Assembly (NCBI GenBank): GCA_944322175.1
Contig: CALUOB010000001.1
Coordinates: 1 to 64,000 of the forward strand
Source of the DNA: an uncultured Coriobacteriaceae bacterium
GTDB taxonomy: Bacteria > Actinomycetota > Coriobacteriia > Coriobacteriales > Coriobacteriaceae
Direction of reading: 5' to 3'
Length of the DNA stretch: 64,000 bases
The notes beneath the pieces were generated by a model. The model was not told the origin of the DNA and searched no databases. It saw only the letters and a program-made list of their open reading frames with translations. Position 1 is the first letter of the stretch. Each line of letters starts with the position of its first letter. Made by a program: the position numbers and the translations under genes. Below are positions 1 through 64,000 of this stretch, piece by piece.

Positions 1-2
1 CG

Positions 3-920
3 GTGGAGGTTGTGCCCTACTTCGGCACGGTCGAGAAGCCCGAGTGCCACATGCTCTACAACGTCACCACCATGGCCACCACGTGGCACACGGTTGCCAC
101 GCACGACGTGCGCCTGCTTCGCCAGCAGCTCGACGCCGTGTGCAGCCTCCCGAGCGAGTACACCTTCCTCAACTACCTGCGCTGCCACGACGACATCGGC
201 TGGGGTCTCGACTACCCTGTCCTTAAGGGCTGGGGCATGGAGGAGGTGCCGCACAAGAAGTACCTCAACGACTACTTCCAGGGCCTGACGCCGGGCAGCA
301 CCTCGCGCGGCGAGCTCTACAACGCCGACCCGGTGACCGGCGATGCGCGTTTCTGCGCTACCACCGCCTCTATGTGCGGCATCGAGGCTGCGGGCTTTGA
401 GCAGGACGAGGCCAAGATGGCTACGGCCCTGCGCAAGGACATCACACTGCACGCGTACCTGTTCTCGCAGTCGGGCCTGCCGATCATCTACAGCGGCGAC
501 GAGGTCGGTCAGGTGAACGACTACACGTACAAAGATGATCCCGAGAAGGTCGAGGACTCGCGCTACATCCACCGCGGCAAGTTCGACTGGTCACTGACCG
601 ACAACATCGGCCGCGAGGGCACCGTGCAGGAGCGCATCTTCGGCGCGCTCAAGAAGCTCGAGGGTATTCGCATGGCAGAGGGTATCTTCAGCGCCGACGC
701 CGAGGTCTACACCAAGGATTACAGCGACACCTCCATCCTTTGGATCGTCCGCAAGATGGACGGCAAGACGCTGCATGCCGTGTTCAACTTCAGCGACGAT
801 GCCAAGACGGTTTGGATGCCCGAAGCCGGCTCGTACCGCAACCTCATGACGGGCGAGACCGCCGACGTTACCACGGTCGACATGCAGCCGTGGGACTTCT
901 TCTGGCTCATGACCGCGTAA
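3..920 (+). CDS. GH13 amylosucrase-like glycosidase, 3' part (truncated by window edge)
   Basis: C-terminal 305 residues of a glycoside hydrolase family 13 enzyme; the start and the conserved regions carrying the nucleophile Asp and acid Glu lie upstream of the window. The visible part has the transition-state HDD motif (CHDDIGWGLDY, residues 61-71) and the stretch GLPIIYSGDEVGQVNDYTY followed by DSRYIHRGKFDW, which is typical of amylosucrases (GH13_4), enzymes that split sucrose and extend glucan, rather than of plain alpha-amylases. The end carries the usual beta-sandwich domain. It lies upstream of an alpha-galactoside transport locus, so a role in using the sucrose moiety of raffinose-type sugars is plausible but inferred. 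Sucrose hydrolase or related activity cannot be excluded. Confidence 0.85.
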   Translation: MEVVPYFGTVEKPECHMLYNVTTMATTWHTVATHDVRLLRQQLDAVCSLPSEYTFLNYLRCHDDIGWGLDYPVLKGWGMEEVPHKKYLNDYFQGLTPGSTSRGELYNADPVTGDARFCATTASMCGIEAAGFEQDEAKMATALRKDITLHAYLFSQSGLPIIYSGDEVGQVNDYTYKDDPEKVEDSRYIHRGKFDWSLTDNIGREGTVQERIFGALKKLEGIRMAEGIFSADAEVYTKDYSDTSILWIVRKMDGKTLHAVFNFSDDAKTVWMPEAGSYRNLMTGETADVTTVDMQPWDFFWLMTA

Positions 921-947
921 GCTTACGGGCACAAGGCAGCTAGCGCA

Positions 948-997
948 AAGGGCGCCGCGTCCGGATTACCCACCCTGGCGCGGCGCCCTTGTTGTTC
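948..997 (+). terminator. Rho-independent-like terminator after the GH13 gene
   Basis: Perfect 12-bp inverted repeat AAGGGCGCCGCG (948-959) with CGCGGCGCCCTT (979-990), 19-nt loop, followed by a weak T-rich tail GTTGTTC. Confidence 0.7.
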
Positions 998-1092
998 ATC
1001 TCCCCAAAGCGCCCCCGTCCGGCGCGCTCTTCTCGCCAGCAGCCGCCTCTCGCCCGAACCGTTCTTCTCGCCGACAGACGCTTTGGCCGATG

Positions 1093-1253
1093 GCGTTCTT
1101 CTCGCCACCGCGCGTCACGTGCTTCCAAGTTCTGCGCAGCTGCGATCGTTTGACGCAACGGCGATCGCTTAAGGCGAGAAAAACCCTTCTAAGCGATCGT
1201 AACTGCGCAAAGCGATCGCGAATGCGCAAAGCGATCGTATCTGCGTAGAAGTT
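1093..1253. repeat. Long direct repeat, copy 1, with 19-bp GCGATCG subrepeats
   Basis: The first 136 bp (1093-1228) are identical to 2496-2631 on the far side of the next gene. The 3' half is an array of AAGCGATCG followed by about ten bases ending TGCGCA, with period 19 (GCGATCG at 1142, 1161, 1193, 1212, 1231). Copy 2 has one extra 19-bp unit. Upstream, GTTCTTCTCGCC-like blocks recur near 1029, 1060 and 1094. The remaining intergenic sequence (1254-1446) holds the leader of the next gene and no other recognisable feature. Confidence 0.9.
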
Positions 1254-1446
1254 ACCAAGGGATTCTCCCGCTCGCCGACAAGGTTGACCGTCGACCGATG
1301 CTCGTACGTCCCCTCTTCTTTCGCGGGATTCAAAACGGGCTCATGACCTGCGATGTTAGATCTGTGTCAGATGCGAAACGGATAATGGTAAGACAGGTCG
1401 CCTCTCCATTCTGCTAGGTTCTTCTCAATGTTCGAGGGGAGGGGCC

Positions 1447-2421
1447 GTGAAAAACGGAGTAGTGCAACAACAGCTGGATCGCCGCTTAACGGAGGCGCAC
1501 GGTAGGGGGCTGTGCTTATCGCCCGCTACCGAAGCGGAGCGTTTGGCGCTGTCTCGTCGCTATCTGGCCGGCGAGATTGCCCGCCCGTTCCCCGGCGTCT
1601 ATGCCCGCTCGGCGTATTGGGACGCCATGGACCCTCTGGCAAAAGCACTCAGCCTCGCGCGCACTGTGTCGCGATCGCATCCTGATTGGGTGTTCTGCTC
1701 GTTTACGGCTGCGCTGGCATACGGTCTGTACGTCCCGTTCGAGACTCTCGACCGGTTGCATGTTTGCACGACGCGGCGAGCACACTCGAGAAACTCCTCC
1801 CACCTTGAGCGGCATCGCGTGAATGGTCCTGTAACGGTGCAGATGGTCAACGGCGTACGTGTGACCAGTCTGGAGCAGACGGTCTTTGAATGCACGAGAA
1901 GATCGCCTCTTGGCGTTGGCCTTGGCGTGGTCGATGCCGCCTTGCGCTTCTACGCGCGCGGTCGTCAGGAGCTGGGCGATGCCGTGCGACGAGAGGGGCG
2001 CGGTCGCCATGGTGCGACGCAGGCGCTGAGAGCAGTGTCTTTGGGTGACCCGCGCGCAGAAAACGGAGGGGAGTCGTATCTGCGGGGGAAGATCATCGAG
2101 CTAGGTTACGAGGCGCCTACCGATCTGCAGGTCGAGCTAGTGGATCCTGTTGATACGCGTAGGACCATGCGCGTAGATATGGTGTGGAGTCTCGCTAACG
2201 GTCGCACGGTTATTGGAGAACTGGACGGGTTCGTAAAGTACGAGGACTCTGAGCGAGCTCGCACCAGGGGAGCGATTAAGGTGCTTGTTGATGAGCGGCA
2301 GCGGGAGTCGCATATCACGGCGCTCGGTTATCCGGTGGCGCGCTTCCTATTTGCTCGTCTTGACGAACCTGGGTACATCGCTGCCGTACTCGACGCATTT
2401 GGCATCCCGCGTGCGTCCTGA
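1447..2421 (+). CDS. Orphan AbiEi-like protein with C-terminal endonuclease-like domain
   Basis: A 324-residue protein starting at GTG 1447 behind a strong GAGGGGAGGGG ribosome site. The first 200 residues resemble the AbiEi-type antitoxin/transcriptional-regulator fold (GVYARSAYWDAM, then a stretch rich in short basic helices). The last 118 residues fit a PD-(D/E)XK or Vsr-like nuclease core: E209 (GGESYLRGK), D244 (MRVDMVW), E258-x-D260 (VIGELDGFVKY) and K264, followed by VLVDERQRES. No partner toxin (AbiEii) is adjacent. Codon use is visibly less GC-biased than in the neighbours, and the gene lies between two long direct repeats, which suggests an acquired cassette. Similar proteins are common orphans in Coriobacteriia; their function is not established. 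Nuclease activity is inferred from motif spacing only. Confidence 0.7.
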   Translation: MKNGVVQQQLDRRLTEAHGRGLCLSPATEAERLALSRRYLAGEIARPFPGVYARSAYWDAMDPLAKALSLARTVSRSHPDWVFCSFTAALAYGLYVPFETLDRLHVCTTRRAHSRNSSHLERHRVNGPVTVQMVNGVRVTSLEQTVFECTRRSPLGVGLGVVDAALRFYARGRQELGDAVRREGRGRHGATQALRAVSLGDPRAENGGESYLRGKIIELGYEAPTDLQVELVDPVDTRRTMRVDMVWSLANGRTVIGELDGFVKYEDSERARTRGAIKVLVDERQRESHITALGYPVARFLFARLDEPGYIAAVLDAFGIPRAS

Positions 2422-2495
2422 CATTGCGTTTCCAGGTGGTGTGGTGCATTCGCTTGCCTGCACGCATCACGTGCCGATATCTGCTTCCGGTAGGC

Positions 2496-2675
2496 GCGTT
2501 CTTCTCGCCACCGCGCGTCACGTGCTTCCAAGTTCTGCGCAGCTGCGATCGTTTGACGCAACGGCGATCGCTTAAGGCGAGAAAAACCCTTCTAAGCGAT
2601 CGTAACTGCGCAAAGCGATCGCGAATGCGCAGAACGATCGAGAATGCGCAAAGCGATCGTATCTGCGTAGAAGTT
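2496..2675. repeat. Long direct repeat, copy 2
   Basis: 136 bp identical to copy 1, then the same 19-bp GCGATCG array with one additional unit (the inserted unit carries ACGATCG). It ends with CTGCGTAGAAGTT, as copy 1 does. Together with 2422-2495 and 2676-2728, which hold nothing recognisable, it fills the gap between the endonuclease-like gene and the end of the AraC gene. Confidence 0.9.
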
Positions 2676-2728
2676 GCTGGGGTGAAGGCACGGTGGTTCG
2701 TGGCGGGGTGCCGGCGGGGTGCTCGCTG

Positions 2729-3601
2729 CTAGTGGGCGGGAGTGCCGTCCTGCTTGGCGCTTTCTTTGCGCCACTCGCGCGGGGAGCAACCGTAGGTGTT
2801 CTTGAACGCGCGCGAGAAGTGCAGCTGGTTGGGGTAGCCCACGGCCTTGCCCACCTCGGCGATGGAGAGCGTCGTGAGCTTGAGAAGTTCGGCCGCCTTG
2901 GACATGCGGTAGGTGATGAGGTACTGCTGGGGCGACTTGCCGAGCACGCCCTTGAACACCTTGCCGAAGTAGCTGCGGTTGAGTCCCGTCTGCCGCGCGA
3001 TGTCCTCGATAGAGATGTCGTTCTGGTAGTTCTGCTTGATGTAGGAGATGGCCTCGCGAATGTAGAAGTCCTGCAGCTTGTTGGCGCTTTGAGTCTGAGG
3101 CGGCTCGATGGAGTTAACCAGGTAGTCGAGGAAGAGGTACGCGTGCCCGATGAGGTGCAGCGCCGAGGCGTCGCGGTGCTCAACGAGGTAGCGCATCTCT
3201 TTTTCCATGAGAAGGCGCAGCTCGGTTGACTGGGTGCGGTAAATGGGGTGTGACATAGAGAGCCCCGACTGCTCGAGCGCCTCTTTGACGCGGATGCCGT
3301 CGAACTCGAGCCAGATGTACTCCCACGGGTCCTCGAGATCGGCTACATAGGTGTTTATCTGACCGGGGAAGATGAGGAAGCCCTGCCCGCCGCGGAGGTT
3401 GTACTCGGTGCGCATGCCCGTTTCGTTGGTCGCCATGAGCGTGCCCGAACCCGAGATGACGTAGTGGAACAGGTAGTGGCTGCGGCGCGCGGGACCGAAT
3501 GCGTGGCCGGGCTCGCAGTGCTCACGACCGTACTGATACGGCATGAGGTCAATGAAGTTCTGACCGGGAAACGTCGCGAATTCCAGCTCGTGCGTAGGCA
3601 T
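2729..3601 (-). CDS. AraC-family transcriptional regulator of sugar utilisation
   Basis: A 290-residue regulator. Residues 1-150 form an AraC-type cupin ligand domain (LFHYVISGSGTL, GQGFLIFPGQ). The last 100 residues carry the two helix-turn-helix motifs (ISIEDIARQTGLNRSYFGKVFK and SIAEVGKAVGYPNQLHFSRAF) with the AraC signature ending GCSPREWRK. It is read divergently from the sugar ABC transporter genes across a 469-bp AT-rich gap, the arrangement of MsmR/RafR activators of raffinose and melibiose operons. It probably activates the transporter, alpha-galactosidase and Leloir genes in response to an alpha-galactoside; the inducer is inferred from its neighbours. Confidence 0.9.
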   Translation of the reverse strand: MPTHELEFATFPGQNFIDLMPYQYGREHCEPGHAFGPARRSHYLFHYVISGSGTLMATNETGMRTEYNLRGGQGFLIFPGQINTYVADLEDPWEYIWLEFDGIRVKEALEQSGLSMSHPIYRTQSTELRLLMEKEMRYLVEHRDASALHLIGHAYLFLDYLVNSIEPPQTQSANKLQDFYIREAISYIKQNYQNDISIEDIARQTGLNRSYFGKVFKGVLGKSPQQYLITYRMSKAAELLKLTTLSIAEVGKAVGYPNQLHFSRAFKNTYGCSPREWRKESAKQDGTPAH

Positions 3602-4070
3602 GTGTGTTTGGTCCCCTTCTCGTCTTTGCTCGACTATAGCAAGCTGAGCCCAGTTTTATACCCTCAAAATGGCTCAACTGGTTTTTAGCGATATCAACGA
3701 ACATAAGAGATAAACATTAGGGGATATATATAGCATTATGATATATCCGTCACCTTTACAGCAAATATTACTATAACAAAGCATTTTTCGTTGTGCACGG
3801 GGTAATTTTTATTTCCGCTGGTACCACACGTGATGAATATACCGTTGCCCACTCGAATTGTGCCGTTCGCCGAAACTCGCTGACAAAATCATTACATCAA
3901 AAACCTCTGCTACCTGCGAAAAGACGCAAATAGTGCATCTATATACCAATGTTGAAACATTATGTAGAAAATAGACAGAATAAAATAGGAGCCAACGTAA
4001 AGGATGCCTCGCGCAGGGACCGCTCGTACATTCCTGGTTGACGCGAGGCAGACGGGAAGGGGCTGTTGTT
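3602..4070. promoter_or_regulatory. Divergent AT-rich control region between araC-type gene and ABC transporter
   Basis: The 469 bp are far more AT-rich than the rest. Two palindromes stand out: GGATATAT (3722-3729) with ATATATCC (3741-3748), and AATGTT-GA-AACATT (3948-3961). The second overlaps a possible promoter for the transporter: TTGAAA (3952-3957), 18-bp spacer, CAGAAT (3976-3981). A ribosome site GGGAAGGGG precedes the ATG at 4071. Assignment of any site to the AraC protein is inference. Confidence 0.5.
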
Positions 4071-5180
4071 ATGGCAGAACTCTCGCTCGAGCACGTGGGC
4101 AAAACGTATCCGAACGGTTATGAGGGAGTGAAGGACTTCAACCTGCAGATCGCAGACAAGGAGTTCATCATCTTCGTCGGTCCGTCCGGCTGCGGCAAGT
4201 CCACCACGCTCCGCATGATCGCCGGTCTGGAAGACATCACCTCCGGCACCCTCAAGATCGACGGCCGCGTCGTCAACGACGTGGAGCCCAAGGATCGCGA
4301 CATCGCCATGGTGTTCCAGAACTACGCGCTGTATCCGCACATGACCGTGTACGACAACATGGCGTTCCCGCTGAAGCTTCGCAAGGTCGACGCTGCCCAG
4401 ATCGACAAGATCGTCCGCGAGGCCGCGCGCATCCTCGACCTCGAGAAGCTCCTCGACCGCAAGCCGTCCGCCCTTTCCGGCGGCCAGCGCCAGCGCGTCG
4501 CCATGGGCCGCGCCATCGCGCGCCAGCCCAAGGTCTTCCTCATGGACGAGCCGCTCTCCAACCTCGACGCCAAGCTGCGCGTTCAGATGCGCGCTGAGAT
4601 CTCCAAGCTGCATGACCGCCTGGGTGCCACGATCATCTACGTCACGCACGACCAGACCGAGGCCATGACGCTCGGTACGCGCATTGTCGTCATGAAGGAC
4701 GGCGTCATGCAGCAGGTCGACACGCCGTCGAACCTCTACAGCAAGCCGTGCAACCTCTTCGTCGCCGGCTTTATCGGCTCGCCGCAGATGAACTTCATCG
4801 ACGCCAGGGTGGGCGAGAAGGGCGGCAAGATCACGCTGACCTTCGGCGCCAACACCATTACCGTGCCCGACGCCAAGGCCAAGGCGCTCAAGCCCTACGT
4901 GGGCAAGGTCGTCATCGCCGGCATCCGTCCGGAGGACGTCGTCGAGGAGCACGAGTACGCCGAGAACAAGAAGCTCTCCGAGAAGATCGCCGCCACCGTC
5001 ACGGTCTACGAGCTCCTGGGCTCCGAGGCCATGATCTACGGCGATGTCGACGGCGGTCAGATCTCCGCGCACCTCTCCGCCACCAACCCGGTGCGCACCG
5101 GCGACCGCATCCAGGTTGCCTTCGACGTGGACAAGCTGCACGTGTTCGACAAAGAGACCGAGCTGGCCATCGTTCACTAA
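4071..5180 (+). CDS. msmK: Sugar ABC transporter ATPase (MsmK/UgpC type)
   Basis: A 369-residue ATPase that powers import of oligosaccharides through the two permeases encoded downstream. Walker A GPSGCGKST (37-45), signature LSGGQRQR (135-142), Walker B ending in E160, D-loop SNLDAKLR and switch H193 are all intact. The C-terminal third has the TOBE-type regulatory fold of the MalK/MsmK family. An in-frame TTG at 4038 also exists, but ATG 4071 has a good ribosome site (GGGAAGGGG) and aligns with family starts. It is unusual that the ATPase gene comes first in the operon; such ATPases often serve several importers. Confidence 0.93.
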   Translation: MAELSLEHVGKTYPNGYEGVKDFNLQIADKEFIIFVGPSGCGKSTTLRMIAGLEDITSGTLKIDGRVVNDVEPKDRDIAMVFQNYALYPHMTVYDNMAFPLKLRKVDAAQIDKIVREAARILDLEKLLDRKPSALSGGQRQRVAMGRAIARQPKVFLMDEPLSNLDAKLRVQMRAEISKLHDRLGATIIYVTHDQTEAMTLGTRIVVMKDGVMQQVDTPSNLYSKPCNLFVAGFIGSPQMNFIDARVGEKGGKITLTFGANTITVPDAKAKALKPYVGKVVIAGIRPEDVVEEHEYAENKKLSEKIAATVTVYELLGSEAMIYGDVDGGQISAHLSATNPVRTGDRIQVAFDVDKLHVFDKETELAIVH

Positions 5181-5201
5181 GTCCCGAGAGGAGAGCAAAG
5201 A

Positions 5202-6485
5202 ATGCTGAATAAGCCTATATCGCGCCGCTCCCTCCTTGGTCTGGGCGCTGCCGCGGCGGCGTCGACGATGCTGCCGGGCTGCTCTGACGGTCGCAGCGAC
5301 GGCAAGACCGAAGTCGAGGTCGTGTGCTACAAGCAGGAGGCAGTGAGCATCTTCGAGAAGCTCGCCGAGGAGTTCAACGCCACGCATGACGACATCTACC
5401 TCAACTTCACCTGCCCTGCCGACGCCGTCACGATCATGAAGACGCGCTTCGTGCGCGAGGACTATCCCGACGTTATCGGCATCGGCGCCGACGGCGACTA
5501 CGCGAGCTTCACCGACTCCGAGATCTTCGCTGACGTTTCCGATTGCCCGACGATGGACGAGGTCCAGGACGCGTACAAGGAGATCCAGAAGAGCGTGACC
5601 TACGTGCCGCTGGACGGTTACTACGCCGTTCCGTATGTCGCAAACGCCGCCGGCATGCTCTACAACGTTGACATGTTCAACGAGCACGGGTGGGACATCC
5701 CTCAGACCTGGGACGAGCTCATCGACCTGTGCAAGCAGATCCAGTCCGAGGGCGAGGTGCTCCCGTTCTACCTGGGCTACCTTGACACCTGGACGATCCT
5801 CTCGCCGTGGAACTCCATCACCACGAACCTCGTGCCGTCCGATCTGGCGCGCCAGGTCAACGCCGGCGAGGCCAAGTTCGCCGACTACTATCGTCGTCCG
5901 GCCGAGATGATGCTCGAGATGCTCGACTACGCCGAGGAAGGCCCGTTCGCGTACAGCTACAACGACGCCTGCACCGCCTTTGCGCGCGGCCAGGCAGCTA
6001 TGTATCCCTGCGGCTCGTTTGCCGTTCCGCAGATCAAGTCGGTCAACCCCGACATGAACGTCGGCCTGTTCCCCATGCCTTCGGCGGATAACCCCGACGA
6101 CCGCATCGTGGTCTCCGGTATCGACCTGCAGTGGTGCGTCTCTAAGACCTGCGATCACATCGACGCCGTCTACGAGGTCATCAAGTTCCTGTCGGAGCCC
6201 GAGAACGTCCAGACCTACATCGACGACCAGAACGCCATTCCGTGCCTCGACGGCAACTTCGACATCCCGGAGCTGTTCGACGGCGTTCAGGAAAACCTCG
6301 ACAACGGGAAGCTGCTCGACTACCTCGATCACACCTATCCGTCGGCCATGGCATGCGACGCTCAGCTCCAGACGATGCTGCTCTCGGGCGACATCGACGC
6401 GTTCCTGAGCAAGTGGGATACCGACTGGCAGCGTTACAACCGCTCGGTCATCCGCAAGGTCGAAGCTTACGAAGAGCAGCAGTAA
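5202..6485 (+). CDS. Sugar-binding lipoprotein of ABC importer
   Basis: A 427-residue extracellular solute-binding protein (family 1). The N-terminus has SRRSLLGLG, a twin-arginine-like motif, then an Ala-rich hydrophobic core and lipobox LPGC with lipidated Cys27. The mature protein starts with a Ser/Asp/Gly-rich linker and the typical beta-strand EVEVVCYKQEA. The motif MLYNVDMFNEHGWDIPQTWDEL is characteristic of oligosaccharide-binding members (MsmE/RafE/GanO type). It lies 21 bp after the ATPase and 12 bp before the first permease, so all four are one transcript. The alpha-galactoside ligand is inferred from the downstream alpha-galactosidase. Confidence 0.92.
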   Translation: MLNKPISRRSLLGLGAAAAASTMLPGCSDGRSDGKTEVEVVCYKQEAVSIFEKLAEEFNATHDDIYLNFTCPADAVTIMKTRFVREDYPDVIGIGADGDYASFTDSEIFADVSDCPTMDEVQDAYKEIQKSVTYVPLDGYYAVPYVANAAGMLYNVDMFNEHGWDIPQTWDELIDLCKQIQSEGEVLPFYLGYLDTWTILSPWNSITTNLVPSDLARQVNAGEAKFADYYRRPAEMMLEMLDYAEEGPFAYSYNDACTAFARGQAAMYPCGSFAVPQIKSVNPDMNVGLFPMPSADNPDDRIVVSGIDLQWCVSKTCDHIDAVYEVIKFLSEPENVQTYIDDQNAIPCLDGNFDIPELFDGVQENLDNGKLLDYLDHTYPSAMACDAQLQTMLLSGDIDAFLSKWDTDWQRYNRSVIRKVEAYEEQQ

Positions 6486-6497
6486 GGAGGAAGCAGC

Positions 6498-7367
6498 ATG
6501 GCAAATCTTGCTAAAGCCAAGGTCGGATCGGACAGGAACCGCACCTTCCTCCTGATCCTGATCCCGGTCTTGATTCTGTTCGTGGCGTTCAATACGTTCC
6601 CGCTGCTCACGGGCGTGTTCTACAGCTTCACCGACTCAAAGGGCTACGGCGCCTTCAACATGGTGGGCCTGCAGAACTACATCGACCTTTTCGGCGATGC
6701 GCGCGTGGGCAACTCGTACCTGTTCACCTTCAAGGTGGCCGTGGTCTCCACGCTCATCACCAACGTGATCTCGCTTGTTTTGGCCATGGGCCTCAACAGC
6801 AAGATCAAGTTCAAGAGCGCGTTCCGTGCCCTGTACTTCGTGCCGCAGATCCTCGGCGCGCTCGTCGTGGGCTACGTGTTCAGCTACTTCTTCACCTACA
6901 TCGTTCCGGCGCTTACCGGCACCGGCTCGATTCTGGCGAGCACCGAGTGGGCGTGGGTGGCCATCGTGGTGGTCTGCTGCTGGCAGTCCATCGCCCAGAC
7001 CACGATCATCTACATCACCGGCCTCCAGTCGGTGCCCGAGGACGTGTACGAGGCCGGTAACCTCGACGGCGCCACCGGTTGGAACCTGTTCCGCTACATC
7101 ACGTTCCCGCTCATCATGCCCTCCGTCACCACCAACATGGTGCTCGTGATGAAGAACATGCTCATGGTCTTCGACCAGATCGTCGCCATGACCAGCGGCG
7201 GCCCGGCGCAATCCACCGAGTCCATCTCGTACCTCATCTACAACAACGGTCTCTCCGGCGGTCAGTTCGGCTTCCAGTGCGCCAACGCGGTGATCTTCTT
7301 CATCCTCATCGCCGTGATCTCCGTTGCGCAGACGAAGTTCCTGAACAGCAGAGAGGAGCAGCTCTAA
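6498..7367 (+). CDS. Sugar ABC transporter permease 1 (MalF/MsmF type)
   Basis: A 289-residue membrane protein with about six hydrophobic segments. It carries the cytoplasmic EAA loop EAGNLDGATGWNLFRYITF, the docking site for the ATPase in binding-protein-dependent transport systems. A strong AAGGAGG site precedes the ATG. The stop TAA overlaps the next start by one base (TAATG), a sign of translational coupling with the second permease. The MalF-type partner normally pairs with a MalG-type permease, which is what follows. Confidence 0.92.
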   Translation: MANLAKAKVGSDRNRTFLLILIPVLILFVAFNTFPLLTGVFYSFTDSKGYGAFNMVGLQNYIDLFGDARVGNSYLFTFKVAVVSTLITNVISLVLAMGLNSKIKFKSAFRALYFVPQILGALVVGYVFSYFFTYIVPALTGTGSILASTEWAWVAIVVVCCWQSIAQTTIIYITGLQSVPEDVYEAGNLDGATGWNLFRYITFPLIMPSVTTNMVLVMKNMLMVFDQIVAMTSGGPAQSTESISYLIYNNGLSGGQFGFQCANAVIFFILIAVISVAQTKFLNSREEQL

Positions 7368-8224
7368 TGGCTAAGGACGCATTCGGGGCCAAGGTCAAGG
7401 AAAAGGTCAACTGGCCTGTTACCATCCTCCTTCTCATCGGTCTCATCACGATCATCTTCCCGCTCTATATGGCGGTGGTCATTGCCTTCAAGGATCCCTC
7501 CGAGATGACCAACGACATCGCGGGCATCCTCTCGCTGCCGAGCAGCTGGAGCCTCGACAACTTCATCGAGGCCATTCAGGTCACCGACTTCTTCAACTCG
7601 TTCCTGAACTCGCTGATCATCACCGTGGTTGCCGTTGTGATCTCCGTTCTGGTGCACAGCATCGCGGCGTACGCCATCGGTCGCAACATGGACTCCAAGA
7701 AGCTCTTCAAGTGGTCGTACTACTTCATCGTCGCCGGTATGTACGTGCCGTTCGCGATCCTCATGATGCCGCTCGTCAAGCAGACCGCTATCCTGCACCT
7801 CGACAACATGGTCGGCGTCATGATCCTCTACGTGGTGTTCTACATGCCGATGAACATGATGCTCTACACCGGCTACCTGCGTAACATCCCGATCGCCCTC
7901 GAGGAGGCCGCGCGCGTCGATGGTGCCAGCACCTGGACCACCTACTGGAAGGTCATCTTCCCGCTCATGAAGCCCATGCACGCCACGGTTGCGGTTCTCA
8001 CCGGCCTGGCCGTGTGGAACGACGTTATGACCCCGCTCGTCATCATGGGCGGCCAGGGCGTCAACACGCTGCCGCTCGCTCAGATGAGCTTCCAGACCGC
8101 CTTCAGCACGAACTACAACCTCGCGTTTGCTTCGTACCTGCTGGCGATGCTCCCGATGATCATCTTCTATGTATTTGCTCAGAAGCAGATCATCAACGGC
8201 GTTACGAACGGCGCCGTGAAGTAG
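7367..8224 (+). CDS. Sugar ABC transporter permease 2 (MalG/MsmG type)
   Basis: A 285-residue permease with six predicted membrane segments and the EAA loop EEAARVDGASTWTTYWKVIF. The start ATG shares its A with the stop of the preceding permease, and GAGAGGAGCAG lies just upstream. The protein ends with a short tail after the last membrane helix, as in MalG-type partners. It completes the importer (ATPase, lipoprotein, two permeases) and is followed by a terminator, so the alpha-galactosidase gene downstream probably has its own promoter or depends on read-through. Confidence 0.92.
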   Translation: MAKDAFGAKVKEKVNWPVTILLLIGLITIIFPLYMAVVIAFKDPSEMTNDIAGILSLPSSWSLDNFIEAIQVTDFFNSFLNSLIITVVAVVISVLVHSIAAYAIGRNMDSKKLFKWSYYFIVAGMYVPFAILMMPLVKQTAILHLDNMVGVMILYVVFYMPMNMMLYTGYLRNIPIALEEAARVDGASTWTTYWKVIFPLMKPMHATVAVLTGLAVWNDVMTPLVIMGGQGVNTLPLAQMSFQTAFSTNYNLAFASYLLAMLPMIIFYVFAQKQIINGVTNGAVK

Positions 8225-8253
8225 GATACGCCTGACGTAGTCCCTCTCCTGCT

Positions 8254-8284
8254 CTCGGGCCCCTTCATGGGGCCCGAGTCTTTA
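8254..8284 (+). terminator. Terminator after the ABC transporter genes
   Basis: Perfect 10-bp inverted repeat CTCGGGCCCC (8254-8263) and GGGGCCCGAG (8269-8278) with a TTCAT loop, followed by TCTTTAA. Confidence 0.8.
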
Positions 8285-8337
8285 AGAGGCGCTGCGTAAA
8301 GACCCTGTTAAGCACAATGTCCAGAGATCGAGGAGCT

Positions 8338-10530
8338 ATGTCGCTACACTTTGACAGCGCCGCGGGCACCTTCACCATCCATACGGCCAACACCACGTAC
8401 CAGATGAAGGTTGACGAGTACGGCTACCTGCTGCACCTCTACTACGGCGCGCGTACCGAGGGCTGTATGGACTACCTGGTTACGTATGCCGACCGAAGCG
8501 GCATGTGTGCGAGTCCGCACGACGTTGCGGACCGCACGTACTCGCTCGACGTGCTGCCACAGGAGTACGCCTTCCAGGGCGCCGGCGACATGCGCAACCC
8601 GCTTCTCGTCGTGCGGGACGCCGAGGGCACGTTCGGCTGCGACCTGCGCTACGTGCGCCACGAGATCCGGGACGGCAAGTACGGCCTGCCCGGGTTCCCG
8701 GCGGTGTACTCCGAGTCCGCAGACGACGACGCCCAATCCCTCTCGGTGGTTCTCGCCGACAAGCGCACCGGTCTCGAGGTGGAGCTTCTCTACGGCGTGC
8801 TGCCCAAGCTCGACATCGTGACCCGCGCTGCGATCATCCGCAACACCGGCTCGAAGAAGTTCGTGCTCAAGCGGGCGCAGACCGCCTGCCTCGACATGGT
8901 GCACGGCGATTTCGACGTCATCACCTTCGACGGGCGCCATGCCATGGAGCGCCGTCCGAGCCGCCGCGCCGTGACGCACGGGTCGTTCTCGGTGGGCAGC
9001 CGCCGCGGCATGTCGTCCAACCAGTACAACCCCGTTATGATCCTCACCGACCGCGACACCACCGAAACCGCCGGCCGCGCGTGGTCCATGAGCTTCGTCT
9101 ACAGCGGCGGCTTTTTGGCCGAGGTCGAGAAGGACCAGTACGAGCAGGTCCGCATGCAGATGGGCCTCTCTGACGAGCAGTTCTCCTATCCGCTCGAGCC
9201 GGGCGAGCAGTTCGTGGTACCCGAGGTCATCATGACCTACTCGGGCGCCGGCCTGGAGAAGATCTCGCACAACCTGCACCGCTGCATCCGTAAGCACGTG
9301 TGCCGCGGCCCCTGGCGCGACCGACCCCGTCCGATTCTGCTCAACAGCTGGGAAGCGGCGTACTTCGACTTTACCGGCGACAGCCTGTGCCGTCTGGCCG
9401 ACAAGGCCGCCGAGCTCGGCCTCGACATGCTCGTCATGGACGACGGCTGGTTCGGCAACCGCTGCGACGACCTGCGCGCGCTCGGCGACTGGACCGTGAA
9501 CGAGGAGAAGCTCGGCGGCTCGCTCAAGCAGCTCGTTGACTACGTCAACGCCGAGGGCCTCAAGTTCGGCATCTGGGTCGAGCCCGAGATGGTGAGCGAG
9601 GACAGCGATCTCTACCGCGCTCACCCCGACTGGGCGCTCGCGATTCCGGGCAAGGACCCGGCGCTCGGCCGCGACCAGCTCGTGCTCGACATGAGCCGCG
9701 CCGACGTGCGCGAGAACATTTTCGAGCAGCTCTGCGCGGTTCTCGACCAAGCCAACATCGAGTACCTCAAGTGGGACTACAACCGCAGCATCGTGGACGT
9801 GTACTCGCGCTTTGCCACCGACCAGGGCAAGGTGCTCTACGACTACATCGCGGGCCTCTACGAGCTGCTCGAGCGACTGGTCGAGCGCTACCCGAACCTC
9901 CTCATCGAGGGGTGCTCCGCGGGCGGCGGACGCTTTGACGTGGGTATGCTCTACTACACGCCCCAGATTTGGACGTCCGACAACACCGACGCGCACGACC
10001 GCATGACCATCCAGTACGGCACGTCGTTCGGATACCCCTGCTCCGCGGTGGGCGCGCACGTGTCGGCCTGTCCCAACGAGATCAACGGCCGCGAGGTTCC
10101 GCTGAGCGCGCGCGGTCTGGTTGCCATGGCGGGCGGCGGCTTTGGCTACGAGCTCGACCTGGTCGAGCTGCCCGAGCGCGCCTGGGAGATCATCACCCAT
10201 CAGATCGAGACGTACCGTGAGATCGAGCACCTCGTGCGCGAGGGCCTGTACTACCGCCTGTCCTCGCCCAAGAAGGACCCGGTGTGCGCGTGGGAGTTCG
10301 CTGCCGAGGACGGCAGCGAGGCCATCGTGTGCGCCGTGGTTATCGAGGTAGAGGGCTACGGCGTGGCCGATTACGTGGTGCCGCGCGGCCTGACGCCCGG
10401 TGCCATGTACCGCGAGGTCAATTCCGACAAGGTCTACCCGGCAGATGCGCTCATGGATATGGGCGTTCCGCTGCCGATTTCGAGCGCGCCGTACATGAGC
10501 CGCATGTACCGCTTCGAGCGAATCGGCTAA
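8338..10530 (+). CDS. aga: Alpha-galactosidase, GH36
   Basis: A 730-residue cytoplasmic enzyme that removes terminal alpha-1,6-galactose from melibiose, raffinose and stachyose. The GH36 catalytic nucleophile is D480 in YLKWDYNR and the acid/base is D548 in WTSDNTDAHDR; the MDDGWFGNR and GIWVEPEMVSEDSDLY motifs and the beta-sandwich N- and C-terminal domains are also present. No signal peptide is seen, which agrees with substrate import by the upstream ABC system. ATG 8338 follows GAGGAG at a short distance; ATG 8317, seven codons upstream, is an alternative but lacks a ribosome site. Length matches bacterial tetrameric GH36 enzymes of about 730 residues. Confidence 0.95.
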   Translation: MSLHFDSAAGTFTIHTANTTYQMKVDEYGYLLHLYYGARTEGCMDYLVTYADRSGMCASPHDVADRTYSLDVLPQEYAFQGAGDMRNPLLVVRDAEGTFGCDLRYVRHEIRDGKYGLPGFPAVYSESADDDAQSLSVVLADKRTGLEVELLYGVLPKLDIVTRAAIIRNTGSKKFVLKRAQTACLDMVHGDFDVITFDGRHAMERRPSRRAVTHGSFSVGSRRGMSSNQYNPVMILTDRDTTETAGRAWSMSFVYSGGFLAEVEKDQYEQVRMQMGLSDEQFSYPLEPGEQFVVPEVIMTYSGAGLEKISHNLHRCIRKHVCRGPWRDRPRPILLNSWEAAYFDFTGDSLCRLADKAAELGLDMLVMDDGWFGNRCDDLRALGDWTVNEEKLGGSLKQLVDYVNAEGLKFGIWVEPEMVSEDSDLYRAHPDWALAIPGKDPALGRDQLVLDMSRADVRENIFEQLCAVLDQANIEYLKWDYNRSIVDVYSRFATDQGKVLYDYIAGLYELLERLVERYPNLLIEGCSAGGGRFDVGMLYYTPQIWTSDNTDAHDRMTIQYGTSFGYPCSAVGAHVSACPNEINGREVPLSARGLVAMAGGGFGYELDLVELPERAWEIITHQIETYREIEHLVREGLYYRLSSPKKDPVCAWEFAAEDGSEAIVCAVVIEVEGYGVADYVVPRGLTPGAMYREVNSDKVYPADALMDMGVPLPISSAPYMSRMYRFERIG

Positions 10531-10539
10531 CGCTTTGAG

Positions 10540-10574
10540 GCCCGGCGCACCCAAGGCAGGCGCCGGGCTGTTTT
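10540..10574 (+). terminator. Terminator after alpha-galactosidase
   Basis: Inverted repeat GCCCGGCGC (10540-10548) and GCGCCGGGC (10560-10568) followed by TGTTTT. Confidence 0.8.
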
Positions 10575-10723
10575 GTGCGACCCGTTCGAATGCCCGGAGG
10601 CGGGCTTTAGCTGGCCGTTCACCGTCTTAACGTCGGCGAGCGGCGCGCCCGTGGGTACGAAAACGGTATCAGCGCAGCTTAAGCGCGCTTGCAGCAAACA
10701 ACCAAGCACAGAGAGGAGCAGCT

Positions 10724-12304
10724 ATGGCAGAAAAGAAGTTCAGAAGCGTTGAGGAAGCCACGTCGGCGCTTGTCGCCTATGCCCGTGAGCGCGGGCTCAT
10801 CGGCGAGGACGACATCACCTACGTCACCAACATGCTGTTCGACGCTCTCAAGTACCAGCCCACCGGCGCGTTCATTCCCAAGGTGGGAGAGGCGCGCGCG
10901 AGCGAGCACACCCGCAAGCCCACGCTCGAGAGCATCCTGAGCGCGCTTCTCGACTACGCGGTGGAGCACGAGCTTATCGACGGCGGCATCGCGAGCCGCG
11001 ATCTGTTTGACACCCGCCTTATGGGCTGCGTCACGCCGCGCCCGAGCGAGGTCACGCGCGAGTTCTGGAAGCGCTACGACGAGTCGCCCAAGGCGGCGAC
11101 CGACTACCTGTACCGCCTTGCGCTCGACTCGGACTATATTCGCTCGTACCGCATTGCGAAGGACCGCAAGTGGGTCACCAAGACGCCGTACGGCAAGCTC
11201 GACATTACGATCAACCTTTCCAAGCCCGAGAAGGACCCCAAGGCCATTGCCGCCGCGCTTAAGAAGAAGAGCGGCGACGAGCCGTACCCGCGCTGCCAGC
11301 TGTGCCCCGAGAACGTGGGCTACGCGGGGCGCCTTGACCATCCCGCGCGCGAGACCATTCGCCTGATCCCGCTGACGCTTGCCGGCGAGAAGTGGTACCT
11401 GCAGTACAGCCCCTACGTGTACTACAACGAGCACTGCATCGTGCTGTCCGAGCGCCACGTGCCCATGAAGATCAACACCACCACGTTCGTGCGCCTGCTC
11501 GAGTTTATCGAGAAGTTCCCTCACTACACCGTGGGTTCCAACGCCGACCTGCCCATCGTGGGCGGCTCGATCCTCACGCACGAGCACTACCAGGGCGGCT
11601 GCTACGAATTTGCCATGGCGCGCGCCGACCTGCGCGAGAAGATCTCGTTTGCCGGCTTCGACGATGTCGAGGCGGGCATCGTCAACTGGCCGATGTCGGT
11701 CATCCGCCTGGACGCAGCGGACCCGGCGCGCCTCGTGACGCTGGCCGACAAGATCCTCACGGCGTGGCGCCGCTACAGCGACGAGTCGGTGGGCGTGCTT
11801 GCCGTGACTGACGACACGCCGCACAACACTATCACGCCGATCGCGCGTCGCCGCGGCGAGGGCTTTGAGCTTGACCTGGTGCTGCGCAACAACCGCACTA
11901 CCGACGAGTACCCCCTGGGCATCTTCCATCCGCATCAGGAGCTTCATCACATCAAGAAGGAGAACATCGGGCTTATCGAGGTCATGGGCCTGGCGGTGCT
12001 GCCGGCACGTCTCCTGGGCGAGATGAACCGCCTGAAGCAGGCCATTCTCTCTGGTGAGGACCCCTCTCAGGTGCGCGAGATCGCCGCGCACGGCCCGTGG
12101 GCCCACGAGATCCTGAAGAAGCATCCCGAGTACGCGCCCGAGAACGTCGACAGCATCGGCGAAGCCGGCCGCGACGAGCTCACGGCCATTATCGAGGAGG
12201 AGATCGGCCTGGTGTTTGCGCAGGTGCTCGAGCAGTGCGCCGTCTTTGCCGACACCGAGGACGGCCGCGCGGCCTTTGGGCGCTTTATCGAGAGCGTGCG
12301 CTAG
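10724..12304 (+). CDS. galT: UDP-glucose--hexose-1-phosphate uridylyltransferase, class II
   Basis: A 526-residue GalT that exchanges UMP between UDP-glucose and galactose-1-phosphate in the Leloir pathway. Sequence and length match the long Gram-positive class II enzymes rather than the 350-residue Enterobacterial type. Landmarks include RCQLCPENVGYAGR, YNEHCIVLSERHVPM and LTHEHYQGG, which takes the place of the His-x-His active site of the shorter class. A strong GAGAGGAGCAG site precedes the ATG. galK follows after 52 bp, and the alpha-galactosidase that releases galactose lies just upstream. No galE is present in the window. Confidence 0.94.
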   Translation: MAEKKFRSVEEATSALVAYARERGLIGEDDITYVTNMLFDALKYQPTGAFIPKVGEARASEHTRKPTLESILSALLDYAVEHELIDGGIASRDLFDTRLMGCVTPRPSEVTREFWKRYDESPKAATDYLYRLALDSDYIRSYRIAKDRKWVTKTPYGKLDITINLSKPEKDPKAIAAALKKKSGDEPYPRCQLCPENVGYAGRLDHPARETIRLIPLTLAGEKWYLQYSPYVYYNEHCIVLSERHVPMKINTTTFVRLLEFIEKFPHYTVGSNADLPIVGGSILTHEHYQGGCYEFAMARADLREKISFAGFDDVEAGIVNWPMSVIRLDAADPARLVTLADKILTAWRRYSDESVGVLAVTDDTPHNTITPIARRRGEGFELDLVLRNNRTTDEYPLGIFHPHQELHHIKKENIGLIEVMGLAVLPARLLGEMNRLKQAILSGEDPSQVREIAAHGPWAHEILKKHPEYAPENVDSIGEAGRDELTAIIEEEIGLVFAQVLEQCAVFADTEDGRAAFGRFIESVR

Positions 12305-12356
12305 GAGCAGACGATAGCGGGCGGGCCGCAGGCGCGGTCCCCGAGAAAGGAGATCC

Positions 12357-13604
12357 ATGAGTTCTTCTGATATGACGCTTCAGCTTGTGTACGGCGACGC
12401 CGCCCCTGCGGCGGCCGAGCGCTTTGCCGCTTTGGGCAAGCGCTTCAAGGAGGCCTTCGGCGATGCGGCGACCGAGTGCTTCTCGGCCCCTGGTCGCACC
12501 GAGATCATCGGCAACCACACCGACCACAACGGCGGCAAGATCCTGGCCGCGAGCATCACCATGGACACGGTTGCCGTGGCGGCTCCGAGCGGCAACAACG
12601 TGGTGACCATCATCTCCGAGGGGTACCCCGATCCCATCGTGGTCGATATCGACAAGCTCGCCGACGTGCCGCATTGCCAGGGGAGTGTCTCGCTCGTTGC
12701 CGGCATGCTGGTTGCCGCGCGCGAGAAGGGCTACGAGATCGGCGGTTTCAACGCAACCGTCTCGTCCGAGGTTATCCCCGCGGCGGGCGTGAGCTCGTCC
12801 GCTTCGTTTGAGATGCTCGTCTGCGTGATCATCGACCATCTCTTCAACGGCGACGCCATCGACACTGCCGACTACGCCCGTATCGGCCAGTACGCCGAGA
12901 ACCACTACTGGGACAAGGCCTCCGGCCTTATGGACCAGATGGCGTGCGCCGTGGGCGGCACCATCTACCTCGACTTCTCCGACGGCGTGAGCTACGAGAA
13001 GGTCGACTTCTCCTATGACGCGCTCGGCTGCGACCTCGTGATCGTGAACACGGGCAAGGGGCATGCCGACCTCTCCGCCGAGTACTCATCGGTTCCCGGC
13101 GAGATGCGCGCGGTGGCTTCCGAGCTCGGGGTCGAGAACCTGTGCGCCACCAAGGAGGACGTGCTTCTCGACAAGATCGCGGATCTGCGCGGCACGGTTG
13201 GCAACGACCGCGCCTTGCTGCGCGCGCTGCACTACTTTGAGGAGTGCGGCCGCGTGGAGAACGCCGTGAAGGCTCTGCACGACGGTGACCAGGCGCGCGT
13301 GCTGGAGCTTATCAAGGAGTCGGGCAACTCGTCGTGGAAGTGGCTGCAGAACGCCTACGTGGCGGGCGTGCCCGAGGAGCAGCCCATTCCGCTGGCCCTT
13401 GCGCTGACCGAGATCTTCCTCGGCAAGATCGGCGCGGGCGTGTGCAGGCTTCACGGCGGCGGCTTTGCCGGCGTGATCATGGCCGCCGTGCCCAAGGATC
13501 ACACCGCCGACTACATCGACTACATGGCTCGCGTCTTTGGGCGCGACAACATCTACGAGACCGGCATCCGCCAGGTCGGTGCCACCTGCCTCGGCAGTCT
13601 GTAG
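12357..13604 (+). CDS. galK: Galactokinase
   Basis: A 415-residue GHMP-family kinase that phosphorylates galactose released by the alpha-galactosidase, supplying GalT. Visible motifs are the galactokinase signature PGRTEIIGNHTDHNGG, the ATP-binding loop PAAGVSSSASFE, and near the C-terminus the third GHMP motif RLHGGGFAGVIMAAV. It has the N-terminal sugar-binding segment but is slightly longer at the N-terminus than E. coli GalK. GAGAAAGGAGATCC gives a strong ribosome site. It forms a short operon with galT and ends at a strong terminator. Confidence 0.95.
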   Translation: MSSSDMTLQLVYGDAAPAAAERFAALGKRFKEAFGDAATECFSAPGRTEIIGNHTDHNGGKILAASITMDTVAVAAPSGNNVVTIISEGYPDPIVVDIDKLADVPHCQGSVSLVAGMLVAAREKGYEIGGFNATVSSEVIPAAGVSSSASFEMLVCVIIDHLFNGDAIDTADYARIGQYAENHYWDKASGLMDQMACAVGGTIYLDFSDGVSYEKVDFSYDALGCDLVIVNTGKGHADLSAEYSSVPGEMRAVASELGVENLCATKEDVLLDKIADLRGTVGNDRALLRALHYFEECGRVENAVKALHDGDQARVLELIKESGNSSWKWLQNAYVAGVPEEQPIPLALALTEIFLGKIGAGVCRLHGGGFAGVIMAAVPKDHTADYIDYMARVFGRDNIYETGIRQVGATCLGSL

Positions 13605-13661
13605 GCGTAGGCACACTCCGGCGAGCGCGCGATGCATTCCCGCGTGCCTGCCTGTTGTGTG

Positions 13662-13699
13662 GCGCGCGCACGGAGCGGGAGCCGTGCGCGCGCTTTTTT
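13662..13699 (+). terminator. Strong terminator after galK
   Basis: Perfect 12-bp stem GCGCGCGCACGG (13662-13673) and CCGTGCGCGCGC (13682-13693) followed directly by six T residues. Confidence 0.92.
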
Positions 13700-13726
13700 G
13701 CACACGGCCTCCCTCGGCCGCGCCGA

Positions 13727-13852
13727 AAGATTACGCAATCAAACGGATTTGCCGGAAGATTACGCAAAGCACCGCACGTATTGGGTGAATAGGACGAGTA
13801 CCACCGTTTGGATGCGTAATCTTGTGGCAAAGACGGGCGTTTGCGTAGTCTT
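13727..13852. repeat. Cluster of AAGATTACGCAA motifs in both orientations
   Basis: AAGATTACGCAA occurs directly at 13727-13738 and 13756-13767, and inverted at 13812-13823 (TGCGTAATCTT) and 13841-13852 (TTGCGTAGTCTT, one change). The same 11-mer appears singly at 16874-16884 and 33622-33632. The block lies in the convergent gap between galK and the metallophosphoesterase gene. Function unknown. Confidence 0.85.
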
Positions 13853-13877
13853 GCGGCGGCTCTCTGTTCCGCGACCC

Positions 13878-14525
13878 CTAGATCGACTCGACGGGGAAGA
13901 AGAAGCGTCTGTTGCGGACGGGGAGCCGGTCCTCGGGGATGTCGATGATCTGCGCGCCGCAGACGTTCATGAGGGTCGTGCCGCTCGGGTGGTGACGCAC
14001 GCGCTCGATGCGGCCGTACTCGGGGTGAATGTGGCCGTGCAGCAGGTACGACGGTTTGAGCTGGTCGAGCACGGTGTTGAACGCATCGAAGCCACGGTGC
14101 GGCAGGTCGTTCATATCGCCGTAACCGCGTGCCGGCGCATGGGTGACGATCATGTCGACCCCGCCTGCGGCGTAGGCGAGAAGCGCCATGCGCGTGGCGC
14201 GGCGGTACATCTCTGACTCGGTAAAGCCGTACACGCGGTCGTTGTACTTGATCGAGCCTCCGAGCCCCATGAGTCGCAGGCCCTGGAACTCGCGGATATG
14301 TCCCTCGATCGAGATGCAGCCCTCGGGGAGGTGCTGACGGTACTCGGTGTCGTGGTTGCCCCACACGTACACGAGCGGCACGTTGGCGAGCGTGACGATG
14401 TGTTCTAGGTAACGCGCCGGCAGGTCGCCACACGAGATGATAAGGTCGACGCCCGCCATGCGGTCCCGGTCGTAATGGTCGGTCAGCCAGCGTTCCTCGG
14501 TGTCGGCAATGGCAAGGATCTTCAT
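13878..14525 (-). CDS. Calcineurin-like metallophosphoesterase
   Basis: A 215-residue cytoplasmic protein of the calcineurin-like phosphoesterase superfamily. Metal-binding motifs are AIADTEERW (the usual DxH is altered to DTE), SCGDLPARYLE, VWGNHDTEY, VTHAPARGYGD and LHGHIHPEYG, so the GD, GNHD, H and GHxH elements are present. Substrate unknown. Its ATG overlaps the stop of the upstream ParB/BMP-fusion gene by four bases (TCAT on the plus strand), which implies translational coupling and a shared task. The departure from the consensus DxH in the first motif is notable, because that histidine normally helps bind the first metal. Confidence 0.85.
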   Translation of the reverse strand: MKILAIADTEERWLTDHYDRDRMAGVDLIISCGDLPARYLEHIVTLANVPLVYVWGNHDTEYRQHLPEGCISIEGHIREFQGLRLMGLGGSIKYNDRVYGFTESEMYRRATRMALLAYAAGGVDMIVTHAPARGYGDMNDLPHRGFDAFNTVLDQLKPSYLLHGHIHPEYGRIERVRHHPSGTTLMNVCGAQIIDIPEDRLPVRNRRFFFPVESI

Positions 14526-16699
14526 CGCGCGTCCGCCTCTTTGTCGTGCACGCCCTCGGGCTCAGCGAACGGGCCTGCTTCCTGCCCCGGTGTCTTGTCG
14601 CACGTCTCGTCGTTCTTCTCGGCTGAGGCAGCGGGCGCCCCGTCCTCTTCGATAACCGGAACGACCGGTGCGTCCTCATCGGGGAGCTTCTCCGCCACCT
14701 CTTCTGCGGCGAGAAGAGCGGCGGACCCCGTGGTCTTTGCCTCGCTCAGCACGGCGCTGACCTCGGGCGCAACGGGAATAAGCCCCGACACGTCGACCTT
14801 CTCGAGGCTGTCGGCCGACAGCTCGCGCTGCTTGGGAATGCGGCCGATGACGTTCTCGTTAAGCCAGCTCATGCGCACGATCTCTTTGCTCGAAAGCCGG
14901 TCGGCCCCCTCGGGGCGCACCGTGCCCGCCTGGCTTACGAGCTTGCCCGCAAACGGATTGATGCGGCTGCTCAGCACCGACTCTCTCAGCACCTCTACCA
15001 GCGCTTTCTGGCCGCGGGGCAGCTCGTCGGCAAGGTTCACGTCGAGAATTCCCGTGCGCATGCCCCACCAGTAGTTGAGCGCCTGCCCGCGCCGTTCGTC
15101 GCCCTCTTCGCGCCACGCGTCGTTGCGAATCGACTGCACGATAAGCTCGTAGTAATGCCCCCACATCCACACGGGCTCGGCGAGGTGCGTCGCGGTGCCG
15201 TCCTTCTCGACGCGGTACAGGCCCCACGGGTCGTCGGGGCGCGTGGGGTCGGGGTAATCGCGCGCCGACACGATGCGCACGTCTGCCTCACACAGCTCGC
15301 GCCGCCAGTCGTAGTCTTTTGCTGAGAGCCACTTGAGGTAGACCTGGGCGTAGGGGTCGACCATGGCCGCGCCGATGGCAAACGCGTTGACCTCGGCAAC
15401 GCTGCCGTACACGGGCGCCTCTGCCACATAGCCCACGCGATGGTTGTCGGCCATGCTCGCCGCCAGCGCGCCGAGCAGGAACTTGGCCTCGTACAGGCGC
15501 CCGCCGAACGTGCGGACTGCGCTGTGCGAAAGGCTGACCGAGCAGTTGATGAACGTGCGCTCGGGGTGCAGCACGGCGGCGCGCAGCGCCTGGCTCATCT
15601 GCGTGGGCGTGATGGTGACGATAAGGTCGGCGTCGAACTCAATGGCCTCGCCGACCGCCCAGTCAAACTCGTCGTCGGTTACGCAGTCGAGGTAGACCTT
15701 CGTCTTGATCGTTGCGCCGAGGCGGTTCTCGAGCTCCAGCCGGCCCTTCTCGTGCAGGGCGGTCCAGCCGGAGTCGAGTGGGTTGCGCTCGTAGATAAAC
15801 GCCACGCGGAACGGCCTGGCGTGCACCGCGGTTTTGTACAGCGATTTGAGCTCCGGCAGCAGTTTTGGCTTTGCCTTGCTCGTGGTCGGGTCCTCCAAGA
15901 AGGCGATGGACTCCTCTTTGTCCGAGGACACCACGAACTCGTTCCAGATGTGTCGGACCATCTTGCCGACCTCTGTCGGAGAGGCCTGCTGAATGCGCCC
16001 CTTCTCGTAGATCTTGAGGTAGATGAGGAAGGCGTCGCCGATCTCCATGGGAATGGCGTCGCCGCCGTTGGCGCGAAACGCGTCGGCAAACGCGCCGAAG
16101 GTTGCGTCGAGCAGGCGCACCTGGTCGTCGGGCCAGGGCTCCTCGAGGTTCTGGTTAAAGAGGAAGGCGAGTTTAAGGTAGGAGCCCTCTTCGGCAAAGG
16201 TGATGCCGTACACGGGGCACACGCGGTAAAAGCGCATGAACTCCTGGTAGATGCGCAGGGCCTTGTCGTCTGAGGGCATGGGCACCACGCGCGTGATCTT
16301 GGCGGGAATGGTGGGCATGCCGAGGAAGCGCATGACCGAGGTGCGCTTGTTGCCTTCCTGCACGTAAAAGCGCTGCAGGAACTCGTACACCACGATGGGG
16401 TCGCGCAGGCCCTCGGCGCGCTGGGAGTCGATGAGGTCGCTCCACTTGCCGGCAAACTCGGAGCCGGGCTCCGCGAGCGGCATGAATCCGCTCGAGAACA
16501 TGTTCTGGCGGCCGCGCGTCTTGGTGCCCGCGATGAGTGACATGTCGATCTCGCGTGTGCCCACGGGAACCTCGCCGGCGCAGCCGTACCCTTTGAGAAT
16601 GTCGTCGAGCGCGGGCGGGTAGGGGTAGTGGCCGGCGGCGATTTCTGACTGCAGCTCCTTTTGGCCGCGTTTGTACGCCTTGCGGTAGTCGTCGAGCAT
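14522..16699 (-). CDS. Cytoplasmic ParB-like / BMP-family periplasmic-binding fusion protein
   Basis: A 725-residue protein without signal peptide or lipobox. Around residues 105-145, DPIVVYEFLQRFYVQEGNKRTSVMRFLG... resembles the ParB/sulfiredoxin fold (PIV, EGNKR, LG, IPAKI). From about residue 300, FRVAFIYERNPLDSGWTALHEKGR begins a BMP/PnrA-type type I periplasmic binding domain (DLIVTITPTQMSQALRAAVLHPERTFINCS, GYVAEAPVYGSVAEVNAFAIGA). The last 100 residues are Ala/Glu-rich and probably disordered. PnrA-type proteins bind purine nucleosides and are normally lipoproteins; here the domain must act inside the cell, perhaps as a sensor. AAGGAGG precedes the ATG, and the stop overlaps the metallophosphoesterase start. 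Confidence 0.75.
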   Translation of the reverse strand: MLDDYRKAYKRGQKELQSEIAAGHYPYPPALDDILKGYGCAGEVPVGTREIDMSLIAGTKTRGRQNMFSSGFMPLAEPGSEFAGKWSDLIDSQRAEGLRDPIVVYEFLQRFYVQEGNKRTSVMRFLGMPTIPAKITRVVPMPSDDKALRIYQEFMRFYRVCPVYGITFAEEGSYLKLAFLFNQNLEEPWPDDQVRLLDATFGAFADAFRANGGDAIPMEIGDAFLIYLKIYEKGRIQQASPTEVGKMVRHIWNEFVVSSDKEESIAFLEDPTTSKAKPKLLPELKSLYKTAVHARPFRVAFIYERNPLDSGWTALHEKGRLELENRLGATIKTKVYLDCVTDDEFDWAVGEAIEFDADLIVTITPTQMSQALRAAVLHPERTFINCSVSLSHSAVRTFGGRLYEAKFLLGALAASMADNHRVGYVAEAPVYGSVAEVNAFAIGAAMVDPYAQVYLKWLSAKDYDWRRELCEADVRIVSARDYPDPTRPDDPWGLYRVEKDGTATHLAEPVWMWGHYYELIVQSIRNDAWREEGDERRGQALNYWWGMRTGILDVNLADELPRGQKALVEVLRESVLSSRINPFAGKLVSQAGTVRPEGADRLSSKEIVRMSWLNENVIGRIPKQRELSADSLEKVDVSGLIPVAPEVSAVLSEAKTTGSAALLAAEEVAEKLPDEDAPVVPVIEEDGAPAASAEKNDETCDKTPGQEAGPFAEPEGVHDKEADAR

Positions 16700-16759
16700 G
16701 CGACCTCCTTAACGGGCTCCGCGCACGGCGCGCCCCGTCGGACGACCGGGTCGCATACG

Positions 16760-16791
16760 CGTGCTTCTCCTCCTAATAGTAGAGAAGCACG
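16760..16791. promoter_or_regulatory. 10-bp inverted repeat upstream of the ParB/BMP-fusion gene
   Basis: CGTGCTTCTC (16760-16769) and GAGAAGCACG (16782-16791) surround a 12-bp loop that contains a possible minus-strand -10 hexamer TACTAT. It lies about 60 bp upstream of the ATG at 16699. It could be an operator or a hairpin in the leader; no U-tract is seen. Confidence 0.4.
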
Positions 16792-16877
16792 AGGTCAGAA
16801 GATATGGCCGCAAGCGTTGAGAACCCGCTGCTACGGTATGCCCTCTTGCGCGCCAGGCGCCTTGTCGAACCACAAGA

Positions 16878-18095
16878 TTACGCAGCGCGGGCGGTGTCCT
16901 CGGGGGTGATGGTCATCGACTGGAAGCGGTGCTGCATGTAGGCGTCGTCGTAGTGCTCGGCGTAGAACTCCTCGATGGGCGAGCTCGGCGCGATGCCGCT
17001 TTCGCGCTCGTACCAGCACTCGAGCGACTGCAGCGTCATGATGCCGTTGACGAGCATGAGGGCGGCGCAAAGTGCGGTGACCGAGTAGCGCGCCTGCCAG
17101 GGAATGAGGTTGATAAGCTTCAGAAGCCACGGCAGGCAGAGCTTGATCCACACAAAGCCAAGCGCGCCCCACATGCACATGAAGAGGGCCGAGGTGCGCC
17201 CCTGGAAGAGAATGGCAACCGGATCGGGAAAGAGCCCGAAGATCGTGGAGCCGGTGTAGTCCCACGCCACGGCACCGAAGCCGACCTGCATGAACCACGA
17301 CACCGATGCCTCGAAGAGCCCGCCGATAACCGCGGACACGAGGAAGATGATCACGGGGTTGGCCTTGTAGAAGCGGTTGAGCGCCACGGTCATGAGCACG
17401 GCGCCAAAGCCGTAGATGGGCGAGAAGGGCCCGTAGAGCATGCCGGCGCGGTCCTGGTAAACGCCCGGGTCCACGACGACCATGTGGTAGACGGTCTCGA
17501 TCACGAGTCCCAGCACGCAGCAGACCACAAAGACCCAGAACAGGTTGAAGAAGTCCAGCTCGATGAAGCCGCGGTCGCCTTTGGCACGTCCGAGCAGGCC
17601 CGCCTCGGCGCGCTCGCGGGTTTCGAGGTCCTCCATCTTGCGGCGGAGCCGGCGCTCCTGGATAAGCGTGGGGTCGACCGTCGTTGCGATGACGATGAGG
17701 ATGATGAGCTGTACCGCGGACCCAAACAGGTTCTCAACGGCACCGCGGAGCATGATGTCGAGCACGAGAAGCGCTATGTGCAGGGCGATGAGGCCGTAGG
17801 CAAACTGGGCTGCGTGCCGTCGCCGGTTGCGCAGCAGCGACACGCCGAACACCACGGCGATGGCAGATGCCGCCACGAGAAGCACAACCTGCAGGATCGA
17901 GAGGATCAGCGTGAGCGTGACGTCGTGCGAGGCGGCCGTGAGCTCGTCGCGGTGGGCGATGAGCAAAAACGTGACGAGACCGGCAAAGGCAACGACCACC
18001 GCGCCTGTCACGAGGTTGTACAGGCCGTAGATCTTGTACAGGGGACGAATTTTGTGCTGGCGGCTGTTCTCGGCAAAATGGCGCGGGCTTGCCAT
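16878..18095 (-). CDS. CmpB-type putative ABC transporter membrane protein
   Basis: A 405-residue membrane protein. Residues 1-140 contain four hydrophobic segments; a charged, possibly coiled segment follows (RRLRRKMEDLETRERAEA). The second half begins with DFFNLFWVFVVCCVLGLVIETVYH and includes GMLYGPFSPIYGFGAVL and a second cluster of helices, the signature of the ABC_trans_CmpB family (PF06541). The family is annotated as a putative ABC transporter component but its substrate is unknown. ATG 18095 has AAGGAG five bases upstream; a longer in-frame extension upstream is not supported by a ribosome site. The TAA stop lies inside an AAGATTACGCA motif. Confidence 0.8.
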   Translation of the reverse strand: MASPRHFAENSRQHKIRPLYKIYGLYNLVTGAVVVAFAGLVTFLLIAHRDELTAASHDVTLTLILSILQVVLLVAASAIAVVFGVSLLRNRRRHAAQFAYGLIALHIALLVLDIMLRGAVENLFGSAVQLIILIVIATTVDPTLIQERRLRRKMEDLETRERAEAGLLGRAKGDRGFIELDFFNLFWVFVVCCVLGLVIETVYHMVVVDPGVYQDRAGMLYGPFSPIYGFGAVLMTVALNRFYKANPVIIFLVSAVIGGLFEASVSWFMQVGFGAVAWDYTGSTIFGLFPDPVAILFQGRTSALFMCMWGALGFVWIKLCLPWLLKLINLIPWQARYSVTALCAALMLVNGIMTLQSLECWYERESGIAPSSPIEEFYAEHYDDAYMQHRFQSMTITPEDTARAA

Positions 18096-18237
18096 GGCGT
18101 CTCCTTCGCGGATAGGGGCGAGGTTGTTGCTGTTCCTACCCGCAAAGCGCGGCACGCATACGAAGGGGTGCCAAAGAGCAGCTCCTCGAGCAGCGCGCTC
18201 CGCGACATGCCGCCCTGGCCCCGATTTTTGCCTGACG

Positions 18238-19020
18238 CTATGCGCGCGCCTGCATGCGCCGGTAGATCTCGCAGATGCCCTTGAGCGTGAGCTGCTTGTC
18301 GACAACGTCGAACACATCGGTCGACCCGGCCACGACGCCCGCGAGTCCGCCGGTGGCGATGACCGTTGCGTCCGGCGCGCCGAGCTCGGCCTTGATGCGG
18401 CGGACCAGCCCTTCGGCCATGGCGGCGGCACCCACGACGGTGCCCGACTGCACGGCCTCGACCGTGGTGGTTCCAATGGCGTGCGGTGGGGTTTCGAGCG
18501 GGATGCTCGCGAGCCGGGCCGCGCGCTGGGTCAGCGCGCCGAGCGAGATGCGTATGCCGGGCGCGATCGCGCCGCCGATATAGGCTCCGCGCTCGTTGAC
18601 GACGTCGATGTTGGTGGCCGTGCCAAAGTCGACCACGATGGCAGGCGCCCCGTAGTGCTTCTCGGCGGCAACGGCGTTGGCAACGCGGTCGGCTCCCGCT
18701 TGCTCGGGATGCGGCGCCTCGACCTTGGTGACGGCCGCAGTTGCCCTGCCCACACGCACGTAGCGCGCAGGGTCGGCGAGCAGGGTCTCCGCCAGGCGGT
18801 CCCACTCGCGGTTGAGCATGGGCACCACGCCTGCCAGTGCAATGGCGTCGATCACGGCGAGCTCGAGGCCGTACATGTGAAAGTACCCGTGCAGGCGCAC
18901 GTGGATCTCGTCGCGGGTGAAGGTCTGGTCGGTGGGCATGCGCCACGACTGCACCAGGTCGTCGCCGTCAAAGAGCCCGAGGGCGGTCTGCGTGTTTCCA
19001 ATGTCTACAGCGAGTAGCAT
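18238..19020 (-). CDS. coaX: Type III pantothenate kinase
   Basis: A 260-residue CoaX that phosphorylates pantothenate in the first step of coenzyme A synthesis. The ASKHA-fold motifs are clear: phosphate-1 loop MLLAVDIGNTQTALGLF at the N-terminus, PGADRVANAVAA-like segment (EQAGADRVANAVAA), phosphate-2 motif VVDFGTATNIDVV, and GGAIAPGIRISLGAL. The start at 19020 places DIGNT at the N-terminus as in all family members; a longer reading frame upstream is spurious. It is divergent from ccmE across 229 bp, where GTATAC near 19098 may contribute -10 elements in both directions. Confidence 0.95.
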   Translation of the reverse strand: MLLAVDIGNTQTALGLFDGDDLVQSWRMPTDQTFTRDEIHVRLHGYFHMYGLELAVIDAIALAGVVPMLNREWDRLAETLLADPARYVRVGRATAAVTKVEAPHPEQAGADRVANAVAAEKHYGAPAIVVDFGTATNIDVVNERGAYIGGAIAPGIRISLGALTQRAARLASIPLETPPHAIGTTTVEAVQSGTVVGAAAMAEGLVRRIKAELGAPDATVIATGGLAGVVAGSTDVFDVVDKQLTLKGICEIYRRMQARA

Positions 19021-19249
19021 GCGTGACCTCGTTCCTGCGGCGCGCGGGCGCCGGCGTGTAGAAATTCCCACTACCATGCGGATTCCCTGCTCTGCATTGT
19101 ATACTACATAGCTTAGGAAACAGCTTCCCGGGCGCAGGTCAGCGGGCGCGCCTGGGATCAGGCGCAAAACAGAGCGCAGGGCGCCCTTTGCTTGCCGCGA
19201 GCTCGTGCGGCAAGGCGAGAAGAGCGCTTCTGCGGGCGGGGGAAGTCTC

Positions 19250-19924
19250 ATGAATAAGAAGGCAAAGCACCGCCTCGTCGTGGTCGGCGGGATCATCGTC
19301 GTGGCGATGCTCGTGATTCTCGCGGTGGCCGGATCGGGCGGGGCGGCTTCGTCGCTTGCCATTGCCGACGTTGCGGACGGCTCTTACGCGGGCAAGAAGG
19401 TCCAGGTGTCGGGCTCGGTCGTTGCCGATTCGCTTACGGCCCAGGGGTCCACGGCAACGTTTGAGATCGCCGACGAGAACGACACCTCGCAGACGCTCGC
19501 GGTGAGCTACGACGGTGCGCTGCCGGCGACGTTTGGCAACGGCGTCGTGGCCATCTGCACCGGCACCATGGCCGACGACGGAACGCTCGGGTGTACCGAG
19601 CTCGTGACCAAGTGCCCGTCCAAGTACGAGAGCGCCGAGGGCTCGCTCACGGTCAAGAACCTGCTCGACCAGGCCGACGAGCTCACGGGTCAGGAGACCT
19701 CGGTCTGCGGCTACGTTGCGGGAGACGTGGCCGCGGTTGACGCAGACGCCGACTGCCGCTTTGTGATCGAGTCCCAGGGCGCCGAGCTCAAGGTGCGCTA
19801 CGACGGTGGCCTCGACGAGAAGATCGCCGACGGCGTAGCCGTGGTGGTCAAGGGCACGCTCGGCGAGGACGGCGTGTTCACCGCTTCCGAGCAGCCGGCC
19901 ATCGACGAGGACGTGTCGGCCTAG
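19250..19924 (+). CDS. ccmE: CcmE-like heme chaperone with two OB-type domains and CXXXY motif
   Basis: A 224-residue membrane-anchored protein. Residues 9-28 form the N-terminal signal anchor. Residues 38-130 form a CcmE OB fold (GKKVQVSGSVVADSL, GNGVVAICTGTM) ending in C122-PSK-Y126, the CXXXY heme-attachment motif of the variant CcmE type, in place of the usual HXXXY. Residues 131-224 repeat the OB-fold pattern (TSVCGYVAGDVAAV, DGVAVVVKGTLGEDG) but lack a second CXXXY. CcmE carries heme from CcmABCD to CcmF for cytochrome c maturation outside the membrane. It heads the ccm operon. ATG 19250 follows GGGGGAAG; an upstream in-frame ATG lacks a site. Confidence 0.88.
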   Translation: MNKKAKHRLVVVGGIIVVAMLVILAVAGSGGAASSLAIADVADGSYAGKKVQVSGSVVADSLTAQGSTATFEIADENDTSQTLAVSYDGALPATFGNGVVAICTGTMADDGTLGCTELVTKCPSKYESAEGSLTVKNLLDQADELTGQETSVCGYVAGDVAAVDADADCRFVIESQGAELKVRYDGGLDEKIADGVAVVVKGTLGEDGVFTASEQPAIDEDVSA

Positions 19925-19980
19925 AGCTCGCATACAGATAATGGCGCGCCCGCGCGGGCGCGAGGGGGAGGGCTTGCAGT

Positions 19981-22098
19981 ATGAGTCTTGTGGGCAGCGC
20001 GGCGCAGATCGCGGCGCTTGTGGTGGCGGCGGTTTCGGCGGCGGTGCTTCTCGCCGGTGTCAAGACGCGCCGCGAGGGGCTGGTCAACGCCGGCTACCTC
20101 ATGGTGTTCGGCACCTTTGCGCTGCTGACGCTGTGCGTGGGCGTGGTTCTCGTGAGCTTCTTGGCCGAGAACTACGAGCTTCTCTACGTGGTGTCCAACT
20201 TCCCGCAGGACTCCGGTCCGCTCGCGTGGCTGTACCGGGTGTCGGGCGTTTGGGCCGGACGCCAAGGCTCGCTTCTGTTCTGGACCTGGCTCATCGCGAC
20301 CTTTGCCTTTGCCGCTGCCGCGCGGCGCATGCGCCAGACCGACGACCTCACCTCGGCGGCCCTTGCGGTAACCGAGATCGTCGTGGCGCTGTTCACCGCC
20401 ACAATGGTGCTCTCTGAGGCCAACAACGTCTTTGTGCCCACGCCGGCCGAGTACTTTGCCGAGGACGGATCGCTTGTCGCCGCGGGCGCCGGCATGAACC
20501 CGCTGCTTCTGCATTGGGCCATGGTCCTGCATCCACCGGCGACGTTTATCGGGTACGCGGGCTGCACCCTGCCGTTTGCCTACGCGCTCGCCGCCCTCAT
20601 CACGGGCGACACCTCCGCGCGGTGGGTCGAGCTTTCGGACCGTATCGCGGTGTTCGGCTTCATCTTCCTCACCATCGGCATGGCACTCGGCGCGGTCTGG
20701 GCGTACGTTGTTCTCGGCTGGGGCGGATTCTGGGCATGGGACGCGGTCGAGAACGCCAGCCTCATGAGCTGGCTCACGGCCATCGCCATGATCCACAGCT
20801 TCACGGTGTACCGCAAGCGCGGCTGCTTCAAGCGCTGGAGCATGTTCGCGGCAACCGCCACGTTCGTGTTCGTGGTGCTCGGCACCTTCATCACGCGCTC
20901 GGGCCTCGTGCAGTCGGTGCACGCCTTTGCCGAGGACGCGGTGTCGACGTACTTCTTCCTCGGCATCATGGTGCTCGCGATTCTCGCGTTTTTGATCGGC
21001 CTTATCTACCGGTACCGCACGATCGACGACGAGGACGACATCGAGTCGCTTGCCAGCAAGAACGGCTCGTACTACCTCACCAACCTCATCTGCATCGTCG
21101 GCGCTTGCCTCGTGGCCTACCTCACGGTGTCGAGCTCGTTGCCTACGTGGCTGCCGCTCGGCGGCCAGGTGGTGTCGGCGGGTGCTTACAACGCGGTGGC
21201 GCGCCCGGCCACGGCGCTCTTCGGCCTGCTCATGGCCGTGTGCCCGCTGCTGGGGTGGCGCAAGACCGAGGGCGCGCGCTTCTGGCGGACGTTCCGCATC
21301 CCGGCGCTTCTGGGCATCGTGGTCTTTGCGGTGCTCACGGTCTTTTTCGTTACCACGCTCGTGCCCGCCTACGACGCCGATATTGCCGCGGGCGGCGAGG
21401 TTGCCCAGACGCTCACCGAGCAGGGTCCGCGCGCGTACTACTTCGCGCTCGCCGAGATCTCGTTTTTCGCGGCGGCGCTTTTGCTCACGACCTCGTGCTA
21501 CCTCATCAGCCGCGGTGTCGGCGGCCGTATGCGCAAGGGCGACAACGCGCTGCTCGCAGTCGTGAACCTCTTCAGGCACTCCCCGGCGCAGGCGGGCGGC
21601 TATCTTGCGCACTTGGGATGCGCCATCGCGCTCGCCGGCCTCGTGGGTTCGGGCATGTTCGTAACCGAGCGCACGGTGAGCCTTGCGGCCGAAGAGGGCG
21701 GGCAGTCGTCGGTGGGCGGTTACGAGCTCACGCTCGAGGGCACCGAGCAGTACTTCGACGAGCACGACAACAACGTCATGGAGGTTGACCTCGCCGTGAC
21801 CGACGAGGCTTCCGGCAGCTCGCTGGGAACGCTCGTGACCTCCATGAAGGTCAGCCCCACCACGCAGCAGCAAGCGCTCACGGCCGGCGTCATGACCTTT
21901 CCGCTCGAGGATCTCTTTGTGGCGTTCCAGGGCGTCAACGCCGACAACACGCTCTCGATTTCGGTTAAGGTGAACCCGCTCATCATGCTCAACTGGGTCG
22001 GCGGCGCCATCTGCGTTGTGGGCATCGTGTTGGCCTTTGCGCCGCGCCGCGCCACGCCCCTCTTGGCGGCCGACGACCGCGAGCGGGAGGCGCGCTAG
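19981..22098 (+). CDS. ccmF: Cytochrome c maturation heme lyase CcmF
   Basis: A 705-residue polytopic protein of the heme-handling family that takes heme from holo-CcmE and attaches it to apocytochrome c. The tryptophan-rich heme-binding motif WGGFWAWDAVENASLMSWL is present at about residues 240-260, and the flanking His residues (LHWAMVLHPPATFIGY and FITRSGLVQSVHAF) match the family. About 13-15 hydrophobic segments and a large extracytoplasmic domain near the C-terminus are seen. It is 57 bp downstream of ccmE, with GGGGGAGGGC as ribosome site, and its stop almost touches ccmA. Confidence 0.95.
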   Translation: MSLVGSAAQIAALVVAAVSAAVLLAGVKTRREGLVNAGYLMVFGTFALLTLCVGVVLVSFLAENYELLYVVSNFPQDSGPLAWLYRVSGVWAGRQGSLLFWTWLIATFAFAAAARRMRQTDDLTSAALAVTEIVVALFTATMVLSEANNVFVPTPAEYFAEDGSLVAAGAGMNPLLLHWAMVLHPPATFIGYAGCTLPFAYALAALITGDTSARWVELSDRIAVFGFIFLTIGMALGAVWAYVVLGWGGFWAWDAVENASLMSWLTAIAMIHSFTVYRKRGCFKRWSMFAATATFVFVVLGTFITRSGLVQSVHAFAEDAVSTYFFLGIMVLAILAFLIGLIYRYRTIDDEDDIESLASKNGSYYLTNLICIVGACLVAYLTVSSSLPTWLPLGGQVVSAGAYNAVARPATALFGLLMAVCPLLGWRKTEGARFWRTFRIPALLGIVVFAVLTVFFVTTLVPAYDADIAAGGEVAQTLTEQGPRAYYFALAEISFFAAALLLTTSCYLISRGVGGRMRKGDNALLAVVNLFRHSPAQAGGYLAHLGCAIALAGLVGSGMFVTERTVSLAAEEGGQSSVGGYELTLEGTEQYFDEHDNNVMEVDLAVTDEASGSSLGTLVTSMKVSPTTQQQALTAGVMTFPLEDLFVAFQGVNADNTLSISVKVNPLIMLNWVGGAICVVGIVLAFAPRRATPLLAADDREREAR

Positions 22099-22099
22099 C

Positions 22100-22852
22100 A
22101 TGACGGCGGAAGGGGGCCTTCGCGGGGGCGCCGTGCTCGCCGTCGAGGTCGACGGCCTCGTCAAGCAGTTCGGTAACCGCCGCGCGCTCGACGGCGCGAG
22201 CTTCTCGCTCGAGCAAGGCGCGTTTTTATCGATCTTCGGCCCCAACGGCGCGGGCAAGACGACGCTCTTGAGGATCCTCGCCACGCTCTCGCGCCCCACG
22301 CGCGGAACGGTGCGCCTCTTAGGCGTCGACGCCCTTGAAGAGCCGGAGCGTCTGCGCAGCCAGATCGGCCTCATCTCGCACAAGTCGATGCTCTACGGCG
22401 ATCTGACCGCCTACGAGAACCTCGCCTTCTTCTCCTCGCTCTACGACGGCGCGCCCAACCGCGCGCGCATCGACGAGCTTCTGCGCATCGTCGAGCTCGA
22501 CCATCGGCGCAACGACTGCGTGCGCACGTTCTCGCGCGGCATGCAGCAGCGCCTCTCCATCGCGCGGGCGTTGGTGAACGACCCCGCGCTCGTGCTGCTC
22601 GACGAGCCGTACTCGGGGCTCGACCCGCATGCTGTGGAGCTTTTTGACGAGCTCATCGGGCGCGTTCGGACCGAGCGACCCGACCGCACCTTCGTCATGG
22701 TGAGCCACGATCTCGAGAAGGGCTTCCGCATGTGCAGCCACGCGCTCATCTTGGCGCGCGGCCAGGTGGTGGTCATGGCCGAGAAGAACCGCGTGCGCCG
22801 CGATGCGTTCCGCGACCTCTATCTCGCGACGGTCGGCATGGGGGTGGCGTGA
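22100..22852 (+). CDS. ccmA: Heme exporter ATPase CcmA
   Basis: A 250-residue ABC ATPase that, with CcmB and CcmC, releases holo-CcmE. Walker A GPNGAGKTT, signature FSRGMQQR, Walker B ALVLLDEPYSGLDPH and switch VSHD are intact. The start ATG at 22100 lies one base after the ccmF stop, and its stop shares a base with the ccmB start (TGATG), so ccmF-ccmA-ccmB are translationally coupled. Confidence 0.94.
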   Translation: MTAEGGLRGGAVLAVEVDGLVKQFGNRRALDGASFSLEQGAFLSIFGPNGAGKTTLLRILATLSRPTRGTVRLLGVDALEEPERLRSQIGLISHKSMLYGDLTAYENLAFFSSLYDGAPNRARIDELLRIVELDHRRNDCVRTFSRGMQQRLSIARALVNDPALVLLDEPYSGLDPHAVELFDELIGRVRTERPDRTFVMVSHDLEKGFRMCSHALILARGQVVVMAEKNRVRRDAFRDLYLATVGMGVA

Positions 22853-23556
22853 TGGCAAAGCTTTCGGCCTGGCGCCAGTACAAGGCGCTTCTCGCCAAGG
22901 ACGTGCGCCAGGAGCTGCGCACGCGCGAGATGCTCGTGTCGATGGGCGTGTACGCGGTGCTCGTGCTCACCGTGTACGGCGCGGCGCTCGCGCAGGTGGG
23001 CGACCGCCTGCAGGTGGTGAGCTTTGCCGCAGGGCTTCTGTGGGCGCTCATCGTGTTCACGAGCCTGTTGGGCCTCAATCGCAGCTTCGGACGCGAAACC
23101 GAGACGGGCTGCTTGGACGGCATCCTCTTGGCCCCGGTCGACCGCGCCGTGGTGTTTCTCGCCAAGGCGACGACCAACCTGCTGTTTTTGCTGATCGTCG
23201 AGGTCGTGGTCGTGCCGCTGTTCTTCCTGTTCTTCCTCTCGGGGGCGGAGCTTGCGCCTACCACACCGCTGATTGCGCTGCCGCTGCTGGTGGGCACGGT
23301 GGGCGTTGCCGGCATGGGCACGCTGTTGTCGACCATGACCATCAACACGCGCGGCAAAGACGTGCTTCTCGCCATCCTCTTCATTCCCGTGGTCTTTCCG
23401 CTGCTCTATGCGTGCGTGAGCGCGACGGGGGTGGCGTTTATGGGGGTCGAGGGCACGTTCGGGACGTTCTGGACCTCGTGCGGCATCGCGTTTGGCTACG
23501 ACATTGTGATGATCGCGGCGGCGTGGGGCCTGTACGAGTTCGTGGTGAGCGCCTAA
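22852..23556 (+). CDS. ccmB: Heme exporter membrane protein CcmB
   Basis: A 234-residue integral membrane protein with six hydrophobic segments. The family pattern KDVRQELRTREML at the N-terminus and the central ETETGCLDGILLAPVDR, followed by KDVLLAILFIPVVFPLL, is clear. CcmB forms the membrane part of the CcmAB complex that drives heme transfer to CcmE. Start overlaps the ccmA stop by one base. Confidence 0.94.
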   Translation: MAKLSAWRQYKALLAKDVRQELRTREMLVSMGVYAVLVLTVYGAALAQVGDRLQVVSFAAGLLWALIVFTSLLGLNRSFGRETETGCLDGILLAPVDRAVVFLAKATTNLLFLLIVEVVVVPLFFLFFLSGAELAPTTPLIALPLLVGTVGVAGMGTLLSTMTINTRGKDVLLAILFIPVVFPLLYACVSATGVAFMGVEGTFGTFWTSCGIAFGYDIVMIAAAWGLYEFVVSA

Positions 23557-23689
23557 GGCGGCTTCGCGCTGCGGATCTTGTCCGGGCGCGTACGTAAGGC
23601 TGACGCTACAATGGGGCATGAGCGTGTTTGGACAACCTCGCGTGCGCCGTCGCTTATGAGCGGCGGATCGTGCGCAGTTCGGAGACGGT

Positions 23690-24667
23690 ATGGAAGCACA
23701 TAACAAGGCGCTTGCCGACAAGCTCGCGTTGCCGCTGCTGGCGGTGGGCGCACTTCTCGTGATCGCCTGCATCGTGATGACCTTCACCACGGCCCCGCTC
23801 GTGCAGGGCGCGGCGCTCTCGGACGGAGCGAGCGCCGTGATCGGCGGGACGGTCGTAACTACCAAGCTGCTGCTGAGCCAGAAGATCTTCTACCTGCATG
23901 TGCCGGTGGCGGTGGCGTCTATGGTGGCGATGTTCTTTACCGCCCTGTACGGCGTGCGCTTTCTTATGACGCGCGAGAGTCGCTTTGACCTGCGTTCCCG
24001 CGTTGCCACCACCGTTGCGCTGGTATTTGTGCTGGCGACCATGGTTTCGGGCATTTTCTGGACGCGCTTTGAGTGGGGCGTCTGGTGGGTGTGGGAGCCG
24101 CGCCTGACCACGTACTTTATTCTCATGCTGCTTGTGATCGGCTACTTCATCCTGCGCAACGCCATCGAGGACTCCGAGCGCAGAGCAACGTTTGCGGCCG
24201 TCTTCGGCATCGTGGCGTTTATCGACGCGCCCATCTCGTTTATGGTGACGCGCCTTGTGCCGAGCTCGATCCATCCGGTGGTGTTCCGCACCGACTCGGG
24301 GCTGCCGCCTAACATGCTCGCGCCGTTTTTGTGCGGGCTCTTCGGCATGCTCATGGTCGCGTTTGCGCTGTACCGTCTGACGCTTGCGGTGTACGAGCAG
24401 GCCGAGGTGGTCGAGGAGCTCAAGGAGCAGCTCGAGGAGCAGGACGCGCATTGGTCGGTGGTTGCCGCAGAACGCGCGATGCGCGGGCTCGAGGTTATCG
24501 CGGACGATGCCGATGCCGATGCGGAGCGCATCTTTGCCGAAGACCCCGAAGATACGGGCGTGATTCCCGAGCATGCGAGCCGACCGGAGACGGACCCTGC
24601 AACGGCCGCTGCCCGGGCGGCGGCCATCCCCGCGCCCCCGTCGGGGTCCTCGCGCACCGAGCGCTGA
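23690..24667 (+). CDS. ccmC: Heme-handling protein CcmC with extended C-terminus
   Basis: A 325-residue protein. The first 235 residues hold six membrane segments and the WWD-type motif WGVWWVWEPRLTTYF, with conserved His in KIFYLHVPVA and PSSIHPVVF. This is CcmC, which loads heme on CcmE. The remaining 90 residues are a cytoplasmic extension with a Glu-rich helix (VVEELKEQLEEQDAHW) and a Pro/Ala-rich tail, not found in typical 240-residue CcmC proteins. It is 133 bp downstream of ccmB; a TACAAT element at 23607-23612 could mark an internal promoter. GGAG at 23681 is the ribosome site. Confidence 0.92.
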   Translation: MEAHNKALADKLALPLLAVGALLVIACIVMTFTTAPLVQGAALSDGASAVIGGTVVTTKLLLSQKIFYLHVPVAVASMVAMFFTALYGVRFLMTRESRFDLRSRVATTVALVFVLATMVSGIFWTRFEWGVWWVWEPRLTTYFILMLLVIGYFILRNAIEDSERRATFAAVFGIVAFIDAPISFMVTRLVPSSIHPVVFRTDSGLPPNMLAPFLCGLFGMLMVAFALYRLTLAVYEQAEVVEELKEQLEEQDAHWSVVAAERAMRGLEVIADDADADAERIFAEDPEDTGVIPEHASRPETDPATAAARAAAIPAPPSGSSRTER

Positions 24668-24707
24668 GGTTCGCAAAGACCGCATCTACCCTGCCAAGGA
24701 GGCTTAC

Positions 24708-24905
24708 ATGGACGCCATTCTTGCCGAGATCTATTCGACCGTTCTTCCCGCTGCCCCGTACGTTATCGCCGCGTACGCGGGTATCTGGATCGTGCTGTTT
24801 GTGTTCGTGGCCATGCTGGCGCGCAAGGCGAGCCGCACGCGCGCCGACATCAAGGCGCTGCAGGAGGCGCTTGACCGGCGCGAGCGTGAGCGCGAAGGGC
24901 GCTGA
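24708..24905 (+). CDS. ccmD: Small CcmD-like membrane protein
   Basis: A 65-residue protein with one membrane segment (residues 17-38, APYVIAAYAGIWIVLFVFV) and a basic, charged cytoplasmic tail with helix ADIKALQEALDRRER. Size, topology and position directly after ccmC identify it as CcmD, which helps release holo-CcmE from CcmABC. CAAGGAGG precedes the ATG. Sequence identity in this family is low, so the call rests on context and topology. Confidence 0.85.
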   Translation: MDAILAEIYSTVLPAAPYVIAAYAGIWIVLFVFVAMLARKASRTRADIKALQEALDRREREREGR

Positions 24906-24929
24906 TCAGGGGTTTTACAGCGAGAGTTG

Positions 24930-25520
24930 CTAGGCTTTCTCGTTGCCTGCTCCCGGGGGCATGCTGTTGAGGCGCGCCGCGTCGGCGTCAAACGCTTCGA
25001 CCATGCGCCCGAGCATGTGGGCAAACTGCGCGAGCTCCTCGTCGCTGAGGCTCACGTCGGGGAAGGGCGGCTTGCAGTTTTGCACGCAGGCGCGGCCCTT
25101 CTCGGTGATGCTTACGAGAAGCACGCGCCGGTCCTTCTCGGACGTGCGACGCGTCACGAGGCCCGCGCGCTCGAGTTTGCCGAGAACCTCGCCAAGCGAC
25201 TGCGGACGGATGTTCAGGATGTAGCCCATGTCTCGTTGGCGCATCTCGCCCTGCATGCTGAGAAGTGCGAGCACACGGCCCTGACCGCGCGAGGTGTCTT
25301 GCGTGGGGCCGCCGCGGTGGCGCCGGACCGCGTCGTGCCAGCGGTGAAGCGCGCTGCGCATGGCGCCGAAGAGCTCGATGAGCTCGTCTACGGTTACGTC
25401 GCGCATGTCGCCCGATGGCTCGGGGCTGTGAGAGGGGTTGGGCTGGGGTGCGTCGGCACCCATGGGGCCGGTGATCTTCTGGTCGGCAGCAGAGATCTGC
25501 GTTGCGTTGTTCTCGTTCAT
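24930..25520 (-). CDS. MarR-family transcriptional regulator
   Basis: A regulator of about 196 residues counted from ATG 25520 (an in-frame ATG five codons upstream, at 25535, is equally possible; neither has a strong ribosome site). The winged helix spans QGRVLALLSMQGEMRQRDMGYILNIRPQSLGEVLGKLERAGLVTRRTSEKDRRVLLVSITEKG, here cited only by its extremes QGRVLALLSM and VSITEKGR. The first 40 residues are polar and probably disordered. A Cys pair (CVQNC) follows the wing and could serve redox sensing, which is speculation. It is convergent with ccmD with a 24-bp gap. Target genes are unknown. Confidence 0.85.
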   Translation of the reverse strand: MNENNATQISAADQKITGPMGADAPQPNPSHSPEPSGDMRDVTVDELIELFGAMRSALHRWHDAVRRHRGGPTQDTSRGQGRVLALLSMQGEMRQRDMGYILNIRPQSLGEVLGKLERAGLVTRRTSEKDRRVLLVSITEKGRACVQNCKPPFPDVSLSDEELAQFAHMLGRMVEAFDADAARLNSMPPGAGNEKA

Positions 25521-25713
25521 GGCGGCGCCTATCAAATCGGCCGCCTGCGGTGTTGCGCGTGCGGCGGCAAAGGATGCTGTATGTTAGTGTACTCTTCCCG
25601 CTGGTCGAGCGCATGGGCATGGGGCGCAGCGACGCTCCCGCCCTGTACCTGATGTGTATATGTGTGGCAGATGTGAAGAAATGAGCCAACTGTGCGCAAG
25701 GGCAAATATCTTC

Positions 25714-25742
25714 TTGCATATGAGGTGGCATCACCGTAATAT
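25714..25742 (+). promoter_or_regulatory. Promoter of initiator tRNA gene
   Basis: TTGCAT (25714-25719), 17-bp spacer, TAATAT (25737-25742), ending 30 bases upstream of the mature tRNA. The surrounding sequence is AT-rich compared with the window. Confidence 0.5.
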
Positions 25743-25772
25743 ATTAAATTGCGCTAAGGCGCAACCAGACAT

Positions 25773-25849
25773 TGCGGGGTGGAGCAGTCTGGTAGCTCGC
25801 CGGGCTCATAACCCGGAGGTCGTAGGTTCAAATCCTGCCCCCGCGACCA
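25773..25849 (+). tRNA. Initiator tRNA-Met (CAU)
   Basis: A 77-nt cloverleaf with encoded CCA. The anticodon stem has three consecutive G-C pairs (CGGGCTCATAACCCG), the D stem carries the A11-U24 pair, and position 1-72 is a weak U-G pair; all three are marks of the initiator tRNA. The T arm is GTAGG-TTCAAAT-CCTGC. Confidence 0.95.
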
Positions 25850-25858
25850 AGAATTCGC

Positions 25859-25890
25859 AACTCGGAGGTCTTACGGCCTCCGAGTTTTTT
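25859..25890 (+). terminator. Terminator of the initiator tRNA
   Basis: ACTCGGAGG (25860-25868) pairs with CCTCCGAGT (25877-25885), followed by a T run to 25890. Confidence 0.92.
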
Positions 25891-25899
25891 GTTACTTGC

Positions 25900-26338
25900 C
25901 CAAGCTTTGACCGGGTTAGCCTCGACAAGGATTTCGACCGCCGAATGGTTGTCGCCTCGGAGAAGGATGGCGCTGCAGCAGGTCACGATGCGGGTAGGCC
26001 CCCGCCGCTCAACTCGGGAACTTTACTCGGAAACTCAGGAAATCCACTGTGGAACTCAGGAACTCAGGAACACTTCGCAGTACCTGTTTCTCGCAATCCA
26101 CGACACAGCGGGCGAAACCTCTTTTGCAGCAGTTAATCTGGTTCTTTGATTTGAATCTGGTGACCAACGACGAAACACTCCTGCGCCACTGCCCTGTGGC
26201 AGCGCTGAGCGCGCAAGACATGTGCAAAGTGCTCGAGATGCGCCAGGGGTAAGGCGCGGCCGCCTTAAGACCGACCGGAAGAGGAAAGCTGCTCGGAGGC
26301 AGGTTCAAAGGCGGAGGGTCTGGCGCCTCCCTTGCCGC
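25900..26338. other. Gene-poor stretch with short tandem repeats and no clear gene
   Basis: Between the tRNA terminator and the next promoter no gene is convincing. 26008-26075 contains imperfect repeats of ACTCAGGAA / ACTCGGAAA. A 67-codon frame at 26049-26252 ends in a plausible protein-like segment (FDLNLVTNDETLLRHC, then MCKVLEMRQG), which may be the remnant of a decayed gene; it has no ribosome site at its start. Confidence 0.4.
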
Positions 26339-26366
26339 TTGCATTGCGCGTAGAGCGGACTATACT
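26339..26366 (+). promoter_or_regulatory. Likely promoter of the membrane protein gene at 26405
   Basis: TTGCAT (26339-26344), 16-bp spacer, TATACT (26361-26366), 38 bases before the ATG. Confidence 0.5.
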
Positions 26367-26404
26367 TGCTGCCAACTTTTGCGTGCGGGGAAAGGAGGCA
26401 CGTT

Positions 26405-27088
26405 ATGGAGCTTGCGATCTGCGTCGTGTTGGGGCTTCTCATCGTGGCGATGGGCGTTTACCAGGTGGTTAGCGGGAGCCCGCGGCTTTTGCACAGCTAC
26501 CATTACGCAACGACTCCGCTGGCAGAGCTTCCCGCTCTTGCGCGCGAGACGGGTGCCGGCCTCATCGGATGCGGCATCGGCGTTGCGCTTCTCGCGTTCT
26601 CGTCCCGTTTCGTGTGGTGCGTTGCAGTGGGCATCGTGCTCCTGCTGGGCTCCGTTGCGGTGATGCTCGCTTCGATCGTTCGTCACAACGGAGGGCTTAT
26701 CACCGGCGGCGACAGCCTGTTCTTGGGAGCGATGCGCCCCGGCACGCGTGCGGCGCTCTTTGCGGTCGCAGGAGCGGTACTTTCGCTCTTCGGCCTTGTT
26801 CCTGGCATCCACATGATCGCGACAGGCGATGTGTGCTCGCTGCACGGCTACCATACCCGAGGCATCGCCGTGCAGGATCTGCCGCTGTTCGCCACATGCG
26901 AGGGCGCGTGCATGATCGGCTTGGGCATCGCGCTGTTTCTCATCACGTTTGCCTGCGCAGGCATGACGTGCCGTCCGTTCAAGCGGTGGAGCGTGGTTCT
27001 CTCCGCGGTGGGGATCGCTCTGTTTGCGGCGAGCCTGGTGGGCCTCTTGCTCTTCATCCCGTACTTCGGCGGGTCGCTCAACCCGTAA
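26405..27088 (+). CDS. Membrane protein with internal duplication, unknown function
   Basis: A 227-residue protein with six hydrophobic segments arranged as two three-helix halves. The halves are homologous: YQVVSGSPRLLHSYHYATTP...LPALARETGAGLIGCGI in the first matches IHMIATGDVCSLHGYHTRGI...LPLFATCEGACMIGLGI in the second (HSYHY/HGYHT and LPALARETG/LPLFATCEG). This resembles DUF3784-like small membrane proteins, but I do not recognise it with certainty. Strong AAAGGAGG ribosome site. It is convergent with the UxaA-like gene, 30 bp apart. Confidence 0.8.
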   Translation: MELAICVVLGLLIVAMGVYQVVSGSPRLLHSYHYATTPLAELPALARETGAGLIGCGIGVALLAFSSRFVWCVAVGIVLLLGSVAVMLASIVRHNGGLITGGDSLFLGAMRPGTRAALFAVAGAVLSLFGLVPGIHMIATGDVCSLHGYHTRGIAVQDLPLFATCEGACMIGLGIALFLITFACAGMTCRPFKRWSVVLSAVGIALFAASLVGLLLFIPYFGGSLNP

Positions 27089-27118
27089 CGGCCTGCGCGT
27101 CTGCTGCGATGTTCTGCG

Positions 27119-28297
27119 CTAGATCACAGGGCCCAGGCAGTGAATGTCGATCGAGCTCGTGTAGCCTATCGCTTCGTTCTTGGTGAGCTCGCCCGAGAGC
27201 ACGCACAGGATGTGGGCGAAGGTCTCGTCCGCTACTTCGTCTATGCTCGCGGTGCCCTCGATGATGCGCCCGGCGTCCACGTCCATGTCGCCGGTCATGC
27301 GGCGGTACGTGTGCGGGTTGCCGCAGATCTTGATGACCGGCATGCTCGGGAAGCCCTGCGGGGCGCCGCGCCCGGTGGAGAAGCACATGAACTGCGCGCC
27401 CGTGGCTGCCATGCCCGTGAGGATCTCGGGCTCGCGCCCCGGGGTGTCTTTGATCCAGAGGCCCTTCTTGCCGAACGCGGTTTCGGGGTAGTCGAGCACG
27501 CCCTGGATCGGCCGCGTGCCGCTCTTGACGATGGCGCCGAGGCTCTTCTCCTCAATGCTCGAAAGTCCGCCCGCGATGTTACCCGGCGTGGGCTGCCCGC
27601 GCCGCATGTCGCATCCCACGCTCTTGGCGCGCGTTTCCATGGCGTCCACGATCTCGTAGATGCGCTGTGCTACCTCGGAGCTCACAGCGCGCTGGGCGAG
27701 AAGATCTTCGCCGCCGATGAACTCGGTGGTCTCGCCAAAGACCACCGTCGCGCCCAGGTCTACTAGTCGGTCAGCGACGCGGCCGATCACGCAGTTGGAG
27801 GCCATGCCGCTCGTGGTGTCCGACGCGCCGCACTTAATGGACATGATGATGTTCTCGATGCCCGTCTCAACGCGCTGCTGGCCCGAGATGGCGAGTACGA
27901 GCTCGCGCGCCTCTTCGACCCCGCGTGCGATGGCGGGTGCGGTGCCGCCGAGCTCTTGGATCGCGATCTTGCGGACCGGCTTGCCCGTTTGCGCAAGCTC
28001 CTCGTACATACGCTCGTGGTCGGTGCCCTCGCAGCCCAAGGCGACGATGAGGGCGGCGCCCACGTTGGGGCTTTTGCCGAGGGAGATCAACGTGTCGGTC
28101 ACGCGCTCGAGGTCGGGCGGCAGTAGGCAGCAGCCCTGGTGATGCAGGTAACAGACGGTACCTGCCACCTGGCGGCATATGGCCTGTGCCACGTCGCCCG
28201 CGCAGGTAACGCTGGGGATGATGCCCACGTGGTTGCGCGCGCCAAACGTGCCATCGGGGCGCGGGTAGCCAAAGAAGGTCGGGGTTTTGGTTGCCAT
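27119..28297 (-). CDS. UxaA-family hydro-lyase, large (catalytic) subunit
   Basis: A 392-residue protein homologous to the C-terminal catalytic part of altronate/galactarate dehydratases (UxaA/GarD) and to SuyB of sulfolactate lyase. Conserved features are YPRPDGTFGARNHV at the N-terminus, HHQGCCLLPPD, the KCGASDTTSGMASN segment and CFSTGRGAPQGFP. These are Fe-dependent dehydratases of sugar acids. Here the SAF domain is a separate small subunit encoded 2 bp upstream, and a LarA-like racemase precedes both. Hence the substrate is probably a 2-hydroxy acid whose configuration LarA changes; this is inference. Confidence 0.88.
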   Translation of the reverse strand: MATKTPTFFGYPRPDGTFGARNHVGIIPSVTCAGDVAQAICRQVAGTVCYLHHQGCCLLPPDLERVTDTLISLGKSPNVGAALIVALGCEGTDHERMYEELAQTGKPVRKIAIQELGGTAPAIARGVEEARELVLAISGQQRVETGIENIIMSIKCGASDTTSGMASNCVIGRVADRLVDLGATVVFGETTEFIGGEDLLAQRAVSSEVAQRIYEIVDAMETRAKSVGCDMRRGQPTPGNIAGGLSSIEEKSLGAIVKSGTRPIQGVLDYPETAFGKKGLWIKDTPGREPEILTGMAATGAQFMCFSTGRGAPQGFPSMPVIKICGNPHTYRRMTGDMDVDAGRIIEGTASIDEVADETFAHILCVLSGELTKNEAIGYTSSIDIHCLGPVI

Positions 28298-28299
28298 GG

Positions 28300-28620
28300 C
28301 TACTCCTTCTGCTCGAGGTCGCCCCGGCCGCGCATGCTGTCGAGGTTGTGAACATGCACGTAGTCGCCGCAGGTAATCGCGCGCGAAGCAACGCCGATGC
28401 GTTTGCCGTACTTCACAATGTCCGCGCCTGCCGGTATGTCGAGAAGCGCGATCTTGTGTCCGTACGGAATTTCGCCGCGGGCTGTGATAAGCGGGCCCGA
28501 GCCGGTGCGGTCACGCACCTGAACGAGCGTGCCCGCGACGATGCCGTCGGCAAAGATGGTCGCCACGTTGTCGTTGTCGGCCACTTTGAGGGCGATGGGG
28601 TGCTGATCTGCCTGGGTCAT
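28300..28620 (-). CDS. UxaA-family hydro-lyase, small SAF-domain subunit
   Basis: A 106-residue SAF-domain protein (ADNDNVATIFADGIVAGTLVQV, ARGEIPYGHKIALLDIPAGADIVKYGKRIGVAS, in part), matching the N-terminal domain of UxaA or SuyA. It is encoded between the LarA homologue (14 bp) and the large subunit (2 bp), so the three form one operon. The split into two polypeptides is common in SuyAB-like and some UxaA-like enzymes. Confidence 0.88.
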   Translation of the reverse strand: MTQADQHPIALKVADNDNVATIFADGIVAGTLVQVRDRTGSGPLITARGEIPYGHKIALLDIPAGADIVKYGKRIGVASRAITCGDYVHVHNLDSMRGRGDLEQKE

Positions 28621-28634
28621 GTGCGTATCGCCTC

Positions 28635-29918
28635 CTAGAGGTTGGGGACCACGTTGACGCCGTCGGGGATGACGATGACGCGCGCGTTGGGCCCCTTGAG
28701 CTCCCGGGCTTGGGCGAGGGCGTCGTCGAGCGAGCGGGCGGGGATCATGTTGCAGCGGCGGACGAGGTCTGCCTCGAGGTGGTCCGTAACCAAGATGAGC
28801 TTATGGTCATGCAGGATGCGCGCGTAGATCTGGGCGCACCACTGCTCGGGAATCGTTTGGTCGGCGGGGATGGCCGAGAGGTACGCGTCGATCTCCTCGG
28901 GCGATCCCATCTGCATGAGCTTCTCAAAATGCTCGGCGCCCATGCCGTCCTCGCAGCTGCAGCACAGGATGATGACGCCGTTGCTGCCGGCGTATGCCGC
29001 GGCGGTCGATGCGGCCTTAGGGCTCTGGTAGAGGTTCTGGTCGAGCGGGTAGCCGCCGTTGCCGGTGATGACGATGTCGCCAACCGTGATGTCGCGGCCG
29101 GTGAGGTCGCCCACAAAGCGCGCGCCTTGCTCGTGGGCACGTTCAACGTCGCCTGCCCAGGCGCCGATGATCTGCTTTTCGCCGTTCATGGCCACGTTGA
29201 GGATAAAGGCCACGTGCACGCGCCGTGCTGCCTCGACCATGTCGAGGTGAATGGGGTTGCCCTCAAGCACTCCCGAGGCCGCGTGCTTGTCGGCGATAGC
29301 GCGGTAAGAGTGGTTCTCCTTGACGGTGCGCTCCGAGCACACACCGGGCAGGATGCTTTTGCGCCCACCCGAGAAACCGGCAAAGAAGTGCGGCTCGATG
29401 AAGCCTTCGGTAACGAGCAGGTCGCAGGTGGTGACCAGGCGGTTTACAAAGAAGCACGCGCCCGAGGGCAGCGTTCCCAAGTCGACGCAGGTAGACGGGT
29501 CAAAGGCGTTGTGCATGACGATGCGCTCGCGGTCGACGATGTCGTTGCCAAAGCGGGCGCGCTGCTCCTCTTCGGTCATGGCGCGGTGCAGGCCTGTTGC
29601 GACGAGGATCGTGATGTCTGCGCTAGGGTTGCCGCGGCGGATCTCTTCGAGCAGCAACGGCATGGTGGTGCCGCTTGGCATGGCGCGTGTGTGGTCGCTC
29701 GTCACGATGACCACCGTGCGGGCGCTCTTGGCAAGCTCAGCGAGCTGCGGGGTTCCCACGGGGTTCTCGAGCGCGCGGCGCACGAGCGTCTCTCCAGTGT
29801 CGGCGGGCGGGAAGGCGGCGATCTCGCCTTCGATGACCTGCGTGCACGGGTCAACAGCGAGCTCTAGCGAGCTGCGGCCGTAGGGTATGCGGACGGTACG
29901 GTTTGCGTCGGCGTTCAT
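28635..29918 (-). CDS. larA: LarA-family nickel-dependent 2-hydroxyacid racemase/epimerase
   Basis: A 427-residue LarA homologue, the family length. Key residues of the nickel-pincer enzyme are visible: Asp/His in VTSDHTRAMP, His in ATGLHRAMTEEE, HFFAGFSGGRKSILPG (the Lys that carries the pincer cofactor) and the NHSYR histidine. LarA of Lactobacillus interconverts D- and L-lactate; related clades act on malate, phenyllactate or gluconate. Association with UxaA-like subunits points to a sugar-acid or other 2-hydroxy acid rather than lactate (inference). No larB, larC or larE cofactor genes are in the window. ATG 29918 has GGGAG upstream; an ATG four codons earlier is possible. Confidence 0.88.
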   Translation of the reverse strand: MNADANRTVRIPYGRSSLELAVDPCTQVIEGEIAAFPPADTGETLVRRALENPVGTPQLAELAKSARTVVIVTSDHTRAMPSGTTMPLLLEEIRRGNPSADITILVATGLHRAMTEEEQRARFGNDIVDRERIVMHNAFDPSTCVDLGTLPSGACFFVNRLVTTCDLLVTEGFIEPHFFAGFSGGRKSILPGVCSERTVKENHSYRAIADKHAASGVLEGNPIHLDMVEAARRVHVAFILNVAMNGEKQIIGAWAGDVERAHEQGARFVGDLTGRDITVGDIVITGNGGYPLDQNLYQSPKAASTAAAYAGSNGVIILCCSCEDGMGAEHFEKLMQMGSPEEIDAYLSAIPADQTIPEQWCAQIYARILHDHKLILVTDHLEADLVRRCNMIPARSLDDALAQARELKGPNARVIVIPDGVNVVPNL

Positions 29919-30269
29919 AGGGCTCCCCATCGTGGGCGTTGGTGCCTGCGGGGCAGAGTCCCGCGGCGGTAGCGCGGTTCGCGTTGCACTTCTCATCTTA
30001 CCAAGAGGCGCTGATACGCTCCGTAGTCCTTGGGCCAGCATTGGTGAGGACTCGGCGGGCACGGGGAGCACGCCGGGCGCGCATGAAGAAAACACCCGGG
30101 GGCTTACTTATCTGATACGATGGTTCCTACAAGCAATCAATAAAGCAAATAGGTCCGGTTTTGCCATGTTCTGGTGACGCCGTGCGAAGAGGTCTGGATC
30201 AAGCCCGTGTGGTTTGCGAGTTCCTGTGCCGCGCATCGGTGTCGCCTGTTCAATTGGAGGTGCATACGC
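29919..30269. other. Divergent intergenic region between larA and the endonuclease-like gene
   Basis: 351 bp. It holds the leaders of both flanking genes, with an AT-richer stretch near 30100-30170 and GGAGG (30256-30260) before ATG 30270. No convincing promoter, repeat or RNA gene was recognised. Confidence 0.5.
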
Positions 30270-31328
30270 ATGGAGATGGTACTGTCGCATGTTTCGGCGC
30301 TTCAGTTTTTGAGGACGCCGCCTGTTGTTCATCAGATGTACGGAAGCTATCCCGACATATCGAGTAGGTCCGCAAAGCGTGCATTGATTCGTGCCCCTGC
30401 GCCATACGGATCTATCTCCCTCCCTCTTCATGTGCTTGTCGCTAACCCTAGCGAGGCCTACCGTGGGAGATCCTACATGACCCATACCTGGTCGATGCCC
30501 ATGCCGCCTGAAGCGCTGATAGACACGGAGTATGGCGTGACGGTTACTTCGCCGCTGTTCACAATTCAATGTTTGTCGCCCCGGCTTTCGATCGCTCAGG
30601 TCACCATGCTTCTTTACGAGATGGCGGGCACATTTTCCGTCTACCGTCCGGTGTCTCGGATTCGGTCGTGCTTGCAGCGGCTTGTTGATGCTGGGCGACT
30701 TCCGTCCGTTGGAGGCTGGAGACCTATGATCGGTCTTGATGGTCAGCTTCGGGATTTGTGGCGCCGCCCACCGCTCGTCGAACTTGCTGACCTGAATCGC
30801 CATATAGCCGCAGCATCTGGCTTGTACGGAGCCAAGCGGTTGGCTTCCGGCGCACGTGATGTGCACGGTGTCGCTGCCTCGCCTTTTGAAGTTCAGGTTG
30901 CATTGTTGCTTGGGTTGCCGCGGGCCAGGGGAGGCTTCGGCCTTGGTCCGTTTGAGCACAACAAGCGCATTGCGTTTTCTGGGAGAGCGCGGACACTGTC
31001 CGATAAGGGAGTTTGCTACGGAGATCTGTACGTGGAGGGTGTCCAAGGTCATCAGCCGGTTTTGATTGAGTGTCAGGGCAGTGCATACCACGGGTTAAGC
31101 AATGCTTCCAGCGATGATAACCGTGCCATGGCGCTTCAAAGCATGGGAATCACGGTTGTGCGCCTGAGGCAAGAGCAGATAGTGAACCCACGACGGCTTA
31201 GCAGTACGGCGGGGTTCATCGCAGAGCTTCTTGGGAAGAGCGCAGTGCCGCATACTGCGAAGCAGGGTAAGAAAGCCGCACGGCTGCATGCGGATGTTCT
31301 GGCGGATTGGTGGGAAATCGGCGCTTGA
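30270..31328 (+). CDS. Second orphan endonuclease-like protein (AbiEi/DUF559-type architecture)
   Basis: A 352-residue protein from ATG 30270 (GGAGG at 30256). The first 200 residues are of unknown fold, with a winged-helix-like segment. The C-terminal domain has E207 (SPFEVQVALLLG), D252 (CYGDLYVEG) and E267-x-Q269 (VLIECQGSAYH), followed by TVVRLRQEQI, a PD-(D/E)XK-type pattern with a Gln in the last position. Spacing D-x14-E is nearly the same as D-x13-E in the protein at 1447-2421. Codon use is less GC-biased than in neighbours. No partner gene is adjacent. Likely an accessory gene of a family expanded in this lineage; function unknown. Confidence 0.65.
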   Translation: MEMVLSHVSALQFLRTPPVVHQMYGSYPDISSRSAKRALIRAPAPYGSISLPLHVLVANPSEAYRGRSYMTHTWSMPMPPEALIDTEYGVTVTSPLFTIQCLSPRLSIAQVTMLLYEMAGTFSVYRPVSRIRSCLQRLVDAGRLPSVGGWRPMIGLDGQLRDLWRRPPLVELADLNRHIAAASGLYGAKRLASGARDVHGVAASPFEVQVALLLGLPRARGGFGLGPFEHNKRIAFSGRARTLSDKGVCYGDLYVEGVQGHQPVLIECQGSAYHGLSNASSDDNRAMALQSMGITVVRLRQEQIVNPRRLSSTAGFIAELLGKSAVPHTAKQGKKAARLHADVLADWWEIGA

Positions 31329-31457
31329 TGGTGCCGGTGGTACGGCAAAGGTTGCGATGCTGATATAGCTCTTGCGATTGGATGCGCTTGAGCTGCTCTG
31401 CGCGGTCGTATGCTAATTCGTTGCGTCAAGGCTCGATCTACGCGTTTGTTTTAGACA

Positions 31458-31594
31458 TTTTTACGGGAAATGGAGGTTCGTTTTAAAATCGACGAGTAGC
31501 TAAATGTTCGACACGCTGCTGACCTGCGCATTTGTCTGTGTCCGCTGTGGGTATAGCTGGCAGAATCGAAAGTAACCTCCATTTCCCGTAAAAA
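31458..31594. repeat. Perfect 21-bp inverted repeat around a 95-bp spacer
   Basis: Left arm 31458-31478 (five T, then ACGGGAAATGGAGGTT) and right arm 31574-31594 are exact reverse complements. The spacer codes for nothing evident and has one possible secondary structure only. The element lies in a 429-bp gap with no gene (31329-31757); the rest of the gap shows nothing recognisable. It may be a small non-autonomous mobile element or a pair of operator sites. Confidence 0.9.
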
Positions 31595-31757
31595 CGACCT
31601 ACGTCAGGGTGCTTTGCGGCTGCAATTGGCTTTATAAGAGCTCGCCCTGATCTTGCGCAGAGGGGACTTGCTTGAAGTGTGGCGCGTCGGGCTGGTTCGT
31701 GCCAGAATGCTTGCGTGGTCTGGCGGCGCAAGCGCGCTGCACGGAAAGGACGTGGCT

Positions 31758-32276
31758 ATGGCAAAGATTGCTCCCGAGAAGGTGCTTCCCGGCAAAACGG
31801 CGGCATGGTTCCTTGCTGCGTGTGTAGTGTCGGTTGCGTGCATCGTCGTGGCGGTCGCGGTTCAGCTGGTCACGCATGAGGCTCTGCATGCGCCCCTCTT
31901 GATCATTCCCGCTTTTATTGCTCTCGTGTGTCTGCCGTCGGTCTTTCGCAACCGGGTCGAGCTGTATCCGGATCACCTGGATGTGGTGTACGGCTTCTCG
32001 CGCATTTCGATTCCGTACGGCCAGGTTGTCGGCGTCCGGCGCGTGCAGGGTCGCATGAGGGTCGTTGCCTCGCCGGCGAACTCGTTTGACCGCGTGCTCA
32101 TTGAGGCGCCCATGGCGGGCGACGCCATGATCTCGGTGCAGGACCCCGATACGCTCATCGACGAGCTCAAAGGCCGTTGCACGCTGATGGGCAAGAACGG
32201 CTCGTTTCAAATGCATGCGGTGCCGCCCCGCGAGCATTGGAACGGCACCGACTCTTCTACAGATCCTCGGCAGTGA
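31758..32276 (+). CDS. Membrane protein with bacterial PH-like domain
   Basis: A 172-residue protein. Two membrane helices (residues 14-37 and 44-60) are followed by a PH-like beta-rich domain (RNRVELYPDHLDVVYGFSRISIPYGQVVGVR...FDRVLIEAP), typical of the bPH_6/DUF1200-type proteins. The function of this group is unknown. GGAAAGGACG precedes ATG 31758. Its 3' end overlaps by 20 bp with the convergent JetD-like gene. Confidence 0.75.
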   Translation: MAKIAPEKVLPGKTAAWFLAACVVSVACIVVAVAVQLVTHEALHAPLLIIPAFIALVCLPSVFRNRVELYPDHLDVVYGFSRISIPYGQVVGVRRVQGRMRVVASPANSFDRVLIEAPMAGDAMISVQDPDTLIDELKGRCTLMGKNGSFQMHAVPPREHWNGTDSSTDPRQ

Positions 32277-33540
32277 GGATCTCCTGCGGGATGAGGCGCG
32301 CGCCTTCGAGCACGGCTGCAAGGTAGGCGGCCTCGCGCTTCTTGAGCGCGGGCTCCAGCAGGTCAAAGCCGCTGATGGCGACTCCTCCCTGCTCGGTCTC
32401 CTCGTTGGCGAGCGGGTCGGGGAAGCGCCCCATGGCGCGCTTGAGCATCGCCCGATACGCCGCCGCAAACGGCTCGACGCTCACGCGTTCATTGGCAATG
32501 GTCGCAACGCGGCTGAGGATCTCGAGTCCTGCGCGATCCAGATCGCCCCAGTACAGCACGCGCACATCCTCGGCCTCCAGCGTGGCAATGAGGTCAAGCA
32601 GCTTGTGCGGATCACTTACCAAATGCCCGTTGCCAAACACCACGCCGTGCACGCGCTCGCCGAACAGGCGCTTGCGCCCGTGCAGGTACATGGCGTTGCG
32701 CATGTTCACCCAGGGGTCAAGGTTCTCCGAGACCACGAGGCACATATGGCGATGCTGCTTGGAAATGTGGCTCAGCAGCTCGAACTTGGCCGCCGGCCGC
32801 GCGCGCACGATGTCTGAGAGCCCCATAAGGCGCAGGAGGCGGCGACCGTCAGCCTCAATGGCCAAGAACTTTTCGTCGGCAAATACGCGATACGAAAGCT
32901 CGCGCAAACTCAAGGTGCCGTCTCCGAGCGTGGGGGATCCCTCGAGCGCGTGGCTGAGCGAGCGCAGCTCGCGCTCGTAGCGCGTGTAGGCCTCGGGGGT
33001 GCTGAGCAGCCAGCCGTTGATCCACAGGCGCGGGTCGAGGTCGATGATCTGGCGGCGAATGTCGTTGAGCTCGGGGGTCTGCTTGCGCACGCAGCTCAGG
33101 CGCGCCAGGCCGCGAGCGGGCTGCTTGGCAATCTGCTTGCGTGCCGGCTTGGCAGCGCCGCTGGAGGGCTCGCCTTGGGCGGCGCTTGCCGCAGGGGCCC
33201 CGCCGCGTTTGGACGGCGTTGCCGCAGGGACGCCGGCAGGATCCTGCTCCGGGGCGGGGGAGTTCGGCACTTCGCCGCTTGCCGTGCTGAGTGAGAAAAG
33301 CCCCTCGCCAACCGCGATAAGCGCGCGGGCGTCTACGAGATTTTGCAGGGGAACCGCCTGCGCGTCGTAGCGGGTGAGGACGGCGCGCACGTCGTCGGCG
33401 CTCAGCTGCTCTTTGCGCATGCGCACAAGTCCGCTGGCAATGCCGCCCGCGCTGCTGCGCTGCGGCGTGGGAAGCCCCTTTGCCAGCAGCTTGGTGAGCG
33501 CGGTTACCGCTGCTTGCTCCTGTTCGGTGAGTTTGGCCAT
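32257..33540 (-). CDS. Solitary JetD-like protein with DUF2220 Toprim domain
   Basis: A 427-residue protein. Residues 95-140 form an Ala/Pro/Lys-rich linker. The C-terminal part matches the DUF2220/Wadjet JetD Toprim fold: SEN at 271-273 (CLVVSENLDPWVNM), VHGVVFGNGHLVS, and RVLYWGDLDRAGLEIL with D333 and D335 as metal ligands. In Wadjet, JetD is the nuclease that cuts plasmid DNA held by the JetABC SMC complex. No jetA, jetB or jetC is in the window, so this is an orphan or has a different role. The N-terminal 90 residues look like a helical DNA-binding module. ATG 33540 follows AAAGG. Confidence 0.7.
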   Translation of the reverse strand: MAKLTEQEQAAVTALTKLLAKGLPTPQRSSAGGIASGLVRMRKEQLSADDVRAVLTRYDAQAVPLQNLVDARALIAVGEGLFSLSTASGEVPNSPAPEQDPAGVPAATPSKRGGAPAASAAQGEPSSGAAKPARKQIAKQPARGLARLSCVRKQTPELNDIRRQIIDLDPRLWINGWLLSTPEAYTRYERELRSLSHALEGSPTLGDGTLSLRELSYRVFADEKFLAIEADGRRLLRLMGLSDIVRARPAAKFELLSHISKQHRHMCLVVSENLDPWVNMRNAMYLHGRKRLFGERVHGVVFGNGHLVSDPHKLLDLIATLEAEDVRVLYWGDLDRAGLEILSRVATIANERVSVEPFAAAYRAMLKRAMGRFPDPLANEETEQGGVAISGFDLLEPALKKREAAYLAAVLEGARLIPQEILTAEDL

Positions 33541-33784
33541 GCCTTGCCTTTCTGAAATTGCCTGTCGTGAAAGCATACCGCTTGCGCGCGCGTTGCGCTG
33601 CGCGCGGGCGAGGGGTCCGGCAAGATTACGCATCGCGTCCTGTTTGCCCCCGCTGAGGCGCATGCATGTGGCGAGAAGTGCGCTATCGTTGGATGAGATC
33701 CGCCCGCCCGATCCCCTTGGTGCAAGCGTATGCAGAAGGCGGCGGGCGAGGCGGCGCATCCGTTGGAAAGGGAAGGGTCCCGCT

Positions 33785-34669
33785 ATGAAAGTTTCGGTTC
33801 TGCTCGAGAACGTCACGCCCTCAAGCAGGTTTGTTGCCAGGCACGGACTGAGCCTGTTTCTCGAGGTCGAGCGTTCCGCTGGCCCTTTCCGCATGTTGTT
33901 TGACTTTGGCCCCGACGAGAGCTTCCTTGCAAATGCGCACACGCTCGGGATCGACGTGAGCACGGCCGACGTTGCGGTGCTGTCGCATGGGCATTACGAC
34001 CACGGCGGTGGGCTGCGGGCCTTTCTGGACGCCACGGTTTCCTCGCCGCAGCCGGCGCCCGTGTACGTGCGAGAGCACGCGTTCGAGCACCACGTCTCGG
34101 GCACTCCGGTGCGCCATCACAGCATCGGCGTCGACCCGGCGCTGGCTGCCAGCTCGCGCGTCGTGGTTCTGGGCGAGAAGAGCGCCCCAGACCGCCTTGA
34201 CGCACCGGACAAGGGCGCATACGAAATCGCACCGGGGCTCGCGCTGTTCGCATGCACCGACCGACCGCATCCAGCGCCCGTCTCCAACCGTCGGCTGCTG
34301 ACGGAGCGTGGCGGATCCTTCGAGCGCGACGCGTTTCTTCACGAGCAGAGCTTGCTGGTGGCAGAGGGCGCACGGCACATCCTGGTTTCGGGCTGCTCGC
34401 ACGTCGGGATCCTCAACATTATCGAACGTGCCGAGAAGCTCTGCGGCGCACCGCTCGACGCCGTGGTGGCGGGGTTTCACTTGGTAAGCCCGTCGGCTGG
34501 AACGGGAGAGGCCGCGGAAGCCACGCGTGCGCTCGCGCGCAGCCTGGCGCACAGGCCCACGCGCTACTACACGTTTCACTGCACGGGCATCGACGCGTAC
34601 TCCCTTCTGCGCGACGAGCTCGGCGAGCGTATCAGGTATCTCAGCTGTGGTACGCAGGCGGAGATCTGA
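33785..34669 (+). CDS. MBL-fold metallohydrolase (dihydropterin phosphate synthase-like)
   Basis: A 294-residue metallo-beta-lactamase-fold protein. The metal motif is SHGHYDHGGGL, with further His/Asp ligands in VSGCSHVGILNII and HCTGIDAY. It matches the group of archaeal and bacterial proteins named after 7,8-dihydropterin-6-yl-methyl-beta-D-ribofuranosylaminobenzene 5'-phosphate synthase; the true substrate in bacteria is unknown. The start at 33785 is preceded by GGAAAGGG; longer reading frames upstream are spurious. An AAGATTACGCA motif lies in the divergent upstream gap at 33622. Confidence 0.85.
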   Translation: MKVSVLLENVTPSSRFVARHGLSLFLEVERSAGPFRMLFDFGPDESFLANAHTLGIDVSTADVAVLSHGHYDHGGGLRAFLDATVSSPQPAPVYVREHAFEHHVSGTPVRHHSIGVDPALAASSRVVVLGEKSAPDRLDAPDKGAYEIAPGLALFACTDRPHPAPVSNRRLLTERGGSFERDAFLHEQSLLVAEGARHILVSGCSHVGILNIIERAEKLCGAPLDAVVAGFHLVSPSAGTGEAAEATRALARSLAHRPTRYYTFHCTGIDAYSLLRDELGERIRYLSCGTQAEI

Positions 34670-34746
34670 GGCACGGTCGGGTATATACAGCGTAATGCGC
34701 GACCTTGGTGCGTCGCGCCGATCGTCCCGTTGGGAGGGGATCCGCT

Positions 34747-35160
34747 ATGTCGCAAAATCAGAAGCTTCTCAAGATCATGAGCCTCATCGCGGTGCCCGCC
34801 GGTATTGGCATGGCTGTCTGGACGTCGTTCAGCCTGTTTTTTGCCAACACACCGCAAGGCCTGCTGCTCACCATATGCATGGGTGTCCCAGCTATCTTTG
34901 ACCTCGCGCTCGGCGTGTACGGCATCGCCGCCGCAAACCGGCCCGCGCGCACGGAGGCCTTGTACTACGTCTGGATGACCTGGCTCGCGCTGCTCTTGAA
35001 TGTCGTCGCAGTCGTGGTGATCGCCTTCATCGGCACCGGCGACAGCGGAGACGTGGTCTACACCTTCATTAGCCTCGACATCCCCTCAACGCTTAACCTC
35101 GTCATCGTGGCGCTGTACTGCAAGTACGCCCGCGCCGTGCGCATCGAGAGTTTAAAATAG
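34747..35160 (+). CDS. Small four-helix membrane protein, unknown
   Basis: A 137-residue protein with four hydrophobic segments (about residues 10-30, 36-60, 73-97 and 108-127) and short charged loops. No family was recognised. TGGGAGGGG precedes the ATG. It lies 77 bp after the MBL gene and 88 bp before yfcE; co-transcription is possible but not shown. Confidence 0.75.
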   Translation: MSQNQKLLKIMSLIAVPAGIGMAVWTSFSLFFANTPQGLLLTICMGVPAIFDLALGVYGIAAANRPARTEALYYVWMTWLALLLNVVAVVVIAFIGTGDSGDVVYTFISLDIPSTLNLVIVALYCKYARAVRIESLK

Positions 35161-35248
35161 GCCGGACCTATCGTGCTCGTTTCGCCGCGCGGCCATGCCG
35201 GTGATCGACCGCTTGCGACCGCCGCATCTACCAGCTAAGGAGCTCTCT

Positions 35249-35818
35249 ATGAAGATCCTCATCGCGTCCGACATCCACGGCTCTGCCTTCTGGGCGGAGC
35301 GCCTCATGACCGCCATCGAGACCGAGCAGCCTGACCGCATCGTGCTGCTCGGCGACCTGCTCTACCACGGCCCGCGCAACGACCTGCCGCGCGACTACGC
35401 TCCCAAGCGCGTGATCCCGCTGCTCAACAGCCTTGCCGAGAAGGGCAATCTCGTGGCGGTGCGCGGCAACTGCGAGGCCGAGGTCGACCAGATGGTCCTC
35501 GGGTTCCCGTGCATGGCCGACTACGTTGAGCTTGTCGACGAAGACAGCCGCGCGCTCTTTTGCACGCACGGCCATGTGCACGGCGCGGGCTTCCATAACA
35601 GCGTGAACAACCTGCCCGCCCTGCCGGAAGGTTCGGCGCTTCTCTACGGGCACACGCACGTGAAGGTCAGCGAGCCGTGCCCGGATGCGCCGGGCGTGTG
35701 GGCTTTCAATCCCGGCAGCGTTTCGATCCCCAAGGACGGCACCCACAGCTACGGCATCTACGAGTCGGGCAAGCCGTTTGACCAGGCCTTCCGCCACGTC
35801 ATCCTCGAGGAGGCGTAA
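35249..35818 (+). CDS. yfcE: Phosphodiesterase YfcE
   Basis: A 189-residue calcineurin-like phosphoesterase. Motifs ASDIHGSAFW, LLGDLLYHGPRNDLP, VRGNCEAEVDQ, CTHGHVHG and YGHTHV give the complete two-metal site. The GNCEAEVDQ variant is typical of YfcE, a manganese-dependent phosphodiesterase. AAGGAG at 35238-35243 supports the ATG at 35249. mazG begins 3 bp after its stop, so the pair is coupled. Confidence 0.9.
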   Translation: MKILIASDIHGSAFWAERLMTAIETEQPDRIVLLGDLLYHGPRNDLPRDYAPKRVIPLLNSLAEKGNLVAVRGNCEAEVDQMVLGFPCMADYVELVDEDSRALFCTHGHVHGAGFHNSVNNLPALPEGSALLYGHTHVKVSEPCPDAPGVWAFNPGSVSIPKDGTHSYGIYESGKPFDQAFRHVILEEA

Positions 35819-35821
35819 ATC

Positions 35822-36706
35822 ATGGCGGAGGAGAAGAGCGGTTCTGCTTGCCGCAACCGGGCTACGCGGGCGGATGCGCGGGAGTCGTTTGACGCGCTGG
35901 TCGAGACCATCTGGCGCCTGCGCCAACCCGACGGGTGCCCGTGGGACCGCGAGCAAACGCACGAGAGCATTGCGAAGAACATGGTCGAGGAGGCCTACGA
36001 GGCGGTCGACTGCATCGAGGCGGGCGACGAGGCCCATCTGCGCGAGGAGCTTGGCGACGTTCTCATGCAGGTGCTGCTGCATGCCCAGATAGCCGCCGAC
36101 GCCGGGGTCTTTACCATCGACGACGTGGTGCGCGAGCTTAACGAGAAGCTCGTGCGCCGTCATCCGCATGTGTTTGGCGAGCATGCGGCGGCAGGCTCCG
36201 CGGGCGAGGTGCTCGACATTTGGGACCAGGTCAAGCTGGCCGAGAAAGCCGTCAAGGACGAGAAGCTCGCGTCTAAGGACGGCTCCGACGCCGCAGCCGA
36301 GCAGTCCGCGCCGCAGCCGACGGGGCTTCTCGACGGGGTGCCGCGCGCCCTGCCCGCGTTGATGCAGGCGCAGAAGGTCTCGCGCAAGGCGGCGGCCGTG
36401 GGCTTTGAGTGGGACACGGTTGCCGACGTGTGGGATCAGGTTGCCAGCGAGCGCGCCGAGTTTGAGGCCGAGGAGCCCGGGACCGCCGAGCGCGAAATGG
36501 AGTTCGGAGACCTGCTCTTCGCGCTCGTGAACGTGGCGCGCAAAGAGGGGATCGATGCCGAGAGCGCCCTGCGTGCGAGTACGGCAAAGTTCCGCCGCCG
36601 CTGGGCCGAGGTCGAGCGCCTTGCATGGGAGGAGGGCGCTGTGCCCGAGGATCTTTCGACCGAGAAGCTCAACGAGCTCTGGGACGAGGCCAAGCGGCAG
36701 GGATAG
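35822..36706 (+). CDS. mazG: Nucleoside triphosphate pyrophosphohydrolase MazG
   Basis: A 294-residue protein with two MazG domains. The first contains PDGCPWDREQTHESI and the metal motif EEAYEAVDCI with EELGDVLMQVLLHAQIA; the second has EREMEFGDLLFALVNVARKEG. MazG hydrolyses (d)NTPs, including damaged ones, to NMP and pyrophosphate. An Asp/Ala/Lys-rich insert (residues 135-165) joins the domains. It forms a two-gene unit with yfcE. Confidence 0.92.
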   Translation: MAEEKSGSACRNRATRADARESFDALVETIWRLRQPDGCPWDREQTHESIAKNMVEEAYEAVDCIEAGDEAHLREELGDVLMQVLLHAQIAADAGVFTIDDVVRELNEKLVRRHPHVFGEHAAAGSAGEVLDIWDQVKLAEKAVKDEKLASKDGSDAAAEQSAPQPTGLLDGVPRALPALMQAQKVSRKAAAVGFEWDTVADVWDQVASERAEFEAEEPGTAEREMEFGDLLFALVNVARKEGIDAESALRASTAKFRRRWAEVERLAWEEGAVPEDLSTEKLNELWDEAKRQG

Positions 36707-36802
36707 GCGCCCGCCGTCGCTTCCTCCGATTTTGCGAAATCGCGCAAAAACGCCCATTCGCGCGTTAAAAGCCGATGTGTCGGGGCATACATACAAAAGT
36801 TT

Positions 36803-38148
<1,346 letters not shown>

Positions 38149-38206
38149 CAGCCGATGCGCCGCGGCACCGCAACAGGTGTCACGGCGCTTTTCCAGGCTC
38201 CTTCGC

Positions 38207-38250
38207 GCGCGGCCGCAGGCCCTTCCAGGTCTGCGGCCGCGCTGCTTGTG
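38207..38250 (+). terminator. Terminator-like hairpin after eno
   Basis: Perfect 12-bp stem GCGCGGCCGCAG (38207-38218) and CTGCGGCCGCGC (38231-38242), 12-nt loop, weak tail TGCTTGTG. The rest of the 334-bp gap (38149-38482) shows no gene or repeat. Confidence 0.65.
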
Positions 38251-38482
38251 CCGCAGGCTTGCAACGTTTTTCTCAGGTGGGGCCCGCACGTGCGCGGACG
38301 AGCGGTCGGGGCTGATAAGAACGTACCGACTTGGCGCCGTTCGCCGGCTGGGTCCTGCTCGGCATGCGCGCGATCTGCTACCCTCGCGATGATGCGCAAA
38401 GCGGGGTTGCCGCGGAGCCGCCGTGGAGCGGCCGCAGCGCGGTATCGCTCCCGTCAGGACAAGGCCCAGCCAGGGAGGCAGC

Positions 38483-39331
38483 ATGAGCGACAAGAAGATC
38501 GTGTTTCTCGACGTCGACGGCACCATCACCGACTACGAGAACAACGTTCCGCAGTCGGCGAAGGACGCCATCAAGAAGGCGCGCGCCAACGGCCACCGTG
38601 TGTACATGTGCACCGGTCGCAGCAAGGCCGAGAACCCGCCCGAGATCTGGGAGATCGGCTTCGACGGCATGATCGGCGGCAACGGCTGCTACGTCGAGGA
38701 CCACGACCACGTGGTCATGCACCAGCTCATCACGCTTGAGCAGTGCAAGCACATCGTCGATTGGCTGCACAGCCGCGGGCTGGAGTTTTACCTCGAGTCC
38801 AACAACGGTCTCTTTGCGAGCGAGAATTTCCGCGAGGCGTCGCGTCCGGCCATGATCGCCTACGCCAAGGGCAAGGGCGCCGATGACGAGGCGGCGGGCG
38901 AGAGCGCCACGGCGTTTGTCAACGGCCTTATCTACGGCGGCGAGCTCTACCGCGACGACCTCAACAAGGTGAGCTTCATCCTTTCGAGCTACCAGGATCA
39001 CCTCGATTCCATCGAGGAGTTCCCCGATCTGGTGGCCAACACCTGGGGAGGCAAGGGCGAGCACGCGCTCTTCGGCGACCTGGGCGTCAAGGGCATCGAC
39101 AAGGCGCATGCCGTGCGTGTGCTCGTTGACTACCTCAAGGCCGACATGGCCGACACCATTGCCGTGGGCGACGCCAAGATCGACATCCCCATGTTCGAGT
39201 GCTGCGCGCAGAGCGTCTGCATGGGCTCCGGCGGCGACGAGGCCAAGGCCGCGGCCGACTGGGTTACTACCGACGTGGACGACGACGGCATGTGGAACGC
39301 CTTTGTGCACCTCGGCCTTATCGAGGGGTAG
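38483..39331 (+). CDS. HAD-superfamily (Cof-type) phosphatase
   Basis: A 282-residue HAD subfamily IIB enzyme. Motif I is FLDVDGTITDYEN (nucleophile Asp and DxD), motif II CTGRSKAE, motif III Lys in the KGIDKAHAVRVLVDYL region, and motif IV TIAVGDAKIDIPMFE. Cof-type enzymes dephosphorylate sugar phosphates, pyridoxal phosphate or flavin nucleotides; the substrate cannot be assigned. AGGGAGG precedes ATG 38483. Confidence 0.88.
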   Translation: MSDKKIVFLDVDGTITDYENNVPQSAKDAIKKARANGHRVYMCTGRSKAENPPEIWEIGFDGMIGGNGCYVEDHDHVVMHQLITLEQCKHIVDWLHSRGLEFYLESNNGLFASENFREASRPAMIAYAKGKGADDEAAGESATAFVNGLIYGGELYRDDLNKVSFILSSYQDHLDSIEEFPDLVANTWGGKGEHALFGDLGVKGIDKAHAVRVLVDYLKADMADTIAVGDAKIDIPMFECCAQSVCMGSGGDEAKAAADWVTTDVDDDGMWNAFVHLGLIEG

Positions 39332-39399
39332 CAGGCGCGTTAAGCGAAGCTTGGATCGCGCGAGCGCGCGATCGGGGCAGTACAAATATCGGTTGAGTT

Positions 39400-39442
39400 T
39401 GAAGGCTCCGTGCTCGTGAAGAGCGCGGGGCCTTCACATCTT
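39400..39442 (+). terminator. Hairpin after the HAD gene, possible terminator
   Basis: A 16-bp stem with two G-U pairs, TGAAGGCTCCGTGCTC (39400-39415) against GAGCGCGGGGCCTTCA (39421-39436), GTGAA loop. The tail CATCTT is weak. A TATAAA element at 39459-39464 may belong to the next gene's promoter. Confidence 0.55.
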
Positions 39443-39559
39443 GCGCGGGGGCGCGTGGTATAAATGAGTAACGCTCGGCCAGCCGGGCGCGCCGCCGCAT
39501 GCAAAGCGGTCGGCTACGTAGGCGCAAGACGTACATCATTTGAAGCAAGGCGCTGGTAG

Positions 39560-40726
39560 ATGGCCCTCTTTTCCTCACATACCAATCGTTCGGGCGTGCA
39601 TGCCAAAGTGGCGCGCGCCTTTGACCCCAATGCCACGGACGTGGTCTCGGCCGAGGACATGGCCAAGGCGGCTGCTGCCGCGGGCGCGCCCGAGTCCGCA
39701 GGGTCGTCGCGCGCGCGTTCGCGCAAGCGCGGCAAGGCCAAGGCGGATACGCCGGTGTTCTCGCGAACGCCCCAGAGCGACCAGCGCGCACGCTCCGCTC
39801 GCTCTCGGGTCGTCGAGGGGGGCGGCGCTGAGCGGGCGGGCGCTGCGGTGCCGCCGGCCGACGAGCCGGGTGAGAAGACCGGGCGTCGCGCAACGCGCGG
39901 GGCGTCGTCAAAGAGGCCTGCCGCGGCCGAGGCCGCTACGGGCAAGGTTGCCGGTGCGGCGGGCGCGGTTCTCGGCGCTCTCGGAAGCTTGGGCAGGTCG
40001 GGCAAGAGCGATGGCGCGTCTGGCTCGCGCAGGGGCTCTTCGGAGCGCGGGACCAACTTCATGCGCTACGCCAACGACAACGCCGTGGTGCGCGCTATTT
40101 ACAACATCACAACCGGTCCGTACCGCTGGGCGTTTTTCTTGGTGGTGCTTATCGCCGTGGTCGCGAGCATCTACTTCCCCGTGCGCGACTACTATGTGGC
40201 GTGGCGCTCGCAGGACGTTCTCGAGGAGCGCCTGGAGCAGGGACGCTCGTACAACGAGGAGCTGCAGGACAACGTCGATAAGCTCCTTTCTCAGGAGGGC
40301 ATCGAGGACATTGCCCGCGACGAGCTGGGGCTCGTGCGCGAAGGCGAGACCGCCGGCGTAGTGGTTGGTCTCGACGAGGACGGCAACCCGATTCCCAAGG
40401 AAGATTCGTCCGATAAGGACGACTCCAGCAAGGACGGCGAGAAAGACGGCGGCTCAGATGCCAGCGAGGACGGCTCGGGCACTGACGATGCTGAGGACCT
40501 CGACGGCGACGGTGTGCCCGACGACGAGCAGACGCCGACCACGGTCGACGGCAAGGCGGCGGGCGGAACCGGTTCGAGCAAGAAGGGCGTGCCCGATACG
40601 CTGGCCGAGAAGACCGGCAAGACCGAGATCGAGACGCCGTGGTACCTGAGCGTGCTCGACGGCGTGTTTTTCTTCTCGCCTGACGAGGCCCAGGGCATTA
40701 TGTCGGTTGGTGCGGACGGGCAGTAG
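39560..40726 (+). CDS. DivIC/FtsB-like septum formation protein
   Basis: A 388-residue bitopic protein. Residues 1-180 are a basic, Ala/Ser/Arg-rich disordered cytoplasmic region. One membrane helix (about residues 189-208, FFLVVLIAVVASIYF) is followed by a coiled coil (DVLEERLEQGRSYNEELQDNVDKLL) and the FtsB/DivIC closing motif IEDIARDELGLVREGE. The C-terminal 120 residues are an acidic Asp/Ser/Gly-rich tail (with GDGVPDDEQ) ending in a hydrophobic segment. The DivIC core stabilises FtsL-FtsQ at the division septum. The long extensions on both sides are typical of Actinobacteria. Upstream of Ppx/GppA, as in many actinobacteria (often eno-divIC-ppx order). Confidence 0.85.
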   Translation: MALFSSHTNRSGVHAKVARAFDPNATDVVSAEDMAKAAAAAGAPESAGSSRARSRKRGKAKADTPVFSRTPQSDQRARSARSRVVEGGGAERAGAAVPPADEPGEKTGRRATRGASSKRPAAAEAATGKVAGAAGAVLGALGSLGRSGKSDGASGSRRGSSERGTNFMRYANDNAVVRAIYNITTGPYRWAFFLVVLIAVVASIYFPVRDYYVAWRSQDVLEERLEQGRSYNEELQDNVDKLLSQEGIEDIARDELGLVREGETAGVVVGLDEDGNPIPKEDSSDKDDSSKDGEKDGGSDASEDGSGTDDAEDLDGDGVPDDEQTPTTVDGKAAGGTGSSKKGVPDTLAEKTGKTEIETPWYLSVLDGVFFFSPDEAQGIMSVGADGQ

Positions 40727-40798
40727 GCGCTGCAGCGCCGGCGCGCCCGGGCGTGGCCTACAATAGGATGCGGTGCACAACGTATGAAAGGGGCCGCC

Positions 40799-41842
40799 AT
40801 GGGCGAGGCTCAGGTGCCGGCACGGCCGGTCAAGGTTGCCGCTGTTGATCTGGGTACGGTGACGTCGCGTCTCATTCTGGCTGAGATCGAGGGTGGCCGT
40901 ATCGTGCGGTTTAGCAAGAGAAGCGCTATCACGGACCTCGGCGAAGGGGTCGACGCGACGGGCGAGTTGAGCCAGGCGGCTATTGAGCGCGTGGCTGGCG
41001 TGTGCAGCGGGTATGCGCGAGAGATCGCAGCATTTGCTCCCGACGCGTGCGCCCTCACGCTTACGAGCGCGGCGCGCGACGCTGCCAACGGCAACGTGCT
41101 GTTGGAGCGCCTGCGCGGTCTGGGCTTTGATCCGCAGATCATTCCCGGCGAGACCGAGGCGCGTCTGACGTTCTTCGGTGTTGCCGCAGACTTTGCAGGC
41201 GAGCGCATCGGCGTGGTCGATTCTGGCGGCGGCTCAACCGAGATCGCCGTTGGCCGCATCACCGCGGACTCCGACGCTTCTTCTGTCTGCGGGGCGGGGC
41301 GCTTGGAGCTCGAGCAGGTCCAGTCGCTCAACATCGGCTGTCGTCGCGTAACCGACAAGTTCTTCTCGGCTCAGCCTCCTGCTGCGGGCGAGGTCGACGC
41401 TGCGCGCGTGTGGATGGACCCGCAGTTTGCCGCGTACTGGCAGGAGCTTGCGGGGCGCGACGAGGGCGGAGCCGGGCTCCCTGACCGGGTTGTTGCCGTG
41501 GGCGGCACGGTGACCACGCTCGTTGCCATAGTCCACGAGCTCGACCCGTACGACAGCGCCTTTGTGCACCTGCACGAGCTGACGCTCGACGAGGTGCGTG
41601 CGTGCATCGATCGGTTTGCGCGCATGACGACAGACGAGATCGCGGCGCTGCCGGGCATTCAGCCCAAACGCGCCCGTGTGATCATGGCCGGTGCCCTCGC
41701 CATCGAGAGCGTGCTCGCCACGGGCGGCTACCGCTCGCTCACGGTGAGCGAGAACGGCCTGCTCATAGGGCTTGCTCGCACCGTTGCCGAGGCCTACGAG
41801 AAAGGCGCGACGACCGTGGGCTGGCTCCCCAAGCTGTCCTAA
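40799..41842 (+). CDS. Ppx/GppA exopolyphosphatase family protein
   Basis: A 347-residue ASKHA-fold phosphatase. Phosphate-1 motif VAAVDLGTVTSRLILAE (the usual Asn is replaced by Val-Thr), TSAARDAANG, the catalytic Glu in PGETEARLTFFG, and phosphate-2 motif VVDSGGGSTEIAVG. It hydrolyses polyphosphate or the pentaphosphate of pppGpp; the length fits the short Ppx2/GppA type without a C-terminal HD domain. ATG 40799 is preceded by AAAGGGG; ATG 40784 is an alternative. The eno-divIC-ppx order is conserved in Actinobacteria. Confidence 0.9.
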   Translation: MGEAQVPARPVKVAAVDLGTVTSRLILAEIEGGRIVRFSKRSAITDLGEGVDATGELSQAAIERVAGVCSGYAREIAAFAPDACALTLTSAARDAANGNVLLERLRGLGFDPQIIPGETEARLTFFGVAADFAGERIGVVDSGGGSTEIAVGRITADSDASSVCGAGRLELEQVQSLNIGCRRVTDKFFSAQPPAAGEVDAARVWMDPQFAAYWQELAGRDEGGAGLPDRVVAVGGTVTTLVAIVHELDPYDSAFVHLHELTLDEVRACIDRFARMTTDEIAALPGIQPKRARVIMAGALAIESVLATGGYRSLTVSENGLLIGLARTVAEAYEKGATTVGWLPKLS

Positions 41843-41907
41843 GTCCCGTCCTAGGGCAGCCGCGCGGCGCCATCATGCTAAACTGTTCTACGCACAACTC
41901 ACCCCAC

Positions 41908-41992
41908 GGGGGCGTGGCGGAATTGGCATACGCAGGAGACTTAAAATCTTCGGCCGCAAGGATTGAGGGTTCGAGTCCCTCCGCCCCTACCA
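41908..41992 (+). tRNA. tRNA-Leu (UAA)
   Basis: An 85-nt class II tRNA with a long variable arm. Acceptor GGGGGCG pairs with CGCCCCT (G-U at the first pair), the anticodon loop is CTTAAAA, the T arm is GAGGG-TTCGAGT-CCCTC, and CCA is encoded. The 20 bases at its 3' end (41973-41992) are repeated downstream. Confidence 0.95.
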
Positions 41993-42002
41993 AAATTGAT
42001 TT

Positions 42003-42026
42003 GGGTCTCTACTTGGGACCCTTTTT
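42003..42026 (+). terminator. tRNA-Leu terminator
   Basis: GGGTC (42003-42007) pairs with GACCC (42017-42021), followed by TTTTT. Confidence 0.8.
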
Positions 42027-42176
42027 CATGTCGATAGCCCCTCTCATGGACTCGAACCCGGTAGGGCGCGGAGCTGAGCAAACGGCGGAGCCGTTTGCCA
42101 GCGAAGCGCGCAAGGGGCCGGAGGCCCCGCAGCGCAGGCGCGGCGCCAGCCGCGCCGAGTCCCTCCGCCCCTACCA
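42021..42176. repeat. tRNA-tail repeat unit 1
   Basis: Begins CTTTTTCATGTCGAT, then CATGGACTCGAACCC (its GGACTCGAACCC is the reverse complement of a T arm), then nested palindromes (CAAACGGCGGAGCCGTTTG; GGGGCCGGAGGCCCC; GGCGCGGCGCCAGCCGCGCC-like) and ends with a perfect 20-bp copy of the tRNA-Leu 3' end at 42157-42176. No reading frame of interest. Confidence 0.9.
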
Positions 42177-42182
42177 TGGTTG

Positions 42183-42421
42183 TAAAGGCTCCGGCAGCGG
42201 GGCCTTTTTCATGTCGATGGCTCCTCCCATGGACTCGAACCCCACTGGGGCCGCGAGCGTTAAGCGGAGAGGCCGGTGGCCTCTCCGTAGCGAGCGTGGG
42301 CGCGCGCGGTGAGCGCGCGGCCTCTCAATGGAACGCGGAGCGTTTGTAGCGAGCGCGCGAGGGCGCGAAGCGCCTGAGCGAACGCGCGGCCCCAGCCGCG
42401 CCGAGTCCCTCCGTCCCTACC
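42183..42421. repeat. tRNA-tail repeat unit 2
   Basis: Same architecture as unit 1. A terminator-like hairpin with different stem bases (AGGCTCCG / CGGGGCCT, near 42186-42204) is followed by TTTTTCATGTCGATGG and CATGGACTCGAACCCC, several GC-rich palindromes (GGAGAGGCC/GGCCTCTCC; GCGCGCG), then CAGCCGCGCCGAGTCCCTCC and a 19-bp tRNA 3'-end copy with one mismatch at 42403-42421. Confidence 0.85.
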
Positions 42422-42427
42422 CGCAGG

Positions 42428-42545
42428 TTGAACTCTGCGCGAAATCACATGCGATCCGGGTGTGCGGCGCCAAAAGAAGCGCGATCCGAACGTGCTGCGC
42501 AAAAACGCACGCGATCCGGCTACCGTGTCGCAGCTTGCATTTCGG
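42428..42545. repeat. 30-bp tandem array with GCGATCCG
   Basis: GCGATCCG recurs exactly every 30 bp at 42451, 42481 and 42511, each preceded by GCGC-AAA-like sequence. In one frame it reads as a ten-residue repeat of the form (C/G)AK-x-x-AIR-x-C. It has no start codon or ribosome site. It resembles the 19-bp GCGATCG array at 1142-1237. Confidence 0.8.
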
Positions 42546-42650
42546 ATGATCTACACCGTTGCGCTATCTGTAGAGCAAATGCCCTCTGGAGAGGACCTTA
42601 TCGGCCTTGCGGGCGGGAAAAGATCAAGCGTTCACCAGGATCGAAGGCCG

Positions 42651-42755
42651 TTTCGCGCAACGCGCCCGTATCGACCGTGTTTTCGCGCAGCGCGCCCATA
42701 TCACTCGCGTATCTGCGTCATGCAGCGCGCCAGCCGCGCCGAGTCCCTCCGCCCT
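42651..42755. repeat. Second 30-bp tandem array plus a third tRNA-tail fragment
   Basis: TTTCGCGCA recurs at 42651 and 42681 with 30-bp period, and a decayed third unit starts at 42711. The array runs into CAGCCGCGCC followed by GAGTCCCTCCGCCCT (42741-42755), a 15-bp remnant of the tRNA-Leu 3' end. The remaining sequence to 42924 is the leader of the adhesin gene. Confidence 0.75.
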
Positions 42756-42924
42756 GTCTTTCTCGTTCGCGGTATTTCCCAAGCGCCTCTTAGCCCTTCC
42801 ATAAGTAAGCGCCCACATGCTCCCGGGTATCCCGTACACGATACGTCTCCGCCGCGGTATCCGTGGCGCGGGCTGTTTGTGACCTGCGGGCATCCGCTGC
42901 CCGTCTGAGCATCAAGGGAGCACC

Positions 42925-45900
42925 ATGATCCGACCTCTGTGGGGCCGCGCGCTGGCGGCCCGCATCCCCGTCCTTCTCCTCTGCGCGCTTGTTGCCGGCA
43001 TTGCCGCACCCGCGCAGGCGTGGGCGGGAATCGAAGATTGCACCGTGCAGGGAACGTCGCCGCGCGGCACGACTATCAACTTGTTTGACTACTGGCTCGA
43101 TGCGCAGGGCGCGCGCGACGACGTGAACCCCGCCGATTACCTCAACGCTGGCATCAACGCCGGAGAAGTGCTCAAGTTCGGCAAGAACATGGGCACCGCC
43201 CAAAATACGAGCGAGACGAGCCTCACGACCGAGACGGTGAACTACTGGACGCGCTCCGCCCGCCCGCGTACGGGCATTGTGGACAACGTGCTTGCCCCGG
43301 ACGGCTATCCGCGCCTCAACAGCGCGCGCCTCGGCGGCGGGTCGCTTGCGTACCTCTTTGACCGCGAGGCGCATAACGGCAAAGCGGCGTACTCGGGTGT
43401 CAAGGGCCTGCTGCAGGTAGACCGCCAGGGCTACTATTACTACAACAGCCAGGAGAACTTCGTGCAGTTCAACGCTGCCACCGGCATGTTCACGCTCTTC
43501 GACGCGTGGGGCGTCAAGGCTGGCGGCGCTTCTCCCAACGGGCAGTTCTTCCCTTTCAACACCGGCTCCCAGGTGTTTGGCACCGCCCAGCAAGACGGGC
43601 GCGAGGTGCTCCAGCAGAAGAACGTGTACTCAACGAGCCCGGGCATCAAGCACTACTTCGGCATGACGATGTCGACGCGCTTTGTGCAACAAAACGGCGG
43701 CCATACCAACGAGGAGCGCCAAACGCCGGTCACCTACAACTTCTCGGGCGACGACGACGTGTGGATCTTCATCGACGGCGTGCTCGTGGGCGACCTCGGC
43801 GGCATCCACGACAAAACGTCGGTATCGATCGACTTCAGCACGGGTGAGGTCGTGGTGTACTGGGATAAGAACGACGACAACGAGTTTGACGCCGGCGACG
43901 AGGCGTACAGCACGTCGACGCTACGCGACTGCTTCGAGCGCGCCGGCGTTGCGGCAAGCTTCTCGGAGAGCACCTTTGCCGACGACACTTATCACACGCT
44001 TGACTTCTTTTATCTGGAGCGCGGCAATACCGACTCCAACATGTCGCTGAGGTACAACCTGGTGAGCATCCCCGAGTCGGACGTGGTCAAGGTCGACCAG
44101 GCAAGCGAGCCTATTGCCGGCGTTGTATTTGCCCTGTATCCCACGGGCGAGAACTACAAGGTTGCCGAGGGCGCGGAGCCCGCCTATACAGGCCATACCG
44201 ACAACTCGGGCACCATGACGGTGCTCGACGGCCAGCGCGGCTTTCCGGTGGCGCTCAGCGAGCTCGAGCAGAAAAGCGCGCACTGGGTCTTGCGCGAAAC
44301 GTCGGTGCCTGCAGGGTACCGTCATGCGGACGATATCCCGCTGTACTTTGACCCTGCGATCACCTCGAACACGCTACTCTTCTCGGCTGACCCGTGGGGC
44401 ACGGGCGCGTACGCGCAGCCCAAGCTCACGTCGACCACCACGGCACAGGGCGTGTACGGCGTAGACGGCGAGCGCCTGTCTACCGATTCGGGCGAGCTGC
44501 CCGAGGGTGCCTGGATGTTTGCCGTGGTGATGCAGAAGGGATCAGACGGCGCGTGGCACGCCGTAATGGGAAACGCTCTGGACGGCTGGCATATGAGCGC
44601 AAGCGAGGGCATGGAGGGCGTGGTCGAGGCAGCCCACTCCGGCGATGCCGACCGGTTTGCGCTCAACAGCAACGGCATGTACCAAACCGAGGTCACCAAC
44701 ATGCCCGGCGACATCAAGACCTACGAGTGGATCGTGGAGAACAACCCGGGCGTGGGTGCCCCGTCCAGCATTCGCTACACCGTGCAGTACTTCTATACGA
44801 CGGCCTCCGACGCTGCTGACGTTTCGGTCGACAACACGGTGCGTGTGCGCAGCGGCGCCGACGACTTTGAGCGGCAGTTTGCCACGCGCCTGTACGTAGC
44901 AAACATCGAGAACCGCCTCATGGTGCAGAAACTCGACGAGAGGGGAGAGCCGCTGGAGGGAGCGGAGTTCTCGCTCTTCCGTGCCGACGACGTGACGGTG
45001 GCCGACGGCAAGGCTGTGGTGAACGAGGGCGCGCAGCCTGTTGCCACGGCGGTTACGGCGGATCTTGAGATCACGAGCGCTAACGGCGGCGGAAGCCTGA
45101 CGCTCAAGGGCGCGCTGGCGTTTGGGCGCATCGTGGGGTCTCCGCTTGACGAGGGAGCGTACTACCTGCTTGAGTCGCAGGCGCCACAGGGGTATCTGGT
45201 TGACGAAACGCCGGTGAAGGTTGTGGTGGACGAGACCGGCGTCTATGCCGATGCGGGCGGTGCCGACGACGGCGTGGCGGTGGCGCGCGGCGTGGGTCGC
45301 GTTGTGGGCAGCATGCAGCAGTTCACCGTTGACGACGACGTGGACGCCACGCTGCACGACATCAAGGCCGCGCTTGTGACGGCGCCGAGCTACGAAGGCG
45401 AGCAGACCACATGGTCAAAGCCCGATTGGCGGCAGACGTCGGGTCCTGATGCAACAGCCATGCACCTGCAGTACAACGACCCGGGGGACAACCTGCCGGG
45501 CGCGGTGTTTGACTACGCCCCGGTGGGCGAGGGTTCGATTGGGCTCGAGACGAAGATCGGCTGGTCAAAGCTCATAGTGGAACAGGACCTTGACCGGGAG
45601 GACGGCGCGTCCTCGCCAAAGCAAGACCTGGGCGACCGCGACATTGCCGGTCTTTACGCGGGGTCGGTTATCGTACGCGTGAGCGACGATCCGGTTGCGA
45701 GCGAAGAACCCGGAGAGCCCGAGAACCCCGGCGGAACGGGCGGCTCAGAGAACCCTGACAACCCTGACAACCCTGACAACCCTGACAACCCTGACAACCC
45801 TGACAACCCTGACAACCCTGACAACCCTGACAACCCTGATGATCCCGGCACTCCTGAAGGTCCCGGCGATTCGGACAATCCGAGCGAACCCGGTGGCTCC

Positions 45901-46362
45901 GATAAGCCGGATGAACCGGACGACCCGGATGACCCTGACGACTCGGATGGCCCGGACGATTCCGATGACGCGGGGGACCCGGGCGACTCGGGCGAGACGG
46001 ACGAGCCCGAGACCCCCGACAGCCCGGACCATGGCGAGAAGCCCGATGCGCCGGACGAGGGCGGCTCGAGCGGTGATCAGGGCGGTGGTCCGGGAGACTC
46101 CGACAAGCCGGAGGGTTCCGAGCAGCCCGGCGAGTCAGGCGACCAGAACAACGACGGCGACACATCTGGCGGAGGAGCGAACGAGGCCCCCGGCGAGCAG
46201 GGCAATGAAGGCAACCAGGAATCTCGGAGCAGCCAAGACGAGGCGCCCAGTTCTTCTCTGCCACCCACGGCCGACTACGCTCCGATGGTTGTGATTGGCA
46301 CCACTCTCATGGCGCTCGGCTCCACCGCGCTCGGCGTTTTGCTGCGCCGGCGCAAGCGGTGA
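42925..46362 (+). CDS. Large cell-wall adhesin: fibro-slime and Cna-B domains, LPPTA sorting signal
   Basis: A 1145-residue secreted surface protein. A signal peptide (residues 1-36, ending AQAWA) is followed by a fibro-slime domain with the hallmark FSGDDDVWIFIDGVLVGDLGGIH near residues 273-292. Two Cna-B/SpaA-like domains follow (VVKVDQASEPIAGVVFALYP and LMVQKLDERGEPLEGAEFSLF), both with the Lys and the closing Glu motifs used for isopeptide bonds (VLRETSVPAGY; YLLESQAPQGYL). Residues 925-1110 are a Pro/Asp/Gly-rich wall-spanning stalk with ten NPD repeats. The C-terminus has SLPPTADYAP, a hydrophobic helix and RRRKR, a sortase signal with Ala where Gly is usual. AGGGAG precedes the ATG. 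No sortase gene is adjacent. Confidence 0.9.
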   Translation: MIRPLWGRALAARIPVLLLCALVAGIAAPAQAWAGIEDCTVQGTSPRGTTINLFDYWLDAQGARDDVNPADYLNAGINAGEVLKFGKNMGTAQNTSETSLTTETVNYWTRSARPRTGIVDNVLAPDGYPRLNSARLGGGSLAYLFDREAHNGKAAYSGVKGLLQVDRQGYYYYNSQENFVQFNAATGMFTLFDAWGVKAGGASPNGQFFPFNTGSQVFGTAQQDGREVLQQKNVYSTSPGIKHYFGMTMSTRFVQQNGGHTNEERQTPVTYNFSGDDDVWIFIDGVLVGDLGGIHDKTSVSIDFSTGEVVVYWDKNDDNEFDAGDEAYSTSTLRDCFERAGVAASFSESTFADDTYHTLDFFYLERGNTDSNMSLRYNLVSIPESDVVKVDQASEPIAGVVFALYPTGENYKVAEGAEPAYTGHTDNSGTMTVLDGQRGFPVALSELEQKSAHWVLRETSVPAGYRHADDIPLYFDPAITSNTLLFSADPWGTGAYAQPKLTSTTTAQGVYGVDGERLSTDSGELPEGAWMFAVVMQKGSDGAWHAVMGNALDGWHMSASEGMEGVVEAAHSGDADRFALNSNGMYQTEVTNMPGDIKTYEWIVENNPGVGAPSSIRYTVQYFYTTASDAADVSVDNTVRVRSGADDFERQFATRLYVANIENRLMVQKLDERGEPLEGAEFSLFRADDVTVADGKAVVNEGAQPVATAVTADLEITSANGGGSLTLKGALAFGRIVGSPLDEGAYYLLESQAPQGYLVDETPVKVVVDETGVYADAGGADDGVAVARGVGRVVGSMQQFTVDDDVDATLHDIKAALVTAPSYEGEQTTWSKPDWRQTSGPDATAMHLQYNDPGDNLPGAVFDYAPVGEGSIGLETKIGWSKLIVEQDLDREDGASSPKQDLGDRDIAGLYAGSVIVRVSDDPVASEEPGEPENPGGTGGSENPDNPDNPDNPDNPDNPDNPDNPDNPDNPDDPGTPEGPGDSDNPSEPGGSDKPDEPDDPDDPDDSDGPDDSDDAGDPGDSGETDEPETPDSPDHGEKPDAPDEGGSSGDQGGGPGDSDKPEGSEQPGESGDQNNDGDTSGGGANEAPGEQGNEGNQESRSSQDEAPSSSLPPTADYAPMVVIGTTLMALGSTALGVLLRRRKR
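45751..45840 (+). repeat. 9-bp coding minisatellite (ten units, NPD repeats)
   Basis: Nine identical AACCCTGAC units followed by AACCCTGAT encode (Asn-Pro-Asp)10 in the stalk of the adhesin. DNA-level identity of the units suggests recent expansion by slippage. Confidence 0.97.
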
Positions 46363-46520
46363 CGCCGCACGGTGACGCTGCGTTCCGTTTACCGGCAGCA
46401 GATACCGTTCGCCGATGGGAGCGCATCCGATCGCCCAAAGTAGGAAATAATTTTCTTGCTATGTGAAAGCGCGGGAAACACATTCCACACTCCATCACCG
46501 ACGAGAAAGAAGTGGTTTGC

Positions 46521-47684
46521 ATGGCAGTCAATCGCATCATGCTCAACGAGACCTCGTATCACGGCGCCGGCGCCATTGCCGAGATCGCTACCGAGGTCAA
46601 GGCGCGCGGCTTTGAGAAGGCCTTCGTTGCCTCCGACCCCGATCTGGTGAAGTTCGGCGTTACCGCCAAGGTCACCGACATCCTCGACGAGGCCCAGATC
46701 CCCTACGAGATCTACTCTGACATCAAGCCCAACCCCACGATCGAGAACGTCCGGCACGGCGTCGAGGCCTTCAAGGCTTCCGGTGCCGACCACATCATCG
46801 CCATCGGCGGCGGCTCCTCTATGGACACGGCCAAGGCTATCGGCATCATCATCACCAACCCCGAGTTCGCCGACGTGCGCTCGCTCGAGGGCGTTGCTCC
46901 CACCAAGAACCCCTGCACGCCGATCCTCGCCGTTCCCACCACGGCCGGTACGGCTGCCGAGGTCACCATCAACTACGTCATTACCGACGTCGAGCGCAAG
47001 CGCAAGTTCGTGTGCGTTGACCCGCACGACATGCCCGTGGTCGCCTTTGTCGATCCCGAGATGATGGGCACCATGCCCGTCGGTCTCACCGCTGCCACCG
47101 GCATGGACGCCCTGACCCACGCCATCGAGGGCTACACCACCAAGGCCGCCTGGACCATGACCGACATGTTCCACCTCGAGGCCATCAAGCTCGTTGCCAC
47201 CTACCTGCGCAAGGCCGTGCAGGAGGCCAAGGACAAGACGCCGGGCGAGGGCCGCGAGGGCATGGCGCTCGCCGAGTACATCGCCGGCATGGGCTTCTCC
47301 AACGTGGGTCTGGGCATCGCGCACTCCATGGCGCACACGCTCGGCGCTGTGTACGACACGCCGCACGGCGTTGCCTGCGCTATGGCGCTGCCGCTGGTCA
47401 TGGCCTACAACGCCGACTGCTCGGGCGAGAAGTACCGCGAGATCGCGCGCGCCATGGGCGTCGAGGGCGTTGACGAGATGAGCCAGGACGAGTACCGCGC
47501 CGCCGCTATCGACGCCGTGGCCAAGCTCGGCGAGGACGTGGGCATCCCGAAGAAGGTCGAGGCGCTCAAGGAGAAGGACCTCGACTTCCTGGCCGAGTCC
47601 GCCCATGCCGACGCCTGCGCTCCGGGCAACCCCAAGGACGCGAGCGTCGACGACCTCAAGGAGCTCTTCCGTAAGCTCATGTAG
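46521..47684 (+). CDS. fucO: Iron-containing alcohol dehydrogenase, lactaldehyde reductase (FucO) type
   Basis: A 387-residue group III dehydrogenase, very similar to FucO along its length (LNETSYHGAGA; IAIGGGSSMDTAKAIGII; PNPTIENV; VPTTAGTAAEVTINYVITD; KFVCVDPHD). The metal ligands are in TGMDALTHAIEGY and GIAHSMAHTLGAVYDTPHG. FucO reduces lactaldehyde to 1,2-propanediol in fucose or rhamnose fermentation; it can also use other small aldehydes. No fuc or rha genes are near. A 158-bp gap separates it from the adhesin, and the ribosome site is weak (GAGAAAGAAG). Confidence 0.9.
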   Translation: MAVNRIMLNETSYHGAGAIAEIATEVKARGFEKAFVASDPDLVKFGVTAKVTDILDEAQIPYEIYSDIKPNPTIENVRHGVEAFKASGADHIIAIGGGSSMDTAKAIGIIITNPEFADVRSLEGVAPTKNPCTPILAVPTTAGTAAEVTINYVITDVERKRKFVCVDPHDMPVVAFVDPEMMGTMPVGLTAATGMDALTHAIEGYTTKAAWTMTDMFHLEAIKLVATYLRKAVQEAKDKTPGEGREGMALAEYIAGMGFSNVGLGIAHSMAHTLGAVYDTPHGVACAMALPLVMAYNADCSGEKYREIARAMGVEGVDEMSQDEYRAAAIDAVAKLGEDVGIPKKVEALKEKDLDFLAESAHADACAPGNPKDASVDDLKELFRKLM

Positions 47685-47758
47685 CGGTTTTCGCGTGTTT
47701 GATGCGCGCACCGGCTGCGGGCTGCCCGCTCTTCTCGCAGCCTAAGTTCCTATTTGCG

Positions 47759-47796
47759 AAGGCCCTGCGCGGTTCTGTGCCGCGCAGGGCCTTTTT
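47759..47796 (+). terminator. Strong terminator after fucO
   Basis: AAGGCCCTGCGCGG (47759-47772) pairs with CCGCGCAGGGCCTT (47780-47793), 7-nt loop, followed by TTT. Confidence 0.93.
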
Positions 47797-47963
47797 GCGC
47801 GCGGCATAGGCGCGTCGTTCCGCTCGATGCCTTCCACTTTCTTTCAGGGGCCGCACGCGGTGGCCGGCTGCGGGCAGGGAAAGTATACTAAGGCTGAGAA
47901 GACGTGTCTTATAGGGTAGTTTTGCGGACCGCGTAAGCGGTCTGTGCAGTGAGGGGGCATCAT

Positions 47964-48251
47964 ATGAAGACTATTGTCTTGGCTTGCGGCTCGGGTATCG
48001 CAACGTCAACCGCTGTTGCGAAGAAGGTCTCCGACTTGCTCGACGAGAACGGTTACGCCGGTCAGTACAAGATCGTGCAGTGCGCCATCGCCGAGGCAAA
48101 GGCCAACTGCGAGAAGGGCGCCGACCTGCTCATTGCCACAACCGTCGAGCCCGAGGGCCTGCCGTGCCCCTACGTTAATGGCGTGCCCTTCCTCACGAGC
48201 GTGGGCAAGGCGCTCGCCGAGCAGCAGGTGCTCGAGGTTATGGCGCGCTAA
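47964..48251 (+). CDS. Orphan PTS EIIB, galactitol type
   Basis: A 95-residue PTS lactose/cellobiose-superfamily IIB protein of the galactitol/pentitol type (PF02302). The phosphorylated Cys8 lies in VLACGSGIATSTAVAKKV, and IAEAKANCEKGADLLIATT matches GatB. In complete systems GatA and GatC genes are adjacent; here the gene stands alone between two terminators or hairpins. It may serve a transporter encoded elsewhere or have a regulatory role. GTGAGGGGG precedes ATG 47964, and TATACT at 47885-47890 may be the -10 element. Confidence 0.88.
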   Translation: MKTIVLACGSGIATSTAVAKKVSDLLDENGYAGQYKIVQCAIAEAKANCEKGADLLIATTVEPEGLPCPYVNGVPFLTSVGKALAEQQVLEVMAR

Positions 48252-48300
48252 CGTATGGTGTTGCGCTGCCGTCCGCATGGCGGGCGGGTGTTGCGGTGAG

Positions 48301-48352
48301 GCGGCCCTTGGCGTTTCCGGTGTACGGGAATACCGAGGGCCGCATTCTAATT
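48301..48352 (+). terminator. Hairpin after the EIIB gene, probable terminator
   Basis: GCGGCCCT (48301-48308) pairs with AGGGCCGC (48336-48343); an inner GG-TT-CC / GG-AA-CC pairing extends the stem. Tail ATTCTAATT is AT-rich. Confidence 0.6.
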
Positions 48353-48413
48353 CGGTGCGCTACGACAACAGGGCATACGAAGAGGACGTTTTTCTCCGCC
48401 AAAACAAGAAGTG

Positions 48414-50702
48414 CTAGAGAATCGCGGTGGTTCCCGGCGCGAGGTTGGGGTTGGTCTCGTTGGCCTCGGTCTGGCGCTCGGTTGCGTACACCGGCTCGCC
48501 CGTGTCGAAGAGCATGCGGTACTGCATGGCCCACAGGTCGTTGCGCAGGCTTGCCGCCTCGCTGTCGTCGTCCTGGCCGGTTAGGTGCCACGCGCCGTCG
48601 GAGCCCTGGTAGCCGATCACGTTGATGATCGGCAGCCCCTCGCGCAGGGAGAGGTGCGCCTTCTCGAGGTTGGTGAGCGGCGCGCCCACGGCCTCGGCCA
48701 TCAGGGCGCCGAGGTAGTTGGTGCTCGTATCGATGTGCTCGCTCTCTTGCGCGTTGCCGGCAACGTCGTAGTTTGCCCAGACAAAGTACTGGGTGTGCCA
48801 GAGGCGCTCGGTGTGCGTGCCCTCGTCCTCGTCGGTGAACCACATGTCGTTGTAGGTGCTCGGGAAGCTCGGTTGGTGGTCGCCGAAGAACACCACGATG
48901 ACCGGGCGGTCGAGCTCGCGCAGCTCGGCAATGAACTTCTCGAGGTCCTCGTCAGACTGCTGGATAAGCGAGAGGTACTCGTTGACCTCGGGATCCTCCA
49001 CGCCGTCGATGCTGTAGTGCTCGAGCTCGGCGGCAGGCACCAGGCCGGTGTTGTAGCCGGAGTGGTTCTGCATCGTCACGTCGAAGATGAACTGCGGGTC
49101 GTCGTTCTCTTGGAGAAGCTCGAGGATCTTGTCGTAGGTGGCGCCGTCGGTCACCATGCCGCGGAGCGTGTCAGCGCCCTCAAAGTCGTCGATCGAGAGG
49201 AACTGGTCAAAGCCGAGCTGCTCGTAGACGTTCGTGCGGTTCCAGTTGCTCGCGTGGTTGGGGTGCATGGCGGTGGTGGTGTAGCCCAGCTCACTAAACT
49301 GCTCGGCGAGCGAGGGCACCGGGTTCTGGTTGTACACCATGTACGGGTACAGTCCCGAGCCCAAGAAGCTCATGGAGCTGCCCGTGAGGTACTCCCACTC
49401 GGTGTTGCAGGTGCCGCCGCCGTAGGCCGAGACGTACAGGTCGCCGCGGAAGAGGGCGTCGTCGAGGCCCTTGAAGAACTGCGGGCCCTCGTAGTCGGCG
49501 TGCATGTTCTGGTAGATCGAGAGGTCCGAGAAGGTCTCGTTCATGATGGTGATGACCGCGGGCTGCACCTCGTCAAACTGCTTCTCGGCGGCCGCGCGGT
49601 CGGCGTTGTCGGCGTTGTCGGCGTCGTAGGCGGCGGCGTACTCGTCGACGAGGGCGTCGGCCTCCTCGGCGCTGTAGTCAGCGGGCTTGGGCGGCACCAT
49701 GAGCTGCGCGCTCGAGATGAACGACGGCAGGAAGCCCTGACGGTAGTAGCTCTCGAGCGGGCGCCAGGTGTAGACCTGGATGCCGAGGAAGTTGTAGTAG
49801 TCGACGAGCGTCACGTGCGCGGCAACGCCGCCGAAGAGCAGAAGCGCTGCCAGCAGGTTGATGCCGACGCGGCGAGCGCGATGCGGGCGCGGTGCAGTGG
49901 CGGCTGCATGGGCGCCGCGCGGAGCGGCGGCAGCAGCGTCTGCGGCACGGCGCAGCTCGCCGAGCGGGGTCACGAGGATGAGCGCGCAGGCGAGAAGCGC
50001 AAAGCCGTAAAGGCAGAACGCCGAGAGCGTGTAGGTGTAACCCGAGCCCGCAACGGCGGCCGCCGTGTTGATGGCGAAGAGGTCGCTCGGCGAGATGGGC
50101 ATGGTCTTGAAGAGAATCACGAAGTACTGCGCGATGCCGACGAAAAACGCCGCGATCGCAAGGACGCCCGGTGCGGAGCCGGTGCGCTGGAACAGGAAGA
50201 ACGAGCCGGCGAACAGCGCGTACACGAGGCCGATCTCGAGCAAGAGGCAGAGCGGGTACATGTAGGTGATGTCGTGGTTCGAGGGAACCTCGAGCGCGAG
50301 CACGGCAAAGACCGCGCCGAGGCCGAGCGCGACCACGGCGCTTGCCAGCGGATGGGCGAGCAGCTTGGCGGGAAGCTGCGACACCAAACGGTGACGGTTG
50401 AAGCTCACGGCACCGCCCACCGTGAGGGCAACGGCGGCCACAACGGCGGAGATGGGATCTTGGTCAACGAGGCCGATCGCGCTCCACACGGTGAGGAAGA
50501 GCTCGAACAGCACGAACACGCAGCCCCAGACAACGCCGCTCGGGCGAAGCCGGCGCGTTGCGCCTGTGGGAGCGCTTTTGCTGTCAGCTGCCGAGTCGGC
50601 GTCTGCGGCCGCGGTCCGCGCGCGGCGAACATCGGCTACGGCGAGCACGGCGCTTGCGAGCGTCGCGACGAGCGCGATGGCAAAAATGACTGATGCGATC
50701 AT
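48414..50702 (-). CDS. LTA-synthase-family membrane sulfatase
   Basis: A 762-residue protein. The N-terminal 320 residues contain about eight hydrophobic segments, more than the five of LtaS. The extracellular domain has the LtaS/sulfatase metal site: ITIMNETFSDLS (metal Glu), YGGGTCNTEWEYLTG (catalytic Thr of the T-x-x-x-E motif), MHPNHASNWNR and FFGDHQPSFP (Asp-His). Such enzymes polymerise or transfer glycerol-phosphate or phosphoethanolamine groups to wall polymers. Substrate not assignable. CAGGAG precedes ATG 50702. An internal Asp-Asn repeat (DADNADNADRAA) lies in the linker. Confidence 0.88.
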   Translation of the reverse strand: MIASVIFAIALVATLASAVLAVADVRRARTAAADADSAADSKSAPTGATRRLRPSGVVWGCVFVLFELFLTVWSAIGLVDQDPISAVVAAVALTVGGAVSFNRHRLVSQLPAKLLAHPLASAVVALGLGAVFAVLALEVPSNHDITYMYPLCLLLEIGLVYALFAGSFFLFQRTGSAPGVLAIAAFFVGIAQYFVILFKTMPISPSDLFAINTAAAVAGSGYTYTLSAFCLYGFALLACALILVTPLGELRRAADAAAAAPRGAHAAATAPRPHRARRVGINLLAALLLFGGVAAHVTLVDYYNFLGIQVYTWRPLESYYRQGFLPSFISSAQLMVPPKPADYSAEEADALVDEYAAAYDADNADNADRAAAEKQFDEVQPAVITIMNETFSDLSIYQNMHADYEGPQFFKGLDDALFRGDLYVSAYGGGTCNTEWEYLTGSSMSFLGSGLYPYMVYNQNPVPSLAEQFSELGYTTTAMHPNHASNWNRTNVYEQLGFDQFLSIDDFEGADTLRGMVTDGATYDKILELLQENDDPQFIFDVTMQNHSGYNTGLVPAAELEHYSIDGVEDPEVNEYLSLIQQSDEDLEKFIAELRELDRPVIVVFFGDHQPSFPSTYNDMWFTDEDEGTHTERLWHTQYFVWANYDVAGNAQESEHIDTSTNYLGALMAEAVGAPLTNLEKAHLSLREGLPIINVIGYQGSDGAWHLTGQDDDSEAASLRNDLWAMQYRMLFDTGEPVYATERQTEANETNPNLAPGTTAIL

Positions 50703-50910
50703 GGCGGTTCTCCTGTTGCAAAGCTGCGCGCGTCCCGCCAGCGGGGCGCGGTTCTTGGCGCTGTTCTCGCCGTGCCGGGCAAGAGCTCCCAAGGGGGTTG
50801 CTTTGCGGGGCTGCGGCGAGCGATCCAGGATGCCATGATAGAAGGGCGTACTATGCTTTACCAGCGGTTTACAAAAACGGCAAAGGCCTCAAGTCTTTCT
50901 CAAGAAATTG

Positions 50911-50959
50911 CGAGAGGGGCCGTGGCGTAAACGCTCACGGCCCCTCTCGGGACATGCTG
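50911..50959 (-). terminator. Terminator after feoB
   Basis: CGAGAGGGGCCGTG (50921-50934) pairs with CACGGCCCCTCTCG (50946-50959); on the minus strand it is followed by AATTTCTT. The 302-bp gap 50703-51004 otherwise holds only the leader of the sulfatase gene. Confidence 0.85.
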
Positions 50960-51004
50960 GTTTTGGGCGCGGCCGTACGGTCCTTCGCGGGCGAGAAGTA
51001 CGCC

Positions 51005-53476
51005 CTAGCCGAGCCCGAGCGCGCCGCCGATGAGCTTGACGGCAAAGGCGACGATCCAAGCCACGCCGCACTGCATGAGAACCACGCCGAGCGCCATGCG
51101 GCCGCCGAGCTCGTTCTTAACGGCGGAGACCGCCGCCACGCACGGCGTGTAGAGCAGCGTGAAGGTGAGGAACACAAACGCCGTGAGCGGGGTGAACAGC
51201 GTGGCGAGCGCCTCGGTGGAGCCGCCCATGAGCACGGTGATGGTGGCTACGACGTTCTCTTTTGCGCCGAAGCCCGCCGCGAGCGCCGAGGCCGAGATCC
51301 AGTTGCCGAAGCCGAGCGGCGCAAAGAGCGGTGCCAGCAGCGTGCCGAGCGCGGCGAGCATGCTCTGCGTCTGGTCGGTCACCACGTTGAAGCGGATGTC
51401 GAAGGTCTGGAGGAACCAGATGATGACGCTCGCGACGAAGATGATCGTGAACGCCTTGGTGGCGAAGCCCTTGGCCTTGTCCCATGCGAGGCGCGCGGTG
51501 GTCTTGGCCGAGGGCAGGCGGTAGTTGGGCAGCTCCATGACAAACGGCACGGGGTCGCCGCGGAAGGCCGTGTGCTTGAGCACGAGCGCCACAAGCACGC
51601 CCACGGCCATGCCCATGAGGTACAGGCTGATCATCACGAGCGCCGCGTGGTCGGGGAAGAACGCCGCCGAGAAGAGCGCGTAAACCGGCAGCTTGGCCGA
51701 GCAGCTCATGAAGGGCGTGAGCATGACGGTCATCTTGCGGTCGTGCTCGGAGGGGAGGGTACGCGTTGCCATGACTGCCGGCACGCTGCAGCCAAAGCCG
51801 ATGAGCATCGGCACGAAGCTGCGGCCGGAAAGGCCGAGCTTGCGCAGGATCTTGTCCATAACAAAGGCAACGCGGGCCATGTAGCCCGAGTCCTCGAGCA
51901 CCGACAGCAGGATGAAAAGCACCACGATGATCGGCAGGAAGCTGAGTACGCTGCCCACGCCGGCAAAGACGCCGTCGATGACGAGCGAGTGCACCACGGG
52001 GTTCACGCCAAAGTCGGCGAGCGCCTGGTCCACCACGCCGGTGAAGGCGTTGATGGCGAGCTCGAGCAGGTCCGAGAGCCGTTGCCCGATAAGGTCGAAC
52101 GTCAGCCAGAACACGAGCGCCATGATGCCGATGAAGACGGGGATGGCCGTGTACTTGCCGGTGAGGATCTTGTCGGCCGCCACGGAGCGCGCGTGCTCGC
52201 GGCTCTCGTGCGGCTTGACCACGCTGGCCGCGCAGATGCCCTCGATAAACGAGAAGCGCATGTCGGCGAGCGCCGCCATGCGGTCGGTGCCCGCTTCGCG
52301 CTCCATCTGGCGGATGATGTGCTCAGCGCCGTCGAGCTCGTTCTTGTCGAGCGCCAGCGCCTTGATGACGAGCTTGTCGCCCTCGATGAGCTTGGTTGCG
52401 GCAAAGCGCACGGGAATGTTGGCCGCCTCGGCGTGGTCGGCGATGAGGTGGATGAGGCCGTGGATGCAGCGGTGCAGCGCGCCGTGGTCGGGGCCGTCGG
52501 CGGCGCAGAAGTCGAGGCGGCCGGGGCGCTCGCGGTAACGCGCCACGTGCAGGGCGTGCTCGGTGAGCTCGCCGATGCCCTCGTTTTTGGCGGCCGAGAT
52601 GGGCACCACGGGGATGCCGAGGGCGGCTTCGAGCGCGTTGACGTCGACCGTGCCGCCGTTGGCGGTGAGCTCGTCCATCATGTTGAGCGCGAGCACCATG
52701 GGCCGGTCGAGCTCCATGAGCTGCAGCGTCAGGTAGAGGTTGCGCTCGATGTTGGTGGCATCGACGATGTCGATGATGGCGTCGGGGTTGGTGTCGAGGA
52801 TAAACTGGCGGCTCACGACCTCTTCGCTCGTGTAGGGGCTGAGCGAGTAGATGCCGGGCAGGTCGGTGATGGTAGCCTCGGGGTGGCCCTTGATCTGGCC
52901 GTCCTTGCGGTCAACCGTAACGCCCGGAAAGTTGCCCACGTGCTGGTTGGAGCCGGTGAGCTGGTTGAAGAGCGTGGTCTTGCCGCAGTTCTGGTTGCCG
53001 GCGAGCGCAAAGCTCAGAGGCGCTCCCTCGGGCAGCGGGCGCTCGCCGCCGCGCGGCGCCACGCCCTCGCCGAGTGCCGGGTGAGGCGCGCTGCTCGCCG
53101 GCGCGTTTGCGCGCAGCTTGTTGTGGGCGTCGTGCACCTGGCTCAGCGCGATGTGCGCGGCATCGTCGCGGCGCAGCGTGAGCTCGTAGCCGCGCAGGCG
53201 GATCTCGAGCGGGTCGCCCATGGGGGCCACCTTGACCATGGTGACCTCGGTGCCGGGCGTGAGGCCCATGTCGAGGATGTGCTGTCTGAGCGACGGCTCC
53301 GTGCACTCGACCGATGCGATAAACGCGTCCTTGCCGATCTCAAGCGTGTCGAGCGTGCCTGCCGGTGTGCCGGCGACTGCGGCCGGGCGCCTGCTGGGCG
53401 CAGGGGCGCCGGTCTCTTGGTCACTGCGTGCGGCTCGGTTCGCTGCCGGGTCGTGTGCGGTGCTGCGTTGTGTCAT
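51005..53476 (-). CDS. feoB: Ferrous iron transporter, FeoA-FeoB fusion
   Basis: An 823-residue protein. Residues 45-110 form a FeoA/SH3-like domain (HILDMGLTPGTEVTMVKVAPMGDPLEIRLRGYELTLR, in part). The G domain follows: G1 AGNQNCGKTTLFNQLTG, G2/switch NFPGVTVDRKDG, G3 DLPGIYSLSPY, G4 NMMDEL and G5 ISAAKNEG. The Core part has two Gate motifs (GFGCSVPAVMATRTL and TPFMSCSAKLPVYALF) and about ten membrane helices. It imports Fe2+. In many bacteria FeoA is a separate protein; fusion is found in some anaerobes. The first 45 residues are Ala/Arg-rich. GAGGAG supports ATG 53476. Confidence 0.95.
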   Translation of the reverse strand: MTQRSTAHDPAANRAARSDQETGAPAPSRRPAAVAGTPAGTLDTLEIGKDAFIASVECTEPSLRQHILDMGLTPGTEVTMVKVAPMGDPLEIRLRGYELTLRRDDAAHIALSQVHDAHNKLRANAPASSAPHPALGEGVAPRGGERPLPEGAPLSFALAGNQNCGKTTLFNQLTGSNQHVGNFPGVTVDRKDGQIKGHPEATITDLPGIYSLSPYTSEEVVSRQFILDTNPDAIIDIVDATNIERNLYLTLQLMELDRPMVLALNMMDELTANGGTVDVNALEAALGIPVVPISAAKNEGIGELTEHALHVARYRERPGRLDFCAADGPDHGALHRCIHGLIHLIADHAEAANIPVRFAATKLIEGDKLVIKALALDKNELDGAEHIIRQMEREAGTDRMAALADMRFSFIEGICAASVVKPHESREHARSVAADKILTGKYTAIPVFIGIMALVFWLTFDLIGQRLSDLLELAINAFTGVVDQALADFGVNPVVHSLVIDGVFAGVGSVLSFLPIIVVLFILLSVLEDSGYMARVAFVMDKILRKLGLSGRSFVPMLIGFGCSVPAVMATRTLPSEHDRKMTVMLTPFMSCSAKLPVYALFSAAFFPDHAALVMISLYLMGMAVGVLVALVLKHTAFRGDPVPFVMELPNYRLPSAKTTARLAWDKAKGFATKAFTIIFVASVIIWFLQTFDIRFNVVTDQTQSMLAALGTLLAPLFAPLGFGNWISASALAAGFGAKENVVATITVLMGGSTEALATLFTPLTAFVFLTFTLLYTPCVAAVSAVKNELGGRMALGVVLMQCGVAWIVAFAVKLIGGALGLG

Positions 53477-53613
53477 TGCGGTCTCCTCGGTTGCTTGCCA
53501 ACGCGATTCTACCTGCGCGGCGGAGTCGCTAACGGGTGCGCGCCGCTTTTGCGCGAAGTCTTTACGCGCGGCAACGCCCCTCGGCGCGGATGAGACGCGG
53601 GCGCGTGCGCCGC

Positions 53614-53653
53614 AAAAAAACGGCCCTGCGCTTGTCGAGAAGCACAGGGCCGC
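53614..53653 (-). terminator. Terminator after mscL
   Basis: On the minus strand CGGCCCTGTGCTT pairs with AAGCGCAGGGCCG (53621-53652 region, one mismatch) and is followed by seven T residues (the A run 53614-53620). Confidence 0.93.
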
Positions 53654-53708
53654 GTGAAGGCGCATCGCTCCTTGCGCAGGGGCGGGCGCATATGTTGCAG
53701 GCAGCGGC

Positions 53709-54155
53709 TTAGAAGTCGCCGTCGAAGCCGGGGAGCACGGAGGTGCAGTGCGGGCAGCGGGTCGCGTCGTCGGCGATCTCCTGCTTGCAGTAGGGGCAGA
53801 CGCGCGGTTCGGGCGCGGCCTCCTCCTCTTTGCCGCCAACGCCCGGAACGAGCTTGGCGAGCTTCTGAGCGTTGTTGAAGGCCTTGATGATGGCAAAGAG
53901 CACTGCGGCGGTGATCAGGAAGCTGATGATGGCGCCGAGGAAGCTGCCGAACTTGATCTCAACCCCGTTGAGAACGACGGACATGCCGGAAACCTGTTTG
54001 GTGCCGCCGGTGAGGATCGAGATGACCGGGGTGATGATGTCGTTGACGAGCGAGTTGACGATCGCCGTGAAGGCGCCGCCGATGATAACGCCGACGGCGA
54101 GGTCCATAACGTTGCCGCGGCCAATGAACTCTTTGAACTCCTTGAGAAGACCCAT
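53709..54155 (-). CDS. mscL: Large-conductance mechanosensitive channel with C-terminal zinc ribbon
   Basis: A 148-residue MscL. The first helix has FKEFIGRGNVMDLAVGVIIGGAF and the second IISFLITAAVLFAIIKAFN; the periplasmic loop is short. The channel opens under hypo-osmotic membrane tension. After the usual end of MscL, a 30-residue tail adds a zinc ribbon, CPYC (120-123) and CPHC (134-137). The tail is also seen in some Actinobacteria and Clostridia and replaces the usual charged helical bundle. GGAAGGAAGG precedes ATG 54155. Confidence 0.93.
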   Translation of the reverse strand: MGLLKEFKEFIGRGNVMDLAVGVIIGGAFTAIVNSLVNDIITPVISILTGGTKQVSGMSVVLNGVEIKFGSFLGAIISFLITAAVLFAIIKAFNNAQKLAKLVPGVGGKEEEAAPEPRVCPYCKQEIADDATRCPHCTSVLPGFDGDF

Positions 54156-54183
54156 GTTGTTCCTTCCTTCCGTGCGGGTCGTT

Positions 54184-54231
54184 GCCCCGTTGCTGCCGCA
54201 TGCTGTTGACGGCGTGCGGCAGCAACGGGGC
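54184..54231. promoter_or_regulatory. 17-bp perfect hairpin in the mscL leader
   Basis: GCCCCGTTGCTGCCGCA (54184-54200) and TGCGGCAGCAACGGGGC (54215-54231), 14-nt loop, 29 bp upstream of the mscL ATG. No U-tract on either strand. It may terminate the cysteine desulfurase transcript or structure the mscL leader. Confidence 0.6.
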
Positions 54232-54331
54232 CAGCCTGAGTAGGGTAGCGCAAACAAAGCTCCAGCTCAGGGGCTTTGCGCAAAACAATCCGTATTACAC
54301 GAGCGATCAGCGCGCGGTTGAATGAGTCTCC

Positions 54332-55570
54332 TTAACGCAGCGCGCTGAGGCTGCGCGCGCGCCGTATGGCCTCTGCCGTGCGGCTGCCGAGAAGCGCCGC
54401 GTCATTCTCCGTCAGGTCATCGGCAATTGAGAGGCGAAGCGCCCCTTTGGCCTCGGAGCCCGGGATGCCGCAGGCGGTGAGCACGTGCGAAGGGTCGGTC
54501 GATCCGGTCGAGCAGGCCGATCCGGTGGCCGCCGCCACGCCGAGTTGGTCGAGAATGACCACGAGAAGCTCGCCGTCAACGTTCTCGCAGGTAAACGAGG
54601 CTATGCTCGGGAGACGGCGCACCGGGTCGCCCGTCAGGTGCACGCCGGGAACAGCCGACGCTACGGCCTGGATCACCTGGTCGCGCAGGCGTGCCGTGCG
54701 GTTGCGCTTCTTGTCGAGGCGGTCGCACATGAGCTCGAGGGCGGCTGCCGTGCCGACGATGCCGGCGAGGTTCTCGGTGCCTGCGCGCTCGCCGCGCTCC
54801 TGCGCGCCGCCGGCTATGAGCGCGGGGACCGAGAAGCCCTCGCGCAGGTACAGCGCGCCGCAGCCCCGGGGGCCGTGGAACTTGTGCGCCGAGAGCGAGA
54901 GCGCGTCGACCCCGAGATCGCTCACGTTGACAGGAATGTGGCCGACCGCCTGCACGGCGTCGGTATGGAAGGGCGCGCCGTGGGCATGGGCCGCGGCGGC
55001 GAGAGCGGGCACATCCTCGATGGTGCCGATCTCGTTGTTGGCGAGCATGACCGACACGAGGGCGCAGCCGGGCGCGTCGACGCCGGCGGCGCGGTTGGCT
55101 TCTTCTTGGGCGGCGAGGGCGGCCTCGAGGTCGCGGGGGCTCACGTGCCCTTGGGCATCGACCGGCAGGTAGGTAACCTCCACGCCCTCCGCCTCGAGCT
55201 GCTCGCATGAGCGCAGTACGGCATGGTGCTCAATGCTGCTCGTTACGATACGCACGGGCGCGGCATTGCCGTAGAGGTCGGCAAAGCGCCGCGCAGCCCC
55301 GCGCAGTACCCAGTTGTCCGACTCGGATCCGCCGCTCGTGAAGTAGAGCTCCCGCGCCTCGGCGCCCAGCAGACGGGCGACCTTCTCGCGGGCAGCGGCA
55401 AGGGCGCGCGCCGCCTCGCGAGCGACGCGGTGGATGCCGCTCGGATTGCCGAATTTCTCGCCCAGGTAGGGGAGCATGGCGTCGAGCGCCTCGGCCGCGA
55501 GCGGCGTGGTGGCCGCGTTGTCTGCGTAGATATAGGAGCCTCCGTCGGCGAAGGCGCATGTGTCGGCCAC
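54332..55570 (-). CDS. Cysteine desulfurase (NifS/IscS family)
   Basis: A 412-residue pyridoxal phosphate enzyme that mobilises sulfur from cysteine for Fe-S clusters and tRNA thiolation. The N-terminal IYADNAATTPL, the SEHH-type motif SSIEHHAVL, cofactor Lys in SLSAHKFHGPRGCG, and the active-site Cys loop ATGSACSTGSTDPSHVL are present. The GTG start at 55570 is preceded by GAAAGGAACGGCC; an ATG at 55618 would overlap the upstream gene and has no site. No iscU or sufB is adjacent. Confidence 0.93.
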   Translation of the reverse strand: MADTCAFADGGSYIYADNAATTPLAAEALDAMLPYLGEKFGNPSGIHRVAREAARALAAAREKVARLLGAEARELYFTSGGSESDNWVLRGAARRFADLYGNAAPVRIVTSSIEHHAVLRSCEQLEAEGVEVTYLPVDAQGHVSPRDLEAALAAQEEANRAAGVDAPGCALVSVMLANNEIGTIEDVPALAAAAHAHGAPFHTDAVQAVGHIPVNVSDLGVDALSLSAHKFHGPRGCGALYLREGFSVPALIAGGAQERGERAGTENLAGIVGTAAALELMCDRLDKKRNRTARLRDQVIQAVASAVPGVHLTGDPVRRLPSIASFTCENVDGELLVVILDQLGVAAATGSACSTGSTDPSHVLTACGIPGSEAKGALRLSIADDLTENDAALLGSRTAEAIRRARSLSALR

Positions 55571-55596
55571 GGCCGTTCCTTTCTGTGCCTGCGTGC

Positions 55597-56391
55597 CTAG
55601 CGAAGCAGGAAGAACCATATGATACCGGCAATGACGATAACAGCTGCAACAAGGGCGAGCACCGCGTGCCGCCGGCGCTTGACGCGGCGGTTGGCGGTGA
55701 AGATGGTCTTGCCCGCCTTGGGCGTCTGGAGGTAGCGCCCGTAGTGGAGGTCGCCGCCGTGCGGCGCGGTTTGCGGAAGGTACTCTACATCGCTGGTGGC
55801 AGTGCCCATGTGCTTGCGCCCCGCCGCGGGGCGCACCGAGATGGGCTCAGGTGCTACGGCGGCGTTTTGCCATGTATCGGAGCCCGCGGGCTCCGAGCGC
55901 CGCGCGTGGCGGTCGTCGGCGCGGAAGGCGCCGGTGCGGTCGGCGGCACGGATGTCGGACACGCGCGAGCTGCGCTGCTCGAGCGTCTCGTAACGGTCGA
56001 GCGTTACGTAGTCGCCTTCGTCGCTGATGGGCTCTTGTGTGATGTGGGGTATGCGGCGGTGATACTCCGACCGGGCCGAGATGGGCTCGCCTTCCGGGAA
56101 CGCCATGGTCGTGCCGGGCTGCTGCGACTCGAGGTAGCGCGCGACAATGGGTTGCGGCGCGCCCGAGTGAGGGGCCGTTGCCGATGCCACGGCTTCCGGC
56201 ACGCTGGCCTCGCGCCGCGCTATGCGCCCTGTGCCCGGGATGTTGTCGCGCGCAATGCTGCCGGTGCGCTGCGCCGCGGTGCGCGGCATCGCGCCGGTTG
56301 CCTGCGCGCGGATCCGCGGCACGCGCTGCGCCCTGCTTGCCTGAGCCGCGGCGGCAGGGTCTGGGATATGCATGCGCTCTCTTCTGTCCAT
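55597..56391 (-). CDS. Tail-anchored hypothetical protein with disordered cytoplasmic region
   Basis: About 264 residues. Residues 1-235 are polar, rich in Arg, Ala and Pro, with no domain recognised. A basic stretch (RRVKRRRHAV) precedes one C-terminal membrane helix (LALVAAVIVIAGIIWFFLL), so the protein is probably inserted by its tail. The motifs EPISV, EPISD and GEPISARS recur. ATG 56391 is a choice among weak starts; ATG 56373 is possible. It lies 26 bp upstream of the cysteine desulfurase start, so probably in one operon. No homologue recognised. Confidence 0.65.
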   Translation of the reverse strand: MDRRERMHIPDPAAAAQASRAQRVPRIRAQATGAMPRTAAQRTGSIARDNIPGTGRIARREASVPEAVASATAPHSGAPQPIVARYLESQQPGTTMAFPEGEPISARSEYHRRIPHITQEPISDEGDYVTLDRYETLEQRSSRVSDIRAADRTGAFRADDRHARRSEPAGSDTWQNAAVAPEPISVRPAAGRKHMGTATSDVEYLPQTAPHGGDLHYGRYLQTPKAGKTIFTANRRVKRRRHAVLALVAAVIVIAGIIWFFLLR

Positions 56392-56697
56392 ATGCCACGG
56401 CTTTCTGTTTGGTAGGCGCGAGGTCAACAATCAATTGAGCTGATACCCATTGTACGAAAGGTGGTTCTCGGGCGAAATCGGGAACATTCCGAATTTACAC
56501 GCGCTGCCAGACGCCACATGCCTGTAGGCTCGCTGAAAACGCATGCTGGTATAGCGTATGCTGCCGAGCGCTTGATCGTCGTTAAATCTAAGTCAGGCAC
56601 ACTTAAATATGATGATGCTGTGACGCTGAGAAAAACTGATTACTACGGTATAGGATGCCGCGGCCGGGGCATAAACAAGATCGAACAGCAACCAAGT

Positions 56698-56730
56698 CCC
56701 AGCAGCGCGGGCAAACGGCCCGCGGCTGGG
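56698..56730 (+). promoter_or_regulatory. Stable hairpin in the hsp20 leader
   Basis: CCCAGC (56698-56703) plus CGCGGGC (56706-56712) pair with GCCCGCG (56718-56724) plus GCTGGG (56725-56730), leaving a 2-nt bulge and AAACG loop; it ends 8-10 bases before the AAAAGGAG site. The 360-bp divergent region 56392-56751 has an AT-rich stretch (56580-56660). No CIRCE (TTAGCACTC-N9-GAGTGCTAA) or HAIR element was found. Confidence 0.6.
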
Positions 56731-56751
56731 GTCGCAAAAGGAGTGAGCACT

Positions 56752-57174
56752 ATGGCAAGCATGGTTCCTTATCATTTTGGTATTCGTCCTATGACCAGCT
56801 GGCTCGACGCGTTTGACGATCTGGCCAACATGGCTAACAGCGCCGTTACCGACGCCGCCTTCCCCATGGACGTCGAGGACGCGGGCGACTCCTACGTCGT
56901 CAAGGCCTATCTGGCCGGCGTCTCGCGCGACGAGATCGACGTCGAGCTCAACGAGGGCCGTCTGTCCATCTCGGTCAACGTTGAGGACAAGGAGGAGGAC
57001 AAGGACAAGAACTACCTGGCCAAGGAGTTCACGAGCTACAGCGCCACGCGCGGCGTGTACCTCAAGGACGCGGCCACCGAGGGCCTCACGGCAAAGCTCG
57101 CTGACGGCGTGCTGACCATCAACGTGCCCAAGTTCGTCGAGAAGAAGAACGTCACCAAGATTTCCATCGACTAG
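56752..57174 (+). CDS. Small heat-shock protein Hsp20
   Basis: A 140-residue alpha-crystallin-type holdase that binds unfolding proteins. The domain runs from FPMDVEDAGDSYVVKAYLAGVSRDEIDVELNEGRLSI (quoted only in part: DSYVVKAYLAGV, DEIDVELNEGRLSI) to the conserved LADGVLTINVPK near the C-terminus. The C-terminal I-x-I-type motif KISID is present. A large acidic linker, EDKEEDKDKNY, sits between beta-strands. AAAAGGAGTGAGC precedes the ATG. Confidence 0.94.
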   Translation: MASMVPYHFGIRPMTSWLDAFDDLANMANSAVTDAAFPMDVEDAGDSYVVKAYLAGVSRDEIDVELNEGRLSISVNVEDKEEDKDKNYLAKEFTSYSATRGVYLKDAATEGLTAKLADGVLTINVPKFVEKKNVTKISID

Positions 57175-57247
57175 CCTTCCCTGCGCGGGCAAGCGCGGCG
57201 CTTCCTCCCAGGGCGCGCGAGGGCTTATCAGCAAAGAACGGCCATGT

Positions 57248-57287
57248 AAGGGTGCCGGCTCGAGAGGGCCGGCACCCTTTTTGTTTT
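57248..57287 (+). terminator. Terminator after hsp20
   Basis: AAGGGTGCCGGC (57248-57259) pairs with GCCGGCACCCTT (57268-57279), followed by a T-rich tail TTTGTTTTT. Confidence 0.93.
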
Positions 57288-57295
57288 TGCGCCGG

Positions 57296-58147
57296 TTACG
57301 CCACGGTGATCGGCCGGTTCTGACCGGCAGGGCGGATGTGTAGCGTGCGCGCGATCGGCGCGCCGGCGTTGGCGGCGCCGAGTTGCGCGGGCACTTCTCG
57401 GGTGGCGCTCGATCCGAGCTCGTTGTCGAGCGGGGCATCGAGTGCGGCGGCGAGCGCGCGGACGGCAAGGCTCGGGCGGTTGTTGTCCTGCGAGAGGTGC
57501 ATGGCCACGAGCTGCTCGGTGCGGTCGGTCACGAGCAGGCGCGCAGCCTCGGCGGCTTGGTCGTTGGAGAGGTGGCCGCGCTCCGATAGGATGCGCTCCT
57601 TGAGGTAGCGCGGGTAGTCGCCGCACTTGAGCATGGGCACGTCGTGATTGGACTCAAGCGCCAAGATACGGCAATCGGTGAGCGCGTTGCGCGCCTCGGG
57701 CGTGAGCACGCCGGTATCGGTGGCGAGCCCCACGCGGTCGCCGCGGTAGGCAAAGCGGTAGCCCACCGGGTTGACCACGTCGTGCGAGGTCGAGAAGCTC
57801 AGAATGCTCATGCCCGCCACCTCGAGCTCGTCTCCGGGGGCAAACTGCTCAAACGGCAGCTCGGCGAGGTACTTGCGGGCGTCAGGCGTTGCTGCGCTTG
57901 CAAAGAGCGGGCCCTCAAAGCGCCGCGCCCACACGCTCACGCCGCTCACGTGGTCGGAGTGCTCGTGCGTGAGAAGGAGGGCGCAGATACGGTCGGGATC
58001 GAGGTCGAGCTCGGCCATGCGGCGGAGCGCCTCGCGGCGCGAAAAGCCGTCGTCGATCATAACGATGCCCTCGGGGCTCTCAACAAGCACGCAGTTGCCC
58101 TTGGAACCGCTGCCGAGGATATGCAGTTTGAGTGATCCGTCCGCCAT
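57296..58147 (-). CDS. MBL-fold hydrolase (WalJ/YycJ-like)
   Basis: A 283-residue MBL-fold protein. LHILGSGSKGNCVLVESPEGIVMIDDGFS is cited by LGSGSKGNC; the metal motif THEHSDHVSGV, further ligands SHDVVNPVGYRF, TDTGVL and ESNHD, and the terminal MHLSQDNN agree with the YycJ/WalJ group, which influences coordination of cell division with DNA replication in Firmicutes. ATG 58147 is preceded by AAGGAG. The gene is divergent from tilS; the shared gap holds TATATA-like sequence near 58197-58206. Confidence 0.88.
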   Translation of the reverse strand: MADGSLKLHILGSGSKGNCVLVESPEGIVMIDDGFSRREALRRMAELDLDPDRICALLLTHEHSDHVSGVSVWARRFEGPLFASAATPDARKYLAELPFEQFAPGDELEVAGMSILSFSTSHDVVNPVGYRFAYRGDRVGLATDTGVLTPEARNALTDCRILALESNHDVPMLKCGDYPRYLKERILSERGHLSNDQAAEAARLLVTDRTEQLVAMHLSQDNNRPSLAVRALAAALDAPLDNELGSSATREVPAQLGAANAGAPIARTLHIRPAGQNRPITVA

Positions 58148-58277
58148 CAAAGGGCTCCTTCTGATTTGCTGGGTCGGCAAGGCCGGGTACCATTCTATCT
58201 ATATATGTAGTGGGAGACACGAGGACCCCGGCCGGCGCGGCGCGCCGGCCCTGCGGTCTGCGAGGATGGGAGCCGGC

Positions 58278-59861
58278 ATGCCGACGGTTGCGCGATACTT
58301 TGCCAGAACGACCGGAGCGCAGCACGGTCGCTCAGCCCGGGCCGCCGCAGGCGCTGCCGGCGTATCTCCCTCGGCGCCGGTCGTGCTTATGGTGTCGGGC
58401 GGCGCGGATTCCACGGCGCTTCTCGTGCACGCGTGCACGGGCATGCTCGACCTCGACGACGGGCGCGGCACGGCGCGGGTGGCCCGCGAGCGGCTGCACG
58501 TGCTGCACATGAACCATCATCTGCGCGGCGAGGCCTCCGACGGCGACGAGCGCTTTGTGCGCGAGCTTGCGGCGCGGTTTGGCCTGCCGGTGCGCGTTGA
58601 GCACTTCGACCCGTCGGTTGTTGAGAAGGACGGCGTCGAGCGCAACCTCGAGGCCGCTGCGCGCGAGGCTCGTTACGCCGCCGCCCGCCGCTACGTGCGC
58701 GACCTATGCGCCGAGTATGGCTGCAACCGCCGCGATGCGCGCATTGTGACGGCCCACACGGCCTCGGACCGTGCCGAGACCTTCCTCATGAACGCGATCC
58801 GCGGCGCCGGCCCGGCGGGGCTCTCGAGCATCCCGCGCCGCCGCAACATCATCGTGCGGCCGCTTCTGGACGCCACGCACGCCGAGCTCGTGCGCTACCT
58901 TCTGGTGCGCGGCATCCCGTGGCGCGAGGACGAGAGCAACCAAGACACGTCCTACCTGCGAAACTTCGTGCGCAACCGCATTGTTCCCTTGGCCGCCGAG
59001 CGCAACGCCCATGTGGAGCGCGCCATCAGCGCGTCCTGCGACATCTTGGGCGACGAGAACGCCTTTATGGAGAAGCTCGCCGCCGGCGCCCTGCGCACGC
59101 TCGCACGGCGCAGCGGCGAGGGGCTGCTCGTGCTCGACGCGGGGAGGCTCGCGGCGAGCGAGGTCGCCGTTGCCCGGCGCGTTGTGCGCCAGGCGGTGCG
59201 GCAGGTGGCCGGCTCGGTGCGCCTGGACGCGCGGCACGTCGAGGCGGTTCTCGCCTGCGTGGCGGCGGGGGAGGGCTCGGTGACGCTTCCGGGCGGTATC
59301 GACGTGCGCATGGAGTTCGGAACGTTGACGCTCAGGGCGGCGAGCGCGCGCGAGGGCGCCGTGGCAACATGGCTTGCGCTGCCGGGAAGCGTGGCGGTTG
59401 CGGGCGGCGGCGTGCTCGAGGCATCGCTCGTGCGGCTGCAGCCGGGGGTGGACCCGGTTGCCTACGTGCGGTCGGAGCTTGCCGAGTGGGGCAAGGACCG
59501 CGCCTTTGCCGATGCCGCGGCGCTGGGCTTTGCCGAGCGCGACTTGGAGCGGCTCGCCACGTCGGCCGCGCCGGGGGAGCTTCCCGCCGAGGCGCTTGCG
59601 GCGCGCTTGTGGGTCGACGGCCCCGAGCCCGGCGACGTGCTCTGCCCCATAGGCATGAAGGGCCGCAGCAAGAAGCTCTCCGACCTTCTCGGCGAAGAGA
59701 AGATCCCGGTTGCGGAGCGCGCGGGGGTTCCCGTGGTGCGCACGGCGCCGGGCGGCTCAATCGTCTGGGTCGCGGGCGTGCGCGCCGACGACCGCTTTAA
59801 GTGCGGCCCCACCACGCGCATCCTTGTAAAGCTCGAGCTCCGCCGCATGGCCGGACTGTAG
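58278..59861 (+). CDS. tilS: tRNA(Ile)-lysidine synthase
   Basis: A 527-residue TilS that changes C34 of the CAU anticodon of minor tRNA-Ile to lysidine, so that AUA is read. The PP-loop is VSGGADSTALLVHA (residues 37-50), with HMNHHLRGEASDGDERFV, TAHTASDRAETFLMNAIRGAG and ESNQDTSYLRNFVRNRIVPL as family blocks. The C-terminal domain includes VLCPIGMKGRSKKLSDLLGEEKIP. GGGAG supports ATG 58278; a long upstream extension is not supported. The genes hpt and ftsH, which often follow tilS, are absent. Confidence 0.95.
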   Translation: MPTVARYFARTTGAQHGRSARAAAGAAGVSPSAPVVLMVSGGADSTALLVHACTGMLDLDDGRGTARVARERLHVLHMNHHLRGEASDGDERFVRELAARFGLPVRVEHFDPSVVEKDGVERNLEAAAREARYAAARRYVRDLCAEYGCNRRDARIVTAHTASDRAETFLMNAIRGAGPAGLSSIPRRRNIIVRPLLDATHAELVRYLLVRGIPWREDESNQDTSYLRNFVRNRIVPLAAERNAHVERAISASCDILGDENAFMEKLAAGALRTLARRSGEGLLVLDAGRLAASEVAVARRVVRQAVRQVAGSVRLDARHVEAVLACVAAGEGSVTLPGGIDVRMEFGTLTLRAASAREGAVATWLALPGSVAVAGGGVLEASLVRLQPGVDPVAYVRSELAEWGKDRAFADAAALGFAERDLERLATSAAPGELPAEALAARLWVDGPEPGDVLCPIGMKGRSKKLSDLLGEEKIPVAERAGVPVVRTAPGGSIVWVAGVRADDRFKCGPTTRILVKLELRRMAGL

Positions 59862-60075
59862 GGAGCTGCCACGTGGCGGTCGGCGTCCTTCTCGCCGAGC
59901 GAGGCGGCCACACGCACCCGGGGGCATGAAATTGTTTGCGAGGCTGGGATGGTCTCGGTCGGCCGTGCGATGTTTTTGCCGACCGGAGTGGCGGGATGCT
60001 CTCGGGAGCAATGGGACGTGGCATATAGATCCCCAATATATTGCAACATGTAGAATAACGTCCATTATTGATTGT

Positions 60076-60162
60076 CAACTATTGCCAAAACTAAATAGTT
60101 GCTACCGTTTACCGACTGATAATTGCCGTTCGTAACTATTTGATTGAAAAGTAAATTGTTGC
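60076..60162. promoter_or_regulatory. AT-rich control region with AACTATT repeats upstream of PTS operon
   Basis: CAACTATT (60076-60083) and AATAGTTG (60094-60101) form an 8-bp inverted repeat, and AACTATT recurs at 60134-60140; a partial copy (AAATTGTTGC) is at 60153-60162. A possible -35 TTGTCA overlaps at 60072-60077. The 396-bp gap 59862-60257 is otherwise without a gene; its first 170 bp are GC-rich and featureless. An operator for a PTS regulator is inferred. Confidence 0.5.
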
Positions 60163-60257
60163 TGACGACAATGAGATCAACGAAAGCGAGGTTGACCTGC
60201 TGGAACACGCAGGAGCGCAAAACATCGCCTCGCAAAACGGCATGAAAGGAGCCGGTT

Positions 60258-60689
60258 ATGCGGTATTTGCTCATGGTCAGCCACGGAACGTTTGCTCCCG
60301 GCCTTCACAGCGTCCTCAAGATGCTCATGGGGGAGCGCGCAGACGTTCTGAGCTGCAGCCTCGAAGACGGCATGAGCGCCGATCAGTACGTCGAGAACCT
60401 CAAGCAGGTGGTCGAGCCCGTGAGCGCCGACGACGAGATCGTGCTTCTCGGCGACATCATCGGCGGGTCCCCGCTTACCAACGCGCTCAACGTGCTGACC
60501 GAGAAGGGCCTGCTCGCGCACACGGTTGCCGTGGGCGGCATGAACCTCCCCATGGCCATGACGGCTCTTATGGCACTCGAGAACAGCGACCTTGCGACGC
60601 TCAAGGCCAGCATGATCGAGGAGGCGCGCAACGGCGTTGCCGAGCTCGCCATCGACCTCGGCTCTGACGACGAGGACGACGACATCTAA
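60258..60689 (+). CDS. PTS mannose-family EIIA
   Basis: A 143-residue EIIA of the mannose-fructose-sorbose family. The phosphorylated His9 is in YLLMVSHGTFAPG; DEIVLLGDIIGGSPLTNAL and VAVGGMNLPMAMTALM are family signatures. It passes phosphate from HPr to EIIB. The end is an acidic tail (GSDDEDDDI) resembling the acidic end of EIIC below. GAAAGGAGCCGG precedes the ATG. It heads the PTS operon. Confidence 0.95.
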   Translation: MRYLLMVSHGTFAPGLHSVLKMLMGERADVLSCSLEDGMSADQYVENLKQVVEPVSADDEIVLLGDIIGGSPLTNALNVLTEKGLLAHTVAVGGMNLPMAMTALMALENSDLATLKASMIEEARNGVAELAIDLGSDDEDDDI

Positions 60690-60781
60690 CCACCCTCGAC
60701 CCCGGCGAGCTCCTTCGCTCCCGTGGGCAGACCTTCTGCGAGCTAGGGTCTCCCCTCCCCTCCCTGGCGAGCGACCTCCCA

Positions 60782-60805
60782 GCCGCTTTGACATTGCAAA
60801 GCGGC
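60782..60805 (+). promoter_or_regulatory. Intercistronic hairpin between EIIA and EIIB
   Basis: GCCGCTTTG (60782-60790) pairs with CAAAGCGGC (60797-60805), ACATTG loop, no U-tract. The surrounding 293 bp are C-rich and free of genes. It could be an mRNA processing or stabilising element. Confidence 0.6.
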
Positions 60806-60982
60806 GCCCGGCGAGAGGGCGGACAGCTTGGGAATCCGTCTTCTCGGCAGCCCCGGGGCGGGGCACAGCACACCACCACAACCCGGTCCTCCCCAGACCA
60901 TCTGCGCCTCGCCCCCCCCTGCAGATCCCCGCCCGCACCAGGGCGGAGCAACGGCACATCATCCAACTGAAAGGAGAACAGG

Positions 60983-61477
60983 ATGATCAGCTTTGTTCGT
61001 ATCGACGACCGTATGATCCACGGCCAGACCGTTACCCGTTGGGCGGTCGAGTACCCGTGCGACGGCATCATTGCCGTCAACGACGCCGCGGCGTCCAACC
61101 CGGTGCTCAAGAGCGCTTACAAGAGCGCGGCGCCCGACAAGAAGACCTTCGTGTGGACCATGGACCACTTCAAGGAGAAGGCCCAGACCGTCCGCGACTC
61201 CAAGTCCCGTTACTTCCTCATCACCAAAAACCCGATCGACATGGCCGAGATCCTCGTGAACTTTGGCTTCGTGCCCGACGACGTCAAGACCGTCATCGTG
61301 GGTCCCTGCAACGACCGTCCCGGTGCGGTGAAGCTCGGCAACAACCAGTCCATCACCCAGGAGGAGGCGCAGGCCTTCGAGGACATCACCAAGGCCGGCT
61401 ATACCGTTGACTTCCGCCTGATCCCCGATAAGGGCATTGGCGAGTGGAGCAAGTTCCGCGGCCAGTTTGGCTTCTAG
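60983..61477 (+). CDS. PTS mannose-family EIIB
   Basis: A 164-residue EIIB of the mannose/sorbose family. The phosphorylated His14 is in RIDDRMIHGQTVTRW, and the YFLITKNPIDMAEIL and NNQSITQEEAQAF blocks match the family. It transfers phosphate from EIIA to the sugar carried by EIIC-EIID. GAAAGGAGAACAGG is the ribosome site. A stem-loop follows before the EIIC gene. Confidence 0.95.
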   Translation: MISFVRIDDRMIHGQTVTRWAVEYPCDGIIAVNDAAASNPVLKSAYKSAAPDKKTFVWTMDHFKEKAQTVRDSKSRYFLITKNPIDMAEILVNFGFVPDDVKTVIVGPCNDRPGAVKLGNNQSITQEEAQAFEDITKAGYTVDFRLIPDKGIGEWSKFRGQFGF

Positions 61478-61565
61478 GCTTCGGTTTTCATACCGGGCGC
61501 CAGTCGAGTGGGTTAGCATGCACGGTAGGCACATTCGGTGAACGTCCGGTATTCAAAACACCCCG

Positions 61566-61590
61566 CGCTGCCCTGAAGGGCAGGGCAGCG
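61566..61590 (+). promoter_or_regulatory. Intercistronic hairpin between EIIB and EIIC
   Basis: Perfect 10-bp stem CGCTGCCCTG (61566-61575) and CAGGGCAGCG (61581-61590), AAGGG loop, just before the AGGAAAGGTGG ribosome site of EIIC. Confidence 0.7.
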
Positions 61591-61610
61591 GCACAGGAAA
61601 GGTGGTAGGT

Positions 61611-62468
61611 ATGACAGTCAACGTATTCCAAGCAGCGCTCTTGGGGCTCTTCGCCTGCTTGGCGTCGATGCCGGGCTTGGGAGGCACGTCCATCGGCAAC
61701 TACACGCTCGGACGTCCTCTCGTCGCAGGCCTTGTCGTCGGCCTCATTCTCGGCGACGTTACCATGGGCATCCTCGTGGGCATGGCCATTCAGGTGGTCT
61801 ACATCGCCCTCGTAACCCCGGGCGGCACTGTTTCGGCCGACGTTCGCGCGGCGTGCTACATCGGCATCCCGCTTGCGATGATGGCCATCAACGCGCAGGG
61901 TCTTGACCCGGCGAGCTCCGACGCTTCTGCGCTCGCCACGACCCTCGGCGCTACCTGCGGTACCCTGGGCGCCATCCTCTTCTACGGCACCGCTACGATC
62001 AACCTCGTGTGGCAGGGCATCGGCTGGAAGGCCCTCGAGAACGGCCAGACTCACAAGCTCTACGCGGTCGACATGGTTCTCCCCTGGATCTCCCACATCG
62101 TCTGCTCGTTCATCCCGACGTTTGTCATCGTGTACTTCGGTCAGGACATGGTCGACGTGATCATGAACAGCCTGCCCATGGACGGTCTGCCCATGAAGAC
62201 GCTGTTCGCGGTCGGCTCGCTTCTTCCCTGCGTCGGTATCGCGATCCTGCTCAAGCAGGTTATCGCCAAGCCCACTGATTTCCTGACGTTCTTCTTCGGC
62301 TTCACGCTCGCTGCGGTCATGGGGTGCAACCTCATCGCCTGCTCCGCCATCGCCTGCTTCTTCGCGCTGATCAGCTTCCAGATCTCCACGATGAAGAGCA
62401 AGCTCGATCGCGTGGGCACCGCTGGCGCCATTACCGCCGGAGACGACGATGACGAGGAGGACATCTAA
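61611..62468 (+). CDS. PTS mannose-family EIIC
   Basis: A 285-residue membrane protein with about eight hydrophobic segments. PGLGGTSIGNYTLGRPLVAGLVVGLILGDVTMGILVG is cited only by LGRPLVAGLVVGLILGD, the sugar-transport pore signature of EIIC. It forms the translocation unit with EIID. The tail is acidic (DDDDEEDI). The next gene begins 2 bp after the stop. Confidence 0.94.
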   Translation: MTVNVFQAALLGLFACLASMPGLGGTSIGNYTLGRPLVAGLVVGLILGDVTMGILVGMAIQVVYIALVTPGGTVSADVRAACYIGIPLAMMAINAQGLDPASSDASALATTLGATCGTLGAILFYGTATINLVWQGIGWKALENGQTHKLYAVDMVLPWISHIVCSFIPTFVIVYFGQDMVDVIMNSLPMDGLPMKTLFAVGSLLPCVGIAILLKQVIAKPTDFLTFFFGFTLAAVMGCNLIACSAIACFFALISFQISTMKSKLDRVGTAGAITAGDDDDEEDI

Positions 62469-62470
62469 TC

Positions 62471-63307
62471 ATGGCTGAGTACAACAAGAAAGTATCCAAG
62501 AAGGCACTCGCCAAGTCCTTCCGCAACTGGTACTACGGCAACCTGACCTGCTTCTCGCAGGAGCACATGCAGACCTTCGGCTACCTGGTCTCGATGCTCC
62601 CGATCGTCGAGGATCTTTACGAGAAGAAGGAAGATCAGGTCAAGGCACTTCAGACCTATTCCGCGTTCTTCAACACCGAGCCTCAGATCGGCTCCATGAT
62701 CGTCGGTGTCACGGTCGGCCTCGAAGAGGCCCGCGCCAACGGCGAGGCCATTGACGACGAGACCATCAACGGCATTCGCGCCGGCCTCATGGGCCCGCTC
62801 GCCGGCATCGGCGACTCGCTCATCGTCGGCACGCTCATCCCGATCCTGCTCGGCATCGCCATGGGCCTTGCCCAGGGCGGCTCGGTTCTCGGCCCGATCT
62901 TCTACATCGTGGTGTGGAACCTGCTCGCGTACTTCGGCATGCGCCTGGCGTACTACCGCGGCTACGACCTCGGCGGCGCTGCGGTTGAGGCCCTCGTCGG
63001 CCCCAACGCCACCGCGCTGCGCGACTCCATCGTCATGGTCGGCACCATGGTCATCGGCGCCGTTGCCGCAACCTGGGTCTCCATCTCCACGGTGCTCGAG
63101 CTCCCCGGCGGCGGCACGCTCCAGGGCACGCTCGACGGCATCTATCCCAAGCTGCTCCCGCTCATCTTCACGGTCTTCTGCTGGTGGCTCATGGCCAAGA
63201 AGAAGGTTAGCCCGATCATCACGATGCTCATCCTGCTCGTGATCGCCTTCATCGGCGCGGCAGTCGGCTTCTTCGGCGCCGCCACGATCGCGGCCCCGAC
63301 CGCGTAA
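62471..63307 (+). CDS. PTS mannose-family EIID
   Basis: A 278-residue EIID. The SFRNWYYGNLTCFSQEHMQTFGY start, the FFNTEPQIGSMIVGVTVGLEE block and GLMGPLAGIGDSLIVGTLIPI are diagnostic of this family, found only in mannose-type PTS. With EIIC it moves a hexose, hexosamine or fructose-like sugar; the substrate cannot be read from sequence. Order IIA-IIB-IIC-IID is complete. Confidence 0.95.
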   Translation: MAEYNKKVSKKALAKSFRNWYYGNLTCFSQEHMQTFGYLVSMLPIVEDLYEKKEDQVKALQTYSAFFNTEPQIGSMIVGVTVGLEEARANGEAIDDETINGIRAGLMGPLAGIGDSLIVGTLIPILLGIAMGLAQGGSVLGPIFYIVVWNLLAYFGMRLAYYRGYDLGGAAVEALVGPNATALRDSIVMVGTMVIGAVAATWVSISTVLELPGGGTLQGTLDGIYPKLLPLIFTVFCWWLMAKKKVSPIITMLILLVIAFIGAAVGFFGAATIAAPTA

Positions 63308-63344
63308 CCACTTCGGCGAACGGAGCGCTTGGCGCTCGGTCCGC

Positions 63345-63381
63345 ACGGGGCCGCAGGCGCTAGACTTGCGGCCCCGTTCTT
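63345..63381 (+). terminator. Hairpin after the PTS operon, probable terminator
   Basis: ACGGGGCCGCA (63345-63355) pairs with TGCGGCCCCGT (63367-63377), 11-nt loop, tail TCTTGT. Confidence 0.75.
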
Positions 63382-63487
63382 GTATCAGGGGCGCCTCGAG
63401 GAATCTCCGAGCCGCGGGGCGCCCGACCCAAATAGTAAAACATCCAGGCACGGCGGCAAAGTCGCCGGCGTCGCAAAGGAGTCTGTC

Positions 63488-63856
63488 ATGCTCAAGCCCC
63501 TCGACACATCAGGCTGGTCGCGCCAGGACATCATCCGCGAGGCGAGCATGCAGTCGGCGGCGCTCGCACGCCTGGGCGTCTGGAAGCGCTTGGCCTACTC
63601 GTTCGTGGCCATCGGCTTCATCCTCGGCCTCTGGGGAGCCAACACGTCCAATACGGCCGCCATGGTAGGCGGCGTGGCGTGCCTGGTGATCGGAGGCTTT
63701 GCCTCGGTGGTTCTCACGGTGGGAACGAGCCGCGGCAAGAAGAACGTCGAGGCCATGCTCACCGTGGCCGGCATCGACGTTGACGAGCTCCTAAAGCCGC
63801 GCAGCAAGGCGGACGTGGAGCGCGCGCGGGCCGAGAAGAACGTCAAGGCTCGTTAG
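63488..63856 (+). CDS. Small membrane protein, unknown function
   Basis: A 122-residue protein from ATG 63488 (AAAGGAG upstream). An N-terminal amphipathic helix (DIIREASMQSAALARLGVW) precedes two membrane helices (about residues 36-50 and 58-77) and a charged C-terminal tail with KKNVEAMLTVAGIDVDELLK. No family was recognised. It follows the PTS operon terminator and probably has its own transcript. Confidence 0.75.
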   Translation: MLKPLDTSGWSRQDIIREASMQSAALARLGVWKRLAYSFVAIGFILGLWGANTSNTAAMVGGVACLVIGGFASVVLTVGTSRGKKNVEAMLTVAGIDVDELLKPRSKADVERARAEKNVKAR

Positions 63857-64000
63857 CATGCCGGGCGCCGGGCACTTACCTTGGCACAGGATGACGGCGC
63901 GCTTCTGACGCGCGGCAACTTATTTTCAGCTGCACTGAATGACAGGGGCAAGGAGACCTTGCCTAGGGACCGCTTTGCTTCGGGAGCACCTGCTGGAGCA
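63857..64000. other. Window end, no recognisable feature
   Basis: 144 bp. A weak GC hairpin around 63897-63915 followed by TTATTTT could terminate the preceding gene. An ATG at 63939 opens a frame to the window edge but has no ribosome site. Confidence 0.4.

Follow-up and report, generated by a model that had tools for sequence, protein, structure and literature searches.

An apparently unrecognised family of tRNA-hugging repeat units that resembles the E. coli tyrT repeat

The serial repeats behind the tRNA-Leu(UAA) gene of an uncultured Coriobacteriaceae bacterium look like part of an unrecognised family of tRNA-hugging elements, which resembles a single odd repeat of E. coli. The array lies in a window of 64,000 nucleotides, the whole stretch of DNA analysed, from a genome with 46 tRNA genes (G000), and was compared with a close relative (G002) and with other genomes. 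In each unit the 3' tail of the tRNA gene, from T-loop C56 to the CCA, and its terminator are followed by a folded element, X, by a second tail and often by a second terminator. The array may well consist of two such units plus a remnant, belonging to a widespread miniature family in which X spreads as a non-autonomous mobile element.

The array behind tRNA-Leu(UAA)

The host gene occupies 41908..41992 on the forward strand (ARAGORN; Rfam RF00005, 53.8 bits), on which all features of the array lie, and its 21-nt tail from C56, CGAGTCCCTCCGCCCCTACCA, occupies 41972-41992. Read from the sequence, a first T-tailed, terminator-like hairpin follows at 42003..42026 (GGGTC...GACCC, then TTTTT). Unit 1 contains an anti-T arm (T'), GGACTCGAACCC, at 42048..42059, which over its 12 nt reads exactly as the reverse complement of T-arm positions 41967-41978 (inverted repeat I5); an X of sub-type B at 42048..42155 (match to covariance model R1 at 42045-42167, E 2.6e-18; RNA fold z -6.6); and tail copy 1, exact through the CCA, at 42156..42176 (direct repeat D1). 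In unit 2, a second terminator-like hairpin, likewise seen in the sequence (42184..42209), is followed by the same T', GGACTCGAACCC, at 42231..42242 (inverted repeat I6), by an X in a composite long form at 42231..42401 (R1 match 42295-42413; cross-locus comparison) and by tail copy 2 at 42402..42421 (D1), which matches at 19 of 21 positions over 42402-42422, equivalent to 20 nt with one change. Downstream of both hairpins stand CATGTCGAT and CATGGACTCGAACC, in a 40-nt repeat that is 93% identical, and the unit length in this array is 184 bp. The third stretch, 42422-42739, holds degenerate repeats of about 30 bp and just the right edge of X (CAGCCGCGCC) before a 15-nt tail remnant; edge and remnant together span 42727..42754 (D1 and D3), with the tail part at 42740-42754.

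The initial annotation had described copies of the tRNA-Leu(UAA) tail, a reverse complement of the T arm, and first and second hairpins that differ in stem sequence and still pair, all of which are real. Its statement that each following unit opens with a hairpin and an anti-T arm is correct for units 1 and 2 and fails for the third stretch, which has neither.

Two neighbouring features deserve mention. Between 42428 and 42725 the degenerate repeats (..GCGC(G/A)AAA..CGATCCGG..) are arranged as direct and then inverted copies around a centre of about 110 bp; the array of G002 is followed by this stretch too, and repeats like these occur after tRNA-Phe, Pro-CGG and Gln-UUG. They look like a second repeat family, perhaps the ends of a small element. 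Further downstream, at 42925-46362, an open reading frame of 1145 amino acids with a signal-like start carries a long NPD/NPDD proline-aspartate repeat and ends in an LPPTA-like motif and a membrane tail, giving it the appearance of a wall-anchored surface protein.

Distribution and linkage to tRNA genes

Units stand behind some 17 of the 46 tRNA genes of G000, about a third: Ala-UGC, Arg-CCG, Arg-ACG, Glu-UUC, Gly-GCC, Gly-CCC, Leu-UAA, Leu-CAA, Leu-CAG, Lys-CUU, Lys-UUU, Phe, Ser-CGA, Ser-UGA, Thr-UGU and Val-UAC, with a truncated unit at Gln-UUG; tRNA-Tyr of this genome has none. The anti-T arm lies some 40-70 nt, and the tail copy some 100-230 nt, downstream of the tRNA, and the interior X is common to all unit-bearing loci (alignment A1). 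A pattern derived from X, run over G000, matches just these tRNA loci and one further site with three mismatches.

The covariance model R1 matches 52 of the 67 genomes of the family, in five of its six genera and often with 5-20 matches per genome; the two richest genomes are G002 (23 matches) and G000 (20), and 15 genomes have no match. A tRNA was present at 29 of the 30 family loci fetched. Matches in other families of the order are weaker, and nearly all of those examined adjoin tRNAs with matching tails. One genome of another family, f5 (G252, contig C51, locus L123), has as its sole match a unit behind tRNA-Leu that comes very close to the type of family f1 (E 2e-21), and a match of this strength would fit horizontal transfer.

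A motif scan over 84,980 species genomes places units in Clostridia, Propionibacteriaceae, Atopobiaceae and Collinsella. Among its 22 stretches, 18 have a unit directly behind a tRNA and a further two hold arrays of units at the edge of a contig; the other two, from Sphingomonas and Polyangiaceae, contain no unit and have no tRNA in the vicinity. When nine of the motif-scan genomes were searched in full with the broad model R2, each gave 1-5 matches, mostly behind tRNAs. In two stretches from Propionibacteriaceae/Actinomycetes MAGs (L240 at about 822-1100 and L236, on the match strand) the tail is followed by a short loop and a perfect reverse complement of 19-24 nt, so that tail and T' fold back on each other in a hairpin at the very end of the tRNA. 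No exact match to the pattern was found in viral contigs and no match in phage records, while plasmid records gave mostly tRNA matches and one Collinsella record covering unit sequence. Rfam scans of the window and relatives returned no family for the units.

The suggestion of a repeat family that copies tRNA ends, made in the initial annotation, thus turns out to be right and of general reach, with tRNA-specific tails behind many tRNAs both in G000 and in its relatives. Units located far from tRNAs and invariant in length were not what we found: a tRNA adjoins nearly all family loci fetched, the number of units per tRNA ranges from zero to several, and presence and absence differ between genomes. 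The same anatomy is found in the one-contig genome G061 and at the finished E. coli tyrT/tyrV locus, and its recurrence there and behind many tRNAs, each with its own tail, excludes chance and assembly artefact. Several contigs end inside units (C92, C48 and C54 of G002; C4 of G000, locus L047), which indicates that short-read assemblies break at unit-bearing tRNA genes.

Anatomy, tail specificity and fold

The anatomy was measured over 111 extracted units. X is about 110-120 nt long including the anti-T arm with which it opens, and it forms four hairpins. The distance from the tRNA end to the anti-T arm has a median of 54 nt, and the tail copy usually matches at 21 of 21 positions, intact to the CCA. 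For the 97 units with a clear anti-T arm, which represent 14 isotypes, the ten acceptor-side bases of the tail match those of the unit's own tRNA at 9.68 of 10 positions on average, against 3.74 of 10 for other isotypes.

The closing stem of X covaries with the T stem of each tRNA, its 5' strand being the anti-T arm and its partner the T-stem strand of the tail copy. Position 4 of the stem pairs in all 97 units (TA 66, CG 19, AT 7, GC 4, GT 1; 62.8 in shuffles) and position 3 in 95 (83.9 in shuffles), and the inner hairpins of sub-type A covary as well. Inverted ends are present, as anti-T arm and tail copy, but they belong to the tRNA and not to the element. The lowest-energy fold of unit 1 keeps three inner hairpins and pairs the tail copy differently, without the closing stem; the case for this stem accordingly comes from covariation across units. 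A stricter rule for T', as the reverse complement of the full tail, was rejected (outer bases match at 2.05 of 6 positions against 1.47 by chance, with 8 exceptions among the 97). A decay of tail copies with distance from the tRNA, as the Leu array suggests, was likewise dropped: none is seen over all arrays, although the match measure fails for units in which the tail begins a few bases later.

Fold z-scores on the sense strand are -6.6, -2.1 and -3.9, against -4.4, -1.2 and -3.0 on the antisense strand. On the tRNA strand 157 of 227 loops are GNA or GNNA, with C-G closing pairs in 203, while only 5 have the complementary form TNC or TNNC, which identifies the tRNA strand as the one that folds. 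Loops of the types cGNAg and cGNNAg are unusually stable in DNA, and for this reason we lean towards a single-stranded DNA form, an RNA form being possible too. The motif series of X, CGAACCC..GGGCGCGAGCGTNAAG..TAGCGAGCG, recurs from Clostridia to Coriobacteria.

Duplication, sharing and turnover

Recent direct copies are near-identical over 62-120 bp. Their left edge is sharp at C56, mostly with no identity beyond it, and their right edge is close to the anti-T arm, about 74 nt further along. Of the 78 first-in-line units, 40 match at 30 or more of the 40 bases that follow the CCA, as in a duplication that runs through the terminator; in other units the shared part is the tail alone.

Between G000 and G002 the identity of X averages 88% at the same tRNA and 64% at different tRNAs. 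X at a given tRNA is thus usually orthologous in the two genomes, which implies slow movement. Against G001 and G003 the link to the same tRNA is mostly lost and the nearest X often stands at another tRNA; G003 has no unit at Phe, Lys-UUU, Ala-UGC or Gln-UUG. The composite X of unit 2 is found again at tRNA-Val(UAC) of G000 (89%) and at tRNA-Gly(UCC) of G002 (86%), the X at tRNA-Val is just 53% identical between G000 and G002, and the X elements of Lys-CUU and Lys-UUU are 97% identical. These comparisons indicate that copies of X pass from one tRNA gene to another and that X is lost or replaced between sister genomes, although the sharing of X between tRNA genes could also reflect gene conversion. 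At tRNA-Gly(UCC) a unit is present in G002 and absent from G000, and this difference could equally stem from loss by recombination between direct copies.

In some Collinsella-like genomes tRNA-Arg(ACG) and its unit are repeated in tandem, with up to three copies of the gene (loci L085, L086, L087 and L091 in G067, G072, G060 and G076, respectively), so that tRNA amplification coincides with the units there; the arrangement is akin to the tandem of tyrT and tyrV in E. coli.

Relation to known systems

The initial annotation held that nothing of this kind had been described, which was too strong. The 178-bp tyrT repeats of E. coli, the source of rtT RNA, share the anatomy. They lie directly downstream of the tRNA and end in an exact copy of its last ~19-21 nt to the CCA; their length of about 178 bp compares with 184 bp in the Leu(UAA) array. 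At tyrT/tyrV the order is tRNA tail, spacer, anti-tail GGGGAAGGAT, hairpins with GCA and GAA loops, and tail copy ATCCTTCCCCCACCACCA. Anti-tail and tail copy form a closing stem, which rests on covariation in our units and on a predicted fold in E. coli, and the inner hairpins likewise have C-G closed GCA/GAA loops. The E. coli junction ..GTAATCC resembles the clostridial ..GTAATTCC, and duplication of tRNA and unit in tandem is seen in both. To our knowledge, the tyrT repeat and rtT RNA are known at tRNA-Tyr in enterobacteria only, whereas the units described here stand behind at least 14 isotypes, in most cases beyond a terminator, and each tail is fitted anew to its tRNA. The covariance model of rtT RNA (RF00391) matches none of the 67 family genomes and none of 11 loci, E. 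coli being the sole match among the controls, and R2 scores the E. coli units at ~11 bits, no better than the E. coli background. The units thus share the anatomy of the tyrT repeat, with no sequence homology detectable by these models. In the open-access literature we found no description of a family of tRNA-tail units.

Like REP/BIME sequences with their RAYT and like MITEs, the units are short, palindromic, non-autonomous and multi-copy, with inverted ends and a flanking direct duplication. They differ from both in their strict linkage and orientation to tRNAs, in ends that derive from the tRNA itself and in a duplication of ~62-120 bp, which, unlike the target duplication of a MITE, is not of fixed short length and has its left edge fixed at C56.

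Origin of the units

X would move as a folded single strand of tRNA sense, DNA being likelier than RNA in view of the cGNAg/cGNNAg loops; it would recognise its T-arm targets by pairing with them, and on inserting would duplicate the segment from tail to terminator, so that tRNA and terminator stay intact. Recombination between the tail copies would then yield tandem units and extra tRNA genes. It is a tentative proposal of ours that this amounts to a new class of mobile element, which targets tRNA 3' ends by base pairing between its folded strand and the T arm, enters downstream of the terminator while duplicating sequence from C56 onwards and so always re-acquires the tail of its new host, and of which the E. 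coli tyrT repeat would be the sole described, perhaps domesticated, example. No mobilising protein was found.

The initial annotation had offered accretion at a tRNA attachment site as one of two alternatives. As at the attachment sites of integrative elements, the tRNA 3' end is duplicated from the T loop and the tail copy restores the tRNA; serial accretion at a tyrosine-integrase site, each tail being an attR left by a small element, nevertheless has next to no credibility. Tails differ per tRNA while X is common, and the same X stands behind at least 14 isotypes; since the tail is re-matched at each tRNA, always to the local gene, no circle can carry it from place to place. Nor is the duplicated core confined to the tRNA end, since it runs on past the gene through the terminator. 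No integrase was recognised on reading the open reading frames around the Leu array. A Y1 (HUH) transposase acting on single-stranded hairpins, in the manner of REP/RAYT or IS200/IS605-type elements, would suit palindromic, non-autonomous units with sense-strand hairpins; a Y1_Tnp gene is present in 55 of the 67 family genomes, and an IS605 pair adjoins one clostridial array. Yet neither G000 nor G002, the genomes richest in units, has a Y1_Tnp (PF01797) match, which makes this transposase an unlikely mover. Moreover, the units are bound to tRNAs instead of being dispersed through extragenic DNA, and HUH insertion is not known to cause a target duplication, whereas duplications of ~75 bp are seen; we consider this explanation highly improbable. 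The IS605 beside the clostridial array was discarded as a part of the unit (separate genes), as was a RAYT 4-5 kb from a Collinsella tRNA-Lys unit as the mover (a separate gene, with other genes between). In G061 (L255, C1:879500-887000) such a RAYT-like Y1 gene follows the tRNA-Lys unit at a distance of ~4.5 kb, and a similar spacing recurs in several Collinsella-like genomes, probably as plain synteny.

The units might instead be by-products of replication with no dedicated element, with fold-back synthesis and template switching behind tRNA genes being induced by stable d(GNA) mini-hairpins and by the T arm, itself an imperfect palindrome. The perfect fold-back tails of Propionibacteriaceae, GNA loops that could seed hairpins and units ending in a truncated X speak for this. 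It is improbable all the same: the recurrence of one X series from Clostridia to Coriobacteria means that X was inherited or transferred and not made anew, and the pattern scan of G000 found no X away from tRNAs save the one match with three mismatches. The main rival takes the units for genes of a structured RNA that the host maintains, comparable to E. coli rtT RNA: this RNA would arise when transcription reads through the terminator and would be processed at the tail-copy CCA as a tRNA 3' end is, and the duplication would come from unequal recombination between tails. In E. coli, rttR begins 8 nt beyond tyrV and its annotated 3' end falls exactly on the tail-copy CCA; tail copies in our units are usually intact to the CCA, the fold is conserved and covarying, the loops are on the sense strand, and this strand has the lower z-scores. 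A host function would also agree with the exclusive linkage to tRNAs in several phyla. Against it stand the 15 family genomes, and most tRNA genes of a genome, that lack units, the gain or loss of units between sister genomes, their position behind a terminator and an X common to unrelated tRNAs, so that we regard it as a serious but rather unlikely alternative. Spread of X as a mobile element and maintenance of an rtT-like RNA by the host may both be partly true.

Implications

The tyrT repeat has until now been a one-locus curiosity of E. coli. In a gut actinobacterium the same anatomy, re-fitted to each tRNA, is found at roughly one tRNA gene in three, and it is present in Clostridia and Propionibacteriaceae as well, which opens the questions of how such units originate and whether RNA is made from them. 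For the study of these genomes there is a practical side, as units can break assemblies at tRNA genes and several contigs end inside one. The family also offers a mechanism for the duplication of tRNA genes, of which the tRNA-Arg triplets of relatives are an instance, and points to a mobile process that uses the T arms of tRNAs without an integrase.
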